A DNA stretch of 64,000 bases from Eoetvoesiella caeni. GTDB lineage: Bacteria > Pseudomonadota > Gammaproteobacteria > Burkholderiales > Burkholderiaceae_B. The position numbers and the translations under genes are program-made. The stretch spans positions 248,001 through 312,000 of the forward strand of contig NZ_QNRQ01000001.1 in NCBI RefSeq assembly GCF_003315175.1, written 5' to 3'. Below, one piece after another: positions 1 through 64,000 of this stretch (position 1 is its first letter; every line of letters begins with the position of its first letter). The notes under the pieces are model-generated. The model searched no databases. It had not been told where the DNA came from and worked only from the letters and a program-made list of their open reading frames with translations.

Positions 1-1
1 G

Positions 2-2394
<2,393 letters not shown>

Positions 2395-2624
2395 GTTCTT
2401 CCTGGAATAAAGCCGCAGCGCCGCGGCCTGGGCGTCAAACAAGCCTCGAGTGTAACGCCTGCTGCAGCACGATCCCAACTGCAAGCCACGCGGACCGGGT
2501 CCGCTCATTCATACAAGTTTGCGTTAAATCAACTGCGCGGGCCCAACCCACTCATAGAATCAAAGTAGCGAATTACCGCTATAGACACGAAGCCGTACAC
2601 CCCATACCCTCACAGGAGGAATAC

Positions 2625-3461
2625 ATGTTTGGCCGCATAGCACTCGATCTAACGAAAGACCGCTCCCACCAACTGCGCCTGGATCTTACCGTCCAGCTTG
2701 CCGCAGAACACCAGGCGGAGCTTGTAGGCATTTATTCCTCCCCCGTGCCTAGCCAGTATCTGCGCGACGAAACGGTAGTACCCACTCAAGTAGCCGACCT
2801 TATGCGCAGCTACGTAAGTAACGAAATGACTGAGATCCGCGACAACTTCCTCAAGACGGCAGCCAATGCCGGCGTCAAGGCCAGCTATCGCGCGCCTCAA
2901 GGCCCCACCGAAGAAGTGCTGGCACTCCATGCCCGCTATTGCGATATTCTCGTCATGAGCCAAGCCGACAGCGCCAACCCTTCGCCCGGCGTCCGCCCCA
3001 CCTTGGCCGAATCGGTCATTATTTCGGCAGGCCGCCCCGTGCTTATGATTCCCTATATCGGCCACCTCAACCCAATCGGCCGCCGTGTTCTGTTTTGTTG
3101 GGATAATGGCCGACGCGCTGCGCGCGCATTGGCCGATGCGGCCCCAATACTGCAAAAAGCCAGTCATCTTACTGTTTTGAAAGTCGATGAGAACCTCGAC
3201 CAACTGAACGCCCAGGACATCACACCCAAAGATCTGGATGCCTACTGCGCCGCCAAAGGTTACCCGACACCCCAGGTCGTGAAAAAAGAAAGTCTGAGCC
3301 ATGGTATCGGCAACACCATACTCAATTCGGCCACCGATCATGGCTGCGACATGATAGTCATGGGCGCCTACAACCGCAGCCGGGTGCGCGAATGGATATT
3401 GGGCGGCACGTCCAAAACCTTGCTGCAATCCATGACCGTGCCTATTCTCTTTTCCCACTAG
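2625..3461 (+). CDS. Tandem universal stress protein (UspA family)
   Basis: Cytoplasmic stress protein made of two Usp domains in one 278-residue chain (about residues 1-145 and 150-278). The second domain ends with a MGAYNRSRVREWILGGTSKTLL segment, split here as MGAYNRSRVRE followed by WILGGTSKTLL, close to the ATP-binding G-x2-G-x9-G(S/T) motif of ATP-binding Usps. The first domain lacks a clean copy, so perhaps only the second binds nucleotide. A strong AGGAGG site sits just before the ATG. The gene stands alone and is followed by a hairpin that probably ends transcription. Confidence 0.88.
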   Translation: MFGRIALDLTKDRSHQLRLDLTVQLAAEHQAELVGIYSSPVPSQYLRDETVVPTQVADLMRSYVSNEMTEIRDNFLKTAANAGVKASYRAPQGPTEEVLALHARYCDILVMSQADSANPSPGVRPTLAESVIISAGRPVLMIPYIGHLNPIGRRVLFCWDNGRRAARALADAAPILQKASHLTVLKVDENLDQLNAQDITPKDLDAYCAAKGYPTPQVVKKESLSHGIGNTILNSATDHGCDMIVMGAYNRSRVREWILGGTSKTLLQSMTVPILFSH

Positions 3462-3472
3462 GCACGGGCTGC

Positions 3473-3504
3473 ATCGGCCTGCCACCTTGGTACGGCAGGC
3501 CGAT
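3473..3504. terminator. Hairpin between usp and nnr
   Basis: Perfect 11-bp inverted repeat (ATCGGCCTGCC / GGCAGGCCGAT) with a 10-base loop, lying between the convergent usp and nnr stop codons. There is no strong T tract on either side, so termination is inferred from position. Confidence 0.5.
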
Positions 3505-3554
3505 TGAGAAATTCCATCACAGTCCGGACACGGCAGCAGGCCAGTGCTATGGAC

Positions 3555-5030
3555 TCAGCGCATGGGCCATTGCTTCAACTGCCGCAATACCTCGGGCAGG
3601 ATGTTAGGCAGATCCTCGGCAATCAACCCCGGCCCGAAGCACTGTGCGGCCTGGCCTTGCAGCCAGACTCCGGCGGCGGCGGCCTGGAATGGATCCAGGC
3701 CTTGGGCCATCAAGCCCGCAATCAAGCCGGTCAGCACATCGCCTGTGCCGCCCGTTGCCAGGTCGGGCGGTGCATTCTCATTCACGACGGCACAACCGTC
3801 GGGGGATGCCACAACGGTATCCGCGCCTTTCAAGACTACGACTGCACCGCTTTGCGCGGCGGCGGCGCGGGCTCGCTCCAGCTTGCTGCCCGAAAAATCG
3901 AAGATGCGCGTAAATTCGCCTTCATGCGGCGTCAGTACGCAGGGACCTGCGATGGCGTTGAACAGCTGTTGCGGGGCCGAATGGAAAGAGGTGATGGCGT
4001 CGGCGTCCAACACCACGCCGCGTCCGGTTTTCAACCCCGCCAACACGTGCTGGCGGGTAGCTTCGGACACGCCCGCACCCGGCCCGACGACAATCACGTT
4101 GCGCCGCTCATCAGCCAACAAATAGGGCAAGCCGCCGGCATCGTCCAGCGGCTGCACCATGACGCTGGTCAGCGCACTTGCGTATACCGCCCAGGCCGGT
4201 TCGGGTGCGGCCACTGTTACCAGACCCGCTCCAACGCGGGCGGCCGACAGAGCCGACAGGCGTGCGGCACCGGTCAGGATTTCACCGCCCACCACCAGCA
4301 CATGCCCGCGATTGTATTTATGCCCGTCCTGGCGCGGCCAGGGATAATCGGCCAGCCACAAGCCAGGCGAGTTGGCGTATGTCGTTGACGCAACCTGCGT
4401 CAGCACGGTGTCGGGAATACCGATATCGGCCACCACTACGTCGCCGCACAAGCAGCGGCCCGGCAGCAAAACATGCCCCGGCTTGCGACGAAAAAAAGTG
4501 ACTGTCAATGCCGCTTGCGCGGCCACACCCAGGACTTGTCCGGTGGCGCCGTCCATGCCGCTGGGCACGTCAACGGCGCATACTGGTATTTGCGCACGGG
4601 ACAACGCCTGCACGACGTCCCTGGCCGCCCCTCTTAGCGCGCGGGACAACCCCGCGCCGAAAAGCGCGTCGACGACCAGCTGCGCGCCGTCGAGCAAGCC
4701 TGTGGACATGGGGTGGATAGCGCCCGTCCATAAGGAGGCATGATGGGCTGCGTCGCCCGACAGCGATTCTTTGGTGCCCAATAAGCCCAGCGTGACCGGC
4801 CAGCCCCAGGAAGCCAAGTGACGGGCGGCGACGAAACCGTCGCCGCCGTTATTGCCCGGCCCGCACAGCACGGTAAGGGGGCGCGGCGACCAGCGTTCCT
4901 GCACCGCCCGCGCTACCGCCAGGCCCGCCGCTTCCATCAGCGCCAAGCCCTCGACGCCATGGGCAACGGCCGCGCTATCGGCCTGCGCCATTTCAGCGGG
5001 AGTCAGCAGCGCATACTCGTCTATTGCCAT
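3555..5030 (-). CDS. nnr: Bifunctional NAD(P)H-hydrate epimerase / dehydratase
   Basis: Metabolite-repair enzyme that restores damaged NADH and NADPH hydrates. The N-terminal half (about residues 10-215) is the YjeF_N epimerase, with the nucleotide-binding GPGNNGGDGFVAARHL block. The C-terminal half (about 225-490) is the ADP/ATP-dependent dehydratase of the ribokinase-like fold, with NENAPPDL and the ATGGTGDVLTG anion-hole motif. At 491 residues it matches full-length bifunctional Nnr proteins. The ATG at 5030 places the conserved LTPAEMAQAD start region correctly. It is divergent from the ABC exporter genes. Confidence 0.93.
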   Translation of the reverse strand: MAIDEYALLTPAEMAQADSAAVAHGVEGLALMEAAGLAVARAVQERWSPRPLTVLCGPGNNGGDGFVAARHLASWGWPVTLGLLGTKESLSGDAAHHASLWTGAIHPMSTGLLDGAQLVVDALFGAGLSRALRGAARDVVQALSRAQIPVCAVDVPSGMDGATGQVLGVAAQAALTVTFFRRKPGHVLLPGRCLCGDVVVADIGIPDTVLTQVASTTYANSPGLWLADYPWPRQDGHKYNRGHVLVVGGEILTGAARLSALSAARVGAGLVTVAAPEPAWAVYASALTSVMVQPLDDAGGLPYLLADERRNVIVVGPGAGVSEATRQHVLAGLKTGRGVVLDADAITSFHSAPQQLFNAIAGPCVLTPHEGEFTRIFDFSGSKLERARAAAAQSGAVVVLKGADTVVASPDGCAVVNENAPPDLATGGTGDVLTGLIAGLMAQGLDPFQAAAAGVWLQGQAAQCFGPGLIAEDLPNILPEVLRQLKQWPMR

Positions 5031-5114
5031 ACATGCCTTGCCATTTAGTAAACTGCGTATATTCGATCATAGCCGCACACTTGGAATCAGACTTATGATT
5101 AAAGAGCGCTTTTC

Positions 5115-6041
5115 ATGCAATCTGTAATATCCGTATCAAACCTATCCAAGATTTATGCCTCGGGCTTCGAGGCGCTCAAAGACGTCAGCCTGGACATCCG
5201 GCGCGGCGAGATCTTTGCCCTTCTAGGCCCCAACGGCGCGGGCAAGACCACTCTCATAAGCATAATCTGCGGCCTGGTCAATGCATCCGGCGGCACCATT
5301 GTTGCCGACGGATACAACATCGTCACCCAATACCGCCAGGCTCGCGCCCGCATTGGGCTGGTGCCGCAAGAGCTTACCACCGACGCCTTCGAAACCGTCT
5401 GGGATACGGTCAGCTTCAGCCGCGGCCTGTTCGGCAAACGTGCCGACCCGGCCTATATCGAAAAAACGCTCAAGGCTCTGTCGCTCTGGAGCAAAAAAGA
5501 CAACAAGCTGATAACTCTGTCGGGCGGCATGAAGCGCCGCGTCCTCATCGCCAAAGCCCTGTCGCACGAACCGCAAATCCTGTTCCTCGATGAACCTACC
5601 GCCGGTGTAGACGTGGAGCTGCGCAAAGACATGTGGGAACTGGTGCGCTCTTTGCGCGCCAACGGCGTTACGGTAATTCTTACCACGCACTACATCGAAG
5701 AAGCCGAAGAAATGGCCGATCGCATCGGCGTCATCAGCCAGGGCCGCATTATTCTAGTCGAAGAAAAAAAAGAGCTCATGCGCAAGCTCGGAAAAAAGCA
5801 GCTCATATTGCAATTGCACCAACCCTTGCGGGACGTCCCGGCGCAACTGAACGGCTACGGCTTGATGCTGTCGGACGATGCCAAAGAGCTTACCTACACC
5901 TACGACACCCAGCACAACCAAACCGACATCACCGCCATGCTTGCCGATCTGCACAATGCCGGTATCCGCTTTCGCGACCTGCGGACCAGGCAAAGCTCGC
6001 TGGAAGATATTTTCGTAACCCTGGTCCGGGAGACACGATGA
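5115..6041 (+). CDS. ABC-2 type exporter, ATP-binding protein
   Basis: ATPase subunit of a two-gene ABC exporter, 308 residues. Walker A is GPNGAGKT, the ABC signature is LSGGMKRR, Walker B is [10 protein letters not shown], and the switch histidine lies in [15 protein letters not shown]. The long C-terminal extension after about residue 220 is typical of the YadG/CcmA-like drug and polysaccharide exporter class. Its stop overlaps the permease start (ATGA), so the two are translationally coupled. The substrate is unknown. Confidence 0.92.
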
Positions 6042-6799
6042 ATCTGCACGCCATACGGGCCATCTATCTGTTCGAAATGGCGCGGGCCTGGCGCACCATA
6101 GCGCAAAGCCTGATAGCCCCGGTCATTTCCACTTCCTTGTATTTTGTAGTTTTCGGTGCGGCCATCGGCCATCGCATCAACGAGGTCGGCGGCATCAGCT
6201 ACGGCGCCTTCATCGTGCCCGGCCTGGTCATGCTTTCGCTGCTGACCCACAGCATCTCCAATGCTTCGTTCGGCATTTATTTTCCGCGCTTTTCCGGAAC
6301 CATCTACGAAGTACTCTCCGCGCCGGTCTCGCATCTTGAAATCCTCGTCAGCTATGTCGGCGCCGCTGCCACCAAGTCGCTGATCCTTGGCGTAATCATC
6401 ATGGCCACAGCCACGTTCTTTGTGCCGCTGCGCATCGACCATCCATTGTGGATGCTGCTGTTCCTGGTACTGACCTGCGTCACGTTCAGCTTGTTCGGTT
6501 TCATTATCGGCATCTGGGCCGATGGCTTCGAAAAGCTGCAATTGGTGCCTTTGCTTATCGTCACGCCGCTTACCTTCCTGGGCGGCAGCTTCTATTCCAT
6601 AGACATGCTGCCCGCATTCTGGCAAAAGGTCACGTTGCTGAACCCGGTTGTTTACCTGATCAGCGGCTTTCGCTGGAGTTTCTACAGCATTGCCGACGTC
6701 AGCGTTGTCGTCAGCCTGGTCATGACGCTGGCCTTTCTAGTGGCATGTCTGATCATCGTCTTGTGGATGTTCAGAACCGGCTACCGCCTAAAGCCGTAA
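6038..6799 (+). CDS. ABC-2 type exporter, permease protein
   Basis: Membrane partner of the preceding ATPase, 253 residues with about six transmembrane helices and the ABC-2 permease layout seen in YadH. The ATG at 6038 overlaps the ATPase stop by four bases. The longer in-frame extension to 5633 lies wholly inside the ATPase gene and is not used. Conserved features include the [12 protein letters not shown] segment near the C-terminus, typical of YadH/NodJ-like permeases. The pair probably forms a 2+2 exporter in the inner membrane. Confidence 0.92.
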
Positions 6800-6863
6800 T
6801 CGCTTGCGCCGCTGCGGGTGTAGACTGGGGGCCTGACAACCCTCATGTTGCGGAGAATCGACC

Positions 6864-8990
6864 GTGGCGCGCAAAACACCCATCGAACGCTATCGAAATA
6901 TCGGCATCAGCGCCCATATCGACGCTGGCAAAACCACCACCACCGAACGCATTCTTTTCTATTCGGGCGTCAACCACAAGCTGGGCGAAGTCCACGAAGG
7001 CATGGCCACGATGGACTGGATGGACCAGGAGCAAGAGCGCGGCATCACGATTACCTCGGCCGCCACTACGTGCTTCTGGAAAGGCATGGCCGGCAATTAT
7101 CCCGAACACCGCATCAATATCATCGACACTCCGGGCCACGTCGACTTCACCATCGAGGTCGAACGCTCCATGCGCGTGCTCGACGGCGCCTGCATGGTGT
7201 ACGACTCGGTGGGCGGTGTTCAGCCGCAATCCGAAACCGTATGGCGCCAGGCCAATAAATACGGGGTTCCACGCCTGGCCTTCGTCAATAAAATGGATCG
7301 CGTGGGTGCCGACTTCCTGCGCGTCGTCCAGCAAATACGTGAGCGCCTCAAAGGCGTCCCCGTGCCGGTGCAACTGCCCGTCGGCACCGAAGACACCTTC
7401 CACGGCGTCATCGACCTGGTAAAAATGAAGGCCATCATGTGGGACGACGCCAGCCAGGGCGTGCATTTCGAATACATCGACATCCCGCCCGCCCTGCTGC
7501 AAGACGCACAGTCCTGGCGCGCCCGCATGCTTGAAGAGGCCGCCCAGGCCAACGACGAACTGCTTGCAGTGTATCTAGAGGGCGGCCAGCTGGACGAGAA
7601 CCAGGTCAAGGCCGGTTTGCGCGAACGCACCATCAAAGGCGAAATCGTTCCGGCGCTGTGCGGCAGCGCTTTCAAGAATCGTGGCGTACAGGCGCTGCTT
7701 GATGCCGTCATCGACTACTTGCCGTCCCCGGCCGATATCCCGCCCGTTACCGGCGTCGACGGGCGCGAACAGCCTGCAAGCCGGCGCGCCGCCGACGACG
7801 AGCATTTCAGCGCGCTGGCGTTCAAAATCATGACCGACCCTTTTGTCGGCCATCTGACCTTCTTCCGGGTGTACTCCGGCATCATGACGTCGGGACATAC
7901 GGTGTTTAACTCCACCAAAGGCAAAAAAGAGCGCATCGGCCGGCTGTTGCAAATGCATGCCAACCACCGCCTCGAGCTCGACGAAGTGCATGCCGGCGAC
8001 ATTGCGTCGGCGGTCGGCCTGAAAGAAGTCACAACGGGCGACACCCTGTCCGATATCGACCATCCAATTACCCTGGAACGCATGGTGTTTCCCGAGCCTG
8101 TCATCTCGCAGGCGGTCGAACCCAAAACCAAGGCGGACCAGGAAAAGATGGGCGTGGCGCTGCAACGGCTGGCCCAGGAGGACCCTTCATTCCGCGTCAA
8201 CAGCGATCCCGACTCCGGCCAGACCATTATTTCCGGCATGGGCGAATTGCACCTGGAGGTTCTGGTCGAACGCATGCGGCGCGAGTTCGGCGTCGACGCC
8301 TCCGTCGGCAAGCCCCAGGTGGCTTTTCGCGAAACACTGCGCAAGGTCTGCGAATCGTCCGAAGGCAAATTCATCAAGCAAACCGGCGGGCACGGCCAAT
8401 ATGGCCACGTCGTTCTAAAAATAGAGCCGCAGCCCGCCGGCAAGGGCTTCGAGTTTGTCGACGCAATAAAGGGCGGGGTCATCCCGCGAGAGTTCATTCC
8501 CGCTGTGGAAAAGGGCGTTATAGAAAGCCTGAACAGCGGCGTGCTGGCCGGTTATCCCATCATCGATGTCAAGGTCACCCTGATCTTCGGTTCGTCGCAC
8601 GATGTCGACTCCAGCGAACACGCATACCGGATGGCTGCGGCCATCGCGTTCAAAGACGGCTGCCGGCTGGCCGCGCCTGTCTTGCTCGAACCCATCATGG
8701 CGGTCGAAGTGGAAACCCCTGAAGAAAAAATGGGCGACGTGCTGGGCGACCTGTCGGCGCGGCGCGGCGCCATCCAGGGCATGGAAGACCTGCCGGGCGG
8801 CATAGGAAAAGCCCTGCGCGCGGAAGTCCCGCTGGTTGAAATGTTCGGCTACTCTACGACCTTGCGCTCGCTGACGCAGGGCCGCGCCACCTACACAATG
8901 GAGTTCAAGCAATACGCCCAGGCCTCGGAAACCGTCACCCGGGCCGTCGTGCAAGCGCATAACCCGACAGGCCGGGGCTCTTCAAGCTGA
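6864..8990 (+). CDS. fusA: Elongation factor G, stand-alone copy
   Basis: Translocation GTPase of 708 residues. All GTPase motifs are intact: AHIDAGKT (17-24), RGITI (switch I), DTPGHVD, NKMD and the G5 GSAFKNRG. Domains II-V follow, including [11 protein letters not shown] and the domain [12 protein letters not shown] block. It starts with GTG behind a GGAG site. It is not in a str operon: rpsL, rpsG and tuf are absent here and the neighbours are an ABC permease and yajQ. I therefore infer a second EF-G paralogue, although the sequence is close to the canonical betaproteobacterial factor. Confidence 0.92.
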
Positions 8991-8994
8991 AGGC

Positions 8995-9477
8995 TTAATC
9001 GCGAAAATTGTTGAACTGCAGGGGCAATTCGACTTCGGTCTTGCGCAAAAGCGCCATGGCGGCCTGCAAATCGTCGCGTTTCTTGCCGCTGACGCGCAGT
9101 TTTTCGCCCGTAATCTGCGATTCGACCTTGAGCTTGGCTTCTTTCAAGGCGGCAATGAGCTTCTTGGAGACCGCCTGTTCAATGCCTTGCTTGATGGTTA
9201 TCTTCTGGCGCGCACCGCCCAGGTTTTCGTTGGGCTCGGCCACGTCCAGGCAGCGCACGTCGATGCCGCGCGCCGACAAGCGGCCACGCAGAATATCCAG
9301 CATCTGCTTTAACTGAAAAGCGCTCGTGGCCACTTGTGTGACCACAAAACCCTCGAGCTCGAACTTCGCATTCGAGCCTTTGAAATCGAAGCGCGTGACC
9401 AATTCGCGATTGGCCTGATCGACCGCATTGGTCAACTCGTGTTTATCGACTTCGGAAACCACATCAAACGACGGCAT
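8995..9477 (-). CDS. YajQ-family nucleotide-binding protein
   Basis: Small cytoplasmic protein of 160 residues, full length for the YajQ (DUF520/UPF0234) family. It opens with the invariant MPSFDVVSEVD and contains TRFDFKGS. Members bind nucleotides, and some in Xanthomonas and Pseudomonas bind cyclic di-GMP and act as regulators. The role here is not known. The ATG at 9477 has an AGGAT site; the extra 19 residues to 9534 are not part of the family. It ends four bases from the convergent fusA stop. Confidence 0.92.
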   Translation of the reverse strand: MPSFDVVSEVDKHELTNAVDQANRELVTRFDFKGSNAKFELEGFVVTQVATSAFQLKQMLDILRGRLSARGIDVRCLDVAEPNENLGGARQKITIKQGIEQAVSKKLIAALKEAKLKVESQITGEKLRVSGKKRDDLQAAMALLRKTEVELPLQFNNFRD

Positions 9478-9589
9478 GGCTGCATCCTTATTAACACACT
9501 GACAAAACCTGCAAAGCACCGAGTGTACAACCAATCACCGAACCGATCAGCGCGCGGACAGGCGCCTTGCAGGCAAAAAAGCCAGGCCT

Positions 9590-10324
9590 TCATCCAAAAT
9601 GAAAAAGCCCGGCCATGGCCAGCAGAATCGGCACCAGAATGGCCGTGAGGATGCCGTTCAGGCTCATGGCCAGGGCCGACGATGCGCCGGCGCGCTCGCC
9701 GAACTGAAAGGCCCTGGCTGTGCCGATGGCATGCGCCGTCAGCCCCAAGGTAAATCCCTTGACCACCGGGTCTTTGATGCCTACCAGCGCAAGCAGCCAG
9801 CTCGTCATGATGGCGCCCGATATCCCCGTAATGGCGACCGCCACCGTTGCAAACGAGGGCAAGCCCCCGACAACGCGCGTCACTTCCATGGCTATGGGCG
9901 TCGTGGCCGACTTGGGCGCCAGGGACAGCATCGTTTCCAGGCTTGCGCCCAGGACCCAGGCTATTCCCACCGACGAAACAATAGCCGTCACGGAGCCCGC
10001 CAAAAGCGCGACGCAAACAGGCTTCCACATGCGCTTGAGCTGCGGCAACTGGCCATATAGCGGAACCGCCAATGCTACCGTGGCCGGCCCAATAAAAAAG
10101 ATGAGCAGTTCGGTGCCTTGCTCGTAGACGGGATAAGGCGTGCCGGTCAACAACAAAGCGCCGACCACAACGATGACCGCAGTCAGTACCGGCAGCAGCA
10201 AAGGATTGCTATCGCAGCGCCGATACAGCCACAACGCAGCAATATAGGCCATCAGCGTAAAGGTCAGCCACAGCACGGGCGTTGCCGACAACGCGTCCCA
10301 AGTGGCCAGCAAGCGGGGAATCAA
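9590..10324 (-). CDS. LrgB/YohK-family membrane protein
   Basis: Inner-membrane protein of about 244 residues with the LrgB/CidB signature: alternating hydrophobic helices and the block LAPKSATTPIAMEV, which is the family's best conserved stretch. LrgB works with LrgA in a holin/antiholin-like or plastoglycolate/pyruvate transport role. The frame extends far upstream inside lrgA, but the only sensible start is the TTG at 10324, which overlaps the lrgA stop. This implies translational coupling. There is no ATG near the family start. Confidence 0.85.
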   Translation of the reverse strand: MIPRLLATWDALSATPVLWLTFTLMAYIAALWLYRRCDSNPLLLPVLTAVIVVVGALLLTGTPYPVYEQGTELLIFFIGPATVALAVPLYGQLPQLKRMWKPVCVALLAGSVTAIVSSVGIAWVLGASLETMLSLAPKSATTPIAMEVTRVVGGLPSFATVAVAITGISGAIMTSWLLALVGIKDPVVKGFTLGLTAHAIGTARAFQFGERAGASSALAMSLNGILTAILVPILLAMAGLFHFG

Positions 10325-10704
10325 GATGCGCTCCGTTTGGCTTCGGGCGGCTTGCTGGCTTCGGCCCGCTGCAGCATCCATCGGAACGTAATGGCCGTGA
10401 CCAGGATGGTAATTACCGTGCCGCCAAGGCTGGCAGCCAGAAACGGCACCCATTCGTTTGCAATGCGCTCGAAATGAAGCATGATGCCGGCCACCACGGG
10501 AATGAACAGCAGCATAAGGTGCTGAAGAATATGGCTGGTGGTGTCGCGCAGGCTTTTGGGCGCCCCGCGGTTCAGGCAAAGCACCGCAAACAGCAACAGC
10601 AAGCCCACCAGCGCTCCGGGCACGGGCAGGCCGGTAAGCCGCACGAAGGCCTCGCCTAAAAACTGCATGAACAACAACGTCGTAACGGCAAAAAGAACTG
10701 GCAT
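10321..10704 (-). CDS. LrgA/CidA-family holin-like protein
   Basis: Small hydrophobic protein of 127 residues with four transmembrane helices and the family motif LPVPGALVGLLLLF. It pairs with the downstream LrgB-like gene. CidA/LrgA proteins are holin-like and in several bacteria affect murein hydrolase activity or pyruvate uptake. I chose the ATG at 10704 because the family begins just before the first helix. The 59-residue extension to 10881 is Arg/Cys-rich and does not look like a leader. No clear ribosome-binding site precedes it. Confidence 0.85.
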   Translation of the reverse strand: MPVLFAVTTLLFMQFLGEAFVRLTGLPVPGALVGLLLLFAVLCLNRGAPKSLRDTTSHILQHLMLLFIPVVAGIMLHFERIANEWVPFLAASLGGTVITILVTAITFRWMLQRAEASKPPEAKRSAS

Positions 10705-10884
10705 GGGAGCGATAAAATGCTTCGAAGCGATTACACTATCACGCGGCCTTGAGCGGAGCAATCGACAAGCACCGGAGCAGATGTCAAAATACGTACTGCA
10801 TTCAACCCCAGGCATCGAACTGCCGCGCCTGGCGCCTATCGGTCCAAAGCCCCTTTCCTCTTCCTTCGCCTGGAATCGCAAGAC

Positions 10885-12177
10885 GTGCCGTCAAGCAATA
10901 CCGAGTTCAGCCTCAAAAAAATCGCGCTGGCCGCGTTTGGCCCGTCCTTGCTGTTCGGCGCCGGCGAAGGCGCCATTTTCCCTGTCATTGCTCTTAGCGC
11001 CATAGGGCTTGGCGCGTCCATTGCGCTGTCGGGACTCATCCTGGCGCTTATCGGCGTCGGCTCCCTGCTCAGCAATATTCCGGCATCCATAATCACCGCG
11101 CGCTACGGCGAACGCCGCTCGATGATAGGCGCAGCCCTCTTCAGCGTCGTTGCGCTGCTGCTGTGCGTCTATGCCCACTCTATCTGGATGCTGGCCACCG
11201 GTGTATTCATGATAGGCATGTCGCAATCCGTGTTCATGCTGGCCCGGCAAACCTATCTGACCGAGGCCGTGCCCATTGCGATGCGGGCCCGGGCGCTTTC
11301 TACGCTGGGCGGCGTCATGCGCATCGGCCTGTTCATCGGCCCATTCATTGCGGCGGCCCTGATGCAGTTCATGGGTATGCCGGGCGCCTATTGGACAGCC
11401 ATTATTGCCATTGCCGCCGCCGGCGCGCTTTCCAGCGCCCTGCCCGACCTGGAACACCGCGCACCCTTCGGCGCAAACGCCAAGGGCATGGGCAGCACGA
11501 CGCAGCCCGCGGCCCATACGGTCGCCGCCACTGCGCAAAAGGCCGGGTCAAGATCGGCGGCCGGCACCGACGGCCGTCCCGCCGCGCCCAAAATCGGCGA
11601 TATCATCCGCACTTACTCCACACCCCTGCTTACATTGGGGACGGGCTGTCTTCTGGTTTCGGCGTTGCGAGCCTGCCGGCAAATCGTCATTCCGCTGTGG
11701 GCCAGCCAGATCGGGCTGGATGCGGCCACCACCGCCATCGTCTATGGTTGCATGGGCGCCATCGACATGCTGCTGTTTTATCCCGCGGGCCATGTCATGG
11801 ACCGGCATGGCCGGCTTTGGGTCGCCGTGCCGTCCATGCTGCTCATGGGCTTGTCGCTGGTGCTTATGCCCCTGACCTCCAGCCTGGGCTGGTTCGTTGC
11901 CGTAACCATGCTGCTTGGCCTGGGCAACGGTATAGGATCCGGCCTTATCATGACCATCGGCGCCGACGCCTCGCCTTCGGCGGGCAGAACGCAATTCCTT
12001 GGGGTCTGGCGCTTTATTGCCGACCTGGGATCCTGCGGCGGACCGCTGCTGCTTTCGGGGGTGGCCGCCGTTGCCACGCTTGGCGCCGGCGTGGCTGTCA
12101 TAGGCGGCATGGGCTTTGCGGCGGCGGCCGTGTTCTGGCAGTGGCTGCCGCGCATCGACCCGCAAAAAAACAGATAA
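10885..12177 (+). CDS. MFS transporter
   Basis: Twelve-helix major facilitator of 430 residues. A cytoplasmic loop of about 50 residues rich in Ala, Thr and Gly (about residues 190-235) splits it into two six-helix halves. The first half carries the motif-A-like stretch ITARYGERRSMIG and the second HVMDRHGRLWVA. The frame begins with GTG at 10885 with no obvious ribosome-binding site. It is divergent from lrgA across about 180 bases. The overall look is of a sugar- or drug-type exporter, but the substrate cannot be assigned. Confidence 0.87.
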   Translation: MPSSNTEFSLKKIALAAFGPSLLFGAGEGAIFPVIALSAIGLGASIALSGLILALIGVGSLLSNIPASIITARYGERRSMIGAALFSVVALLLCVYAHSIWMLATGVFMIGMSQSVFMLARQTYLTEAVPIAMRARALSTLGGVMRIGLFIGPFIAAALMQFMGMPGAYWTAIIAIAAAGALSSALPDLEHRAPFGANAKGMGSTTQPAAHTVAATAQKAGSRSAAGTDGRPAAPKIGDIIRTYSTPLLTLGTGCLLVSALRACRQIVIPLWASQIGLDAATTAIVYGCMGAIDMLLFYPAGHVMDRHGRLWVAVPSMLLMGLSLVLMPLTSSLGWFVAVTMLLGLGNGIGSGLIMTIGADASPSAGRTQFLGVWRFIADLGSCGGPLLLSGVAAVATLGAGVAVIGGMGFAAAAVFWQWLPRIDPQKNR

Positions 12178-12185
12178 TGCCGCAT

Positions 12186-12208
12186 TAAGCGGCCGCCACG
12201 GCCGCTTA
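12186..12208. terminator. Bidirectional terminator hairpin
   Basis: Nine-bp perfect stem TAAGCGGCC / GGCCGCTTA with a five-base loop, between convergent genes. The right arm includes the stop codon of the small gene on the minus strand. Confidence 0.55.
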
Positions 12209-12409
12209 GTTAAGCGCGGCCTTGGCAGCCTCTTCCGGCGTCAAGCCTTCATAGAACAGATCGGTAAACCATTCGGCCTGCTCTTCGATATGCTCTTGCG
12301 CTTCGTCCCGGCTGGCGCCCGCCTGCACCAGGAGCTCTTCAACGGCAACGCACCATTCGATAAGCGCCGCTTCGTCTGGATCCACCTCGGACTTTTTCTT
12401 TTTTGCCAT
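12206..12409 (-). CDS. Small acidic conserved-type protein
   Basis: A 67-residue cytoplasmic protein with a lysine-rich start (MAKKKKSEVDPDEAA) followed by an acidic, helical body. I do not recognise a named domain. The middle (EELLVQAGASRDEAQEHIEEQ) and the end (GLTPEEAAKAALN) suggest two or three short amphipathic helices. Good coding evidence comes from a GGAGCG ribosome-binding site before the ATG and a hairpin at its stop. It is too small to assign a function. Confidence 0.7.
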   Translation of the reverse strand: MAKKKKSEVDPDEAALIEWCVAVEELLVQAGASRDEAQEHIEEQAEWFTDLFYEGLTPEEAAKAALN

Positions 12410-12698
12410 GATAGGCGCTCCATCCGCGAAATGATTATTGAAAAAACGACATTATCCGCCAAAAAATGCCGTCCGAGCCAGATTGTGGGTCCATCCGCCC
12501 TTGCCGGGCGCCCAAGTTCGCCCGCAAGATGCCGCCGCGACACCTCTTGTAACGCCAAGCACCGAAACTGCAACCGGATTGAAGCATTTCCGATGCTTCA
12601 ATAAGTCCGTGGCAACCCATGGCGTTTCAAGAACCGCCATGAGCCGGCCAAGCCGTAGTAGTCCACTATAGGCCGGCGACATTTGCAGGAGCTTATAC

Positions 12699-13136
12699 AT
12701 GAACAAGAAACTGATCGGATCCGCCGTGTTGGCGATCTGCCTGACAATCGCAAGCGGCGCAGCCTTGGCCAAAGGCCACGACGGTCGCGACAACAGCCGC
12801 GGCCAGCACAGATCGCACGTCGATCGCAGCGATCGGTCCGTTCACAACGGCCGCAAGGACAACCACGGCTATCGGACGTATAGCAATCGCGGCAATCAGT
12901 CGCATCGAGCCCATCCCGGCGACTATCGGCGATACGGAGCCGGGCCGGCGCGTAATTTTTATCGAGGCGGCAGGTTGCCGGCGCGCTACCGCACAGGGCC
13001 TTATATTGTGCAGGACTGGCGTGGACACCGTCTAAGCCCCCCGCCTAGAGGCTATTACTGGGTCCAGACCGGCAGCGATTTCGTATTGGCCGCAATTGCC
13101 ACCGGCATCATCGCCCAAATCATCCTCGGCCAATAA
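12699..13136 (+). CDS. RcnB-family periplasmic protein
   Basis: Secreted protein of 145 residues: a signal peptide (about 1-24, cleaved after ALA), then a His/Arg/Asp-rich low-complexity stretch, then the C-terminal RcnB domain. That domain shows the family pattern YRGGRLPARYR, VQDWRGHRLSPPPRGYYWVQ and a final hydrophobic LAAIATGIIAQIILG. RcnB in E. coli influences nickel and cobalt export in the periplasm; no rcnA exporter lies nearby, so the metal role here is inference. An AGGAG site sits eight bases before the ATG. Confidence 0.85.
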   Translation: MNKKLIGSAVLAICLTIASGAALAKGHDGRDNSRGQHRSHVDRSDRSVHNGRKDNHGYRTYSNRGNQSHRAHPGDYRRYGAGPARNFYRGGRLPARYRTGPYIVQDWRGHRLSPPPRGYYWVQTGSDFVLAAIATGIIAQIILGQ

Positions 13137-13210
13137 GCAGCTACACCCGGCACTCAAGGCGGCGCAAGCGCCATCCCGGTAGCAACTCATTCTTGAAAAT
13201 GCCTACAATA

Positions 13211-13247
13211 CTGAAGAGCTCCGTGCCTTGCGGCCGGGGCTCTTCAG
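13211..13247. terminator. Hairpin downstream of rcnB-like gene
   Basis: Nine-bp inverted repeat CTGAAGAGC / GCTCTTCAG around a 19-base GC-rich loop, lying between the rcnB-like stop and tpm. It has a short T-containing tail. It may end the upstream transcript or form part of the tpm leader. Confidence 0.4.
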
Positions 13248-13337
13248 TTGCAGAAAAAGCATCCCCGCTGGAACTCAAGGCAGGACAGGCTTGCGCCTGG
13301 ACCCGCGGTCAATGACAACGTATTCGAGGATAGATCA

Positions 13338-13991
13338 ATGGATGCCAATTTTTGGCTTGAGCGCTGGCGCGAAGGGCGCACGGGGTTTCACCAAGACTCG
13401 GTGACGCCCCTGTTGCCCAGGTATTGGCCCAGCCTTTCCGTCGCGCCGGGCGATCTCGTTCTGGTGCCGCTTTGCGGCAAATCCAAGGACATGCTTTGGC
13501 TTGCCGGCCAAGGCCATCGCGTCCTTGGCGTCGAGCTCTCGCCGCTGGCGGTGCGGCAATTCTTTTCCGAGAACCACCTGCAACCCAAAGTGCACGCTTC
13601 CGCATTGGGCGAACATTATGTCGCCGGCGACATCGAAATAATCTGCGGCGACATATTCGCACTGGACCAAGCAACGATGGCGCAATGCGCCGGGGTGTAC
13701 GACCGGGCCGCGCTGATTGCCCTGCCGCGACCCATGCGCCCAGCGTATGTCGAGCACGTCTACGCCCGCCTGCCGCCGCCTTGCCGCGGCCTTTTGATAA
13801 CCCTGGACTATCCGCAAGACCAAATGGAAGGACCGCCGTTCTCGGTCGGCGCGGACGAGGTTCAAACTCTCTTTTCGGGACAGCCCAAGGCCCATCTGCT
13901 GGACCGGATCGAAACGCTAAGCAAGGAGCCGCACTTCAAGCAACGCGGCCTGGACCGCCTGGACACGTTGGTATATAGCCTGGGTAACTGA
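13338..13991 (+). CDS. tpm: Thiopurine S-methyltransferase family protein
   Basis: SAM-dependent methyltransferase of 217 residues, normal for bacterial TPMT. Typical blocks are [15 protein letters not shown] at the N-terminus, [16 protein letters not shown] (the SAM-binding loop) and [12 protein letters not shown]. Bacterial TPMTs methylate thiopurines and can methylate selenium and tellurium compounds; the natural substrate here is unknown. I chose the ATG at 13338, preceded by GAGGA, because it gives the canonical [10 protein letters not shown] start; 30 extra upstream residues are not family-like. Its stop overlaps the next gene's start by one base. Confidence 0.92.
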
Positions 13992-15643
13992 TGCTCGATA
14001 CCATCTTCCCGTTTGTGGGAGGCGTAGGCCTGTTTCTGGTCGGCATGATGCTGTTGTCCGACGGCCTGGTGGCGTTTGCCGGCGGCGCGCTGCGCCGAGG
14101 CCTGATCCGCTTTACCGGCACGCCATTCAAAGCGTTCTCCTCCGGCGCGCTGATTACCGCGCTGGTGCAATCGTCCACCGCTACTACGGTCACGCTAATC
14201 GGTTTCGTCAGTGCGGGCCTGATAACTTTTTCGCAGGCTATTGGCGTCGTCATCGGCGCCAGCCTGGGCAGTACCGCAACGGGCTGGTTGGTGGCGGGGC
14301 TGGGCTTGCAGGTGAAGCTGGGCTTTTATACCCTGCCGCTGATTGGACTGGGCGCCTTGATCAAGCTATTGGCACACGGACGTTGGGCCGGAATCGGTCT
14401 GGCGCTGGCCGGCTTCGGGCTTTTGTTCTTGGGCCTGGACATGCTTCAGGACGGCATGCGCGGACTGGCCGGCGTGTTCAACCTGGCGCGATTGCCCGTT
14501 GGCGGCTTCTGGGCGCATATTGCGGTGATGCTGATAGGACTGGCAATGACGGCCCTGCTTCAATCGTCGGCGGCGGCGATCGCCACAACGCTGACCGCCC
14601 TTCATACCGGCACCATCAATTTCGACCAGGCCGCCGCGGTAGTCGTCGGCGCAGCCATCGGTACCACCTTGACCAGCGCCATCGTCGCCATCGGAGCAAA
14701 CGTCTCCGCCAAGCGCACGGCGCTTGCCCATATTCTGTTCAACCTGGTCGCCGGCCTGATCGCCATTGCGCTGCTGCCCGCCTTGCTGGCAGTTATCGAG
14801 TTTCTGGACCGCTACTTCAATACAACAGCCGGCCCGCTAAGCCTGACGACGTTCCATACTTTGTTCATTTTGCTCGGCGTAGCCGTCTTTCTTCCCCAGA
14901 CTTCGCGCTTTGCCCAGGTCGTCGAGCGTCTTTTGCCCGAACGCAGCGACAATCTGGTCCGGCACCTGGACAATAGCCTGCTCTCGGTTCCGGCCATCGC
15001 GCTCGAGGCTGCCCAACGCGCACTCGAACACATGGCGCTACGGCTATTCAGTCTCTACAGCCGTATTCTGGACAGCCCTTCGATGCCGATTCAGCCAGAC
15101 GAACTGCCGCAACTGCACGAGGCCTTGCAGCAGACTTTCGATTTTGTCACGCGTACGCAAGTAGCCAGCGACGACAAACCTCTGTCGGGACAAAGAATCG
15201 CCTTGCTGCATGCCATCGACCATCTGCTGCGCATGACAGCCCGCCTGCGAGAGCTCAGGCATGCGCCTATCGAGTTCGCAAATGCGCGCTACCGCGAAGC
15301 CGTTGAACACAGCCGTAGCATGCTGGTGGCGGCCGAGGGCGGCGCGGCCGGCCCCCCCGCCCTGCCCGGTACGAAAAGCCTGGAGCTGGTCAAACAAGAA
15401 GCCAAGGCGCTGACCGAGCTGGCGCACCAGGTGCGCCGCGAAATCCTCAAGCATGCCGGCACCGATGGCAATACCTCCCAGGCCTTGCATATTCTGGACG
15501 CCTTCCGTTGGATGGACAGGGCAGCCCGCCATGTGTCGCGCATCTGCCATTACCTCAAGGCCGGACGCGCATGGTCCGAACGGCTGAACAACAAAGAGGC
15601 GGATGGCGGTTTCGACTTGCCGGACGAGCCCGAACAAGACTGA
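13991..15643 (+). CDS. Na+/Pi cotransporter family protein with PhoU-like tail
   Basis: Inner-membrane transporter of 550 residues, similar to YjbB/NptA proteins. Residues 1-310 hold two related halves, each with a glutamine-serine repeat (ALVQSSTATTV near 55 and ALLQSSAAAIA near 190), the hallmark of the NaPi-II family. Residues about 340-530 form a helical PhoU-like domain. The family moves phosphate with sodium, often outward in bacteria. The ATG overlaps the tpm stop (TGATG), so the two are translationally coupled, an odd partner for a methyltransferase. Confidence 0.9.
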   Translation: MLDTIFPFVGGVGLFLVGMMLLSDGLVAFAGGALRRGLIRFTGTPFKAFSSGALITALVQSSTATTVTLIGFVSAGLITFSQAIGVVIGASLGSTATGWLVAGLGLQVKLGFYTLPLIGLGALIKLLAHGRWAGIGLALAGFGLLFLGLDMLQDGMRGLAGVFNLARLPVGGFWAHIAVMLIGLAMTALLQSSAAAIATTLTALHTGTINFDQAAAVVVGAAIGTTLTSAIVAIGANVSAKRTALAHILFNLVAGLIAIALLPALLAVIEFLDRYFNTTAGPLSLTTFHTLFILLGVAVFLPQTSRFAQVVERLLPERSDNLVRHLDNSLLSVPAIALEAAQRALEHMALRLFSLYSRILDSPSMPIQPDELPQLHEALQQTFDFVTRTQVASDDKPLSGQRIALLHAIDHLLRMTARLRELRHAPIEFANARYREAVEHSRSMLVAAEGGAAGPPALPGTKSLELVKQEAKALTELAHQVRREILKHAGTDGNTSQALHILDAFRWMDRAARHVSRICHYLKAGRAWSERLNNKEADGGFDLPDEPEQD

Positions 15644-15985
15644 TTAACTCATGGACGCGGGCTGCAGCGCAATGATTGCCATCCCAAGCAGGGCGACAAA
15701 GGCGCCTGCCACATCCCAGCGGGTCAACTGGACCCCATCGACAAAATGCAGCCAGACCAGCGCTACCGCGATATACATGCCGCCGTAAGCCGCGTAGGTG
15801 CGCCCCGCGGCATTGGGGTGCAAGGTCAACAGCCAGGCAAACAAAGCCAGCGATATGGCCGCGGGAATAAGCAGCCACGCCGGCTTGCCCTGCTTAAGAA
15901 CCAGCCACGGCAAATAACAACCGGCGATTTCGGCCACCGCCGTCGCAGCGAATAAACCCGCGATCTTTAAAAAAACAAGCATCAT
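15644..15985 (-). CDS. YnfA-family (UPF0060) membrane protein
   Basis: Four-helix inner-membrane protein of 113 residues. Family features are [20 protein letters not shown] at the first loop and [19 protein letters not shown] in the third helix. YnfA proteins resemble small multidrug resistance transporters, and some export drugs. The gene ends directly after the stop of the convergent Na/Pi transporter. Confidence 0.92.
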
Positions 15986-15994
15986 AGGATGCGA

Positions 15995-17203
15995 TTATCG
16001 CAGCCCCGAGCCCACACGGGTCATCAATAAGCCCGCGTCTTCATCGATGCGCAAATCCAATGGAGCGGCTATGCCCTTCAGGCGCATCTCAAGCCCGGGC
16101 ATGGATTCCTTGAACGGATCCATCAAGCCTGCCAGACGCTGGACCACTTTTGCCAGCCCTTGCTTGTTGGTGTTGGGCAGCAATAGCCACAACATATCTT
16201 CGCCGCTGCGCGCGCATCGATCCGGTTCGCGGATAATATCGACCAGGCGCTCGATCAGGGAGTCGACGAGCACACGGCCCTGCTGCTCGCCCGAAGCCTC
16301 CAATACCTGCTGTAAATTGACGAACCGCAAGCCCACTAGCGAAAAGACGGGCTCCCCATAACGCCGATGCATATCCAGCAGCCAATCCAGGGAATAGCGA
16401 AATGCTTCTTCGCCTATCAGCCCCTGAACATCGAAATTCGCGCTGAACGCAAGCTCCATATGCAAACCTTGGCTACAACGCATATATCCAGCCTCCGTCA
16501 ATTGGTAACTGTAGATTTCCTGCACTCGCAACTCGTTCTGCTCGTGCCTGCTATCGCACTGAAGACAGCGCACTTGGCTAAGACGCCGCGATCCGCAACG
16601 CGCGCAAAACCGCACCCTGTCCACCAAAGCGGCGCGGCCAAGCCAGCCTCCCTGACCCAACAATTGCAGGGTCGAAAGAGCGTCGAAAGTCTTGCCCTCG
16701 GCCAGCGTATCAAGCAAAGGATAAGCGTAGAAATCGGCCTTGCTGGCATCCTGCAGGGCGAGTATCCGCCGCGCGCCGCCCAGCCACAGCCAAGCCAGCA
16801 CACGTGTTTCGTAACTGTTTTCCAGGCTCTCGGGACTTAAGGTGGCGTAACGGTCCTTCCATCCCTGCACCGCACACGCCAGCGCCTGGCTGTCCTTGGG
16901 CGGCGCGCCATCGCCCAAGGCATCGCACCAGCCGTCTTGATCCCGAGCACAGTAAATATAGGTGTAGCGATAGGCGGGATGGGCGCGCAGCAAACGCAAT
17001 GATTGCCCGGCCTGACTGGCGGGCAGATCGAGAACAAGAGCGTCATAGACCGCGGATGCCGCCAATAAGCCGTCGACCGAATCGTAAGAGTCGGCGCTTG
17101 ACTTATCCGAGGCAGATTGCGGACCGAACTCTATAACTGCGACACGAGGAGCACAGATACGCACACCTTTAATTTCATAACATGGGGAAAAGTATACCCC
17201 CAT
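15995..17203 (-). CDS. TackOD1-like zinc-ribbon protein with degenerate GGDEF domain
   Basis: A 402-residue cytoplasmic protein. Residues about 15-150 look like a diverged receiver or flavodoxin-like fold. Residues 160-250 match the TackOD1 output domain as I remember it: YPLLDTL, LVDRVRFC, then C200-x2-C203 and C213-x2-C216. The second half of the zinc region is degenerate; only one later cysteine (243) remains. Residues about 280-402 resemble a GGDEF domain, but the catalytic loop reads SGED, so cyclase activity is unlikely. The start lacks a strong ribosome-binding site. A role as a signalling or scaffold protein is inference; no polysaccharide genes lie nearby. Confidence 0.7.
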   Translation of the reverse strand: MGVYFSPCYEIKGVRICAPRVAVIEFGPQSASDKSSADSYDSVDGLLAASAVYDALVLDLPASQAGQSLRLLRAHPAYRYTYIYCARDQDGWCDALGDGAPPKDSQALACAVQGWKDRYATLSPESLENSYETRVLAWLWLGGARRILALQDASKADFYAYPLLDTLAEGKTFDALSTLQLLGQGGWLGRAALVDRVRFCARCGSRRLSQVRCLQCDSRHEQNELRVQEIYSYQLTEAGYMRCSQGLHMELAFSANFDVQGLIGEEAFRYSLDWLLDMHRRYGEPVFSLVGLRFVNLQQVLEASGEQQGRVLVDSLIERLVDIIREPDRCARSGEDMLWLLLPNTNKQGLAKVVQRLAGLMDPFKESMPGLEMRLKGIAAPLDLRIDEDAGLLMTRVGSGLR

Positions 17204-17249
17204 TACGAAACAAGGCGTATCAGGCGTAACAAATTACTTGCGCCCCGCC

Positions 17250-17414
17250 TCAGAAGGTGGAAGCACAATGTCCCCCGGAGGGCGCCTGGCCCGACCCGGC
17301 CGCGATCAGCGGCGGCTCCAGTCTATGATTGACAGGCGCGGACGCCGCCCAATCCCATGCAAAGAACGCAATCAGGGCCGCCCAAAAGACCAGCATGAAG
17401 AATGATTTTTTCAT
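17250..17414 (-). CDS. 54-residue membrane peptide in sulfur operon
   Basis: A short frame, ATG at 17414 and TGA at 17250-17252, ten bases after the stop of the YeeE-type transporter gene. It encodes MKKSFFMLVFWAALIAFFAW, one transmembrane helix (about residues 5-22), then a short polar tail ending GGHCASTF with a single cysteine. AAGG precedes the start. The lysine start, helix and position make it a credible gene too short for usual gene calling. I do not recognise a family. It may be a small partner of the transporter; that is inference from context. Confidence 0.6.
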   Translation of the reverse strand: MKKSFFMLVFWAALIAFFAWDWAASAPVNHRLEPPLIAAGSGQAPSGGHCASTF

Positions 17415-17424
17415 CGTGCGCCTT

Positions 17425-18513
17425 TTAGTGGAAACCGAAATGGCGGCGTACTCGCACGCCTATCAGCGAGCCGCAAAATGCCAAGGGCACCCAGATCCAG
17501 CCGTGTATGCTGCCGGTAGAAATGCCGCTGACCATGGCGCCGATATTGCAGCCGAAAGCCAGGCGCGAGCTATAGCCCAATAAAAATCCGGCGGCAATGC
17601 CCACCGCCCACTGCTTTGCCGTCAATGAGGCGGGCACCGCCGACGCGGTGCGCTTGCCGGCCGCAATCCACAGCGCACCCGCAAGAATGCCGATATTGGT
17701 GATGGAGGTCACGTCCATGAAAACCGACTGCGACAGCGTCGTTAAATTGACGGGCTGGCTCCAGAAGGGATTAGCCGCGGGGTCGAACACGCCGGTTGCT
17801 GTTGCGATTTTGGCGAACCATAAGCCAAAGCCATACACCACACCCCACGGCTGGCCCGCAATAAGCAAATTGAGCACCGCCAGGACTGCAAGCAATACAG
17901 CGCCGATGAACAAGCGCCGGTCGAACCAGGGCGCCGATTTCCCCGACCAGCGCAAAGCGGCCCAGCCTAACGCGGCAAGGCCCAGCAATGTCAGGCCCAA
18001 GGCTTCCCAGGGACCAAATTGAGTCACCAGCCCCACGGGCTTCAGGGCGCCCAGGCTTAGCCATTGCTCAAGCTGTGCCGAGCCCATAAAGCTGCCCAGC
18101 GCGAACATGGGCAATATCGCCATGTTGAGCGGAATGCCCAGCCCTGCCTTATAGAGCGTACCGGAGCCGCAGCCGTCGGCTATTTGCATGGCCGCACCGA
18201 AAACAAAAGCCCCTATCAGAAGGCTGAAGCTGGGAGGGCCCAGCGCCGCGCCGAGGTCGCCGGGAAATGCGGCCAGCAACGGCATGGATACAGCCGCCGC
18301 GATACCCAGCAACAGTAACTGCGCCATCACGCCGCGCGGATCGCGCTGTTCGATCAAACGCCGCCATCCCGTGGTGAAACCGAAACGGGCGCCGGCCAGC
18401 ACGCCGCCCATGCCGATGCCAACCAAAAACAAGACAGCCTGGCGCGTGGAAACGAACCAGGCCAGCCCTATAAAAAAGGCGGCCATTACGGCCGCGAAAG
18501 GAATTCGAGTCAT
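17425..18513 (-). CDS. YeeE/YedE (TsuA-type) sulfur-compound transporter
   Basis: Inner-membrane protein of 362 residues with about nine to ten helices, the full-length two-repeat YeeE/YedE form. The conserved cysteine motifs are present: MQIADGCGSGTLYK (Cys115) and AFGCNIGAMVSG (Cys322). In Spirochaeta thermophila TsuA such cysteines relay thiosulfate through the membrane. The gene lies 13 bases after a periplasmic rhodanese gene on the same strand, which supports a thiosulfate or sulfane-sulfur role. A 54-residue membrane peptide follows. Confidence 0.88.
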   Translation of the reverse strand: MTRIPFAAVMAAFFIGLAWFVSTRQAVLFLVGIGMGGVLAGARFGFTTGWRRLIEQRDPRGVMAQLLLLGIAAAVSMPLLAAFPGDLGAALGPPSFSLLIGAFVFGAAMQIADGCGSGTLYKAGLGIPLNMAILPMFALGSFMGSAQLEQWLSLGALKPVGLVTQFGPWEALGLTLLGLAALGWAALRWSGKSAPWFDRRLFIGAVLLAVLAVLNLLIAGQPWGVVYGFGLWFAKIATATGVFDPAANPFWSQPVNLTTLSQSVFMDVTSITNIGILAGALWIAAGKRTASAVPASLTAKQWAVGIAAGFLLGYSSRLAFGCNIGAMVSGISTGSIHGWIWVPLAFCGSLIGVRVRRHFGFH

Positions 18514-18526
18514 AGTTATGAAATAG

Positions 18527-19471
18527 TCAGGAAGTAACCTTGCCGACCAAGTTTTTAAGGTCGTTCAGAATTTGCGTGCCACGCCCGGGAACATTGTCCA
18601 TGGGAAGCGCTTTGGCCGACTGCGTCCATTCTACGATTGAAGCGGGATAAAGCTTCACGTTCTTTTGACCCAGGACTTCGGACAGCGCGAACCAATCGGT
18701 GGCCGCCCAGTGCCCGGTATTGCAGAATGAAATGGTTTCATCGGCTGTCTCGGGCAATGAGCTGGCGGCGATTTTACGTGCCTCGTCGGTCGACACGAAA
18801 ATGGAGGTGCCGGGCTTGAACCACTTGCTGTTTTCCAGGTTGACGGCACCTTGAATAGTCCCGGCGGTCTTGGCGGCTGGCACCTTGGTTTGTCCCTTGA
18901 AAAAGGCAGCGGGACGCGCATCGATGAGCTGAGTCTTTGGATTGCCCACCTGAGCCAGAACCTGGTCCTGGTCGGCCATGATGGCCGTGTTCAAGACCGG
19001 CGTGTACTGGCTGGCCGCGACTTGAGTGGCCGCCTGGTCTTGAGGCAGGCCGGCGTCGGTCCATGCCTTGAGGCCGCCATTGAGTATCGACAGATTGTTC
19101 AAGCCCAGATACTTGAGGGTCCAGTAAACGCGCGCCGACGCGCCAAAATCGGTTGAATCGGCACCCGAGGAAACCACCACCGCGTGCGTGGCTTCATTCA
19201 GGCCCAAGCTGCGTACCAGGGCTGTCAGCTTGTCAAGCGCGGGAACCTTGCCGGCATTGTCGGCCGGCCCGCGCCACTGCCCGTAAGGTGCGGACACGGC
19301 TCCGGCAATATGGCCGGCGCTGTATTCGGCGACAGGACGAATGTCGACGACCCGTACTGCGGAGTCGGATTTAAGCGCATCGAGCTGGGCAGGCGTAAGC
19401 AATGGGGCCGCTGCAGCCGCGGCGCTGAAGGCAATAGCCGCCGTTGCGGCCAAGGTGGCGAAGAATTTCAT
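18527..19471 (-). CDS. Periplasmic sulfurtransferase with two rhodanese domains
   Basis: Secreted rhodanese of 314 residues. A signal peptide spans about 1-22 (cleaved after AAAA). The first rhodanese domain (about 25-145) lacks a catalytic cysteine; the second (about 165-300) has the active-site loop SFCNTGHWA with Cys250. It transfers sulfane sulfur between donors such as thiosulfate and thiophilic acceptors. It heads a minus-strand operon with the YeeE-type transporter, suggesting it hands sulfur to, or receives it from, that carrier. Confidence 0.9.
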   Translation of the reverse strand: MKFFATLAATAAIAFSAAAAAAPLLTPAQLDALKSDSAVRVVDIRPVAEYSAGHIAGAVSAPYGQWRGPADNAGKVPALDKLTALVRSLGLNEATHAVVVSSGADSTDFGASARVYWTLKYLGLNNLSILNGGLKAWTDAGLPQDQAATQVAASQYTPVLNTAIMADQDQVLAQVGNPKTQLIDARPAAFFKGQTKVPAAKTAGTIQGAVNLENSKWFKPGTSIFVSTDEARKIAASSLPETADETISFCNTGHWAATDWFALSEVLGQKNVKLYPASIVEWTQSAKALPMDNVPGRGTQILNDLKNLVGKVTS

Positions 19472-19563
19472 TTTGAACGGCCTGAATAAATTAGCGCAAT
19501 GAAGAGCTTATTTTCCCATACTTCAAAGGCATATAGATATACATCTTAATTATTTATTTATAT

Positions 19564-19593
19564 AAAAATACCGGCTTAGCGGCCGGTATTTTT
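19564..19593. terminator. Strong bidirectional terminator
   Basis: Perfect 12-bp stem (AAAAATACCGGC / GCCGGTATTTTT) with a six-base loop TTAGCG, and A/T runs at both ends. It lies between the small DUF4870 gene and the rhodanese promoter region, and most probably ends the DUF4870 transcript. Confidence 0.85.
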
Positions 19594-19608
19594 ATTGTAG
19601 AGCGGAAC

Positions 19609-19983
19609 TTAGACGTACATAGGTTTGTTGTCCACCAAGCGCAGCCAGCCTTTGACGATGCGGTAGATAACCCAAACGACATTGGCCATAAGGACCAGGT
19701 AGCCGATAAACACGAACAACAGCACAAAGCCGATAACCGCCCATAGCATGCTGTACCAGAAGGTACGGATCTGCCATTTGAAATGCGAAGCAAGCCAGGT
19801 TCCCTGGACGTCGCCGCGCTTCACGTAATTGATGATGATGGCAACCAGGGCTGTAATCCCCACCAAAAAAGCCACGGCCTGAAGCGCATAGACCACGGTG
19901 GTGATTGTCTTGGCCGATTTCAGCTTTTCGTTGTCAGGGTTCGAACCCGGCTGGCTCGCCGTGGTAATAATTTCGTCGTTCAT
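19609..19983 (-). CDS. DUF4870-like small membrane protein
   Basis: Inner-membrane protein of 124 residues with a polar N-terminal tail of about 25 residues and three helices (about 28-50, 72-95, 98-113). The pattern of three helices and the segment [16 protein letters not shown], followed by [16 protein letters not shown], fits the DUF4870/Tic20-like family. The function is unknown. The gene is monocistronic, ending in a strong terminator and divergent from sbp. Confidence 0.85.
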
Positions 19984-20176
19984 CAGTGCTCCTGGTTATG
20001 GCAAATGTGCGCAATTATGCCGTGTTTTCGTGACAAGCAACAAGCATCCGGCATATCCGCGCTTATGCGCGGACCAACTAAGCAATCGCGAAATCATTCG
20101 TTTTATTTCAATCTCGCAATCGATAACCTGTCAACTCCGAAATACATTCTTCGAAACTGTCCCAAAGGTAATAACG

Positions 20177-21187
20177 ATGCTGTTGAAAAAACTCGTACGA
20201 TCCGCCCTTGTCCTGGCTGTTGCCGTCGCACCGCTGGCGCAGGCGGCTGAGGTTTCGCTTCTGAATGTCTCATACGACCCGACCCGTGAACTTTATCAGG
20301 AGTTCAACCACGCCTTCGCCAAAGAATGGAAGGCCAAAACCGGTGACGATGTCACTATCAAGCAATCGCATGGCGGCTCGGGCAAACAAGCCCGTACTGT
20401 CATTGACGGAATTTCGGCGGATGTCGTGACTCTGGCGCTTGCCTCCGACATTGACGCCATCGCCAGTCGCGGGCTGATCGACAAGGACTGGCAGAAGCGG
20501 CTGAAGCTGAACAGCTCGCCCTATACATCGACCATCGTTTTCCTGGTTCGTAAAGGCAACCCCAAAGGCATCAAGGACTGGGACGACCTGATCAAGCCCG
20601 GCATCCAGGTGATTACCCCGAATCCCAAGACTTCAGGCGGTGCGCGCTGGAACTATCTGGCCGCCTGGGGCTATGCCTTGAAAAAGCCCGGCGGCAACGT
20701 CGATACGGCCAAGGAGTTCGTCGGCAAGCTCTTCAAGCAGGTGCCCGTTCTGGATTCCGGAGCCCGCGGATCGACGACGACGTTCGTTGAGCGCGGCATC
20801 GGCGATGTGCTGCTGGCCTGGGAAAACGAAGCGCTGCTGGCCATCAAGGAACTGGGTCCCGATAAAGTCGAGATCGTCGCTCCGTCAGTAAGCATCCTGG
20901 CCGAACCGCCCGTTGCTGTCGTTGACAAGAATGTCGACAAGCGCGGTACGCGCAAAGTAGCTACCGCCTACCTGGAATACTTGTACAGCGATGTCGGCCA
21001 GGAGATTGCCGCGAAGCACTACTACCGGCCAAGCTCGGAAACAGTGGCGCAAAAATACGCTGCGCAATATCCGAAGATCAAGTTGTTCACTATCGAAGAT
21101 GTGGCGGGCAGCTGGAGCACAGTGCAAAAAGAACACTTTGGCGACGGCGGAATTTTCGACCAGATCTATCAGCCGGGCAAGAAGTAG
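20177..21187 (+). CDS. sbp: Sulfate/thiosulfate ABC transporter, binding protein
   Basis: Periplasmic sulfate-binding protein of 336 residues, with a signal peptide about 1-22 ([20 protein letters not shown] gives the mature start). Family blocks are [28 protein letters not shown] and [19 protein letters not shown]. It delivers sulfate or thiosulfate to CysTWA for cysteine synthesis. The start at 20177 has an AAAGG site; the open frame runs 93 residues further upstream but that part is not a leader. It is separated from cysT by 267 bases. Confidence 0.93.
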
Positions 21188-21244
21188 CTTATTTCAATCG
21201 ATCTGCCCATGAGGGCCTCGCTCTCTTGGGCGGCCGCTTGGCGG

Positions 21245-21266
21245 CTTGCTGCCGGCTGGCAGCAAG
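21245..21266. terminator. Hairpin in sbp-cysT gap
   Basis: Nine-bp stem CTTGCTGCC / GGCAGCAAG with a GGCT loop, 57 bases after the sbp stop. No T run follows. It may act as a partial terminator or an mRNA-stabilising structure that leaves sbp in excess over the membrane genes. Confidence 0.4.
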
Positions 21267-21454
21267 GCCGAAATACCATCGTGTCGCAGAACGCTCCGAA
21301 GCTTGATGACGAGGGTTCACATGGCAATGGCGCCCCGCAGCATTATGCTTAATGCATCTAAGAAAATACAAAAAAAATCGTTCTATTTATAACAGCGAAG
21401 TGCAACCATTCTTACTCTCTTAGTCGAAAATAAACTTCTGACCTCCGACCGCAT

Positions 21455-22318
21455 ATGAACGCTGCAGCACTACCGCTGGATGGCAGGAACAAGCCGTTCA
21501 GAGTCATGCCGGGTTTCAACCTGACCCTGGGTTTCACCATTCTTTACCTGAGCCTGATCGTGCTGATACCGCTATCGGCCGTCTTTTTGAAAACCTTCAC
21601 GCTTACCTGGGACGAATTCATCAGCGCGGTCACCTCCGATCGCGTCATGGCGTCGTACCGCCTGACCTTTGGCGGCTCGCTGCTTGCCGCCGCCATCAAT
21701 ACAGTCTTTGGCGGCATTGTCGCCTGGGTGCTGGTGCGATATAAATTTCCAGGCAGAAAACTGATAGATGCGCTTGTCGACCTGCCTTTCGCGTTGCCCA
21801 CGGCCGTGGCCGGTATTGCCTTGACGGCGCTGTATGCGCCAAACGGCTGGATCGGAAGCATTCTTGCGAAAGTCGGGATCAAGGCGGCTTTCACCCCCTT
21901 GGGAGTAATCATCGCCTTGATCTTCATTGGCCTGCCTTTTGTCGTGCGCACGCTGCAGCCCGTGCTGGAAGACTATGAACGCGAATTCGAAGAAGCTTCG
22001 GCCAGCCTGGGCGCCACACGTCTGCAGACTTTTGTCCGCGTGATCTTTCCAACAATGGTGCCGGCCCTGCTTACGGGATTCGCCCTGGCTTTTGCGCGCG
22101 CCGCCGGCGAATACGGTTCAGTCATCTTCATTGCCGGCAATATGCCCATGGTTTCGGAGATCACGCCGCTGATCATCGTCACCAAGCTGGAACAATACGA
22201 CTACGCCGGCGCGACAGCCATCGCCATGGTCATGCTGATAGTCTCGTTCATTCTTCTGCTTGCCATCAATTTACTTCAGGCCTGGGCGCGTCGCCGCGGC
22301 CAGCCGCTTCGGACCTGA
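21455..22318 (+). CDS. cysT: Sulfate/thiosulfate ABC transporter permease CysT
   Basis: Inner-membrane permease of 287 residues with six helices and the binding-protein-dependent permease (EAA) loop [18 protein letters not shown]. CysT-specific features are [19 protein letters not shown] and the ending with [13 protein letters not shown]. It pairs with CysW as the channel for sulfate. The upstream 267 bases contain an AT-rich stretch (about 21,350-21,440) that could carry its own promoter. The ATG lacks a strong ribosome-binding site, but a shorter start would remove the cytoplasmic tail. Confidence 0.92.
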
Positions 22319-22319
22319 C

Positions 22320-23228
22320 ATGCAAAGCGCCACCGCCACTCTCTCCATCCCTTTGCCGCTTGCCGCCCAAACCCAGGCGCCATCGGCCACCACCGAACCT
22401 TCATGGGTGCGCACGCTGCTGATCGTCGCTGCGTTCGCATTCCTGGCGCTGTTTCTGTTCATGCCGCTGGTCGCCGTCTTTACGGAAGCACTGCGCAAAG
22501 GATGGGATGCCTACATTGCGGCAATCGTCGAACCCGATGCCTTGTCGGCAATCAGGCTGACGTTGATTGCCGCCGGAATTGCCGTGCCGCTCAATCTGGT
22601 TTTTGGCGTGGCTGCGGCGTGGGCTATCGCCAAGTTCGAGTTTCGCGGCAAGAATATCTTGCTGACCCTCATCGATCTGCCGTTCTCCGTCTCGCCCATT
22701 ATTTCCGGCCTGATCTATGTATTGATTTTCGGCGCCCAGGGCTGGATAGGCCAGTGGCTCATGGATCACGACATCCAGATTCTGTTCGCCGTGCCGGGCA
22801 TTGTGCTTGCCACCATCTTCGTCACTTTTCCCTTCGTGGCCCGCGAACTTATCCCGCTGATGCAAACGCAGGGCAACGAAGAGGAAGAAGCCGCGCTGGT
22901 TCTTGGCGCCACGGGCTGGCAGGCTTTCTGGAAGGTCACGCTGCCCAATATCAAGTGGGGCCTGCTGTACGGGGTCATTCTTTGCAATGCGCGCGCCATG
23001 GGCGAATTTGGCGCCGTATCGGTCGTATCAGGACATATCCGCGGCGAAACCAATACCATGCCGCTGCATGTCGAGATTCTGTACAACGAATACAACTTTT
23101 CCGCAGCCTTCGCTGTCGCATCGCTGCTGGCCCTGCTGGCCCTTGTCACGCTGGCCATCAAGTCCTTTATTGAATGGCGTCTGCACCGCAAAGACGCCAT
23201 CGCGATTTCCGCAGGAGCACTTTCGTGA
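22320..23228 (+). CDS. cysW: Sulfate/thiosulfate ABC transporter permease CysW
   Basis: Second permease subunit, 302 residues with six helices. The EAA loop reads [22 protein letters not shown], and CysW-type features include [17 protein letters not shown] and [19 protein letters not shown]. Translation starts one base after the cysT stop (TGACATG), and the gene overlaps cysA by four bases, so cysT, cysW and cysA are coupled. The longer frame starting at 22260 lies inside cysT. Confidence 0.93.
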
Positions 23229-24292
23229 GCATTGAAGTCCGCAACATCAACAAGCGCTTCGGCGATTACGTCGCGCTTAACAATATATCGCTGAAATTTC
23301 CAGATGGCGAGCTAACAGCACTGCTGGGCCCGTCAGGCTGCGGCAAGACCACTTTGCTCCGCATTATCGCGGGCCTTGAACAAGCCGGCAGCGGCCAGGT
23401 GCTGCTTGACGGCGAAGATGCTTCGGCACGCCATGTGCGAGAACGCCAGGTGGGATTCGTGTTCCAGCATTATGTATTGTTCAAGCACATGACTGTGTTC
23501 GAAAACATTGCGTTCGGTTTGCGCGTCAAGCCGCGCAATATCCGCCCTACCGAGCAGGCCATTCGCGAACAGGTCACCAAGCTGCTCAACCTGGTCCAGC
23601 TGGATTGGCTGGCAGACCAATACCCTTCCACGCTCTCGGGCGGACAGCGCCAACGCATCGCGCTGGCCCGGGCCTTGGCGGTCGAACCGCGCGTGCTGCT
23701 GCTGGATGAACCGTTCGGCGCCCTGGATGCAAAAGTTCGCAAAGAACTGCGCCGCTGGCTGCGGCGGCTGCATGACGAACTGAGCGTCACCAGCATTTTC
23801 GTCACCCACGACCAGGAAGAAGCGCTTGAGGTGGCCGATCAGGTCGTCGTCATGAACAAAGGCAATGTCGAACAAATCGGCGCACCGGCCGATGTCTACA
23901 ATCGCCCTGCGTCTCCATTCGTGTACGGCTTTCTGGGTAACGTCAATCTGTTTCGCGGACGTATACACGAGGGCGTCATGGAGGCGGGTTCCGCCACATT
24001 CCGCGTACCCGATCACGCAAAGGTTCAGGACGCCGCGGGCGTAGGCTATGTGCGTCCGCACGACCTGGACGTGCAACGCTATGCGCCGGGCGCAGAAGGC
24101 ATTGCAGTGCAACTGCGCCACGCCCACGCAATAGGCCCGCTGGCGCAGCTTGAACTTGTACGCGAAGACAATCAAGAACTCATCGAAGCCGTTATTTCCC
24201 GCGATCAGTTCGCGCAACAGTCCTACACAGAAGGCGACAGGCTGCTGGTCAGCCCCAAGCGCCTGGATGTTTTTGTAGAACAGGTCGGTTAA
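23225..24292 (+). CDS. cysA: Sulfate/thiosulfate ABC transporter ATPase CysA
   Basis: ATPase subunit of 355 residues. Walker A is GPSGCGKTT, the signature LSGGQRQR, Walker [12 protein letters not shown] and the switch [13 protein letters not shown]. The C-terminal regulatory part has the VRPHDLDV block of CysA. It begins with GTG at 23225, overlapping the cysW stop (GTGA). An ATG at 23174 in the same frame lies within cysW and adds 17 residues that do not match the family. Confidence 0.94.
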
Positions 24293-24298
24293 GGGCAC

Positions 24299-25234
24299 AT
24301 GAACTTTCAACAGCTTCGATCAATACGCGAAACAGCCCGGCGCGGCTACAACCTTACGGAAGTAGCCAACACCCTGTTCACATCCCAGCCGGGGGTCAGC
24401 CGGCAGATCCGCGAACTGGAAGAGGAACTTGAAGTGGACATCTTCGAGCGCAACGGCAAGCGCCTGACCGGCCTGACCAAGCCGGGCACGGAGATTCTTC
24501 CGATCATAGAACGGATACTGCTCGAGGCCGAAAACCTGAAGCAGGCAGGACGGGATTATGCCCGCGAGACCCAGGGCACGCTGGCGATAGCGACCACGCA
24601 CACGCAGGCCCGATACGCGCTGCCCGCCGCCGTACAGGCATTTCGAAAAAACTTTCCCGATGTACGCATAGCCTTGCAGCAAAGTTCGCCCGAACACATT
24701 GCAAATTGGGTCATTTCCGGCAAGGCCGATATCGGCATAGCAACAGAGGGCCTGAGCGAGTTCAATGAGCTCGTGTCCTTGCGCAGCTATGAATGGAGCC
24801 ACGTAGTCGTCGTACCGCAGGGGCATCCCTTGCTTGCGCGCGACACGGTCGCCCTGGCCGATATTGCCGCCTATCCCATCATTACGTATGACATTGGATT
24901 CACCGGACGCAGCCATATCGACGAAGCCTTCCAGCAAGCGGGGGTCGCCACCGACATCGTGCTGACCGCCATGGACTCGGACGTTATCCAGCAATATGTC
25001 TCGCTTGGCATGGGGGTGGGGCTGATCGCGTCCATGGCAATAGAGCACAACAATGTCCATCGCCTGCACGCTATCCCGGCCACCCACTTGTTCAGGCCCA
25101 ACATAGCCCGCGTTGCGGTGCGCCGCGGTGCTTATCTTCGGTCTTATATGTACGACTTCATCCAGCAATTGACGCCGCAACTGTCGCGCGATGACATCAG
25201 GCTGGCGTTAAGCGATAATGTGGGCAAAAGCTGA
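24299..25234 (+). CDS. cysB: LysR-type regulator of sulfur assimilation (CysB/Cbl class)
   Basis: Transcription factor of 311 residues. The N-terminal winged helix has the CysB-type sequence YNLTEVANTLFTSQPGVSRQIRELEEEL, longer than 20 only in full and shown in part: LTEVANTLFTSQPGVSR. The effector domain keeps TTHTQARYALP and GVGLIASMA. CysB proteins activate sulfur uptake genes with N-acetylserine when cysteine is low. The gene follows cysA by six bases, so the regulator is in the operon it probably controls. Cbl is an alternative name; CysB is more common in Betaproteobacteria. Confidence 0.9.
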   Translation: MNFQQLRSIRETARRGYNLTEVANTLFTSQPGVSRQIRELEEELEVDIFERNGKRLTGLTKPGTEILPIIERILLEAENLKQAGRDYARETQGTLAIATTHTQARYALPAAVQAFRKNFPDVRIALQQSSPEHIANWVISGKADIGIATEGLSEFNELVSLRSYEWSHVVVVPQGHPLLARDTVALADIAAYPIITYDIGFTGRSHIDEAFQQAGVATDIVLTAMDSDVIQQYVSLGMGVGLIASMAIEHNNVHRLHAIPATHLFRPNIARVAVRRGAYLRSYMYDFIQQLTPQLSRDDIRLALSDNVGKS

Positions 25235-25263
25235 CTGGAGCACCCGCCTTACCTGCGCCCACC

Positions 25264-25647
25264 ATGAAAGTACTCTTCAATATCGTGGGCACCGTCGCCC
25301 TGGTATTGGCAATTGCCGGCATATTCCTGCCGCTGCTGCCGACAACCCCGTTCTTGTTGCTGGCCTCGGCCTGCTATCTGCGCGGGTCGCAACGCATGCA
25401 TCGCTGGCTAAGCCATAACCGCCTGCTCGGCCCCTACATCAAGGCCATGGAAGACCGCTCCGGCATCCCGCCCTCGACCAAAGCGATTGCGCTGGTCCTG
25501 CTATGGGCCTCGATGTCGTATTCCATTTATATCGTCCCCGTTCTTGCCGTCAAGGTCCTGCTGGCCCTGACAGGACTGGGCGTAAGCGCCTATATCCTGT
25601 TTCGCATCAAGACCTTGAAAACAAGCAAGCGACTGCCGCACAGATGA
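25264..25647 (+). CDS. YbaN-family (DUF454) membrane protein
   Basis: Small inner-membrane protein of 127 residues. It shows the DUF454 signature LPLLPTTPFLLLASACYLRGS followed by RMHRWLSHNRLLGPYI, with further helices near the C-terminus. The function of the family is unknown. It lies 29 bases after cysB and may be read through from the sulfur operon, with no sign of a separate terminator. Confidence 0.9.
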   Translation: MKVLFNIVGTVALVLAIAGIFLPLLPTTPFLLLASACYLRGSQRMHRWLSHNRLLGPYIKAMEDRSGIPPSTKAIALVLLWASMSYSIYIVPVLAVKVLLALTGLGVSAYILFRIKTLKTSKRLPHR

Positions 25648-25783
25648 TGGCAACGCCCATGCATCGCAACGCAAAATGCCGATAGCGCCTGCTAACTAGC
25701 ACTTATTTTGCAAACAGGCCCAAGAATCGCCAATAAAATATCGTATCATTACAAGCAGAATCCCATACACCAGCAAGGTCTAG

Positions 25784-28714
25784 ATGCCGCTTGTCCTTAT
25801 CCTCGCCTTGCCCTTCGCGGGCAGCCTGATCACTGCGCTGATACCCGCCAACAAACGCAACGTCCAGGCGTGGCTGGCAGGCGGCGTGGCACTGGCTACC
25901 GCGCTGCTCGCCATGGCCCAGTACCCGGCCGTCGCCGACGGCGGCACCGTTAAAGTCGTTGCGTCCTGGATACCGGCCGCCCTCGATATCAACTTCGTAC
26001 TGCGTCTGGACGGATATGCCTGGCTGTTTACCCTGCTTATAACGCTTATGGGCGCGCTGGTCGTGCTGTACGCCCACTATTATTTGTCGCCGCAAGATCC
26101 GGTGCGCCGCTTCTTTTCGTTTTTCCTGCTGTTCATGGGCGCGATGCTGGGCGTCGTGCTGTCGGGCGACTTGCTGCAACTGGTGGTGTTCTGGGAATTG
26201 ACCAGCTTGTCTTCGTTTATGCTGATCGCCTATTGGTACCACCGCCTTGATGCACGACGCGGGGCCCGCATGGCGTTTACAGTCACCGGCGCCGGCGGGC
26301 TTTGCTTGCTGGCCGGCGTGCTGATGCTGGGGCATATCGTCGGCAGCTACGACCTCGATACCGTGCTGGCATCCGGCGACCTGGTGCGCAGTCATCCTTG
26401 GTACACAACTGTACTCGTCCTTATCGCTATAGGCGCATTAAGCAAAAGCGCGCAATTTCCATTCCAGTTCTGGCTGCCCAATGCCATGGCAGCTCCTACG
26501 CCGGTATCCGCCTACCTGCATTCGGCCACGATGGTCAAGGCCGGTGTATTTTTGCTAGCCCGCTTCTGGCCCGTATTGGCGGGCACCGACCAATGGTTCT
26601 GGATGATAGGCGGAGCCGGGCTTTGCTCATTGGTGCTGGGCGCCTATGCGGCGATTTTCCAGCGCGACATGAAAGGCGTCCTGGCCTATTCCACCATCAG
26701 CCATCTCGGCCTCATCGCCCTGCTCTTGGGCCTGAACAGCACTCTCGGGCTGGTGGCCGCGGTCTTCCACATGATGAACCATGCCACGTTCAAGGCTTCA
26801 CTATTCATGGCCGCGGGCATCGTCGACCACGAGACGGGCACGCGCGACATGCAACGCTTGTCGGGCCTTTCAAAGGTCATGCCCATTACCTGCACGCTGG
26901 CGGTGGTGGCAGCGGCCTCGATGGCGGGCGTCCCGCTGCTGAATGGCTTCCTGTCCAAGGAAATGTTCTTTGCCGAAACTGTATTCCTGAACGGCAGTAC
27001 CCTGACGGAAGTTTTCCTGCCGCTGGCGGCCGTCATTGCCAGCGCCTTCAGTGTCGCCTATTCCCTGCGCTTCGTATCCCAGGTATTTTTCGGGCCGCCT
27101 CCGTCCGATTTGCCGCGTGCACCGCATGAACCTCCGTTCTGGATGCTGGTTCCAAGCGGCTTGCTGGTGCTCACCTGTCTGTTGGTCGGCATCTTCCCAA
27201 AATACACTCTAGGCCCCTTTCTGCATGCCGCAACGCTGTCGATCCTCGGCGCCGACATGCCGCAGTACGACCTGGCCATCTGGCATGGCATCAACAAGCC
27301 GCTGCTCATGAGCTTTGCCGCCCTGCTCGGCGGCGTTGCCATCTACAGCCTGCTGCTCTGGCGGCGCCGGGCCCATCCCGACCGAACGCCGCTGTTGTAT
27401 CGCTTCGATGGTCGCCGCAGCTTCGAGGCTTTGCTCGAAAATATCGATGCCACGACCGCCTGGTTGCTGGACAAAACATATTCGGCGCGCCTGCAGCGCC
27501 AACTGCTATTGGGGGTGCTGGCCACGCTGGCGGTCGCAACGCTGCCCTTGCTGGGCGGCAACTGGATAAAACCCACCCTTGGCACCCCATTCAATCTGTT
27601 CTTCTTTATTCTGTGGGTGGCTGGCGGGGCCTGCGCGATTGGCGCGGCCAGCCAGGCCAAATACCATCGTCCCGCTTCGCTGGCCATGGCCGGCGGCGCG
27701 GGCCTGGCAACCGCCATCACGTTTGCCTGGTTTTCGGCGCCCGACCTGGCCCTTACCCAATTGACCGTCGAAGTTGTCACCGTCGTTCTTATTTTACTTG
27801 GCCTGCGCTGGCTGCCGCCGCGCATCGAAGGCGACGATGGCGGCATGAGTTCTTCAAGGCTGGCGCGGCGCACACGCGACCTGGTGGTCGCCATAGCCGG
27901 CGGCGCCGGCCTGGCTGCGCTGGCTTATGCCGTCCTGACGCGTCCGGCCCGCGAAGGCGTTTCCGCGTTCTTCGTCGACAAAGCCCTGTCCGAAGGCGGC
28001 GGCACCAATATCGTCAACGTCATCCTGGTCGACTTCCGGGGCTTCGACACCCTGGGCGAAATCACGGTTCTGGGCATCGTGGCGCTTACGGTTTACGCCC
28101 TGTTGCGACGCTTTCGTCCGCCTCCCGAAACCATTACCGACGGCCCCTTGCGCCAGCAGCAAGGCGCGGCCAACTCCAGCGCAACCGCAATACCCGAGGC
28201 CGACCCCGACGCCCTGGTGCCGCGCGGCGACATGAAGATACCGGCTGTGCTTGCACGCCTTCTTTTGCCGATCGCCGCGCTCATCTCCCTGTACTTCCTA
28301 TTGCGCGGGCACAACTCTCCGGGCGGCGGCTTTGTCGGCGGCCTGATTATGGCCACATCCATTATTCTGCAATACATGGTGGGCGGCGTGACCTGGGTAG
28401 AATCCCGCCAAGCCCTGCGGCCGCAATACTGGATAGCTCTGGGCCTGCTGGCTGCCGGCGGCGCCGCCGTGTCATCCTGGTGGGGCTTGCGCCCCCTGCT
28501 TACGGCACAGGCGCTGGACATAGCCTTGCCGGTGGTCGGGCACATCCATCTTTCCAGCGTGCTGCTGTTCGATATCGGCGTCTATATGCTGGTGGTCGGA
28601 GCAACGGTGCTGATGCTGGTGGCGCTGGCGCACCAGTCCCGCCGCTTCCATCGCAAGATTGCCGTGCCGCACGCACCCGACGGGCGAATGTCCGTCCATG
28701 AAGGAGTGAACTAA
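25784..28714 (+). CDS. mnhA: Mrp/Pha cation:proton antiporter, fused subunits A and B
   Basis: A 976-residue membrane protein. Residues about 1-500 form the NuoL-like proton channel of MrpA, with [18 protein letters not shown] and KEMFFAETV. Residues about 590-790 are the MrpA C-terminal extension ([21 protein letters not shown]). Residues about 815-955 are a complete MnhB domain ([18 protein letters not shown]). A-B fusion is typical of group 2 systems such as rhizobial PhaAB. The complex exports Na+ or K+ for protons. The start has an AAGG site. Confidence 0.93.
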
Positions 28715-29058
28715 TGGAAATCATACTGGCCACCGCAATCGGCGTACTGGCCGGATCAGGCATCTGGCTTATCCTGCGCCCACGAACCTTCCAGGTCATC
28801 ATGGGCTTGTCGCTGCTGTCCTACGCCGTCAATCTTTTCATATTCGGCATGGGCCGCCTTACCGTGGGCGCCGCGCCCATTATCAGCACACTCAAGGGCA
28901 CCGACCCGAGCCAGTACGCCGACCCCGTACCCCAGGCTCTGGTGCTGACCGCCATCGTCATCGGCTTTGCCACTACCGCTTTATTCCTGGTGGTACTGCT
29001 TGCCTCCCGGGGCTTGGCCGGCAATGACCATGTCGACGGAAGAGAGGCCGACCTGTGA
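28714..29058 (+). CDS. mnhC: Mrp/Pha antiporter subunit C
   Basis: NuoK-like subunit of 114 residues with three helices and the typical PQALVLTAIVIGFATTA segment in the third. It stands between the fused AB and D genes. Its ATG overlaps the mnhAB stop (TAATG), showing translational coupling. Confidence 0.93.
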   Translation: MEIILATAIGVLAGSGIWLILRPRTFQVIMGLSLLSYAVNLFIFGMGRLTVGAAPIISTLKGTDPSQYADPVPQALVLTAIVIGFATTALFLVVLLASRGLAGNDHVDGREADL

Positions 29059-30689
29059 TCGATTGGCCGGCCCATTTGCCTGTTCTGCCCATAGCGGTGC
29101 CGCTGCTGACAGGCGCCTGCCTGTTGCTGCTGAAAGACTCTTACCGCTACACGCGCCTGGCTGTCTCGTTTGTCTCGGTGCTGGCGCAATTGGCCATAGC
29201 CATCGAGCTGCTGCTTATGGCGTCGGGGTTTCAGCCCTCGTCCTGGATCAACCATATCGCCGTCTATCTGCTGGGCGACTGGCCCGCTCCCTTCGGTATC
29301 GTATTGGTGGTGGACAGGCTCTCCGCCATCATGCTGACGCTGAATGCCATACTGGGCCTGGCTACGCTTACCTATGCGACGGCGCGGTGGGACCGGGCCG
29401 GCGTACATTTCCACCCCCTGTTCCAGTTCTTGCTGATGGGGCTGAACGGCGCCTTTCTTACCGGCGATCTGTTCAATCTGTTCGTCTTTTTCGAGGTGCT
29501 GCTTGCCGCATCGTATGGCTTGATGCTGCATGGCTCGGGCGAGTCGCGGGTCACCGCCGGGTTGCACTATATTGCGACCAACCTGTTTGCCTCGTTCCTG
29601 CTGCTTATTGCTATGGCGTTGATCTACGGCGTTACGGGCACACTCAATATGGCAGACCTTGCCGTCCAGGCCGGCAAGCTGGCCGGGCCCGACCGCCTGC
29701 TGTTCGAAACTGCCGCGGCCATCTTAGGCATCGCCTTTCTTATCAAGGCCGCCGCATGGCCGCTGAATTTCTGGCTGCCGAATGCCTATGGCAGCGCATG
29801 CGCTCCCGTAGCCGCCATCTTCGCCATCATGACCAAAGTCGGCATCTACGCGCTGCTGCGGCTGGGGTCATTGCTGCTTCCCACCGGCGCCCCCGCCGCA
29901 TTCGGCGGCGAGTGGATGTTTCCGGTAGGCCTGGCCACTTTGGCTTTCGGCACTATCGGCATGCTTGCCTCGCAGCAGACCGAACGCATGATCGGCTATT
30001 GCGTCATTTCTTCGTCGGGCACACTGCTTACCGCGCTGGGCATGCCCGGCGTAACGCTTACAGGGCCGGCGCTGTTTTACCTGATCAACTCTGTCTTGGC
30101 CCTGGGCGCCTTTTACTTGCTGGTCGAGATGGTTGAACGAACGCGCAGTTTCGGCGCCGATGTGCTGGCCGTCAGCCTGGAAGCCTTCGATCTGGACGAC
30201 CCGGAATCCCCGGACCGCTCCGACGACGTCGTCGGCGTTGCCCTGCCCGCGGCCATGGTTTTCCTGGGTATGGCTTTCATTGCCTGTGCCTTGCTGGTTT
30301 CGGGGCTTCCGCCTTTGTCCGGTTTCGTGGCCAAGTTCTCGCTCTTGTCGGCGTCTTTGCAGGCTTCCACCGATGGGCCTACAGTGGGTGCCTGGCTTTT
30401 GGTTGCCGCTGTCCTGATCTCCAGCCTGGGCAGCCTGATAGCCCTGTCCCGGGCGGGCATCCGCCTGTTCTGGAGCGCGGAAGATTCCATCACGCCGCGC
30501 CTGCGCGTGGTCGAAGCGGCGCCTGTCGCATTCCTGGTGCTGTGCTGCGTCGGCCTGGCCATATGGGCTGGCCCTGTGCTGGCCTACCTTAACGACACGG
30601 CGTTGGCGCTGGACAATCCCCGCTCTTATATCGACGCCGTATTGCACGCCCAGCCGGCAAGGCTGCTGGCGCCGGGAGGCGCGCCATGA
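29055..30689 (+). CDS. mnhD: Mrp/Pha antiporter subunit D
   Basis: NuoN/M-like proton channel of 544 residues with about 14 helices. It has the conserved FLIKAAAWPLNFWLPNAY segment, with the key lysine of complex I-like antiporters, and a glutamate in the LFNLFVFFEVLLAASYGL helix. It starts with GTG overlapping the mnhC stop by four bases. It carries a longer hydrophilic loop around residues 370-395 (DDPESPDRSDD), common in PhaD-type proteins. Confidence 0.93.
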   Translation: MIDWPAHLPVLPIAVPLLTGACLLLLKDSYRYTRLAVSFVSVLAQLAIAIELLLMASGFQPSSWINHIAVYLLGDWPAPFGIVLVVDRLSAIMLTLNAILGLATLTYATARWDRAGVHFHPLFQFLLMGLNGAFLTGDLFNLFVFFEVLLAASYGLMLHGSGESRVTAGLHYIATNLFASFLLLIAMALIYGVTGTLNMADLAVQAGKLAGPDRLLFETAAAILGIAFLIKAAAWPLNFWLPNAYGSACAPVAAIFAIMTKVGIYALLRLGSLLLPTGAPAAFGGEWMFPVGLATLAFGTIGMLASQQTERMIGYCVISSSGTLLTALGMPGVTLTGPALFYLINSVLALGAFYLLVEMVERTRSFGADVLAVSLEAFDLDDPESPDRSDDVVGVALPAAMVFLGMAFIACALLVSGLPPLSGFVAKFSLLSASLQASTDGPTVGAWLLVAAVLISSLGSLIALSRAGIRLFWSAEDSITPRLRVVEAAPVAFLVLCCVGLAIWAGPVLAYLNDTALALDNPRSYIDAVLHAQPARLLAPGGAP

Positions 30690-31171
30690 AACGCATTTTG
30701 TACTGGCTGCTGATGCCGGCTTTGCTGCTGGCAATCTGGCTGCTGCTCAACGAAACACTGGCCGTGGGCGACATTATCCTGGGCAGTGTGCTGGCGCTGC
30801 TGCTGGCATGGGCCGCCATGGCCTTGCGTCCGCTGCGTTCGACGCCCAAGCGCGGCTTGACGCTGATCCGGCTGCTGACTCATGTCGCCGTCGACATCAC
30901 CAAGTCAAACGTTGCGGTCGCCCGCCTTATCTGGCTGGGACCCTTGTCGCACACACCCGGATTCATCCGCATTCCCATAGAAATGAGCGATCCGCATGGC
31001 CTGGCGGCGCTGGCCTGCATCATTACCTATACGCCCGGCACGGTCTGGGCCGGCTTTTCCGAAAACAGCAGCGTCCTTACGTTGCATGTACTCGATCTTA
31101 AAGACGAAAACTACTGGATCACGCTGATCAAGCAACGCTACGAACAGCCTTTAAAGGAGATTTTCGAATGA
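30686..31171 (+). CDS. mnhE: Mrp/Pha antiporter subunit E
   Basis: Membrane subunit of 161 residues unique to Mrp complexes. Two N-terminal helices are followed by a cytoplasmic domain with SDPHGLAALACIITYTPGTVWAG, of which ITYTPGT is the MnhE hallmark. Four-base overlaps with mnhD and mnhF place it in one coupled operon. Confidence 0.92.
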   Translation: MKRILYWLLMPALLLAIWLLLNETLAVGDIILGSVLALLLAWAAMALRPLRSTPKRGLTLIRLLTHVAVDITKSNVAVARLIWLGPLSHTPGFIRIPIEMSDPHGLAALACIITYTPGTVWAGFSENSSVLTLHVLDLKDENYWITLIKQRYEQPLKEIFE

Positions 31172-31449
31172 CGGCAATACTGTATTGGGCTGGCATGTTC
31201 GCACTTTGCTGCTTTGCCTTGGCGCTGGGCTGCGCCACGCTGCGCCTGCTGCTTGGCCCCACTCCCCAAGACCGCGTCCTGGCGCTGGACACCATGTATA
31301 TCAACGGTCTGCTCATCTTGCTGGGGCTGGGCATTCAATTCAAAAGCGATATTTATTTTGACATTGCCCTGCTTATCGCCCTGTTCGGCTTTGTCAGCTC
31401 GGCCGCCATGGCCAAGTTCCTGCTTAAAGGCGAGGTCATCGAACCATGA
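31168..31449 (+). CDS. mnhF: Mrp/Pha antiporter subunit F
   Basis: Three-helix subunit of 93 residues. It has the MnhF pattern GPTPQDRVLALDTM after the first helix and a final FGFVSSAAMAKFLLKG. It overlaps both neighbours by four bases. MnhF resembles bile acid:sodium symport components in some annotations, but its place here makes the Mrp role clear. Confidence 0.92.
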   Translation: MTAILYWAGMFALCCFALALGCATLRLLLGPTPQDRVLALDTMYINGLLILLGLGIQFKSDIYFDIALLIALFGFVSSAAMAKFLLKGEVIEP

Positions 31450-31769
31450 CAGAACTTCCTCTTTGGGCGTCCGTCCCGGCAGCCATTCTGCTGGTGCTTA
31501 GCGGCGTGCTGACCTTGTTCGGCTCGGCCGGGCTGCTGCGCTTCAAGCGCTTCTACCCGCGCATGCATGCCCCTACGCTGGGCAACACCCTGGGCGTGGC
31601 CTTTGTGCTGCTGGCCTCGGTCCTGGTTTCATCGGCCACTGAAGGCCGCCTGGTCATCCACCAACTGCTGATCACCTTTTTGCTGGTGCTGGTATCGCCG
31701 GTGACGGCTATCTTGCTGATGCAGGCAGGACTGCGCCGGGACGCCAGGCGTCCGGTCCGGGACGACTGA
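31446..31769 (+). CDS. mnhG: Mrp/Pha antiporter subunit G
   Basis: Last subunit of the operon, 107 residues, with three helices. The signature GLLRFKRFYPRMHAPTLGNT after the first helix is typical of MnhG, as is the HQLLITFLLVLVSPVTAILLM ending. The operon is complete (AB, C, D, E, F, G) and closes with a long hairpin directly after this stop codon. Confidence 0.92.
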   Translation: MTELPLWASVPAAILLVLSGVLTLFGSAGLLRFKRFYPRMHAPTLGNTLGVAFVLLASVLVSSATEGRLVIHQLLITFLLVLVSPVTAILLMQAGLRRDARRPVRDD

Positions 31770-31808
31770 ACAACAGCCGGGTCCGCTGGCGCGGACCGGC
31801 TGTTGTTC
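31768..31808 (+). terminator. Long hairpin ending the mrp operon
   Basis: Inverted repeat of about 18 bp per arm (GAACAACAGCCGG-GTCCGC and its complement) with a TGGC loop and one bulged G, starting at the mnhG stop. The right arm ends TTGTTC rather than in a long T run. It is very likely the operon terminator. Confidence 0.7.
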
Positions 31809-31909
31809 CGTAGCCAACATTTCGTTACCGGACAGTCGGCGGATTCTTTTATACTTAAAAGCAGATTTTCCCCTCAGTCCCTGACTGTCACGCTTTTAAG
31901 GAGACGACC

Positions 31910-32422
31910 ATGAATCGCCAATTATCGGTTTTGTCCCGCCCCACTTCCGTTCTATTCGCCCTATGTCTGGGGCTGGCCTCCGCGTCCGCACTTGCCGCCG
32001 GCGGGTCGGCCCAAGCCAACAGCAGTGCACGCGCCCAATATCAACAAGACATGGCCTTGTGCAAGTCCGGCCAAAGCACGACCGAAAGCCGGGCCACCTG
32101 CGAACGCGAGGCCGGCGCAGCGCTTCAAGCCGCCGAACGAGGCCAGCTTACGGCTGAAAGCTCCAGCGGATACAAGCAAGACGCCACCAGTCGCTGCATG
32201 AGCCTGCCAGAGGGCCAGCGCCAGGACTGCATGACATTGATGAACAATCCGCAAAATGCTCGAGTGCAAGGCAGTGTCGGCGGTGGCGGCGTCTTGCGTG
32301 AAACCACCATTACAGTTCCCGGCGACGCCACGATGTCGGGGTCTATGCCTCCGGCCGCTCCCGGCGCCATGCCGAACAGCTCCATGCCGAATGGTTCCAT
32401 GTCCAACGGCAGCATGAAGTAA
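31910..32422 (+). CDS. Secreted small protein with Asn-Gly-Ser-Met tail
   Basis: A 170-residue exported protein. The signal peptide runs to about residue 30 (SASALAAGG). The mature part has four cysteines (in LCKSG, TCER, RCMS, DCMT) that could form two disulfides. The tail after about residue 135 is low complexity, with repeats of MPNSS, MPNGS and MSNGS. I do not recognise a named family, though similar secreted proteins occur in Bordetella relatives. A strong AAGGAG site precedes the ATG. It is monocistronic. Confidence 0.75.
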   Translation: MNRQLSVLSRPTSVLFALCLGLASASALAAGGSAQANSSARAQYQQDMALCKSGQSTTESRATCEREAGAALQAAERGQLTAESSSGYKQDATSRCMSLPEGQRQDCMTLMNNPQNARVQGSVGGGGVLRETTITVPGDATMSGSMPPAAPGAMPNSSMPNGSMSNGSMK

Positions 32423-32492
32423 ACAGCCATACGGCTTGCCAAGCGGCGGTGCATACGGCGTTCATGCCAACGCACCGCCCCCGTTTGGCTGT
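32423..32492. terminator. Extended inverted repeat between convergent genes
   Basis: Outer arms ACAGCC / GGCTGT and inner arms GGCGGTGC / GCACCGCC make an interrupted 70-base hairpin that fills the gap between the secreted-protein stop and the porin stop. It probably serves both transcripts as a terminator; no long T run is present. Confidence 0.45.
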
Positions 32493-33586
32493 CAAAAGCT
32501 ATGCGCGACGCCGGCCATGTACCTTGTGGTCGTACCCTGGCCCTGGACAAACGAGCTCTCCAGGGAATACCGCGCAGCTACGCCTGCCATCGGATAAAGA
32601 CGCGTGCGCGGCGACAAGTTATACACATAGCCCAGCGTCGCCAATTGCGCCGAATGGGCTTTTTCGCCATTTTCCCAAGACCACGAAGGCTGGGCCAAGG
32701 ACCATTGCAACTGCAGCTCTCCATGGCCTACCGGCACGGCAAGGCCCAGCAGATAGGTGCCTACATGCCCGCCCGTAAGAAATCCGGCTAGTCCCAAACC
32801 CAGGTTCGGCGCATCGGGGTCTATACCTTCCAGGCTTACATACCCATTGCGCTGGCGGCTCCATGCCACGGACACCGCCGCAAAACCGGCATCGTACCTT
32901 AACCCCAGCTGCCAAGCCTCCGGGTGCACTGTATCGGGCAACACCGACTGCTTCAAATAGGTTTTATCCCAGGTTGCCACCGCCAACCACGGACCCTGCT
33001 GATACTGCAGGGCCAGGCTTAGCGCGGGCGATTTGTCCAGCCGCGCGCCTGAACCTTGCACATCGAAGCTATAACCGGCGCCCAGCTTGAAACCCGCCCA
33101 CGACGGCGACAAATAATTGACCGCCTGATTCACCTGGTAATTGGTGGATGCCTTGAACATGGCGCCCATGTCCATGTCCTTCCAGGAAGCGACTTGAAGC
33201 TGGCTGCCAAACTGTTGCGCTACCGTATGCTGGCGGCCCAGCCTGAGCTCGCCGAAATCGCTGCCGCCAAGGCCAAGCCAAGCCGAGCTGTCGAATAACG
33301 AGGAGCCAACTTCAAGCATGCCTGTATTGCTGCCGAACTGAGATTCGAGTTCGAATGATGCCGACCAACCGCCGCCCAGCGCCTCTTGGCCGCGAATGCC
33401 AAACAGGGAATCGGTAAGCCCGCCCGACAGCATTTGAGCGTTCGAGCGCGAGCCATCGCCTGGCTCCGATGAGCGGGTCGAAGCAATGCCCGAATCAACG
33501 GTCCCATACAAAACAAGGCTGTTTTCCTGCGCCCGAAGTGCTCCGCAGAAACACAGACCCAATATCAACGCTGGCAACCACTTCAT
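32492..33586 (-). CDS. Outer-membrane porin
   Basis: General-diffusion porin of 364 residues in the betaproteobacterial porin family. A signal peptide of about 19 residues precedes QENSLVLYGTVDSGI, the usual first strand, and alternating beta strands continue to the C-terminal phenylalanine in MAGVAHSF. Typical elements are GIRGQEALGGGWSASFELES and LGGSDFGELRLGRQ. It lies 29 bases after kup on the same strand, so it may be co-expressed with potassium uptake and the two-component genes. Confidence 0.9.
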   Translation of the reverse strand: MKWLPALILGLCFCGALRAQENSLVLYGTVDSGIASTRSSEPGDGSRSNAQMLSGGLTDSLFGIRGQEALGGGWSASFELESQFGSNTGMLEVGSSLFDSSAWLGLGGSDFGELRLGRQHTVAQQFGSQLQVASWKDMDMGAMFKASTNYQVNQAVNYLSPSWAGFKLGAGYSFDVQGSGARLDKSPALSLALQYQQGPWLAVATWDKTYLKQSVLPDTVHPEAWQLGLRYDAGFAAVSVAWSRQRNGYVSLEGIDPDAPNLGLGLAGFLTGGHVGTYLLGLAVPVGHGELQLQWSLAQPSWSWENGEKAHSAQLATLGYVYNLSPRTRLYPMAGVAARYSLESSFVQGQGTTTRYMAGVAHSF

Positions 33587-33615
33587 AAATGACTCGCGGC
33601 AAAAAAACCAGAGGA

Positions 33616-35508
33616 CTAAAGTTCCAGTTGCATGCCCATTTCAACCACTCGATTGGGCGGTATCTTATAAAAACGCGTACTGCGGCTGGCGTTGCGCGCC
33701 ATGAACGCAAAAAGGCTGCGGCGCCAGCGCATGCGAAACGATAGTTTGCGCACGACAATAATCGTTTGTCTGGACAAAAAATACGATGTCTGCATGGGCT
33801 CCAGATTGATCTCCGGATGGTCCTGCGCCAATTGCTCGAGCAAGTCGGGCACATTGGGTTCTTGCTTGAACCCCCATTTGGCAACGATTTGCCAGCCGCT
33901 GCGGCCCATTCGTTCAAGTTCGTAGCGTTCGTGAAACGCCACATAAGGCACGTCGGCGCTTTGCACGTTAAGAAACAGCACCTGCTCGTGCAGGACTTTA
34001 TTATGCTTGAGGTTGTGCAGCAACGCCGGCGGCACCGTGTCAACAATCATGCTCATGAACACCGCCGTGCCGGGCACGCGAACCGGCGGATACTGCTCGA
34101 TGGCCTCGATAAAATCCTTCAAGGGCTGGTGGTCGCCCGCCAACGTCTGGTGCATTTTATCGCGGCCCTGTTTCCAGGTAAGCATCAAGGTAAAGATGCT
34201 TGCCCCCACCACCAAAGGCAGCCAGCCACCATCGATGATCTTCAAGGTGTTGGACGAGAAAAGCAACACGTCCACAACCAAAAAGAAACTAATAAGAACC
34301 AGCCACAATATCTTGCGCAGGCCGGAGGAATGACGCGGCAAAACCGAAAACGCCAACAGGGAAGTCATCAACATGGTGCCCGTAACGGCAAAGCCGTAGG
34401 CGTGCGCCAGGTTTTCAGAAGACTGGAATCCCAGCACCAATACAAGTACGGCTATGCACAGCAACTGATTGACTCGCGGCAAATAGATTTGCCCCTCTTC
34501 ACGCGCCGAAGTGTGCGTGATATCCATGCGTGGCCATAGGCCCAATTGCACCGCCTGGCGCGTTACCGAAAAGGCGCCCGAGATGACCGCCTGCGAAGCA
34601 ATGATGGTGGCTATCGTTGCCAGGCCGACCAGGGGTATCAGCATCCATTCCGGCGCGAGCAGGAAAAAGGGATTGCGAATTGCCGATGGGTCGGCCAACA
34701 GCAAGGCCCCTTGTCCGAAGTAGCAAAGCACCAGGCCAGGCAGCACCAAACCGTACCAGGCTCGCCGTATGGCGGGCCGGCCATAGTGGCCCATGTCCGC
34801 ATACAGCGTTTCGGCGCCGGTCAGCGCCAGCACGACCGCGCCAAGCAGCAAAAAAGCCGTCCAGGGCCCTTGTGCCACAAAGTCGACCGCCCACATTGGA
34901 TTGACCGCCCGAAGGATTTGCGGTGTCTGGACAATGCGCCAAGCACCCAAGACTCCAATCACAATAAACCACGCAAGCATGATGGGCCCGAACAACTTGC
35001 CCATGGCACCCGTGCCATGCGACTGCACGGCAAACAGGCCAACAATGATGGCCAGCGCCGCGGGCACCACCCAGGGGTCCAGCGTATGCGACACAATGCC
35101 TATGCCTTCAATGGCAGACAGCACCGAGATGGCAGGGGTAATCATGCTGTCGCCGTAAAACAGGCTTGCGCCGATAAGGCCCAGCACCACCAGAAACCAG
35201 CGGCGGCGCCCCTGGATGCCGCGTACAGCCAATTCCATCAAAGCCAGGGTCCCACCTTCGCCGCGGTTGTCGGCGCGCAGGATCAGCGTGACATATTTCA
35301 ATGAAACGACCAGCATCAACATCCAGAAAAGCAGCGACAACACGCCCATGACGTGCTGTTCGCCCAATGTTGCAAAGCCGCTGAGCGACGCGCGCAGGGT
35401 ATACAAAGGACTGGTGCCGATGTCCCCGTATACGACTCCCAATGCACCGATAAGCATCGCCGCGCCCGGCGACGCCCGGGATTTTGCGTGTTCTAGCTCT
35501 GTGCTCAT
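33616..35508 (-). CDS. kup: Kup-type potassium uptake protein
   Basis: Proton-coupled potassium importer of 630 residues with about 12 helices in the first 430 and a hydrophilic C-terminal domain. The N-terminus has GALGVVYGDIGTSPLYTLR, the KUP hallmark; the helix GGEGGTLALMELA region follows. It begins at ATG 35508, with AAGGA 13 bases upstream. A start at 35529, overlapping the kinase stop by 11 bases, is possible but has no ribosome-binding site. It lies 10 bases downstream of the histidine kinase gene, suggesting that the kinase senses a related condition. Confidence 0.92.
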   Translation of the reverse strand: MSTELEHAKSRASPGAAMLIGALGVVYGDIGTSPLYTLRASLSGFATLGEQHVMGVLSLLFWMLMLVVSLKYVTLILRADNRGEGGTLALMELAVRGIQGRRRWFLVVLGLIGASLFYGDSMITPAISVLSAIEGIGIVSHTLDPWVVPAALAIIVGLFAVQSHGTGAMGKLFGPIMLAWFIVIGVLGAWRIVQTPQILRAVNPMWAVDFVAQGPWTAFLLLGAVVLALTGAETLYADMGHYGRPAIRRAWYGLVLPGLVLCYFGQGALLLADPSAIRNPFFLLAPEWMLIPLVGLATIATIIASQAVISGAFSVTRQAVQLGLWPRMDITHTSAREEGQIYLPRVNQLLCIAVLVLVLGFQSSENLAHAYGFAVTGTMLMTSLLAFSVLPRHSSGLRKILWLVLISFFLVVDVLLFSSNTLKIIDGGWLPLVVGASIFTLMLTWKQGRDKMHQTLAGDHQPLKDFIEAIEQYPPVRVPGTAVFMSMIVDTVPPALLHNLKHNKVLHEQVLFLNVQSADVPYVAFHERYELERMGRSGWQIVAKWGFKQEPNVPDLLEQLAQDHPEINLEPMQTSYFLSRQTIIVVRKLSFRMRWRRSLFAFMARNASRSTRFYKIPPNRVVEMGMQLEL

Positions 35509-35518
35509 AGTACTGACT

Positions 35519-36646
35519 CTATCCTTCATGTCGCGTCAAATTGGTTCCCTTGCGCGGCCCGGGAAAAACGATGCTGATACGGGTGCCCGGAAACTCGGGG
35601 CGGCTGGCCAGGCTCCACCATCCTCCATGTGCCCTGGCAATCTCGCGGACAATGGCCAGGCCCAGCCCCGATCCGCCGGCGCTGGCTCTAGGCGAGCGGT
35701 AAAAGGCTTCGAATACCCTTTCGCGGTCCTCGGCATCGATGCCCACTCCGTCATCCTCCACGGCCAGCGAGGGCGGTGTCGCGCCCACCTGGATAAGAAT
35801 GTAGCGTGCCCCCGCCCCATAACGTAAAGCATTATCGATAAGATTGCTCAGCATCTCTTCAAGCAGCAACGGATCGGCGTCCACCCAGATAGGGTCCTCG
35901 GGCGCCGACAACTGCAAATCTATCCCCTGGGCCCGTGTTGCCCGGATCCATTCCGAGGCGCTCAAGCGCGCCCACTCCGCCAAATCCAGCCGTTGGAAAC
36001 TGTCCTGGGGCCGGATGGACGAATCGGCCCGCGCCAGGACCAGCAACTGCTGGCCCAGGCGTATCATGCGGTCGGTCACGAACTTGATGCGCTGGGCCCG
36101 TTCGCGCACATCGTCGGGCAAGTCGCCCGCCAGCATGAGCTCAGACTCCAGCTTGAGCCCGCTCAATGGCGTCCTGATCTGGTGGGCCGCGTGCCCGATG
36201 AAACGTTTTTGCGCCTGCATGGAATCATCCAGCCTCAGCAGCAGGTCGTTGATGCGGTTCACGACCGGGGCGATCTCGGTCGTCAGCCCCGAAACATCAA
36301 GTGGCTGCAAGTCGTCGATGGAGCGCTGATTGATTTCATCCGATAGTTTATTGATGGACTTCAGCCCCGAGCGCACCCCGGCGATCAGCACGCCGGCAAT
36401 CAGCAAGACCAGGAAAACCTGGCTCAGCAATAGCACCCAGAAGATATCGCGCAGCAGCCAGACCGAGAGATTGATGCGGCTGGTGACAATCCAGGTCACG
36501 GCCAAGTCCAGGACGACGAGGACGAGAACCGGCGGCAACAGGCGAAAAATAAGATGGCGGGCCAGCGAACCCGGCTGCAGCAAGGCGGCCAGACGCATGT
36601 GCGGCGATAGCGTGGCGCGCTCGTCAGGCACCGAATCGCGAATCAT
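35519..36646 (-). CDS. Sensor histidine kinase, short periplasmic loop
   Basis: Membrane kinase of 375 residues. Two helices (about 32-54 and 68-91) are joined by a loop of only about 13 residues, so little of the protein faces the periplasm. The HisKA H-box holds His155 (AAHQIRTP). The ATPase domain has NLIDNALRYG, DDGVGID and GGSGLGLAIV. It is related to the TctE/QseC group. I chose ATG 36646; a TTG at 36691 with GGACG upstream is a real alternative and adds 15 residues. The gene sits between its regulator and kup. Confidence 0.9.
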   Translation of the reverse strand: MIRDSVPDERATLSPHMRLAALLQPGSLARHLIFRLLPPVLVLVVLDLAVTWIVTSRINLSVWLLRDIFWVLLLSQVFLVLLIAGVLIAGVRSGLKSINKLSDEINQRSIDDLQPLDVSGLTTEIAPVVNRINDLLLRLDDSMQAQKRFIGHAAHQIRTPLSGLKLESELMLAGDLPDDVRERAQRIKFVTDRMIRLGQQLLVLARADSSIRPQDSFQRLDLAEWARLSASEWIRATRAQGIDLQLSAPEDPIWVDADPLLLEEMLSNLIDNALRYGAGARYILIQVGATPPSLAVEDDGVGIDAEDRERVFEAFYRSPRASAGGSGLGLAIVREIARAHGGWWSLASRPEFPGTRISIVFPGPRKGTNLTRHEG

Positions 36647-36703
36647 GAGCCGTGGATGAAGTGGCTGAGGACGCCGCAACAGCCCTGACAAACGTCCGAA
36701 GCG

Positions 36704-37378
36704 CTACGCGGCACTGTCGACATCGAGCAGATATCCGAAACCGCGCACCGTCTGGATACCGGCGCCTGTGCCTTCAAGGCGTTTGCGCAAACGATAGACA
36801 TACACCTCGACGGCATTCTCGCTGAAATCGGCATCCCAGGCGGAAAGCGAATTGACGATCTGGCGCTTGGTAACAACCCGGCCGGCACGGCTCATGAGCA
36901 TTTCCAGCACCGACAGCTCGCGCACGGACAACGCCAGACGCTGGCCGCCGACCCGGACCTCGCGGCTTACGCTGTCGAACACCAGCGGCCCAAGCTCGAG
37001 CAGAGGCTGAACCTGACCGACGCGGCGGCGCGCGAACGCCCGTACTCGGGCGGCAAGCTCGGCCAGTTCGAACGGTTTCGTGACGTAGTCGTCGGCGCCC
37101 GCATCCAGGCCCGCCACGCGGTCCTCGACGCCATCGCGCGCTGTCAGTATCAATACGGGGACTTGCTGGCCTTGAGCGCGCAATTGGCGCAAGACGTCAA
37201 GCCCGCTCATGCCCGGCAGATTAAGGTCTAGCAGCAATAAATCGTAGACCTGCCCGGTAACGGCGCCAAGCACGGGTTCGCCGTCCAGCAGCCAATCGAC
37301 GGCGTAGCCCTGGCCGACCAGAAATTCCTGGAGGGCATGGCCTAAAGTAGCATCGTCTTCTATAACTAGTAGTCGCAT
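36704..37378 (-). CDS. OmpR-family response regulator
   Basis: Two-domain regulator of 224 residues. The receiver (1-118) has the acidic pair at 8-9, phospho-acceptor Asp51 (LLLDLNLPGMSG) and Lys101 in DYVTKPF. The winged-helix DNA-binding domain (about 125-220) carries the SENAVEVYVYRLRKRLEG recognition region of the TctD/QseB group. It is first in the set regulator-kinase-kup-porin, all on the minus strand, which is the best clue to its target genes. Confidence 0.93.
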   Translation of the reverse strand: MRLLVIEDDATLGHALQEFLVGQGYAVDWLLDGEPVLGAVTGQVYDLLLLDLNLPGMSGLDVLRQLRAQGQQVPVLILTARDGVEDRVAGLDAGADDYVTKPFELAELAARVRAFARRRVGQVQPLLELGPLVFDSVSREVRVGGQRLALSVRELSVLEMLMSRAGRVVTKRQIVNSLSAWDADFSENAVEVYVYRLRKRLEGTGAGIQTVRGFGYLLDVDSAA

Positions 37379-37557
37379 GCCGTGATTCTATCTCGAAGCG
37401 ACAGCTTTTCAATGCGAAAACGCCATATAAACCTGCCCCGGTTACAAACCTGACAAGGGGCTGAGAAAATACGGCGTTGATTCCACCATTGGTGGCCAAG
37501 CCAGCCGCCTGCACTGCGCAAAAGCTTGCACACACCGACGCGCATCGACCGACACGC

Positions 37558-37998
37558 CTACTTGACCGCCGGCTCCGCTCCGGGCTCGCCAGGACGGGTG
37601 ATGAATCCCAAGCGCTTCATGCCCGCGGCCTTGGCGCTGCTCATGACTTGCGCCAATATTTCATAGCGCGTGCCAAGATCGGCGCGAATGCGCAATTCGG
37701 GTTGCGGATCCAGGCCTGCTTCGGCCGCAAAGCGAGGCTTCAAGTCCTCGATAAGCACCGGTTGCTCGTTCCAGAACAGTTGCCCTGCGTCATTGACCGC
37801 CAAGTCGATGACCTGGGGCTTGGTTTCGACCGGCTCGGCACTTGCCTGCGGCACATTGATCTTGATGGAATGGCTGAGCAAAGGCGCGGTAATAATGAAA
37901 ATGACCAACAGCACCAGCATGACGTCGATCAAGGGCACCATGTTGATCTCGGACATGGTGTGGTTTCCGACCTTGCTGTCGAAGCTTCCGAATGCCAT
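37558..37998 (-). CDS. exbD: Biopolymer transport protein ExbD
   Basis: Inner-membrane proton-channel partner of ExbB, 146 residues. One N-terminal helix has the invariant aspartate in MVPLIDVMLVLLVIFIIT, followed by a periplasmic domain. It is the third gene of tonB-exbB-exbD; the gap to exbB is two bases. It powers the TonB-dependent siderophore receptor encoded across the divergent intergenic region. Confidence 0.94.
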   Translation of the reverse strand: MAFGSFDSKVGNHTMSEINMVPLIDVMLVLLVIFIITAPLLSHSIKINVPQASAEPVETKPQVIDLAVNDAGQLFWNEQPVLIEDLKPRFAAEAGLDPQPELRIRADLGTRYEILAQVMSSAKAAGMKRLGFITRPGEPGAEPAVK

Positions 37999-38000
37999 GA

Positions 38001-38822
38001 TCAGTCCTTTTTAGATGCAGCGACAGCCATGTTGCGCACATTGCCGCCGGTTCGGGACTCGATGACCTGCTGGCCCGTGGACAAGAACGTAAACAAATCG
38101 TGGGCAAAGGCGTCCAGTTGGGCAAGATAGACCCGGTTGGCGCGTACAAAGGCGTTATAGGCCAGCACCGCGGGAATGGCAACCGCCAGCCCAAGTCCCG
38201 TCATGATCAGCGCTTCGCCCACAGGGCCGGCAATGCGATTGATGTTCACGCCGTCCGACAGGCCTATGCCGACCAAAGCGTGATAAACCCCCCACACCGT
38301 GCCGAACAGCCCAATGAACGGCGCTGTCGAGCCGATGGAAGCCAGTACGGTCAGGCCGTTTTCCAGCTTGGCCGTTTCCTCGTCGATGACTTTGCGGATC
38401 ATGCGTGTAACGAAGGCGCTGGTCGAACCTTTTTCTTCCAGCTTGAGCGCCCCGTATTTCGCGTGATGATTACGGGCGTGGATGGCATGGCTGGTAACGT
38501 GGGCGAAGGGTTCTGTCGCGCCGTGAGTGGCGATTTCGTTTTCGACCTGCTCCAGCGAACTGGCGGCCCAGAACTCATGCAGAAACCGGCGCGAATGCCG
38601 ATGAGTGCGCATATTGGTGAAGGACTTCACAAAGATCAAATACCAGGTGATCAGCGACATGAATATCAAGATGCCGAACAGGCTCTTGCCGACCACGTCG
38701 CTTTGCGCGACGAAGTGCAACATGCCGCTGTCCGGCGTCATGGCCACGGGCGCTGCGGCCTCGGAAGCCGCCTGCCCTACTTGCGCCACGACTTGCAGCA
38801 GATTATTTACGAAATCGAACAT
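38001..38822 (-). CDS. exbB: Biopolymer transport protein ExbB
   Basis: MotA/TolQ/ExbB channel protein of 273 residues with three helices (about 48-70, 165-185 and 200-222). Family features are VLASIGSTAPFIGLFGTVWGVYHAL and GEALIMTGLGLAVAIPAVLAYN. The N-terminal extension of about 40 residues is hydrophobic and might act as a leader, as in longer ExbB proteins. It lies eight bases after tonB. Confidence 0.94.
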   Translation of the reverse strand: MFDFVNNLLQVVAQVGQAASEAAAPVAMTPDSGMLHFVAQSDVVGKSLFGILIFMSLITWYLIFVKSFTNMRTHRHSRRFLHEFWAASSLEQVENEIATHGATEPFAHVTSHAIHARNHHAKYGALKLEEKGSTSAFVTRMIRKVIDEETAKLENGLTVLASIGSTAPFIGLFGTVWGVYHALVGIGLSDGVNINRIAGPVGEALIMTGLGLAVAIPAVLAYNAFVRANRVYLAQLDAFAHDLFTFLSTGQQVIESRTGGNVRNMAVAASKKD

Positions 38823-38830
38823 GCTGGTTC

Positions 38831-39631
38831 CTATAAAACAAAATCAAATGGAATATCGGCCAATGCGGGATAAGCAATGCCGTTTTCGGTATAGGGCTTG
38901 AATCTTGCCGAACGCGCCGCCGCAAGCGCCGACTCGTCCAGCCGGGCATAGCCTGAAGAAGAGCGCACGCTGGCATTGGCGACCGCCCCCTGCGGGGAAA
39001 TCAGCACGCGAACCATGACCCGGCCGGTTTCGCCGCGGCGTTGCGACGCCCGCGGGTACTCCGGCATGGGACGTTGGCCCAGGTAGTCCACACGGCCGAT
39101 CAAGCGCGGCTTATTAGGGTCGCGCGGCGCGGCAGGAGCCTGGGGCGCGGCCTGCACAGCGGCCGCCCCGCTGGGTGCGGCGACCGGTGTTTCGGGCGGC
39201 GGCTTGGGCGCCGCCTTGACCACAGGCTTGGGCTTGGGCTTCGGCTTAGGCTTGGGTTTCGGCTTGGGCGGCTCTGGGGTGATCGCGTCGGGTTCGGGCT
39301 TTTCTACTACCGGTTCGGGTTCAGGTTCGGGAGGCGGCTGAACCACCGGCTCGGGCTCAATAATTGGCTCGGGCTTGGGCGGCTCCGGTTCCGGTTCGGG
39401 TTCCGGAGGCGCCTCTTGCGGGGCTGGCTCTGGATTGACCGCGGCATCGACGAGCTCTGGACCGATCTCCACGAATTGAATTTCCACCGACTCGGGCATT
39501 GAAATATTCGGTTTGACCGGCGCGGCGAGAATTGCCGCAATGACCGCCACGTGCAATCCGGCAACACAAAGCACGGCAGCCAGCTTGATCTGTGTAGAGC
39601 GGTTTGAAGGAGAAAAAAGAAAACGCGTCAT
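38831..39631 (-). CDS. tonB: TonB energy transducer
   Basis: Periplasm-spanning protein of 266 residues. One anchoring helix lies at about 17-37, then a long Pro-Glu/Pro-Lys spacer (about 70-150, alternating acidic and basic Pro repeats), then the C-terminal TonB domain with YPRASQRRGETGRVMVRVLI and ESALAAARSARFKPY. It links the ExbBD proton channel to outer-membrane receptors. I chose ATG 39631, with GGATG upstream, which places the helix correctly; the much longer frame to 40117 crosses the regulatory region. Confidence 0.94.
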   Translation of the reverse strand: MTRFLFSPSNRSTQIKLAAVLCVAGLHVAVIAAILAAPVKPNISMPESVEIQFVEIGPELVDAAVNPEPAPQEAPPEPEPEPEPPKPEPIIEPEPVVQPPPEPEPEPVVEKPEPDAITPEPPKPKPKPKPKPKPKPVVKAAPKPPPETPVAAPSGAAAVQAAPQAPAAPRDPNKPRLIGRVDYLGQRPMPEYPRASQRRGETGRVMVRVLISPQGAVANASVRSSSGYARLDESALAAARSARFKPYTENGIAYPALADIPFDFVL

Positions 39632-39777
39632 GCATCCAACGACAAAAAAACCGTGACAAAGCTTGAACAAAAACATTGAGCCAAGGACGATGGCGCATCT
39701 GAATACCACCCGCGCACCACTCAAAACAGTCTTTGAAAGCCTGGAAAAACGACAACAGACAAGCACAATATCAGAAA

Positions 39778-39792
39778 TGCGAACCATTCGCA
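39778..39792. promoter_or_regulatory. Fur-box-like site, tonB side
   Basis: Perfect inverted repeat TGCGAA-CCA-TTCGCA about 150 bases upstream of tonB. In the 7-1-7 model it agrees with 9 of 14 arm positions of the Fur consensus. The match is moderate, and the perfect symmetry supports a real operator. Confidence 0.45.
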
Positions 39793-39971
39793 ATACAATA
39801 ATCTTGAGTTGGACCGGAACCGTCTGTGTGCTGTGCCAAACCGCGCGGCTGCAGGGATGTGGAAAGCGCAGCAAGCTCTCTTCCACGCCCAGGACCATGT
39901 TGTTTTTTGGTAATCCAGCGCAATAACTATTTGCATAAAAAAATGATGAGAATAGAATAGCGATCTCAAAC

Positions 39972-39990
39972 GATAATGATTCGCAATACA
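39972..39990. promoter_or_regulatory. Fur-box-like site, receptor side
   Basis: The 19-mer beginning GATAATGATTCGCAAT agrees with 13 of 19 positions of the classic Fur box, including the complete left half GATAATGAT. It lies 18 bases before the receptor start codon, where bound Fur would block transcription. Confidence 0.6.
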
Positions 39991-40007
39991 AAAGGGAGTA
40001 TAAAACG

Positions 40008-42245
40008 GTGTCTGTACCTACTAATTCGCCTACGTCATTCTTGCGCGGCAATATGGCCGGCAGCCTGGCTTGCGCCATTGCTACTCCGGCATTATTCATG
40101 GCGCCATTCGCCGCCACCGCGCAAAACGCCGGTAATGTTTCTGAACTGGCGCCCGTGCAAGTTCAAGGCCAGGCACCGAACAGCTACGACGTCAAGCAGT
40201 CCGCCTCGGAAAAATTCACCGCGCCGCTGCTCGACACAGCCAAGTCCGTACAAGTCATTCCGCAAGAGATTATTCAAAACCAGGCGGCCTCCAGCCTGAC
40301 CGACGTACTGCGCAACTCGCCGGGGATTACTTTTGGCGCGGGCGAAGGCGGAAACCCATTGGGCGACCGCCCTTTCATCCGCGGCTACGATGCCCAAAGC
40401 AGCACCTACGTGGACGGCATGCGCGATATCGGCGCCACGTCGCGTGAAGTCTTCAACCTGGAACAGGTGGAAGTCATCAAGGGTTCCGACGGCGCCTACG
40501 GCGGGCGCGGCGGCGCAGGCGGCAGCATCAACCTGATCAGCAAAACCGCCAAAGCCTATGACTTCACCAATGCCAGCCTGGGCCTGGGTACCGACAGCTA
40601 CTACCGCGGCACCATCGACAGCAACTGGAAACTGAACGACAACACGGCATTCCGCCTTAACGCCATGTACCACGACGCCGATGTCGCCGGACGGGACATG
40701 GTCAACAACAAGCGCTGGGGCGTCGCGCCGACCATCACGTTCGGCCTGGGCACACCCACCCGCGTTACCTTAAGCTATTACCACTTGCAGACGGACGACC
40801 TGCCCGATAGCGGGATTCCCTACGCCACCAACTTGCGTACCGGCATTGTCGGACCGGCCGATGTCGACCGCAATAACTTCTACGGCCTGTCCAGCGACTA
40901 CCGCAAGACCACCAGCGACATGGCTACCGTCGGGATCGAGCACGATTTCAACGATAACCTGACCTTGCGCAACACTACGCGCTATACCTATTCAGACCAA
41001 AAATATGTTTGGACCCAGCCTGACGACAGCCAGGGCAACGTTCTGAAAGGCATGGTCTGGCGCAGGGCAAATACCCGTATCAGCGACGTGAACAGCCTGG
41101 CCAACCAGACGGAGTTGGTCGGCAAGACTACGACCGGCAGTCTCAAGCACAGTTTCAATGTCGGTATCGAGCTTTCGCAAGAGAAAGGCACGAAAGACTC
41201 ACTGCTGGTCGACCGCACGAATGCTGTCAGCCCCTACACGAAATGCCCCACCGGTACAGGCGCGGCCAGCGCTTATCAGTGCACCAGCCTGTACAGCCCC
41301 AATCCCAATGACCCGTGGGTCAACACGCTTAGCGGCGGCCGCGCAGGCAATCCCACCGACAGCAAAGTCACCACCAAGTCCGTTTATGCCTTCGATACCA
41401 TCGAATTCAGCAAGCAATGGCAGGCCGGCTTGGGCGTTCGCGTAGACAACTACTCTACTTCGACCAAGTCCAGTACAACCAATCTCAGCCGCGACGATAC
41501 GCTGTTCAACTATCAGTTGGGGCTGGTCTATAAGCCCGCCGACAATGGCAGTTTCTATATTTCCTATGCCACCTCCTCGACGCCGTTCAATGCGTCAGCG
41601 GGCGAAGGCAGCGACGGTTCCCTCCCTTCGCGCGGCCGAGGCGGAAATGCGGACCAATTAGCTCCCGAAAAAAACCGCACTTATGAAATCGGCACGAAGT
41701 GGGATGTGCTTAACAAGAGCTTGAGCCTTACCGCCGCCGTATTCCGTACGGAAACGACCAATGCCCGCATTATCCAGGCCAACGGCGATTACGCTCTGGC
41801 CGGCAAAAAGCAAGTGGATGGCCTTGAGTTGGGCTTCTCTGGCGCCATCACGCCAAAATGGCAGATCTTCGGCGGCTATACCTTCCTGAATGCCAAGCTT
41901 AAAGATAATGGCCCTGGCGATGCCAACAACGGCAACCAGTTCCCAAATACGCCAAGAAACAGTTTCAGCCTATGGACCAGCTACAAAGTCCTGCCGCAAT
42001 TCACCGTTGGCGCCGGTGCCTATTATGTGGACAAACAGTTCGGCGATCCCGCCAACAAACTGGAAATTCCATCGTACTGGCGCTTCGATGCCATGGCTGG
42101 CTATCAGTTCAACAAAAACCTAAACGTACAGCTTAACGTACTGAATGTCTTCAACAAGACCTATTACGACAAAGCCTACGGAAGCCACTATGCCAACATT
42201 GCTCCGGGGCGCGCGGCCATTCTCAATCTCAATATGTCTTACTAA
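40008..42245 (+). CDS. TonB-dependent siderophore receptor (PiuA/Fiu class)
   Basis: Outer-membrane receptor of 745 residues. A signal peptide of about 38 residues ends near AATAQN. The plug (about 60-175) has the TonB-dependent features SVQVIPQEIIQNQ, DRPFIRGYDAQSSTYVDGMRD and VEVIKGSDGAYGGRGGAGG. The 22-strand barrel ends in an aromatic residue (NLNMSY). It resembles catecholate siderophore receptors such as Fiu and PiuA. It starts with GTG behind AGGGAG. A Fur-box-like site and divergent tonB-exbBD support iron control. The substrate is inferred from the family. Confidence 0.9.
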   Translation: MSVPTNSPTSFLRGNMAGSLACAIATPALFMAPFAATAQNAGNVSELAPVQVQGQAPNSYDVKQSASEKFTAPLLDTAKSVQVIPQEIIQNQAASSLTDVLRNSPGITFGAGEGGNPLGDRPFIRGYDAQSSTYVDGMRDIGATSREVFNLEQVEVIKGSDGAYGGRGGAGGSINLISKTAKAYDFTNASLGLGTDSYYRGTIDSNWKLNDNTAFRLNAMYHDADVAGRDMVNNKRWGVAPTITFGLGTPTRVTLSYYHLQTDDLPDSGIPYATNLRTGIVGPADVDRNNFYGLSSDYRKTTSDMATVGIEHDFNDNLTLRNTTRYTYSDQKYVWTQPDDSQGNVLKGMVWRRANTRISDVNSLANQTELVGKTTTGSLKHSFNVGIELSQEKGTKDSLLVDRTNAVSPYTKCPTGTGAASAYQCTSLYSPNPNDPWVNTLSGGRAGNPTDSKVTTKSVYAFDTIEFSKQWQAGLGVRVDNYSTSTKSSTTNLSRDDTLFNYQLGLVYKPADNGSFYISYATSSTPFNASAGEGSDGSLPSRGRGGNADQLAPEKNRTYEIGTKWDVLNKSLSLTAAVFRTETTNARIIQANGDYALAGKKQVDGLELGFSGAITPKWQIFGGYTFLNAKLKDNGPGDANNGNQFPNTPRNSFSLWTSYKVLPQFTVGAGAYYVDKQFGDPANKLEIPSYWRFDAMAGYQFNKNLNVQLNVLNVFNKTYYDKAYGSHYANIAPGRAAILNLNMSY

Positions 42246-42354
42246 AACAGTAAATGTCCGCACAAATCAAACAGTCGCCGACATAATCCTGTAAAGACAT
42301 TGGGCCGGTCGTCCACCAGGGCGGCCGGCCCGCTTCTTTAGCGTTGGTTTTTTT

Positions 42355-43083
42355 ATGAACAAAATAAGCGTCGAACAATTCAACGCGGCGACTCCGGAAG
42401 AATTTGCCGCCATTATCAGCGGTCCTCCTGAAATCGCCGCCTGTTGGCTGGCAACGGCAGCCGAACACGGCATCGCCGATGCGCAACTGCGTTATGGCCA
42501 TATGCTGCTTGAAGGCCGGGGAATCGAACGCGATCCCGGCGCGGCCCTGGACTGGTTCAAGAAGGCCGCGGACCAGCTTGATGCCATGGCCATGAATATG
42601 GTCGGGCGCTGTCATGAAAACGGCTGGGGCGTAGAACCCGACACAACCATCGCCACATATTGGTTCAGGCGCGCAGCGGCCAACGGCTCGGTATGGGGCA
42701 TGTACAACTATGGCACCTCGCTGACCTTGGGGCGCGGCACGAAAGCCAACCGCGTGGAAGCATTCATATGGTTCAAGAATGCCGCAGCAAAGGGTCACGC
42801 CAAGTCCATGAACATCCTGGGTGGCTTTTATGAGGATGGCTGGGAGGCCGAAGCCAACGAACAAACCGCATTTGACTATTATCGCCTGGCCGCCGAAGGC
42901 GGGGATTTTCGCGGGCAGTTCAATTACGGCCGGCTATTGGCGGCGCGGGGCCATCTGGATGAGGCCATTGGCTGGTTCAAGCTTGTGCCCCAAACTGCCA
43001 CCCCAGCGTTCATGTTGAAGTTGCGGGATTTCCTGGCCAACGCCCCTCACGCCAGACTGCGCGAGCTTGCCCACAAGCCTTAG
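42355..43083 (+). CDS. Sel1-repeat protein next to siderophore receptor
   Basis: Cytoplasmic protein of 242 residues built of four to five Sel1 repeats (for example AQLRYGHMLLEGRGIERDPGA, AMNMVGRCHENGWGVEPD and AKSMNILGGFYEDGWE), which are helix-turn-helix solenoid units for protein binding. In Pseudomonas the piuA receptor region also contains such a protein (PA4516) beside the oxygenase PiuC. The gene follows the receptor by 109 bases and probably belongs to its transcript. Its biochemical role is unknown. Confidence 0.85.
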   Translation: MNKISVEQFNAATPEEFAAIISGPPEIAACWLATAAEHGIADAQLRYGHMLLEGRGIERDPGAALDWFKKAADQLDAMAMNMVGRCHENGWGVEPDTTIATYWFRRAAANGSVWGMYNYGTSLTLGRGTKANRVEAFIWFKNAAAKGHAKSMNILGGFYEDGWEAEANEQTAFDYYRLAAEGGDFRGQFNYGRLLAARGHLDEAIGWFKLVPQTATPAFMLKLRDFLANAPHARLRELAHKP

Positions 43084-43088
43084 GGCCG

Positions 43089-43520
43089 CTATAGCGTCAG
43101 CACGCTCAAGCCGCGCACCATCGTTTTTAGCTGCGCATACAACGGCGCCTGCAGGTCTTCGTCGATTTCGGCCAGCATGGCCGCTTCGACTTCTATCACC
43201 GCCGCATCGCATTTCTTCAGCAAGTCCAAGCCTTGCTCGGTCAGTCCAATTTGAATAATGCGGCCGTGAGTAGACGGCGACTGGCGCGCTATCCAGCCGC
43301 GCTGCTCCATGGTTTTGACCATCTCGTTTGCCGACTGCGGCGACACCATCGAGCGTTCGGCCAACTGCGCATTGGACAACTGCCCATGCTTGCGGAAGAC
43401 CGACAGCGCCGTGTACTGGGCTGCGGTGATACCCATGGGGGCAATGCTGTCGCGGATTCTTCGATTAAGCATATGGTCGAGCCGCCCGATCAAATAGGCA
43501 ATGCCGCTAGGTTTGTCCAC
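43089..43520 (-). CDS. MarR-family regulator, divergent from feruloyl-CoA synthase
   Basis: Winged-helix repressor of 143 residues. The recognition region reads LSNAQLAERSMVSPQSANEMV, split here as LSNAQLAERSMVSPQ, and the wing includes RQSPSTHGR. MarR proteins of hydroxycinnamate pathways (FerC, CouR, HcaR) repress until the acyl-CoA appears, so a role in controlling the divergent gene is likely. It starts with GTG at 43520, supported by AGGAG; the longer frame to 43760 crosses the divergent promoter. A perfect palindrome in the intergenic region is its probable operator. Confidence 0.88.
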   Translation of the reverse strand: MDKPSGIAYLIGRLDHMLNRRIRDSIAPMGITAAQYTALSVFRKHGQLSNAQLAERSMVSPQSANEMVKTMEQRGWIARQSPSTHGRIIQIGLTEQGLDLLKKCDAAVIEVEAAMLAEIDEDLQAPLYAQLKTMVRGLSVLTL

Positions 43521-43566
43521 TGGTAGCTCCTTTAGCCATGTGTGACTACTGCGTTTTGAATTCTTC

Positions 43567-43595
43567 TTGCAAGTCTGTTTTTCTGCGTGTAGTAT
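43567..43595 (+). promoter_or_regulatory. Promoter for feruloyl-CoA synthase
   Basis: A sigma-70-like pair TTGCAA, 17-base spacer, TAGTAT. The predicted transcription start falls at or just before the MarR-type palindrome at 43604, which fits repression by promoter blocking. Confidence 0.45.
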
Positions 43596-43603
43596 AAGCC
43601 CAA

Positions 43604-43620
43604 TATCAGGTAGTCTGATA
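43604..43620. promoter_or_regulatory. Candidate MarR operator
   Basis: Perfect 6-bp inverted repeat TATCAG, five-base spacer, CTGATA, 17 bases in all, typical of MarR sites. It lies between marR and the divergent synthase gene, downstream of the predicted -10 element. Confidence 0.6.
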
Positions 43621-43761
43621 CTCTGCGATGAAAAAATAATTACGTGGCGCCGCAACGAAAATACGGCAGCGCCAGCGCAAGCAAAATCTTTCATCGCGCT
43701 ATTCATAATAAAAACAATAACTGCTGCAACCGCCCCTGCGGGCAAGAAACAGAGAGACAAA

Positions 43762-45612
43762 ATGGCTTCACATCACCGTTACCGCCATGTGGCATTAGGC
43801 AGCTTGCCGGTAGAAACCCACCCTGGCGCCGATGGCGTGGTTTACGTAAAGACCTCGATGCCGCTGGGCGATTATCCGCGCCGCCTGACCGACCGCCTGA
43901 CGCACTGGGCACAGACCACGCCCGAGCGCTGCTATATCGCCAAGCGCGACGCGTCCGGTCAATGGCGCCGCATCAGTTACGCGCAGGCACTGCAGGCCGC
44001 GCGCCATATCGGTCAGGGCCTGATCAACCGCGGCCTGTCCGCCGAACGCCCTGTTCTTATACTGTCTGAAAACGATATCGAACACGCCCTGCTGTCGCTC
44101 GGCTGCCAGTATGCCGGCATTCCCTACGCGCCGATCTCGCCGGCTTATTCTCTGGTGTCCAAAGACTACGACAAACTGCGCCATGTACTTAAGGTCTTGA
44201 CGCCAGGGCTGGTGTTCGTTTCCGACGCCGGCAAATACGAAGCCGCCGTTTCCAGCACTGTGCCGGACGATGTCGAGTACCTGTGCACCCATGGCGCGGC
44301 TGCCAGCCGCCCTTGCACCACATTCGAATCGCTGCTGGCCACACCCATTACCGATGCCGTCGATGCCGCCTACCAGGCCACCGGCCCGGATACCATCGTC
44401 AAGTTCCTGTTTACGTCGGGCTCGACCTCGCTGCCCAAGGCCGTCGTCAACACGCAGCGCATGATGTGCAGCAATCTCAAAATGATCGGCCACGCCTGGC
44501 CTTTTCTTGAAACAGAGCCCCCCATATTGGTCGACTGGCTGCCCTGGAACCACACCTTCGGCGGCAACCATAACCTGGGCATCGTACTGAACAATGGCGG
44601 CACCATTTATATCGACGACGGCAAGCCGACAGACCAGGGCATTGCCGAGACCTTGCGCAATCTGCGCGAGATCTCCCCTACCCTTTACTTCAATGTCCCC
44701 ATCGGCTGGGAAAAAATCGCCAATGCGCTCGAAACCGACGACACGCTGCTAGCCAGCTTCTATCGCAATCTTAAAATCCAGTTCTACTCCGGAGCCGCAC
44801 TTGCCCAGCCCGTCTGGGACAAGCTGCATGCCACGGCCGAGAAAGCCTGCGGCGAGCGCATCGTCATGACGACTGGCCTGGGCATGACGGAAACCTCCCC
44901 TTCCGCCATGTTCGTCCTGAAAGAAAGCGCGCAAGCTGGGCAGATCGGCGTGCCCTTGCCCGGCATGGAAATGAAGCTCATACCCAACGGCGACAAAACC
45001 GAGATCCGCTATCGTGGCCCCAACGTCACGCCGGGCTACTGGCGCGCTCCCGAGCAAACCGCCCAGGCCTTCGATGAAGAAGGCTTCTTCAGTTCGGGCG
45101 ATGCCGTCAAGTGGCTGGACTCCGACGATCCCAATCAAGGATTTGTCTTCGACGGACGCGTGGCCGAGGATTTCAAGCTGGACACCGGGACCTGGGTCAG
45201 CGTGGGGCCGCTGCGCGCCGTCGCGGCGCGCGAAGGCGCGCCCTACCTTCAGGACGCAGTCATTACCGGCCACAACCGGCGCGAAGTCGGCATGCTGATA
45301 GTGCCCAACGTGGCTCTATGCCGCCGATTGTCGGGGCTGGACGCATCAGCCCCCGACGGGGAGGTTCTGTCATCCCCGGCCGTCGTTGCATTTTTCCAGG
45401 CCATGAGCGACCGGCTCTATGCCCAAGGCACCGGCAGCGCAACCCGCATTGCACGCGCAATGATTCTGACGAAAGCGCCGTCGCTGGACCTTGGCGAGAT
45501 CACCGACAAAGGCTCCATAAACCAGCGCGCCGTACTGACGCACCGCAGTGCAATGGTTGAAACCCTGTATACCGGCACCGACGCAGCAATCATACGGCCA
45601 ACCGCCAAGTAA
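43762..45612 (+). CDS. fcs: Feruloyl-CoA synthase
   Basis: ATP-dependent acyl-CoA ligase of 616 residues, the length of Bordetella-type feruloyl-CoA synthases. The AMP-binding motif is FLFTSGSTSLPKAVVNTQRM, and later blocks are DWLPWNHTFGGNHNLGIVL, MTTGLGMTETSP and the hinge SGDAVKWLD. Activation of ferulate (or p-coumarate) with CoA starts the side-chain removal that yields vanillin and later protocatechuate. No hydratase/lyase (ech) or vanillin dehydrogenase gene is in the window. The ATG at 43762 is preferred; the upstream frame runs through the operator region. Confidence 0.85.
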   Translation: MASHHRYRHVALGSLPVETHPGADGVVYVKTSMPLGDYPRRLTDRLTHWAQTTPERCYIAKRDASGQWRRISYAQALQAARHIGQGLINRGLSAERPVLILSENDIEHALLSLGCQYAGIPYAPISPAYSLVSKDYDKLRHVLKVLTPGLVFVSDAGKYEAAVSSTVPDDVEYLCTHGAAASRPCTTFESLLATPITDAVDAAYQATGPDTIVKFLFTSGSTSLPKAVVNTQRMMCSNLKMIGHAWPFLETEPPILVDWLPWNHTFGGNHNLGIVLNNGGTIYIDDGKPTDQGIAETLRNLREISPTLYFNVPIGWEKIANALETDDTLLASFYRNLKIQFYSGAALAQPVWDKLHATAEKACGERIVMTTGLGMTETSPSAMFVLKESAQAGQIGVPLPGMEMKLIPNGDKTEIRYRGPNVTPGYWRAPEQTAQAFDEEGFFSSGDAVKWLDSDDPNQGFVFDGRVAEDFKLDTGTWVSVGPLRAVAAREGAPYLQDAVITGHNRREVGMLIVPNVALCRRLSGLDASAPDGEVLSSPAVVAFFQAMSDRLYAQGTGSATRIARAMILTKAPSLDLGEITDKGSINQRAVLTHRSAMVETLYTGTDAAIIRPTAK

Positions 45613-45718
45613 ACACTTCAACGAGCGGGCACAGACCCGCCGCACCCAGCCGCTTACCCGGCTCTTAACCCGTATAAAAGCAGCACATCAAGGTAGTTCA
45701 CAACAAAGGAGATTCAGA

Positions 45719-46858
45719 ATGAAAAAAGTATTCCACGCCAGCCTGCTGGCCGCCGCACTGGGCTTTGCCGTTACGCAGGCCAATGCCGAAATCACCATCG
45801 GCGTCGACCTTTCGCTGACCGGCCCAGCATCGGGACTGGGCATCCCCGTAAACAGCGGCTTCGCCTTGTGGCCCGATAATATCGCCGGCGAAAAGGTCAA
45901 GTTCATCACGCTTGACGACGGCAGCGATCCGGCCAAGGCCCAGAAGAATGCACAGCGCCTTATCAGCGAAGACAAGGTCGACGTCATCATTGGTTCCAGC
46001 ACCACCACGCCGGCCATCGCCATGGGCGAAGTCGCTGCCGAAGGCAAGACCGTGCAACTGGCCGCCGCGCCTGCGGAGTTCCCTGAAGGCAAAGGCACCT
46101 GGACATTCCGCCTGCCGCAATCGACCGCCGTCATGGCAGGCGGCGTCATCGACCACATGAAAAAAATTGGGGTGAAGTCCTTCGCCTTCATCGGCTACGG
46201 CGACGCCTACGGCGAGAGCTGGCTGAAAGAGCTGACCAAGCTGGCCGACAAGGAAGGCATCAAGATTACCGACGTCGAACGCTACGCCCGCGCCGACACC
46301 AGCGTCACCGCGCAGGCCCTCAAAGCCATTGCCAGCAAACCCGATGCCATCCTGATCGTCGCGTCGGGCAGCGGCTCCGCCATGCCCCACACCACTGTGG
46401 TCGAACGCGGCTTCAAGGGCAAGATCTACCAGACGCACAGCGCTGCATCGCGCGACTTGATCCGCCTGGGCGGCAAAGCCGTCGAAGGCTCGTTCGTCGT
46501 CTCGGGCCTGGCCGTGCTGCCCGAAGGTTTGCCGGCAAGCCATCCCTCCAAGAAGATTGCCACCGATTTCGTCAACGCCTACGAGAAAAAATACGGCGCG
46601 GGCACACGCAACCAGTTCGCCGCACACGCCTACGATGCCTACCTGATCCTGAGCCAGGTGGTTCCCGTAGCGCTCAAGAGCGGCAAGCCGGGCACGCAAG
46701 AGTTCCGCACCGCTCTGAAAAACGCGCTGGAAACCCACGGCAGCATTCCCATCACCCAAGGCGTCATCACCTACACCAAGGACGACCACTTCGGCTTCGA
46801 CAAGCAAGCCCAAATGATGCTTACCATCAAGGACGGCGCCTTCGCGGCCGCCGACTAA
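45719..46858 (+). CDS. LivK-type periplasmic binding protein (aromatic acids?)
   Basis: Extracytoplasmic binding protein of the branched-chain amino-acid ABC family, 379 residues, with a signal peptide of about 23 (TQANAEITIGVDLSL). The type I fold blocks GVDLSLTGPASGLGIP and FAFIGYGDAYGESWL are clear. Binding proteins of this family beside ferulate or hydroxycinnamate genes often bind aromatic acids. Its start has AAGGAG. It follows the synthase by 107 bases and carries no permease or ATPase genes, so it must borrow a membrane complex from elsewhere. Substrate by inference. Confidence 0.85.
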   Translation: MKKVFHASLLAAALGFAVTQANAEITIGVDLSLTGPASGLGIPVNSGFALWPDNIAGEKVKFITLDDGSDPAKAQKNAQRLISEDKVDVIIGSSTTTPAIAMGEVAAEGKTVQLAAAPAEFPEGKGTWTFRLPQSTAVMAGGVIDHMKKIGVKSFAFIGYGDAYGESWLKELTKLADKEGIKITDVERYARADTSVTAQALKAIASKPDAILIVASGSGSAMPHTTVVERGFKGKIYQTHSAASRDLIRLGGKAVEGSFVVSGLAVLPEGLPASHPSKKIATDFVNAYEKKYGAGTRNQFAAHAYDAYLILSQVVPVALKSGKPGTQEFRTALKNALETHGSIPITQGVITYTKDDHFGFDKQAQMMLTIKDGAFAAAD

Positions 46859-46863
46859 GCGCA

Positions 46864-46899
46864 CTGAAGGCGGCGCATCACCAGATGCACCGCCTTCAG
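46864..46899 (+). terminator. Hairpin after LivK-type gene
   Basis: Ten-bp arms CTGAAGGCGG / CCGCCTTCAG enclose a second short stem GCATC / GATGC, six bases after the stop. No T run follows, but the position and strength suggest a terminator. Confidence 0.6.
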
Positions 46900-46922
46900 G
46901 CATCAACCTTCAGGCAACAAAA

Positions 46923-46952
46923 AAGCACTTAGGGATTGCTCTCTAAGTGCTT
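46923..46952 (-). terminator. Terminator of tRNA-Val
   Basis: Ten-bp perfect stem AAGCACTTAG / CTAAGTGCTT, followed on the minus strand by a T run. It lies about 20 bases beyond the tRNA 3' end. Confidence 0.75.
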
Positions 46953-46972
46953 CTTACTTGTGCATGAAGTTT

Positions 46973-47048
46973 TGGTGGGTGCTACAGGGGTCGAACCTGT
47001 GACCTACGCCTTGTAAGGGCGCCGCTCTACCAACTGAGCTAAGCACCC
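46973..47048 (-). tRNA. tRNA-Val (anticodon TAC)
   Basis: 76-base cloverleaf on the minus strand with encoded CCA. Acceptor arms are GGGTGCT and AGCACCC, the anticodon loop is CTTACAA, and the T-loop is TTCGACC. The D-loop AGCTCAGTTGGTAGAGC is canonical. Confidence 0.97.
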
Positions 47049-47241
47049 CTTGTGCATCGCAAATCAAGCTGCTGCCGTTAACCTGCTGGTACTCTAGTAT
47101 TGCCGTTGCACTACTAGCAGACACATGCCGTTAACTGCTACTACCTTAACTTCCATTAGAACTGCGGGGCCACTTAACTTCTTGCAAAACGGGGCAAATT
47201 ATAGCTGACTATTATTGCCCGCGCAAACCAGAACGCGCCAA

Positions 47242-47514
47242 TTAGTTGACAGCGTCTTTCAGTGCTTTGCCTGGACGGAACTTAGGCACCTTGGCTTTCT
47301 TGATTTTGATGGCTTCGCCAGTGCGGGGATTGCGGCCGGTACGGGCAGCGCGTTCGGAAACCGCGAACGTTCCGAATCCAACCAGGGTGACCGAACCCTT
47401 TTTCTTGAGTGTCGTTTTGACGGCACCAATGAAGGCCTCGAGGGCGCGGCCGGCGTCGGCCTTGGATAAGTCGGCTTTAGTGGAGATGTGTTCGATGAGC
47501 TCTGTTTTGTTCAT
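47242..47514 (-). CDS. hupB: DNA-binding protein HU
   Basis: Nucleoid protein of 90 residues, the full length of HU. The N-terminal [20 protein letters not shown] and the DNA-binding arm [12 protein letters not shown] are diagnostic. The mature sequence matches HU-beta of Betaproteobacteria rather than IHF, because the arm lacks the extended IHF pattern. It is alone, between tRNA-Val and a 286-base gap, on the minus strand. Confidence 0.95.
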
Positions 47515-47800
47515 TAAGGATTACCCCTAAAAATTATTATGGCCGGGCAATTTTGCCCGACGACCAATCAAAAAAATTCAGCACAAGATGTGCTGTTTTC
47601 ACTACCCGAAATCGATGCAGCAAATACGGGTTGAAGGCAAGCCAGACAACAGTTTGCGCAACAAACCAGCTAACGCGTATTAAGCCTTTGAAACGCGCAC
47701 GTGTCAAGCAAATATCGCTCAAAACCCGCACGGTTGCTGACTTTTTTTAACATTGTGGACTCTGTGCGCCCAATACGGTACGCCACAGCCCATGCCCAGG

Positions 47801-48481
47801 CTAAACATCAGCCCATTTACGCAGCAGATTATGGTAAATGCCCGTGAGCTCTTCCAGGGCCGCATGGCCAGGCGTGTCATGCATGAGGCGCTGTATGGCT
47901 ACATCCAGTTGCAACAGCAGAGCGCGCTCGCTGTCCTCGCGCACCAGGCTTTGGATCCAGAAGAAGGAACTGATGCGTGCACCCTGGGTAACTGGGTTGA
48001 CCTTGTGCAGGCTGATGCCGGGATAAAGAACCGCGCTGCCGGCCGCCAGTTTGATTTCCCGGGTGCCGAACGTATCTTCGATGACCAGTTCCCCGCCTTC
48101 GTAGGAGTCCGGCTCGGAAAAGAACACCGTCATCGACAGATCGGTACGCACTCTTTCCTGCGTACCTTTTACCGGACGGATGGCATTATCGATGTGATAG
48201 CCGAAAGATTCGCCGCCCGCATACAAATTGAATAGCGGCGGGAATATTTTTTGCGGCAGCGCCGCCGACATGAACACATTATTGGTGGTCAAGCGTTCGA
48301 TAATGCGCTGGCCCAGCTCGCGGCCCAGCGGATGGTCTTCGGGCAGCTGCCGGTTGCTTTTGACTTTGCCCGACTGATAACCGGCGGTTGCCTTGCCGTC
48401 GATCCAGTCGGCCTGCTCAAGTTGTTTTCGTATGACCGAAGCCTCAGCCGTGGAAAACAATTCCGGAATCTCGATCAGCAT
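47801..48481 (-). CDS. piuC: PKHD-type Fe(II)/2-oxoglutarate oxygenase PiuC (YbiX)
   Basis: Cytoplasmic oxygenase of 226 residues, full length for the PiuC/YbiX family. The iron-binding triad is visible: His96 and Asp98 in GYHIDNAI, and His159 in SLHKVNP; Arg169 binds 2-oxoglutarate. Family members are iron-starvation induced and sit next to catecholate receptor genes. Here it lies 5.5 kb from the PiuA-like receptor. It is preceded on the minus strand by a PLP-dependent sulfhydrylase gene, six bases away, so it is probably read from that promoter. The start matches the family. Confidence 0.9.
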
Positions 48482-48487
48482 GTTGTT

Positions 48488-49735
48488 TTATCCTTCCAGG
48501 GCTTGCCGGAAATCCTCGATAAGGTCTTCGATATCTTCTATACCGACGGATACGCGCAGCAAGCTGTCGGCAATGCCCATGACCGCGCGGCGTTCAGGAC
48601 CCATTTCGTAATAGATCGTGTGTGCGACAGGCAGCACCAGCGTACGTGTATCGCCAAGATGGGTAGCCAGGATCAGCACGCGCAAGCGATTCAAAAATTC
48701 GAAGACATCGATGTTATCGACCAGTTCGACGCCAAGCAACGCACCAAAGCGATGCTGGAATAGTTCGTCGGCCAGCTTGTGCTGGGGGTGGCCGGCAAGG
48801 CCGGGATAATGCACTTTGGCGACTTTGGGGTGGGCGTCGAGGTACTGGGCCAGGCGCATGGCATTGGAACACTCTTTTGCCAGGCGCAAAGCCAGCGTTT
48901 CGGAGCCGACCGCAATACGGTGCGCCGAGTCGGCCGACAGCGTCCCGCCCATATCGCGCAGGCCTTTTTTCTTGATGTGGGTCAGGCCCCAATCATAGGG
49001 CGAGCCCTTGCGATAAGGCTCGGCAATGGCCTCATAGCCGGTCCAGTCATACAGGCCCGTGCTGGTGACCGCGCCGCCCAGCGCATGCCCATGGCCGCCC
49101 AGGTGCTTGGACAGGGAGTTCACCACCAGGCTGGCATGCACGTCAATGCCGCGGCACAGCCAGGGTGTGGACAAGGTACCGTCCACGACGTAGACCAGAT
49201 TCTTTTCCTTGCACCACTGGCCGATGGCCCGCAGGTCGGCGATTTGCGTACCCGGATTGGCGATGGTCTCGACAAACACCATGCGTGTTTCGGGGCGCCA
49301 TGCCGCCTTCACGTTTTCGCCATCGGTGGCGTCGACCAAGGTGACTTCGACGCCAAGCCCCGCCAGCGTAGTCAGCAGGCTATTGGTATTGCCGAAAATA
49401 AACTGGCTGGTGATCAGGTGGTCGCCTTTGCGCAACAAAGTGAAAAAGACAGCGGTCAGGGCGGCCATGCCGGTCGCGAAAGTCACCGTGCCGGCTCCGC
49501 CCTCCATCTTCGTGATCTTGTCTTCCAGCGCTGCGGTAGTGGGCGTACCCTGGCGCGCATACGTAAATCCTTTCTTGCCCTGGAACACCGCCGCCAGTTC
49601 GCGCGCATCGGAAAACGCATATTCGGATGAGGGATGCAAGGGCTTGTGGATGGCGCCGTGCTCGACACTGGAGCGCCGGTCGGAATGAAGAATGGTGGTC
49701 GTAAAACCATTACCGCTATTATCTTTATTAGCCAT
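48488..49735 (-). CDS. Cys/Met-metabolism PLP enzyme (cystathionine gamma-synthase family)
   Basis: PLP-dependent enzyme of 415 residues. The cofactor lysine is Lys210 in VVNSLSKHLGGHGHALGG, with Asp185 (VVDGTLSTPW) and the phosphate-binding FTYARQGTPT earlier. The family includes O-acetyl- and O-succinylhomoserine sulfhydrylases, cystathionine gamma-synthase and methionine gamma-lyase; the sequence alone does not settle which. Note the longer insertion around EAIAEPYRKGSPYDWGLTHIKKKG. I chose ATG 49735, which begins the family region. It is followed by piuC at six bases. Confidence 0.85.
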   Translation of the reverse strand: MANKDNSGNGFTTTILHSDRRSSVEHGAIHKPLHPSSEYAFSDARELAAVFQGKKGFTYARQGTPTTAALEDKITKMEGGAGTVTFATGMAALTAVFFTLLRKGDHLITSQFIFGNTNSLLTTLAGLGVEVTLVDATDGENVKAAWRPETRMVFVETIANPGTQIADLRAIGQWCKEKNLVYVVDGTLSTPWLCRGIDVHASLVVNSLSKHLGGHGHALGGAVTSTGLYDWTGYEAIAEPYRKGSPYDWGLTHIKKKGLRDMGGTLSADSAHRIAVGSETLALRLAKECSNAMRLAQYLDAHPKVAKVHYPGLAGHPQHKLADELFQHRFGALLGVELVDNIDVFEFLNRLRVLILATHLGDTRTLVLPVAHTIYYEMGPERRAVMGIADSLLRVSVGIEDIEDLIEDFRQALEG

Positions 49736-49846
49736 GATAGTGAAGTGAAGACGATATAAAACAATGCCTGCCTGTATGGCAGGGCCACGCAGCCTACCTG
49801 CTCGCACGCGGCCTCGCCGCAAGCAGCCGGCGCCAATGCGGGAAGC

Positions 49847-50596
49847 TTAGCCGCTGGAGCGCTGGCGCACCGACTCGTAGAGGCAAACTGCGCTTGCCAC
49901 GCTGACGTTCAGGCTTTCGACCGAGCCGGCCATCGGTATTGTGACGAGCTCGTCGCAGGTTTCGCGGGTAAGGCGCCGCATGCCCTCGCCTTCGGCGCCC
50001 ATGACCCATGCCATGGGACGGCGGGCGTCGACCGAATACATCGTGCCCTGCGCCTGGTCGTCGGTGCCCACCAGCCAGACATCGCGATCCTTCAGTTGAC
50101 GCATGGTGCGTGCCAGATTGGTGACCATAATATAAGGGACGGTTTCGGCGGCGCCGCATGCAACCCGTTGCACTGTGCTGTTCAAGCCCACGGCCCGGTC
50201 CCGCGGGGCGATGACCGCATGCACGCCGGCCGCGTCTGCCGTGCGCAGGCAAGCGCCAAGATTATGCGGATCGGTAACCCCGTCCAGAATAAGCAGCAAA
50301 GGAGCTTGTCCCCTGTCCTCAAGCAAATCCAGCACTTCGTCGACATCGATGGCCAATTTGTTTTCTTCAGCCAGCGCCACTACGCCTTGATGCTTGACGC
50401 CGCGCGACAGGCCGTCGAGCCTCTCGATGCCGACAGGATGGATCCGTATATTGGCGGCCTGCGCCTGCTCGATGAACGACTGCATGCGTTTGTCGCGGCG
50501 GGACGCCTCGACATAGAGCTCTTTGATCGACGATGGCGCATGGCGCAAGCGCGCAGTCACGGCATGAAAACCGGCCAAAACCTGATGGGACGACAT
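49847..50596 (-). CDS. rlmB: 23S rRNA (guanosine-2'-O-)-methyltransferase RlmB
   Basis: SPOUT methyltransferase of 249 residues that methylates G2251 of 23S rRNA. The N-terminal substrate-binding domain starts with [17 protein letters not shown]; the catalytic C-terminal domain has [30 protein letters not shown] and [15 protein letters not shown]. An AGGAAAA site precedes the ATG at 50596. It follows rnr by 173 bases, a conserved gene order. Confidence 0.94.
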
Positions 50597-50769
50597 ATTT
50601 TTCCTAAATAACGGCCCGAAAGTGGCCGCCGGAACAATTTTCGCACAGATCGCGCCGGCGGCGCTCGACATTCCGTCGAGACACCGCTCAAAAGCCGGGG
50701 CGCCTCAACCGCCCAACGGGCGGATGGCGGGGGGCTTTGGCGCCTTTCTCCCGCCGCCTTGCGTGCGGT

Positions 50770-53256
50770 TCAATGCCGCGTGCGGGTCGAGCGCTTGCCC
50801 GCCGGCGGCTGCCTGGTGCTGCGTTTGGCGGCGGCACGGCGCTCGCGCGAGGTCGTGCCTTTAAGGGCCTCGGGCTTGGCCGAAGCGGCGCGCTTGATCC
50901 GCTTGGGAGCTGCAGACGGCTCTTTGGAGGCCTTGTTCAATTCCTTGAACGTTGTTCCCTTGACCAGGCGAAACTCGATGCGCCGCGCCTCGAGATCGAC
51001 ACGGGCCACCTGAACCTGCACCGCGTCGGTCAAGCGATAGCGGATGCCCGTTCGTTCCCCGCGCAATTCGTGCATGGCCTCGTTGTACTGGAAATAATCG
51101 GAACCCAGCTCGGAGACATGCACCATGCCCTCCACAAACAAGGTGTCCAGCGTAATGAATATGCCGAAGGTGGCAACCCCGGTCACCCGTCCGCTGAACA
51201 CTTCGCCCACATGTTCTTTTACGAACCAGCATTTAAGCCAGGCCTCGACGTCGCGCGATGCATCATCGGCGCGACGCTCGCGAGCCGACAGCAGCAAGCC
51301 GAGCTTCTCCCAGATGGCATGCTCGCGCTCGCCGCGCGGCAAGGCAGCCATGGCCGCGGCATCGTCCAGGGCGGGCACATAGCGTTCGCCATTGATAATG
51401 GACTTGATTACCCGGTGCGTCAGCAAGTCCGGATAGCGCCGGATAGGCGATGTGAAGTGGGCGTAATGCTCGTAGGCCAATCCGAAATGCCCGGATTCTT
51501 CCGGACTGTACATGGCCTGCTGCATCGACCGCAGGCACATGGTCTGCAATACCTCGTGGTCGGGCCGCGAACGGGATGCCTGGATCAGGCGCGCGTAATC
51601 GAGCGTGGTTGGCTCGTCGCCCCCTTCCAGGGTCAAGCCGAGGTTGCGCAGATAGTCGCGCAAAGCCTTCAGTTTTTCAGGAGTGGGCCCTTCGTGAATA
51701 CGATACAAGCCAATGCGCTTGTTGCGCTTCATGTAATCGGCTGCGCAGGTGTTGGCGGCCAGCATGCATTCTTCGATCAGGCGGTGGGCGTCGTTGCGTT
51801 CGTAGGGAATGATTTTTTCGATACGCCCCAGGGGGTTGCATATGATCTTGGTCTCGACCGTATCGAAGTCGATAGCCCCACGCTTCACGCGCGAGCCTGA
51901 CAATAATTGGAACAGTTCGTACAAGTCGCGCACATAAGGATATACATGCTGCATGGCGTTCGCAGCCGGTCCCGTGGGCTGCTGCAGCGCGGCCCATACA
52001 TCGGTATAGGTGGTGCGCGCCTGCGAGTGGATGACTGCCTCGTAGAATTGATAGGCGGTTATCGTACCGGCTTTGGCGCCGCTATCGGGAATGACCATAT
52101 CGCATACCAGCACCAGCCGGTCTACGTCGGGGTTGAGCGAGCAAATGCCGTTGGACAAGGCCTCTGGCAGCATCGGGATCACGCGGCGCGGAAAGTACAC
52201 GCTGGTACCGCGTTCCAGCGCATCGTCGTCCAGCGCCTGGCCGGGCCGCACATAATGGCTGACATCGGCAATGGCAACCAGAAGCCTCCAGCCCGAACGC
52301 TTGCGCTTTTCCGTACCCAGTTCGACCGGCATGCAAAATACCGCGTCATCGAAGTCGCGCGCGTCTTCGCCGTCGATGGTGATAAAAGGCAGATCACGCA
52401 AATCGATGCGTCCTTTGATTTCGGCGTCTTTGACCGTGGCCGGAATCTGCGCCGCCTGCTTCAATGCCGCATCAGAGAAATCCAGCGGTACATCGAACTT
52501 GCGTACCGCGATTTCGATTTCCATGCCAGGGTCGTCGATTTCGCCCAGCACTTCGACAACCCGGCCCAATGGCTGTGTATGCCGTGTCGGCTGCTGCACG
52601 ATTTCCACGGAGACGACTTGGCCGTGTTCGGCCCCGCCCGTGTCGCTGGCCGGGATCAGGATGTCGTGCTTGATGCGCTGGTCTTCGGGCGCCACCATGA
52701 AGGCGCCATGCTCGCGCAAGAAACGGCCGACCAGTTTATTGGTGCGCCGCTCCACCACCTCGACGATGGTGGCTTCGGGCTTGCCGCGGTATTCGCCGTC
52801 GGGCCGTACCAGCACCCGATCGCCATGCAGCACCTTGAGCATCTCGCGCGGCGACAAGAATAAGTCGGGGCCGCCGTCATCGCGCAATAAAAATCCGAAA
52901 CCGTCGCGATGCCCAAGCACGCGGCCGGCAATGAAGTCGGTTTTGACGATAGCCAACTGGCCTTGAGGGTTGCGGCTTACCTGCCCATCGCGCTCCATCG
53001 CGCCGATGCGCCGTTCGAAGCCGACTGAAAGCGGTAGCTGCGCGCCCAATGCTTCGGCCAGTGCCTCGGGGCTGAGGGGCTTTTCGGAAGACCGCAGCTT
53101 CCCGAGTATGTCTTCGCGGCTGGGTACCGCCGGATCGAAATCCGGAGGCAGCGCCGGCGCGCTAGCTTGCAGCCCCGCCGACGAACCTTTGGAGCCTTTA
53201 TCTTTAGAGCCCTTATCAGAGGCTTCGTTGTTGTTGTTTTTAGATCTTTTGATCAA
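50770..53256 (-). CDS. rnr: Ribonuclease R
   Basis: 3'-to-5' exoribonuclease of 828 residues that degrades structured RNA. A basic, Lys/Ser/Gly-rich N-terminus (about 1-30) is followed by two cold-shock-type RNA-binding domains, the RNB catalytic domain (DGEDARDFDDAVFC holds the metal-binding aspartates), an S1 domain (SGRVTGVATFGIFITLDTL) and a Lys/Arg-rich tail. It starts with TTG at 53256, supported by an AGGGAA site; no ATG or GTG fits better. Confidence 0.94.
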   Translation of the reverse strand: MIKRSKNNNNEASDKGSKDKGSKGSSAGLQASAPALPPDFDPAVPSREDILGKLRSSEKPLSPEALAEALGAQLPLSVGFERRIGAMERDGQVSRNPQGQLAIVKTDFIAGRVLGHRDGFGFLLRDDGGPDLFLSPREMLKVLHGDRVLVRPDGEYRGKPEATIVEVVERRTNKLVGRFLREHGAFMVAPEDQRIKHDILIPASDTGGAEHGQVVSVEIVQQPTRHTQPLGRVVEVLGEIDDPGMEIEIAVRKFDVPLDFSDAALKQAAQIPATVKDAEIKGRIDLRDLPFITIDGEDARDFDDAVFCMPVELGTEKRKRSGWRLLVAIADVSHYVRPGQALDDDALERGTSVYFPRRVIPMLPEALSNGICSLNPDVDRLVLVCDMVIPDSGAKAGTITAYQFYEAVIHSQARTTYTDVWAALQQPTGPAANAMQHVYPYVRDLYELFQLLSGSRVKRGAIDFDTVETKIICNPLGRIEKIIPYERNDAHRLIEECMLAANTCAADYMKRNKRIGLYRIHEGPTPEKLKALRDYLRNLGLTLEGGDEPTTLDYARLIQASRSRPDHEVLQTMCLRSMQQAMYSPEESGHFGLAYEHYAHFTSPIRRYPDLLTHRVIKSIINGERYVPALDDAAAMAALPRGEREHAIWEKLGLLLSARERRADDASRDVEAWLKCWFVKEHVGEVFSGRVTGVATFGIFITLDTLFVEGMVHVSELGSDYFQYNEAMHELRGERTGIRYRLTDAVQVQVARVDLEARRIEFRLVKGTTFKELNKASKEPSAAPKRIKRAASAKPEALKGTTSRERRAAAKRSTRQPPAGKRSTRTRH

Positions 53257-53365
53257 GAATACTTCCCTTGTAAAAAAAACAGTGTATAATTCTTTTCTTT
53301 CAAGATTACGCTAATATTTAAAACAGTGCTTGAAAGCGCAGGTGGCTAAGTGCTTTAACTGAATT

Positions 53366-53393
53366 TTAAAGCTTAATTATTAAAAAGCTTTAA
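53366..53393. repeat. AT-rich inverted repeat upstream of tRNA-Leu
   Basis: Nine-bp perfect inverted repeat TTAAAGCTT / AAGCTTTAA with a 10-base A/T loop, in a 190-base AT-rich gap between the divergent rnr and tRNA-Leu genes. It may serve as a promoter-upstream element or protein site; I see no gene here. Confidence 0.4.
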
Positions 53394-53451
53394 CACTTCA
53401 AAAAGGTTTTTAACCAGTTGCGACGTTCAGTACGTTAGCATACTTGTACGT

Positions 53452-53536
53452 GCCCAGATGGCGGAATTGGTAGACGCGCATGGTTCAGGTCCATGTGCCG
53501 CAAGGTGTGGAGGTTCGAGTCCTCTTCTGGGCACCA
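53452..53536 (+). tRNA. tRNA-Leu (anticodon CAG)
   Basis: 85-base class II tRNA with encoded CCA. Acceptor arms are GCCCAGA and TCTGGGC, the anticodon loop is TTCAGGT, a long variable arm follows, and the T-loop is TTCGAGT. Confidence 0.97.
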
Positions 53537-53587
53537 CTTATTTTTTAGAGACTTCTACCATATACAGTCTCTAAGCCAGCAAAAAGG

Positions 53588-53609
53588 CCCGCGAATGCGG
53601 GTTTTTTTT
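53588..53609 (+). terminator. Terminator after tRNA-Leu
   Basis: Stem CCCGC / GCGGG with a GAAT loop, followed by eight T residues, about 50 bases after the tRNA. It lies before the convergent GNAT gene's stop. Confidence 0.85.
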
Positions 53610-53623
53610 CGCCCTTCCCTTCA

Positions 53624-54049
53624 TTACAGCGGCCGCTTCATTGTGCGGTGCTCTATTCCCGCGTCCAGATAAACGCCGCCTTCGGCAACAAACCCATGGG
53701 CGGCATAAAAATCGCAGGCGTGGCACTGCGCCGACAGCTCGACCTGGGCGTGACCGCGCCGGCGCGCCTCATTGACCAATGCCAGCAGCACGGCCGAGCC
53801 CACGCCGCGCCCTCTCCAGGACTCAAGCACCGCCATGCGGCCAATATGCCCGTCGCGCAGCAAACGCCCGGTGGCAATGGCATTTCCGCGCGCATCGCAA
53901 GCCAGGGCATGTACCGAATGCGCGTCCTCCTCGTCCAGCTCTTCCTGGACCGGCACCTTCTGCTCGCGCACAAATACTTCAAGACGAATTGCGCCTGCCT
54001 GCACGCCGACATCACCCCAACCGCCCAACCGCACTGAAAAATTTTTCAT
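53624..54049 (-). CDS. GNAT-family N-acetyltransferase
   Basis: Acetyl-CoA-dependent acetyltransferase of 141 residues. The start region RLEVFVREQKVPVQEELDEED and the acetyl-CoA loop SWRGRGVGSAVLLALVNEARRRG are those of the YjcF/ElaA-like group, and the end has CDFYAAHGFVAEGGVYLDAGIEH. The target substrate is unknown. The ATG at 54049 is chosen because it starts the family; ten further residues are available upstream. Confidence 0.88.
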   Translation of the reverse strand: MKNFSVRLGGWGDVGVQAGAIRLEVFVREQKVPVQEELDEEDAHSVHALACDARGNAIATGRLLRDGHIGRMAVLESWRGRGVGSAVLLALVNEARRRGHAQVELSAQCHACDFYAAHGFVAEGGVYLDAGIEHRTMKRPL

Positions 54050-54216
54050 ATACCTATACTCTGGCCTATCGACATACAAGGGCGCCTGGGCTTCGTTGCT
54101 GGCCGCCTATGCAGCAAAGGCCGATAACGGCCCGCTTGGCCCGAAGTACCGGCCTATGACGCTAAAAACAAGAACCAATACTAATATAGCAACAGATCAG
54201 CACTACAAGGAACGCC

Positions 54217-55938
54217 ATGAGCAGCATACTTACACGCCACACCGCCTTCTATACCGTCATCGCCGGGACAATACTTTTTCTTGGCCTTGCGGCGGCCATC
54301 AGCGCATGGTGGCTGCCTCTTGCGCTGTTGTGCGCAAGCCTGACAATACTGGGCTGCATCGACCTGCGCCAGACCCGGCATTCCATCCGGCGCAACTATC
54401 CGGTGATCGGCAATCTGCGCTATTTTTTCGAGTTCATCCGCCCAGAGATCCGTCAGTATTTTTTTGAAGACGATACACAGCAACTGCCGTTTTCCCGGGT
54501 CAACCGCTCTTTGGTGTACCAACGCGCCAAGCACGTCATCGACAAACGTCCGTTCGGCACCCAGGGCGACGTCTACGGCAACGACTACGAATGGATCAAC
54601 CATTCCATGAACCCCACCCGTCCGGAGAACAGCGACTTTCGCATCGTCGTGGGCGGACCGGACTGTACACAGCCCTATTCGCTTTCAGCCCTCAATATTT
54701 CAGCCATGAGCTTCGGCGCCCTCTCCGCCAATGCCGTGCTTGCACTGAACAAAGGCGCCGCCATGGGCGGATTCGCCCATGACACCGGCGAAGGCGGCAT
54801 CAGCGTCTACCATCTGGAACATGGGGGCGACCTGATCTGGAACATCGGTTCAGGCTACTTCGGCTGCCGCGATAAAGACGGCAATTTCTCGGACGAAGTG
54901 TTTGCGCGTCGGGCCCGGCACGACAGCGTCAAGATGATAGAAATCAAGCTGTCGCAGGGTGCAAAGCCGGGCCACGGCGGTATTCTTCCCGCCGCCAAGG
55001 TAACGCCCGAAATCGCTCTGGCCCGCGACGTTACTGCCTGGCAGGAGTGCGATTCCCCCTCTACGCACAGCGCGTTCAGCACGCCTATAGAGCTGATGCA
55101 GTTCGTTGCGCGCCTGCGCGAACTTTCGGGCGGAAAACCCACCGGCTTCAAGCTGTGCGTCGGCCACCCCTGGGAGTGGATGGCAATCGCCAAAGCCATG
55201 CTGAAAACAGGCATCACGCCCGACTTCATCGTCGTGGATGGCGCCGAAGGCGGGACGGGCGCCGCCCCCATCGAGTTCGTCGACCACGTGGGCACGCCTT
55301 TGCGCGAAGGCTTGCGCCTGGTACACAACACCCTGGTCGGCATCGGCCTGCGCGAACAGATCAAGCTGGGCGCATCGGGAAAGATAATCAGCGCCTTCGA
55401 TATGGCGCGCATCATGGCTTTGGGCGCGGACTGGTGCAACTCCGCACGCGGCTTCATGTTTGCGGTGGGCTGCATACAAGCGCAGGTTTGCCATACCGGC
55501 ATGTGCCCAACCGGGGTCACCACCCAGGACCCTAAACGCCAGGCCGCCCTGGTCGTAAGCGACAAATCGGTGCGGGTGAAAAATTTTCATAACAACACCC
55601 TGCAGGCGCTGGCCGAATTGCTGGCCGCGGCCGGCCTGAAACACCCCAGCGACCTGCGCCCGCACCATATCGCGCGCCGCATTTCAGGCAGCGAGGTGCG
55701 CGTTCTTTCCGCCCTCTTCCCCGACATGAAAAAAGGCGAACTGCTGGAAGGGAATTTCCGGCAGACGATATTCAGGGTCAGCTGGCCCATGGCCCAGGCA
55801 GAGTCGTTCGACCCGCTTTACAGCCTAAGCGCCGCCATCTCGGGCCATGGCCACATGCCCGTACCCGACGGCAACAATCAAGGCGGCGCCACCCAGGCCT
55901 TCGCCGAGGCGGACGCGCCAGCTGCTGGAAACCCATAG
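54217..55938 (+). CDS. Membrane-anchored FMN-binding glutamate-synthase-like protein
   Basis: A 573-residue protein with two N-terminal helices (about 10-28 and 30-48) and a large cytoplasmic Glu_synthase domain (FMN-binding barrel, about 130-500). The barrel shows SAMSFGALSANAVLALNKGA and DGAEGGTGAAPIEFVDH. A 3Fe-4S-type cysteine set C419-x5-C425-x4-C430 follows. There is no glutamine amidotransferase domain, so it cannot be a complete GltB. The family is found widely in proteobacteria; its substrate is unknown. A CAAGGAA site precedes the ATG. Confidence 0.87.
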   Translation: MSSILTRHTAFYTVIAGTILFLGLAAAISAWWLPLALLCASLTILGCIDLRQTRHSIRRNYPVIGNLRYFFEFIRPEIRQYFFEDDTQQLPFSRVNRSLVYQRAKHVIDKRPFGTQGDVYGNDYEWINHSMNPTRPENSDFRIVVGGPDCTQPYSLSALNISAMSFGALSANAVLALNKGAAMGGFAHDTGEGGISVYHLEHGGDLIWNIGSGYFGCRDKDGNFSDEVFARRARHDSVKMIEIKLSQGAKPGHGGILPAAKVTPEIALARDVTAWQECDSPSTHSAFSTPIELMQFVARLRELSGGKPTGFKLCVGHPWEWMAIAKAMLKTGITPDFIVVDGAEGGTGAAPIEFVDHVGTPLREGLRLVHNTLVGIGLREQIKLGASGKIISAFDMARIMALGADWCNSARGFMFAVGCIQAQVCHTGMCPTGVTTQDPKRQAALVVSDKSVRVKNFHNNTLQALAELLAAAGLKHPSDLRPHHIARRISGSEVRVLSALFPDMKKGELLEGNFRQTIFRVSWPMAQAESFDPLYSLSAAISGHGHMPVPDGNNQGGATQAFAEADAPAAGNP

Positions 55939-55975
55939 CGCCCGGAAGGGGCGAAAAACTAGTAGTAACCCCAGG

Positions 55976-56004
55976 TTGCGAAATCCGGTAGTTCGATCTA
56001 TCGT
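55976..56004 (+). promoter_or_regulatory. Promoter-like pair before the hairpin RNA
   Basis: TTGCGA, a 17-base spacer, then TATCGT, each matching four of six consensus positions. The expected start near 56010-56011 coincides with the first base of the first hairpin, which strengthens both calls. Confidence 0.4.
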
Positions 56005-56009
56005 TAAGT

Positions 56010-56117
56010 CACTGCCACACGGCAGTCTGACTGCCCTCGAGGCAGTCCTCGCACACCACGTCATCGTAGGTGTCCGCTGCCATCAGGCAGTAAGGCCCCG
56101 CCAAAAGGTGGGGCCTT
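56010..56117 (+). ncRNA. Candidate small RNA of five consecutive hairpins
   Basis: About 108 bases hold five hairpins in a row: ACTGCC-ACAC-GGCAGT (56011-56026), ACTGCC-CTCGA-GGCAGT (56030-56046), ACACCACG-TCAT-CGTAGGTGT (56053-56073, one bulge), CTGCC-ATCA-GGCAG (56077-56090) and a GC-rich AAGGCCCCGCC-AAAA-GGTGGGGCCTT (56092-56117) that could terminate. Three share CTGCC/GGCAG stems with different loops. There is no coding frame consistent with it. It follows the preceding stop by 72 bases. It could instead be a long 3' UTR structure. I recall a betaproteobacterial family of multi-hairpin small RNAs but cannot confirm membership. Confidence 0.5.
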
Positions 56118-56470
56118 CACGTTTCTGCACCCCCGGCACCCGCCTGCCCGACATCAATAGCGCAGCAAACCACACCAAGACCAAACACAATCCACGGCAT
56201 CCGTTGGGTTCGCAGCAGCGGCACGGCCCGGCGGTTTCGGCGTTGCTCATCTCGTTACGCTCCCCCGCACGGCTTTCAGCGCAATAGCGGGCACGATTAA
56301 TGCTCACGGCGCTCGATATACGGCACTCCAAAAAAACGGAGTTCACTCCGCAAGAAGGCTGTGTAACGCTATATACGACACATAACTCAGGTTCAATAGA
56401 TGGTCGGGCGCGAAAAGGCGCAATGGCAGGTTCAACTATGCTGCTCAAGCTGTTGGGCGAAGGAGGCTGT
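56118..56470 (+). other. Gap between hairpin RNA and orphan gene
   Basis: A 353-base stretch without a convincing gene on either strand; open frames here lack ribosome-binding sites and recognisable content. Near 56,365-56,385 an AT-rich TATATA segment could be the -10 region for the orphan gene that follows. Confidence 0.5.
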
Positions 56471-56836
56471 ATGTACAAAACCAGAATAGCGATCTTCCAG
56501 CAACGAGATCGTCAAATCATAGTCATACCCCTTGATTGCAGCTTCGAAGACAGGCCGCTTTCACAGCGTTGCGAGGCCCTGGCAAACATACAGAAAGCCG
56601 CGCTCAAAGCCGGCCTGGACGCCCCGGCGGCAGCGGTTTGGAGAGTCGGCAACAAGCTTCGCTTCATGGCCCCGACCGAGTGGCATCCGTTCTTGAAAAC
56701 CTTGACCTGGAACACCATCATCGCCAACCTGAGCGGCGCACTGAATTGCCATGATGTCTCAAGGCAGCCTTACGTTATAGGACTCAATCTGGCTAGCAGT
56801 GAACAGCGCGCAGGCGCTCCAAAGCACCGTCCGTGA
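56471..56836 (+). CDS. Orphan 121-residue protein
   Basis: A soluble, mildly basic protein of 121 residues. I do not recognise a family. The start at 56471 has a strong AGGAGG site; the in-frame extension to 56300 adds non-conserved-looking sequence and has no such site. Visible features are a strand-rich start (RIAIFQQRDRQIIVIPLD), a central helix (QRCEALANIQKAALKAGL), then WRVGNKLRFMAPTEWHPFL. No signal peptide or membrane helix is present. It lies beside the hairpin RNA and ends at a terminator. Confidence 0.6.
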   Translation: MYKTRIAIFQQRDRQIIVIPLDCSFEDRPLSQRCEALANIQKAALKAGLDAPAAAVWRVGNKLRFMAPTEWHPFLKTLTWNTIIANLSGALNCHDVSRQPYVIGLNLASSEQRAGAPKHRP

Positions 56837-56854
56837 AGGCAAAGAACCAACAAA

Positions 56855-56880
56855 AAGGCCCTCAATCGCTTGAGGGCCTT
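56855..56880. terminator. Terminator between orphan gene and tRNA-Met
   Basis: Perfect 11-bp stem AAGGCCCTCAA / TTGAGGGCCTT with a TCGC loop, with a T run on the minus strand. It ends the tRNA-Met transcript and perhaps also the orphan gene on the plus strand. Confidence 0.85.
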
Positions 56881-56888
56881 GATATTCT

Positions 56889-56965
56889 TGGTGGCGCATC
56901 CCTGATTCGAACAGGGGACCTGCGGATTATGATTCCGTCGCTCTAACCGGCTGAGCTAATGCGCC
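56889..56965 (-). tRNA. tRNA-Met (anticodon CAT)
   Basis: 77-base tRNA on the minus strand with encoded CCA. Acceptor arms are GGCGCAT and ATGCGCC, the anticodon loop is ATCATAA with CAT. The first pair of the anticodon stem is A-C. It lacks the C1 mismatch and GGG anticodon stem of initiator tRNA, so it is an elongator; an Ile2 (lysidine) identity is less likely but not excluded. Confidence 0.9.
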
Positions 56966-57053
56966 AAAGCACGAAACTATAACATAAATTTTTTGGCTAT
57001 TGCAACGTGCCACGCATGACTTGTTGCCGCCGCACATAAAGCCGCGCCATTGG

Positions 57054-57080
57054 TAAAGATTCACCGCCGGCAGCCGTAAA
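57054..57080 (+). promoter_or_regulatory. Sigma-28 (FliA)-like promoter for chemoreceptor
   Basis: TAAA, a 15-base spacer, then GCCGTAAA. The flagellar sigma-28 consensus is TAAA-N15-GCCGATAA, so the -35 core is exact, the spacing is exact, and six of eight -10 bases match. It lies about 145 bases before a chemotaxis receptor gene. Confidence 0.55.
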
Positions 57081-57225
57081 GCGATCATGGATGATCTTAA
57101 TCAAACAGCGTGGCAGCTACACCACCTAGAATCGCCACAGAAAAATAAGCTGCTCCACCGCCGCTAGCCCTTCGGATTGTTGGGCGGGGATTACCGAGAC
57201 ACTTCACAGGACCGAAAACCTTTTT

Positions 57226-58941
57226 ATGCGCAAGAACCTTCCTATCACCAACGTCGAAACCAAAGTACGCAGCGACCAGTACCTGATCTCCAAAACCGAT
57301 ATGAAAGGTAGGCTTATTTATGCCAACCCGGCCTTCATCGAGGTCAGCGGCTTTCATCGCGACGAACTTATCGGTAAAGCGCATAACGTCATCCGCCACC
57401 CCGACATGCCACCGGCGGCCTTTGCCGATCTGTGGGAATGTCTGAAGGCCAACAAACCGTGGCTTGGCGTGGTAAAGAACCGGCGCAAGGATGGCGGGTT
57501 CTACTGGGTATTGGCCAACGCCTACCCCGTATGGGAAAACGGTGAAGTCACATGCTATGCGTCCGTGCGGGTGCAGGCCAGCGACGAACAGATCCGGGCG
57601 GCCGAGGCGTTTTACGCCGACTTGAACGAAGGCCGGGATCGCGGCCACACCGTCAAAGGCGGCCAGCGCGTGCCGCGCGGCTGGCGCCGCCTGCCGGGCC
57701 TGGTTGCCCTGCCCTTGCAAAACAGCTTGCGCTCCAGCATGTTTCGCATGGCGGCACTGGCTCTCGCCGCGATTGCGGGCGCCGGCTATTTTGCCGCGGC
57801 CGGAGGCGTGCCCGACCAATGGAAGTGGGCCGCATGGCCGGCGTTGGGCTTGCTGACCGCCGGATTCATGGGCTATGGCTGGGCCATCTCCGAGCGCATC
57901 AGCAATTCTCTGGAAGGAGCAGCGCGCACGGCCCGCCAGATTGCCGCCGGCAACCTCACGGCAGAGCCCCCCGAAGGCAAAAGCGCCGAGGTCAACAACC
58001 TGAACTTCTACCTCGATATCATGCGTAAAAGCCTGATCAGCATCGGCAATGATGTACAGACCGGCGTCACGGCCACGGGCCATACGGCCCAGGTTCTTTA
58101 TTCCAACAACACCCACCTTTCGGCCCGCACCGAAAGCCAGGCCGCCTCGCTGCAGCAAACAGCCGCCGCCATGGAAGAAATTACCGTCACCGTCAGGCAA
58201 AACTCGGACAACGCCAACAGCGCCGCCCGCCTGGCCGACGAAAGCATGCAGATAGCGCAGCGCGGCGGCCAAGTAGTGTCTGAAGTCGTTACCACCATGG
58301 AAGGCATACGCAACAGCTCGCGCAAAATTTCGGACATCGTCACCTTGATCGAGGGCATCGCCTTCCAGACCAATATCCTGGCCTTGAACGCCGCGGTGGA
58401 ATCGGCCCGGGCCGGCGAAGCCGGCAAGAGCTTTGCCGTGGTGGCAAGCGAAGTGCGTAACCTGGCGCTTAAAAGCTCGCAAGCCGCCAAAGAGGTCAAG
58501 GCCCTGATCGACGACTCCACCTCGCGGATTTCCACCGGCTCGGAACAGGCCTCGCGCGCCGGCCAAACCATGCAAGAGATCGTCGATTCGGTGCAAAGAG
58601 TCACCGACATCATGGCCGAAATTTCCACGGCCTCGGCCGAACAGTCCAGCGGCTTGCTGCAGATCAACCAGGCCATCGGCCACATGGACGGCGTTACGCA
58701 GCAAAACTCCAACCTGGTGCACGAGCTGGGCCAAACCGTGCGGACCTTGTCGGCCGAGGCCGAAGACCTGGGCGAGGCCATCGGCGTGCTGAACACCGGC
58801 CTGCGCAAAGAAGGCCGCCCCGCTTCTTTGCACGCCCAGTCGCGGGCTGGCAGCACAGGCGCCAACAAACAAGCAGCGCCCTCAACCGCCGCGCCCGCGC
58901 TACGCCCGGCCTCTCCAAAACCCGCCCTGGCGTCGGCTTAG
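57226..58941 (+). CDS. Methyl-accepting chemotaxis protein with PAS domain (Aer-like)
   Basis: Chemoreceptor of 571 residues. Residues about 10-125 form a cytoplasmic PAS domain ([37 protein letters not shown]), as in the redox/energy sensor Aer. Two helices (about 168-188 and 190-212) follow with almost no periplasmic part, then a HAMP segment and the signalling domain with the conserved tip [19 protein letters not shown]. The Ala/Pro-rich tail is not a CheR-binding pentapeptide. A sigma-28-like promoter supports flagellar co-regulation. Confidence 0.93.
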
Positions 58942-59043
58942 AGACCTTCCACTGCTGCCGCCGGCCTCGCGCCCATTACGCGCAACCGCTACAATGCGGG
59001 GTCGGCCGCCGATGCGGCCATGTTCTAGCAATACGGAGCATCA

Positions 59044-60408
59044 GTGAGCGTTTTAATTTTCGACAGCTTTCTTACCACCACGGAAATCATCGACGTCTTT
59101 GACGATGCTGCGGTCATCGAAGCGATGCTGCAGTTCGAACAAGCGCTGGCCCAGGCTCAGGCTGCCGAAGGCATTATTCCGCAGGCCGCCGCCGACCAAA
59201 TTTCCGCGCATTGCAATGTGCGCAACTACGACATTGCCGCCATCGTAGTGGCCAGCCGCCGCGCCGGCAGCATGGCCATTCCTTTGGTCAAGGAACTTAC
59301 CAAGGCCGTCGCGCAGGCCGACAAAGACGCCGCCACGCACGTGCATTGGGGCAGCACCAGCCAGGATGTCATCGACACCGCCGCCGTGCTGCTGACGCGC
59401 CGCGCATTGGAGCTGATCGATTCGACTTTGCTCGGACTCATCCGGCGCCTGCTGGATCTGGCCGGACAACACCTGAATACCCCGGTACTGGCCCGCACAC
59501 TGATGCAGCCGGCGCAAGTCACCAGCCTGGGCTTCAAGTTCACCGGCTGGGCCGCGCCCCTCGTCCGTGCACGCACGCAGTTGCGCACCGTGGCGCACCG
59601 GGCGTTGCAACTGCAACTGGGCGGCGCCGTAGGCACGCTGGCCGTAATGGGCAACAAAGGGCCCGCCGTAGTCAAGCGCGTTGCCGCAGAACTCGGCTTG
59701 GCCGAACCCCAGTCCAACTGGCATACGCAACGCGACGAGTGGGTGCGCCTTGGACTTGAAGTTGCCGTTCTGGCCGGCAGCCTGGGCAAGATTGCCAAAG
59801 ACCTTAGCCTGATGGCCCAAGGCGAAATCGCCGAACTGGCCGAGCCTTCCGGGCAAGGACGCGGCGGCTCGTCGGCCATGCCGCACAAGCGCAATCCGGT
59901 CTCCTGCATGATCGCGCTGGCCGCCGCCGGCCGTACGCCGCAGCGCGCGGCCGCTTTGCTGGCCAATATGCCGCAAGAACATGAACGCGGCTTGGGCAAT
60001 TGGCAAGCCGAGCTGGCCGAATGGCCGGGGCTCTTTATAAGCGCCTATGGGGCGCTTCATGCACTGCGCGAAGCGATGGACGGACTGCAAATCGACAGCG
60101 CCCGCATGCTGGTCAATATCGAAGCCCTGCAAGGGCTGGTGTTCGCCGAAGCGGCCTCCATTCATCTGGCTGGCGTGATTGGCCGGCCCGAGGCGCACCG
60201 CCTGATGGAAGAGCTGACCAGCCAGGCCGTTTCCAGCCGCCAGCAGCTAAGCGCCGTTGTCGTGGCGGCCGTCAAGACCGACGCCCGCTTGTCGGGCAAA
60301 ATCGACCTGCCCACGCTGGAAGCGCTGTTCGATCCCGTGGTGGCCACGGCGTGCGCCGCCAACTTGGCTGGTGCCCAATTATCCAGCCTGCAGGCAAGCC
60401 TGGCTTAA
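59044..60408 (+). CDS. pcaB: 3-carboxy-cis,cis-muconate cycloisomerase
   Basis: Second ring-fission-step enzyme of the protocatechuate branch of the beta-ketoadipate pathway; lactonises carboxymuconate. It has 454 residues and belongs to the fumarase/aspartase superfamily, with the signature GGSSAMPHKRNPV near residues 274-286 and VHWGSTSQDVIDTA earlier. It starts with GTG at 59044 behind a GGAG site. The next step is encoded directly downstream by the fused pcaC-pcaD gene. Confidence 0.93.
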   Translation: MSVLIFDSFLTTTEIIDVFDDAAVIEAMLQFEQALAQAQAAEGIIPQAAADQISAHCNVRNYDIAAIVVASRRAGSMAIPLVKELTKAVAQADKDAATHVHWGSTSQDVIDTAAVLLTRRALELIDSTLLGLIRRLLDLAGQHLNTPVLARTLMQPAQVTSLGFKFTGWAAPLVRARTQLRTVAHRALQLQLGGAVGTLAVMGNKGPAVVKRVAAELGLAEPQSNWHTQRDEWVRLGLEVAVLAGSLGKIAKDLSLMAQGEIAELAEPSGQGRGGSSAMPHKRNPVSCMIALAAAGRTPQRAAALLANMPQEHERGLGNWQAELAEWPGLFISAYGALHALREAMDGLQIDSARMLVNIEALQGLVFAEAASIHLAGVIGRPEAHRLMEELTSQAVSSRQQLSAVVVAAVKTDARLSGKIDLPTLEALFDPVVATACAANLAGAQLSSLQASLA

Positions 60409-60512
60409 TCCAAACCGCCCGGAATCCGGGCAAGACGGCACCGGGCGTACCGCATATAACACGCAAGGCCGCATGCCGACGCCTTCTTTACCTTCATTCG
60501 ACTAGGACAACC

Positions 60513-61781
60513 ATGAGCTACGATACATCTGACCTTGATCTTGAGCGCGGTTTCAAGAACCGCCGGGAAATTCTCGGCGATGCCTGGGTGGACCGCTCGC
60601 TCTCGCGCGCCACCAACTTCAACGCCGAGTTCCAGCACATGATCACGCGTTTCGCCTGGAACGAGATCTGGGGCCGGCCCGGCCTGGACAAGAAAACCCG
60701 CCGCGCCATGGTGCTGGCCATCACCATGGCGCTGGGCCGCTGGGAAGAGTTCGAGCTGCACGTGCGCGCAGCGCTGATAGGCAGCGACCCCGAGACGCGC
60801 CTGACGCCCGACGAACTGAAAGAAATCCTAATGCAGACCGCCATCTACGCCGGCGTACCCGCCGCCAATACCGGCTTCACCCATGCCCAGGAAATCCTGC
60901 GCGAAATTGGTCCGCAAATCGGCTATACCCTAGAGCCCATGTCGCCCCTGGACGCCTTCCATAGCGGCCTGGGCAAAGACATGGTCACAACCAGCAAGCC
61001 CGCCCTGCACTACAGCCTGCGCAGGGCCCGCAACGGCGCCGCACGTAAAACCGTTGTGCTCAGCCATGCGCTGGGCTGCGACCTGACCATGTGGGACTGG
61101 CTGGCCAATGTGCTGGCCGAAGACTGCGACGTAGTCAGCTACGATCATCGCGGCCATGGCAGCTCGGACGCCCCGGCAACGCTGTACACCATGCAAGAGC
61201 TGGCTGAAGATGCAGCAAGGCTGGTGCGCGAACTGAACTGCGGCCCTGTGGTGTGGGTGGGCTTGTCGATGGGCGGAATGGTCGGCCAGGAATTGGCCAT
61301 TCGCAATCCTGAACTGGTTCAAGCCCTGATCATCGCCAACTCCACATCTGCCTACCCCGAGAACGTGCGCGAAGTCTGGCAGCAGCGCATAAGCAATGTA
61401 CGCGCCAATGGCATCGAAGTCATTGCCGACGCGGTCATGGAACGCTATTTTCATGATCAGTTCCGCAGCGAAAAGGCCGGCGTCGTCGCGGCATTCCGGC
61501 GCCGCCTGACCTCGACCGACCAGGAAGGCTACATCGGCTGCTGCAATGCCGTCGGCACAGTCGACACCACCGCGCGCCTGCCCAAGATCGCCACGCCCAC
61601 GCTGGTGATTGCCGGAGCGCTGGACCAGGGCGCCCCCGTCTCCATGTCGCAAACCATGGTTGAAAACATCCCGGGTGCGCAGCTGGTCGTACTGGACGAT
61701 GCGTCGCACCTTGCCGTGGCCGAGCAGCCCAAAGCATTCGCGCATGCAGTGCTGGATTTCCTGGATACGCTGAAAGCGTAA
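60513..61781 (+). CDS. pcaCD: Fused 4-carboxymuconolactone decarboxylase / 3-oxoadipate enol-lactonase
   Basis: One chain of 422 residues joins two enzymes. Residues about 10-130 are PcaC, a CMD domain (AFQ-like core RFAWNEIWGRPGLDKKTR and MQTAIYAGVPAANTGF). Residues about 160-420 are PcaD, an alpha/beta hydrolase with nucleophile Ser252 (GLSMGG), oxyanion region SHALGCD and His399 (DDASHLAVAEQP). Together they turn carboxymuconolactone into 3-oxoadipate. The order is C then D. The ATG at 60513 has AGGACAA; the long frame from 60000 lies inside pcaB. It follows pcaB by 104 bases. Confidence 0.9.
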   Translation: MSYDTSDLDLERGFKNRREILGDAWVDRSLSRATNFNAEFQHMITRFAWNEIWGRPGLDKKTRRAMVLAITMALGRWEEFELHVRAALIGSDPETRLTPDELKEILMQTAIYAGVPAANTGFTHAQEILREIGPQIGYTLEPMSPLDAFHSGLGKDMVTTSKPALHYSLRRARNGAARKTVVLSHALGCDLTMWDWLANVLAEDCDVVSYDHRGHGSSDAPATLYTMQELAEDAARLVRELNCGPVVWVGLSMGGMVGQELAIRNPELVQALIIANSTSAYPENVREVWQQRISNVRANGIEVIADAVMERYFHDQFRSEKAGVVAAFRRRLTSTDQEGYIGCCNAVGTVDTTARLPKIATPTLVIAGALDQGAPVSMSQTMVENIPGAQLVVLDDASHLAVAEQPKAFAHAVLDFLDTLKA

Positions 61782-61796
61782 AACAGCCTTCGGCAA

Positions 61797-61836
61797 AAAA
61801 AGCGCCGCCGTTCAATCATGAACGGCGGCGCTTTTT
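61797..61836. terminator. Strong bidirectional terminator
   Basis: Perfect 18-bp stem (AAAAAGCGCCGCCGTTCA and its complement) with an ATCA loop and T runs on both strands, between the convergent pca operon and binding-protein gene. Confidence 0.92.
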
Positions 61837-61953
61837 AATTTTGGATCGGGCCATGCCCGATGATGCCGGGACATGGACCGGACATGGATCTTTCCAAAAT
61901 TTCAGCCGGGCAAATGCCATGAGCCCAGGCTGAAAAATCGGAATCGGCCACGA

Positions 61954-63123
61954 TTACTTCTGTTTGCCGGGATCCTTGAAATCGGCAATGTGATCGAACT
62001 CTACGTTCTGGTTCTTGTCGCCGACTTTCTCTACTTTACGAATGTAGATGTTTTGATTGATGTCGCGGGTTTGCGGGTCGATAGTGATGGGGCCGCGCGG
62101 GCTTTCCCAGCTCATGCCCTTGGCGGTGGCAATGAATTTCTCGCCCGACGAATCGCCGCCGTTTTTCTTGACGACGTCATAAATAAGATGCATGCCGTCG
62201 TAGCCCGCCACCGACATGAAATTGGGGCGCTTGTTGGGATAGGCTTTGTAATAGGCATCGGTATAAGCCTTGTTCACCGCCGACTTGTGGTTTTCGGAAT
62301 AATGGAACGAGGTCACCACGCCGAGCGCGGCATCGCCCATGGCGTCAAGCACGTCTTCATCGGTAAGGTCGCCCGTGGAAATCAGCTTGATGCCGTCCTT
62401 GTCCAGGCCGCGCTCTTTATAGCCCTTCAGGAAGGCAACGCCTTGCTCGCCAGCCGGCACGAACAGGAAAACGGCGTCAGGCTTGGTATCTTTGACTTTT
62501 TGCAGGAACGGGGCAAAATCGGGGCTCTTTACAGGGGTGCGGACTTCACCCACGATTTTCCCGCCGCCTTCGGTGAAGGTTTTGACGAATTGCTTCTCGG
62601 CGTCATGGCCCGGACCGTAGTCGGCCACCACGGTATATACATTCTTGATGCCGTTTTTAAGTGCCCAGGTGGCCACTGGCGCGGTGATCTGCGGCAGAGC
62701 CATGGAGGTGCGCACGATATAAGGCGACTTTTCAGTAACCGACGAGGTTGCAGCGTTCATGACCACCATGGGCACCTTGGCCTGCGTCGCCAAAGGCGCT
62801 ACCGCAAACGCCGACGGCGTCAAGCCGAAGCCGGCCAGAATATTGACCTTGTCCTTGACAACAAGCTCTTGCGCCACGCGCTTGCTGACTTCAGGGGCGA
62901 CGCCGGTATCGTCCTTGACGATGAGTTCGACTTTGCGGCCGTCGACGGTGTCGCCGTGTTCGGCAATGTACAGGCGGGCCCCGTTGAGGATCTGCTCGCC
63001 GTAAGCGGCGAAGGGACCCGACATAGGCAGCACCATCCCGATTTTGAGAGCGTCGGCCGCATAGGCGGAAGTGCTTGCGCCCAACGCCAAAGCGACGGCC
63101 GTCAGGGTTTTATTGATACGCAT
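61954..63123 (-). CDS. LivK-type periplasmic binding protein near pca genes
   Basis: Binding protein of the branched-chain amino-acid ABC family, 389 residues, with a signal peptide of about 22 (GASTSAYAADALKIG). The mature N-terminus GMVLPMSGPFAAYGEQILNG and the VYTVVADYGPGHDAEKQFV block match this class. Such proteins next to pca genes often take up protocatechuate or other aromatic acids, but that is inference. No permease or ATPase is adjacent. The ATG at 63123 has AAGGAG upstream. It lies downstream of the partial pcaQ, on the same strand. Confidence 0.87.
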   Translation of the reverse strand: MRINKTLTAVALALGASTSAYAADALKIGMVLPMSGPFAAYGEQILNGARLYIAEHGDTVDGRKVELIVKDDTGVAPEVSKRVAQELVVKDKVNILAGFGLTPSAFAVAPLATQAKVPMVVMNAATSSVTEKSPYIVRTSMALPQITAPVATWALKNGIKNVYTVVADYGPGHDAEKQFVKTFTEGGGKIVGEVRTPVKSPDFAPFLQKVKDTKPDAVFLFVPAGEQGVAFLKGYKERGLDKDGIKLISTGDLTDEDVLDAMGDAALGVVTSFHYSENHKSAVNKAYTDAYYKAYPNKRPNFMSVAGYDGMHLIYDVVKKNGGDSSGEKFIATAKGMSWESPRGPITIDPQTRDINQNIYIRKVEKVGDKNQNVEFDHIADFKDPGKQK

Positions 63124-63451
63124 TAATATCTCTCCTTGGTACTTTCTGGTTGTGCCCACAACCGGGCTATCAGGCTTACCCGCCCATTAATGAAACGATT
63201 CCCGGCAGTGCGCCAGTTTGGGCGCACTGTGGAAAATGAAGAAACAACTCTTAAAATATTCTATTGCAGCTCTTGCCATCTTAACAGCCAAATGTTCTTA
63301 CACAAAACATTTATTCGTGTAAAGAACTTAATATAAAGCTTAGGTTGGGAGTCAGTGTTTGTCAATGCGCCATATCAGGCAATGGGGAATTTCCCCGTAG
63401 GCTGGGCTGCCGCCCAAAAACTGGCTGACAATGCCGCAGCCGTGCCGCCAA
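63124..63451. other. Intergenic region upstream of LivK-type gene
   Basis: A 328-base AT-rich gap without a credible gene. It holds a near-perfect inverted repeat, GTTCTTACAC (63294-63303) and GTGTAAAGAAC (63317-63327), one base out of register, that could be an operator for the binding-protein gene. Confidence 0.5.
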
Positions 63452-64000
63452 CTACTTGGCCAATGTCCACGATTGGGCGGATGCACGCCGCAGCGCCGCC
63501 GCTTCTCTCAGGAGGTCCATCAGGTTTCTGGCCGAGGGGCCCAGGTTGGCATCGCCGCGATGCAAAAGCCCGACCGGCTCTTCCGTACCCTCAAGCGGTA
63601 CGGACAACAACTGCAGCAACTGCATATCCAGATCCTCCCGCACCGCTCCCATCGGCGTAAACCAGACGGCATCCGACTGAATGGCGATCAGCCTGGCGAT
63701 CGACACCGACAGGGTTTCAATGCAATTGGCCGGCAGCTTCAGGCCGCGCGATTGCAGATAGCTTTCGGTGTTGTGGCGCGGAACCGTTCCCCGGGTCGAA
63801 ACGATCAGGGGGTACTGGATAAGCTCATTCAACGAAACACCGTTGCGCGCCGACAGCGGATGGCCCGAACGCGCGGCGACGACCAGCGGCTCGACATAAA
63901 GCAGTTCGAACGAAACGCCCACCATCATTTGCGGATCCGCCATCCGCCCCAGCGCAAAGTCCACTTCGCCCGCCTGCAGCTTGTCCAGAAGCGGAGCGTT
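63452..64000 (-). CDS. pcaQ: PcaQ-like LysR regulator (5' end outside window)
   Basis: Effector-binding domain of a LysR-type regulator; the DNA-binding part lies beyond base 64000. About 183 codons are visible. Blocks such as EPLVVAARSGHPLSA, ETLSVSIARLIAIQSDAVWFTP and EPVGLLHRGDANLGPSA match the PcaQ group as I know it, which activates pca genes with 3-carboxymuconate derivatives. The neighbouring pcaB and pcaCD support this. A GbpR-like sugar regulator is a weaker alternative. The visible C-terminus is complete. Confidence 0.75.
   Translation of the reverse strand, partial: NAPLLDKLQAGEVDFALGRMADPQMMVGVSFELLYVEPLVVAARSGHPLSARNGVSLNELIQYPLIVSTRGTVPRHNTESYLQSRGLKLPANCIETLSVSIARLIAIQSDAVWFTPMGAVREDLDMQLLQLLSVPLEGTEEPVGLLHRGDANLGPSARNLMDLLREAAALRRASAQSWTLAK

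Follow-up and report, generated by a model that had tools for sequence, protein, structure and literature searches.

A conserved array of five hairpins behind its own putative promoter is a probable small RNA gene in part of one bacterial family

Introduction

Does a tight row of inverted repeats lying between a glutamate-synthase-like gene and a tRNA-Met gene of Eoetvoesiella caeni encode an RNA in its own right, and if so, what might read that RNA? The row lies in the window, a 64,000-nucleotide stretch of contig NZ_QNRQ01000001.1 to which unprefixed coordinates below refer, and an earlier note had proposed it as a candidate small RNA (sRNA) starting at the first hairpin and ending at the last. 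Stem covariation, a conserved promoter, and a conserved final hairpin support that proposal, and from the comparison of genomes we regard the presence of a real structured RNA gene at 56011 to about 56124 as highly probable.

A row of five hairpins

The array comprises five back-to-back stem-loops, H1 to H5, at 56011-56117 on the plus strand, within one base of the 56010-56117 at which they had first been counted, and the stems of H1, H2, and H4 do have CTGCC/GGCAG in common, as the earlier note stated. The features of the locus are listed here, with frequencies among the 52 homologs described below.

55962-55971, plus strand: upstream box (−49 to −40), with a family tendency to GGG-N4-CCC; here GTAGTAACCC
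55976-55981, plus strand: putative −35 hexamer TTGCGA; TTG within one base in 26 of 52 homologs versus 3.5% of controls
55999-56004, plus strand: putative −10 hexamer TATCGT; TANNNT at the exact offset in 52 of 52 homologs versus 1.9% of 312 control placements
56011, plus strand: transcription start predicted from the −10 position; also the first paired base of H1
56011-56026, plus strand: hairpin H1, ACTGCC/GGCAGT, loop ACAC; both-side changes in 5 of 6 pairs, 93.2% of cells paired
56029-56047, plus strand: hairpin H2, GACTGCC/GGCAGTC, loop CTCGA; both-side changes in 7 of 7 pairs, 89.3% paired
56053-56073, plus strand: hairpin H3, ACACC-ACG/CGT-A-GGTGT, with one bulged A; both-side changes in 7 of 7 pairs, 91.3% paired
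56076-56091, plus strand: hairpin H4, GCTGCC/GGCAGT, loop ATCA; both-side changes in 5 of 6 pairs, 95.8% paired
56092-56117, plus strand: hairpin H5, probable intrinsic terminator, 11 bp, AAGGCCCCGCC/GGTGGGGCCTT, loop AAAA
56118-56124, plus strand: short T-containing 3′ tail, CACGTTT; probable 3′ end

The segment 55970-56130 has a folding energy of −74.9 kcal/mol (z −7.15), with 0 of 200 dinucleotide shuffles as good, and in a z scan of 550 windows (the element and 549 tiles of 116 nt lying clear of it, 25 shuffles each) the transcript-sized window is the lowest of all, at −8.3. The hairpin density had been described as far above that of the rest of the window; this is true of composition-corrected stability, but not of hairpin counts or raw energy. 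Four to five simple hairpins per 120 nt are also present at other places in the window and were reached whenever its sequence was shuffled (10 of 10 copies), and in raw energy 10 of 2,203 windows elsewhere are at least as stable as the element. Two other stable segments of the window are 46865-46980, where two very stable hairpins beside tRNA-Val (z −7.7 and −8.2 on both strands) are probably bidirectional terminators, and 42225-42340, which holds a 14-bp GC-rich hairpin (z −6.5).

Distribution among relatives

In a BLAST search, 50 of 200 family genomes gave a match at E 0.01, in many cases confined to H5, and 30 loci were fetched in which a similar promoter and row of hairpin arms ahead of H5 could be recognized by eye. 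Covariance model R1 was built from these 30 loci and model R2 from 52 homologs. R1 scores at least 44 bits in 53 of 268 family genomes, 23 of them outside the model-building set, and R2 finds the same 53 at 56 bits or more, distributed over 20 of 43 genera. Looser thresholds extend the counts to 79 of 268 (R1, E 0.01) and 65 of 268 (R2, E 0.001), and the additional genomes, genus g2 apart, have scores like those of weak matches outside the family. Four g2 genomes, at 43-44 bits with R2, are probable homologs, retained because they have five hairpins, promoter-like sequence, and a glutamate-synthase-like gene 2 kb upstream; the g2 genome G096 scores 34.6 bits with R1, and G001 (genus g2) and G187 were rejected as homologs after their sequences were read.

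Beyond the family, a sample of 300 genomes of the order (R1, E 0.01) yielded matches in 41 other genomes, none above 35.2 bits, and the three best (L108, L109, and L110) were rejected, their alignments lacking the five-hairpin layout; the other matches score 30 bits or lower. The class sample of 369 genomes (R2, E 1e-5) gave two matches, one beginning inside the end of an H-NS-type-like gene (G917) and one following an apparent groEL end (G642), both as judged by eye and each with an ordinary terminator. All five of these inspected matches, the best outside the family, look like chance, and since G917 and G642 appear to be chance matches, scores near 44 bits by themselves prove nothing.

Within the family, we scanned 14 GNAT acetyltransferase loci, with about 1.5 kb on each side and no filtering, from 16 genomes lacking a strong match (the other two had no GNAT match); the best score was 29.2 bits (L181), without the layout. 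Carriers of the element include Castellaniella defragrans (DSM 12141, locus L052), C. denitrificans, Castellaniella sp. S9, Allopusillimonas ginsengisoli, and Neopusillimonas maritima, with Castellaniella and Allopusillimonas belonging to the Alcaligenaceae. The element is present in 13 of 38 loci encoding a relative of the glutamate-synthase-like protein, and no strong match was found in the examined flanks of such loci in Pigmentiphaga, Paracandidimonas soli, Allopusillimonas soli, and others; its distribution seems patchy even among close relatives. Relatives of the glutamate-synthase-domain protein itself, about 58-67% identical to it, occur in Lysobacter, its kin, and Solimonas, a scatter that transfer may explain.

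Compensating changes on one strand

When the homologs were compared for compensating base changes, the stems proved to be conserved, and the loss of pairing in relatives that would have spoken against the sRNA proposal did not occur. In a plain MAFFT alignment of 30 homologs (A2), 89.2% of cells pair and both sides have changed in 19 of 37 pairs, each value as high in 0 of 500 shuffles, and 77 cells have changed on both sides compared with 26.1 ± 5.3 in shuffles (0 of 500 as high); the number of further pair types in this unfitted alignment is not beyond that of the shuffles (51 of 500). In the model-fitted alignment of 52 homologs (A4), which is structure-aligned and leans towards structure, 94.5% of cells pair, both sides have changed in 28 of 37 pairs, and 240 cells have changed on both sides (0 of 500 shuffles as high; 21-59 cells with the partners slid), with the homologs in all of these covariation counts being related and the events not independent. 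Change is unevenly spread over the array: the stems of H1-H3 turn over with compensation, and those of H4 and H5 scarcely vary in sequence, H5 having 99.7% of its cells paired and both-side changes in 4 of 11 pairs.

Free folding at minimum energy returns five hairpin loops in 39 of 52 homologs and three in the remaining 13, because similar arms of different hairpins can swap partners. We considered a switch operating by such cross-hairpin pairing and rejected it: the swapped fold is chosen at minimum energy in those 13, yet it is without covariation, and arms pair clearly better within species than between species only where they are the two arms of one hairpin.

Because a G-U pair corresponds to an A-C mismatch in the complementary strand, the 100 G-U pairs found in the 52 homologs, against 35 A-C mismatches (and 70 other mismatches), favor an RNA transcribed from the plus strand. 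As for protein coding, 18 of the 52 homologs lack an ATG and 12 have stops in every frame; the remaining 40 keep at least one stop-free frame over the short length, which makes this test weak, and the argument for a noncoding product is that of stem covariation.

Transcription signals

The pairing of TTGCGA and TATCGT, 17 nt apart and predicting a start at the first hairpin, holds up across the homologs, where the promoter is conserved at a fixed distance from the array. Transcription from a base seven past the last −10 base would begin at 56011 and produce an RNA without a 5′ leader, and the comparison supports a sigma-70-type promoter that would be the element's own. Likewise, the conservation of H5 supports the proposed role of the last hairpin as a terminator, which a short and interrupted T tract follows (longest run 3 in 31 of 52 homologs). 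With weak hexamers and a broken T tract, neither promoter nor terminator was called at the element by a generic consensus scan; both signals owe their weight to conservation.

Neither the promoter spacer nor the sequence beyond about −55 shows much conservation in the information profile of the 52 homologs. At about −42, the CCC half of the upstream box is present in 28 of 52 homologs versus 5.1% of 312 control placements, and a GGG-N4-CCC-like dyad centered near −44.5 is present in 14 versus 1.0% of controls; only the CCC half is intact in the Eoetvoesiella caeni window. A dyad in this position lies where an activator could contact RNA polymerase. Two pattern searches for a regulator of the box each returned 13 sites, compared with 5 and 3 in the controls; the element itself accounts for some, and the others are too few to name a regulator. 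Box-like sites also precede a phytanoyl-dioxygenase-like gene and a possible sRNA: in two genomes (L204 and L210) the motif GGGTTTTCCC(C/T)AGGTTGACG lies, by eye, before the phytanoyl-dioxygenase-like gene, and these are perhaps the sites of one regulator. The other locus (L196 1500-1665, genome G006) has a GGGTTAACCCC box, TTGACG-N17-TATAGT, and a terminator ~100 nt further on, and is possibly another sRNA; with its similar upstream box it precedes a gene resembling, by eye, that of a urea transporter's binding protein, and it has no Rfam match at gathering score.

Mode of action

In outline, a sigma-70-type promoter would start the transcript at the first base of H1, with the upstream box a possible binding site for an activator, and H5 would end it after about 110 nt (56011 to about 56124, plus strand). 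With five short hairpins, nearly all of it paired and both ends sealed, the RNA should be stable, and we infer that it is expressed and acts in trans. Its partner, likely a protein, would read the shape and spacing of the stems, those of H4-H5 above all, and not a fixed loop sequence.

This proposal draws on the contrast between what is kept and what varies among the 52 homologs. Linker lengths are nearly constant, the commonest being 2, 5-6, 2, and 0 nt, and H4 adjoins H5 directly in 51 of 52. The loops of H1-H4 take 33-39 different sequences each, and the unpaired segments, except for the H1 loop, are poor in G. In same-genus comparisons (92 pairs, of which g29 contributes 36 and g38 21), stems are 81% identical for H1-H3 and 93% for H4 with H5, loops 53-64%, and the promoter spacer and flanks 31-36%. 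The loops are thus constrained at short range, with no motif common to the family.

Because stems and spacing are kept and there is no shared seed, protein binding is the most likely mode, and we tentatively favor, as plausible but still in some doubt, a stand-alone all-hairpin sRNA serving as a binding platform or decoy for a protein that reads stem shape and spacing. The more specific proposal of a scaffold RNA family made entirely of hairpins, confined to part of one bacterial family and read by a protein through five stems set at fixed spacing, with neither loops nor single-stranded segments keeping a sequence family-wide, is conceivable but on the unlikely side.

Two familiar protein partners were considered and rejected. 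GGA motifs in loops are the mark of sRNAs that sequester CsrA/RsmA, and unpaired GGA is present in just 4 of the 52 homologs, unlike a usual CsrA decoy. The ProQ/FinO domain (PF04352) is encoded in 3 of 20 genomes with the element and in 4 of 20 without a detected element; with 17 of 20 element-bearing genomes lacking the domain it is rejected as the general partner, although the three that have it include Eoetvoesiella caeni and a genus mate, where it may play a part.

A close rival to protein binding is that the same sRNA gene acts by base-pairing, with the pyrimidine-rich loops of H2 and H3 and the H2-H3 linker kissing mRNAs near ribosome-binding sites, and with loops and targets co-evolving within each genus, with or without Hfq. 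We consider this a tenable though doubtful reading. It accords with the H2 and H3 loops and linkers being rich in C/T and poor in G, and with the short-range constraint described above, by which the loops may themselves matter. All 20 element-bearing genomes tested encode Hfq, a figure that says little in a comparison confined to genomes with the element, and sX13 of Xanthomonas is reported to work by base-pairing without Hfq (PMC3771888). The absence of a family-wide loop motif weighs against base-pairing, C-rich runs occurring in 11 of 52 H2 loops and 10 of 52 H3 loops, as do the lack of a predicted unpaired 5′ end and a T tract that is short for Hfq.

Strong covariation over some 20 genera at an element with no Rfam family means that selection has kept this architecture, and the model and alignment are ready for use in annotation. 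The locus raises the question of what recognizes an RNA with conserved stems and spacing but loops that vary between genera.

Relation to neighboring genes and to DNA-level features

Upstream on the same strand is the gene for a glutamate-synthase-domain protein (54217-55938, PF01645), before which come a GNAT acetyltransferase gene on the minus strand (53624-54079) and, farther upstream, tRNA-Leu(CAG) and then an RNase R-like gene (named by sequence alone); downstream are tRNA-Met (56889-56965, minus strand) and a PAS/MCP chemoreceptor gene. The array could be a cis element of this setting, either a 3′ untranslated region or a stacked terminator or insulator of the glutamate-synthase-like gene that shields tRNA-Met from read-through, a reading we judge improbable. 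Forty neighborhoods were fetched and probed for seven window proteins and for tRNAs, 38 remaining after two (L161 and L175) were judged to be chance matches. In 18 of the 38, a same-strand glutamate-synthase-like match stops 55-347 nt before the element, and in 13 a same-strand tRNA-Met lies within 400 nt after it; both are consistent with a cis role, as is the terminator shape of H5. In 4 of the 38 the glutamate-synthase-like match is ~2 kb upstream. However, in 10 of the 38 no glutamate-synthase-like gene was found in the fetched stretch, and the only tested gene upstream is the GNAT gene, which lies on the opposite strand at a distance of 99-461 nt in nine of these and 1.5 kb in the tenth. 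Three more keep other neighbors only (L140, L145, and L148), and three have no tested neighbor close by (L139, L146, and L163). That the element persists in neighborhoods where a search turned up no glutamate-synthase-like gene speaks against a 3′ untranslated region, and against a cis element generally stand the promoter present throughout the homologs and the four covarying hairpins ahead of the terminator, which insulation would not need. In the Eoetvoesiella caeni window itself, ~770 nt separate the element from a tRNA-Met on the minus strand, unlike the close same-strand tRNA-Met of those 13 relatives, reflecting either a local rearrangement or a different tRNA-Met gene.

A DNA-level feature, whether a mobile or repeated hairpin element or a cruciform or protein site acting as DNA, is very unlikely. 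Inverted repeats do exist in the DNA too, and the antisense strand also folds and was matched weakly in several loci, but the element is single-copy in the Eoetvoesiella caeni genome and mostly syntenic rather than scattered, and the excess of G-U pairs over A-C mismatches is not expected from selection on DNA. Phage records gave no match and plasmid records four short partial matches covering 15-27% of the query; a 17-base piece is shared with four viral contigs, in which the covariance model finds nothing. Taken together, the comparisons show a conserved element that appears to be a separately promoted, plus-strand hairpin RNA, independent of its neighboring gene.

Comparison with known RNAs

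Rfam 15 (4,227 models) gave no gathering-score match on the element in the window and six homologous neighborhoods (L138, L140, L142, L147, L150, and L156), which represent 7 of 53 homologs. At 55930-56200, with E up to 10, there are three sub-threshold matches of other families (E 4.8-8.7), and at E 0.01 the L142 and L156 neighborhoods contain matches to tRNA, int-alpA, and guanidine-II only, none on the element; in L142 (genome G018), an int-alpA RNA and a guanidine-II riboswitch lie at 19-91 and 8899-8958, a few kb from the element. The earlier note mentioned a multi-hairpin sRNA family of Betaproteobacteria, presumably RF02278 (bdhR1/S17), a toxic sRNA of the same bacterial group, and if that family was meant, a reading of the element as a copy of it is refuted, because RF02278 (gathering score 50 bits) is not among the matches at 55930-56200 with E up to 10 and the genome's own copy is on another contig (C8:140844-140908, or L009 1501-1565; 67.7 bits).

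We file the element, which has no Rfam match in the seven homologs scanned, as a new family of intergenic small RNA, a known kind. A search of titles and the beginnings of abstracts, in which subscription papers are thinly covered and prior publication is therefore possible, returned no description of it. Among known RNAs, RF02278 is likewise a small RNA of the same bacterial group and present in this genome, but its model has 64 positions and its copy another locus; the S17 short form (RF02278, bdhR1) of Bordetella pertussis is reported to have conserved single-stranded target sites (PMC11722255), whereas the five-hairpin element has no fixed single-stranded site.

The BRE repeat (bprJ region) of Bordetella and other Betaproteobacteria, which came from an sRNA screen, is ~90 bp long and usually intergenic, and is reported to be usually repeated, in up to 29 copies, with only moderately conserved context and with three listed genomes having one copy (PMC3110155). 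The element, single-copy here and mostly syntenic, departs from this usual pattern, although its copy number is matched by those three genomes. RocR is a ProQ/FinO-bound sRNA that ends in a terminator hairpin (PMC9674577), as the element probably does, and the element differs from sRNAs of that type in the scarcity of the ProQ/FinO domain among its carriers. The element also resembles sX13 of Xanthomonas, which is described as an intergenic RNA of 115 nt with a row of three stable stem-loops and C-rich loops (PMC3771888); sX13 has three hairpins, an unpaired 5′ region, and CCCC/CCCCC loops, whereas the element, at about the same length, has five hairpins, no predicted 5′ leader, and variable loops.
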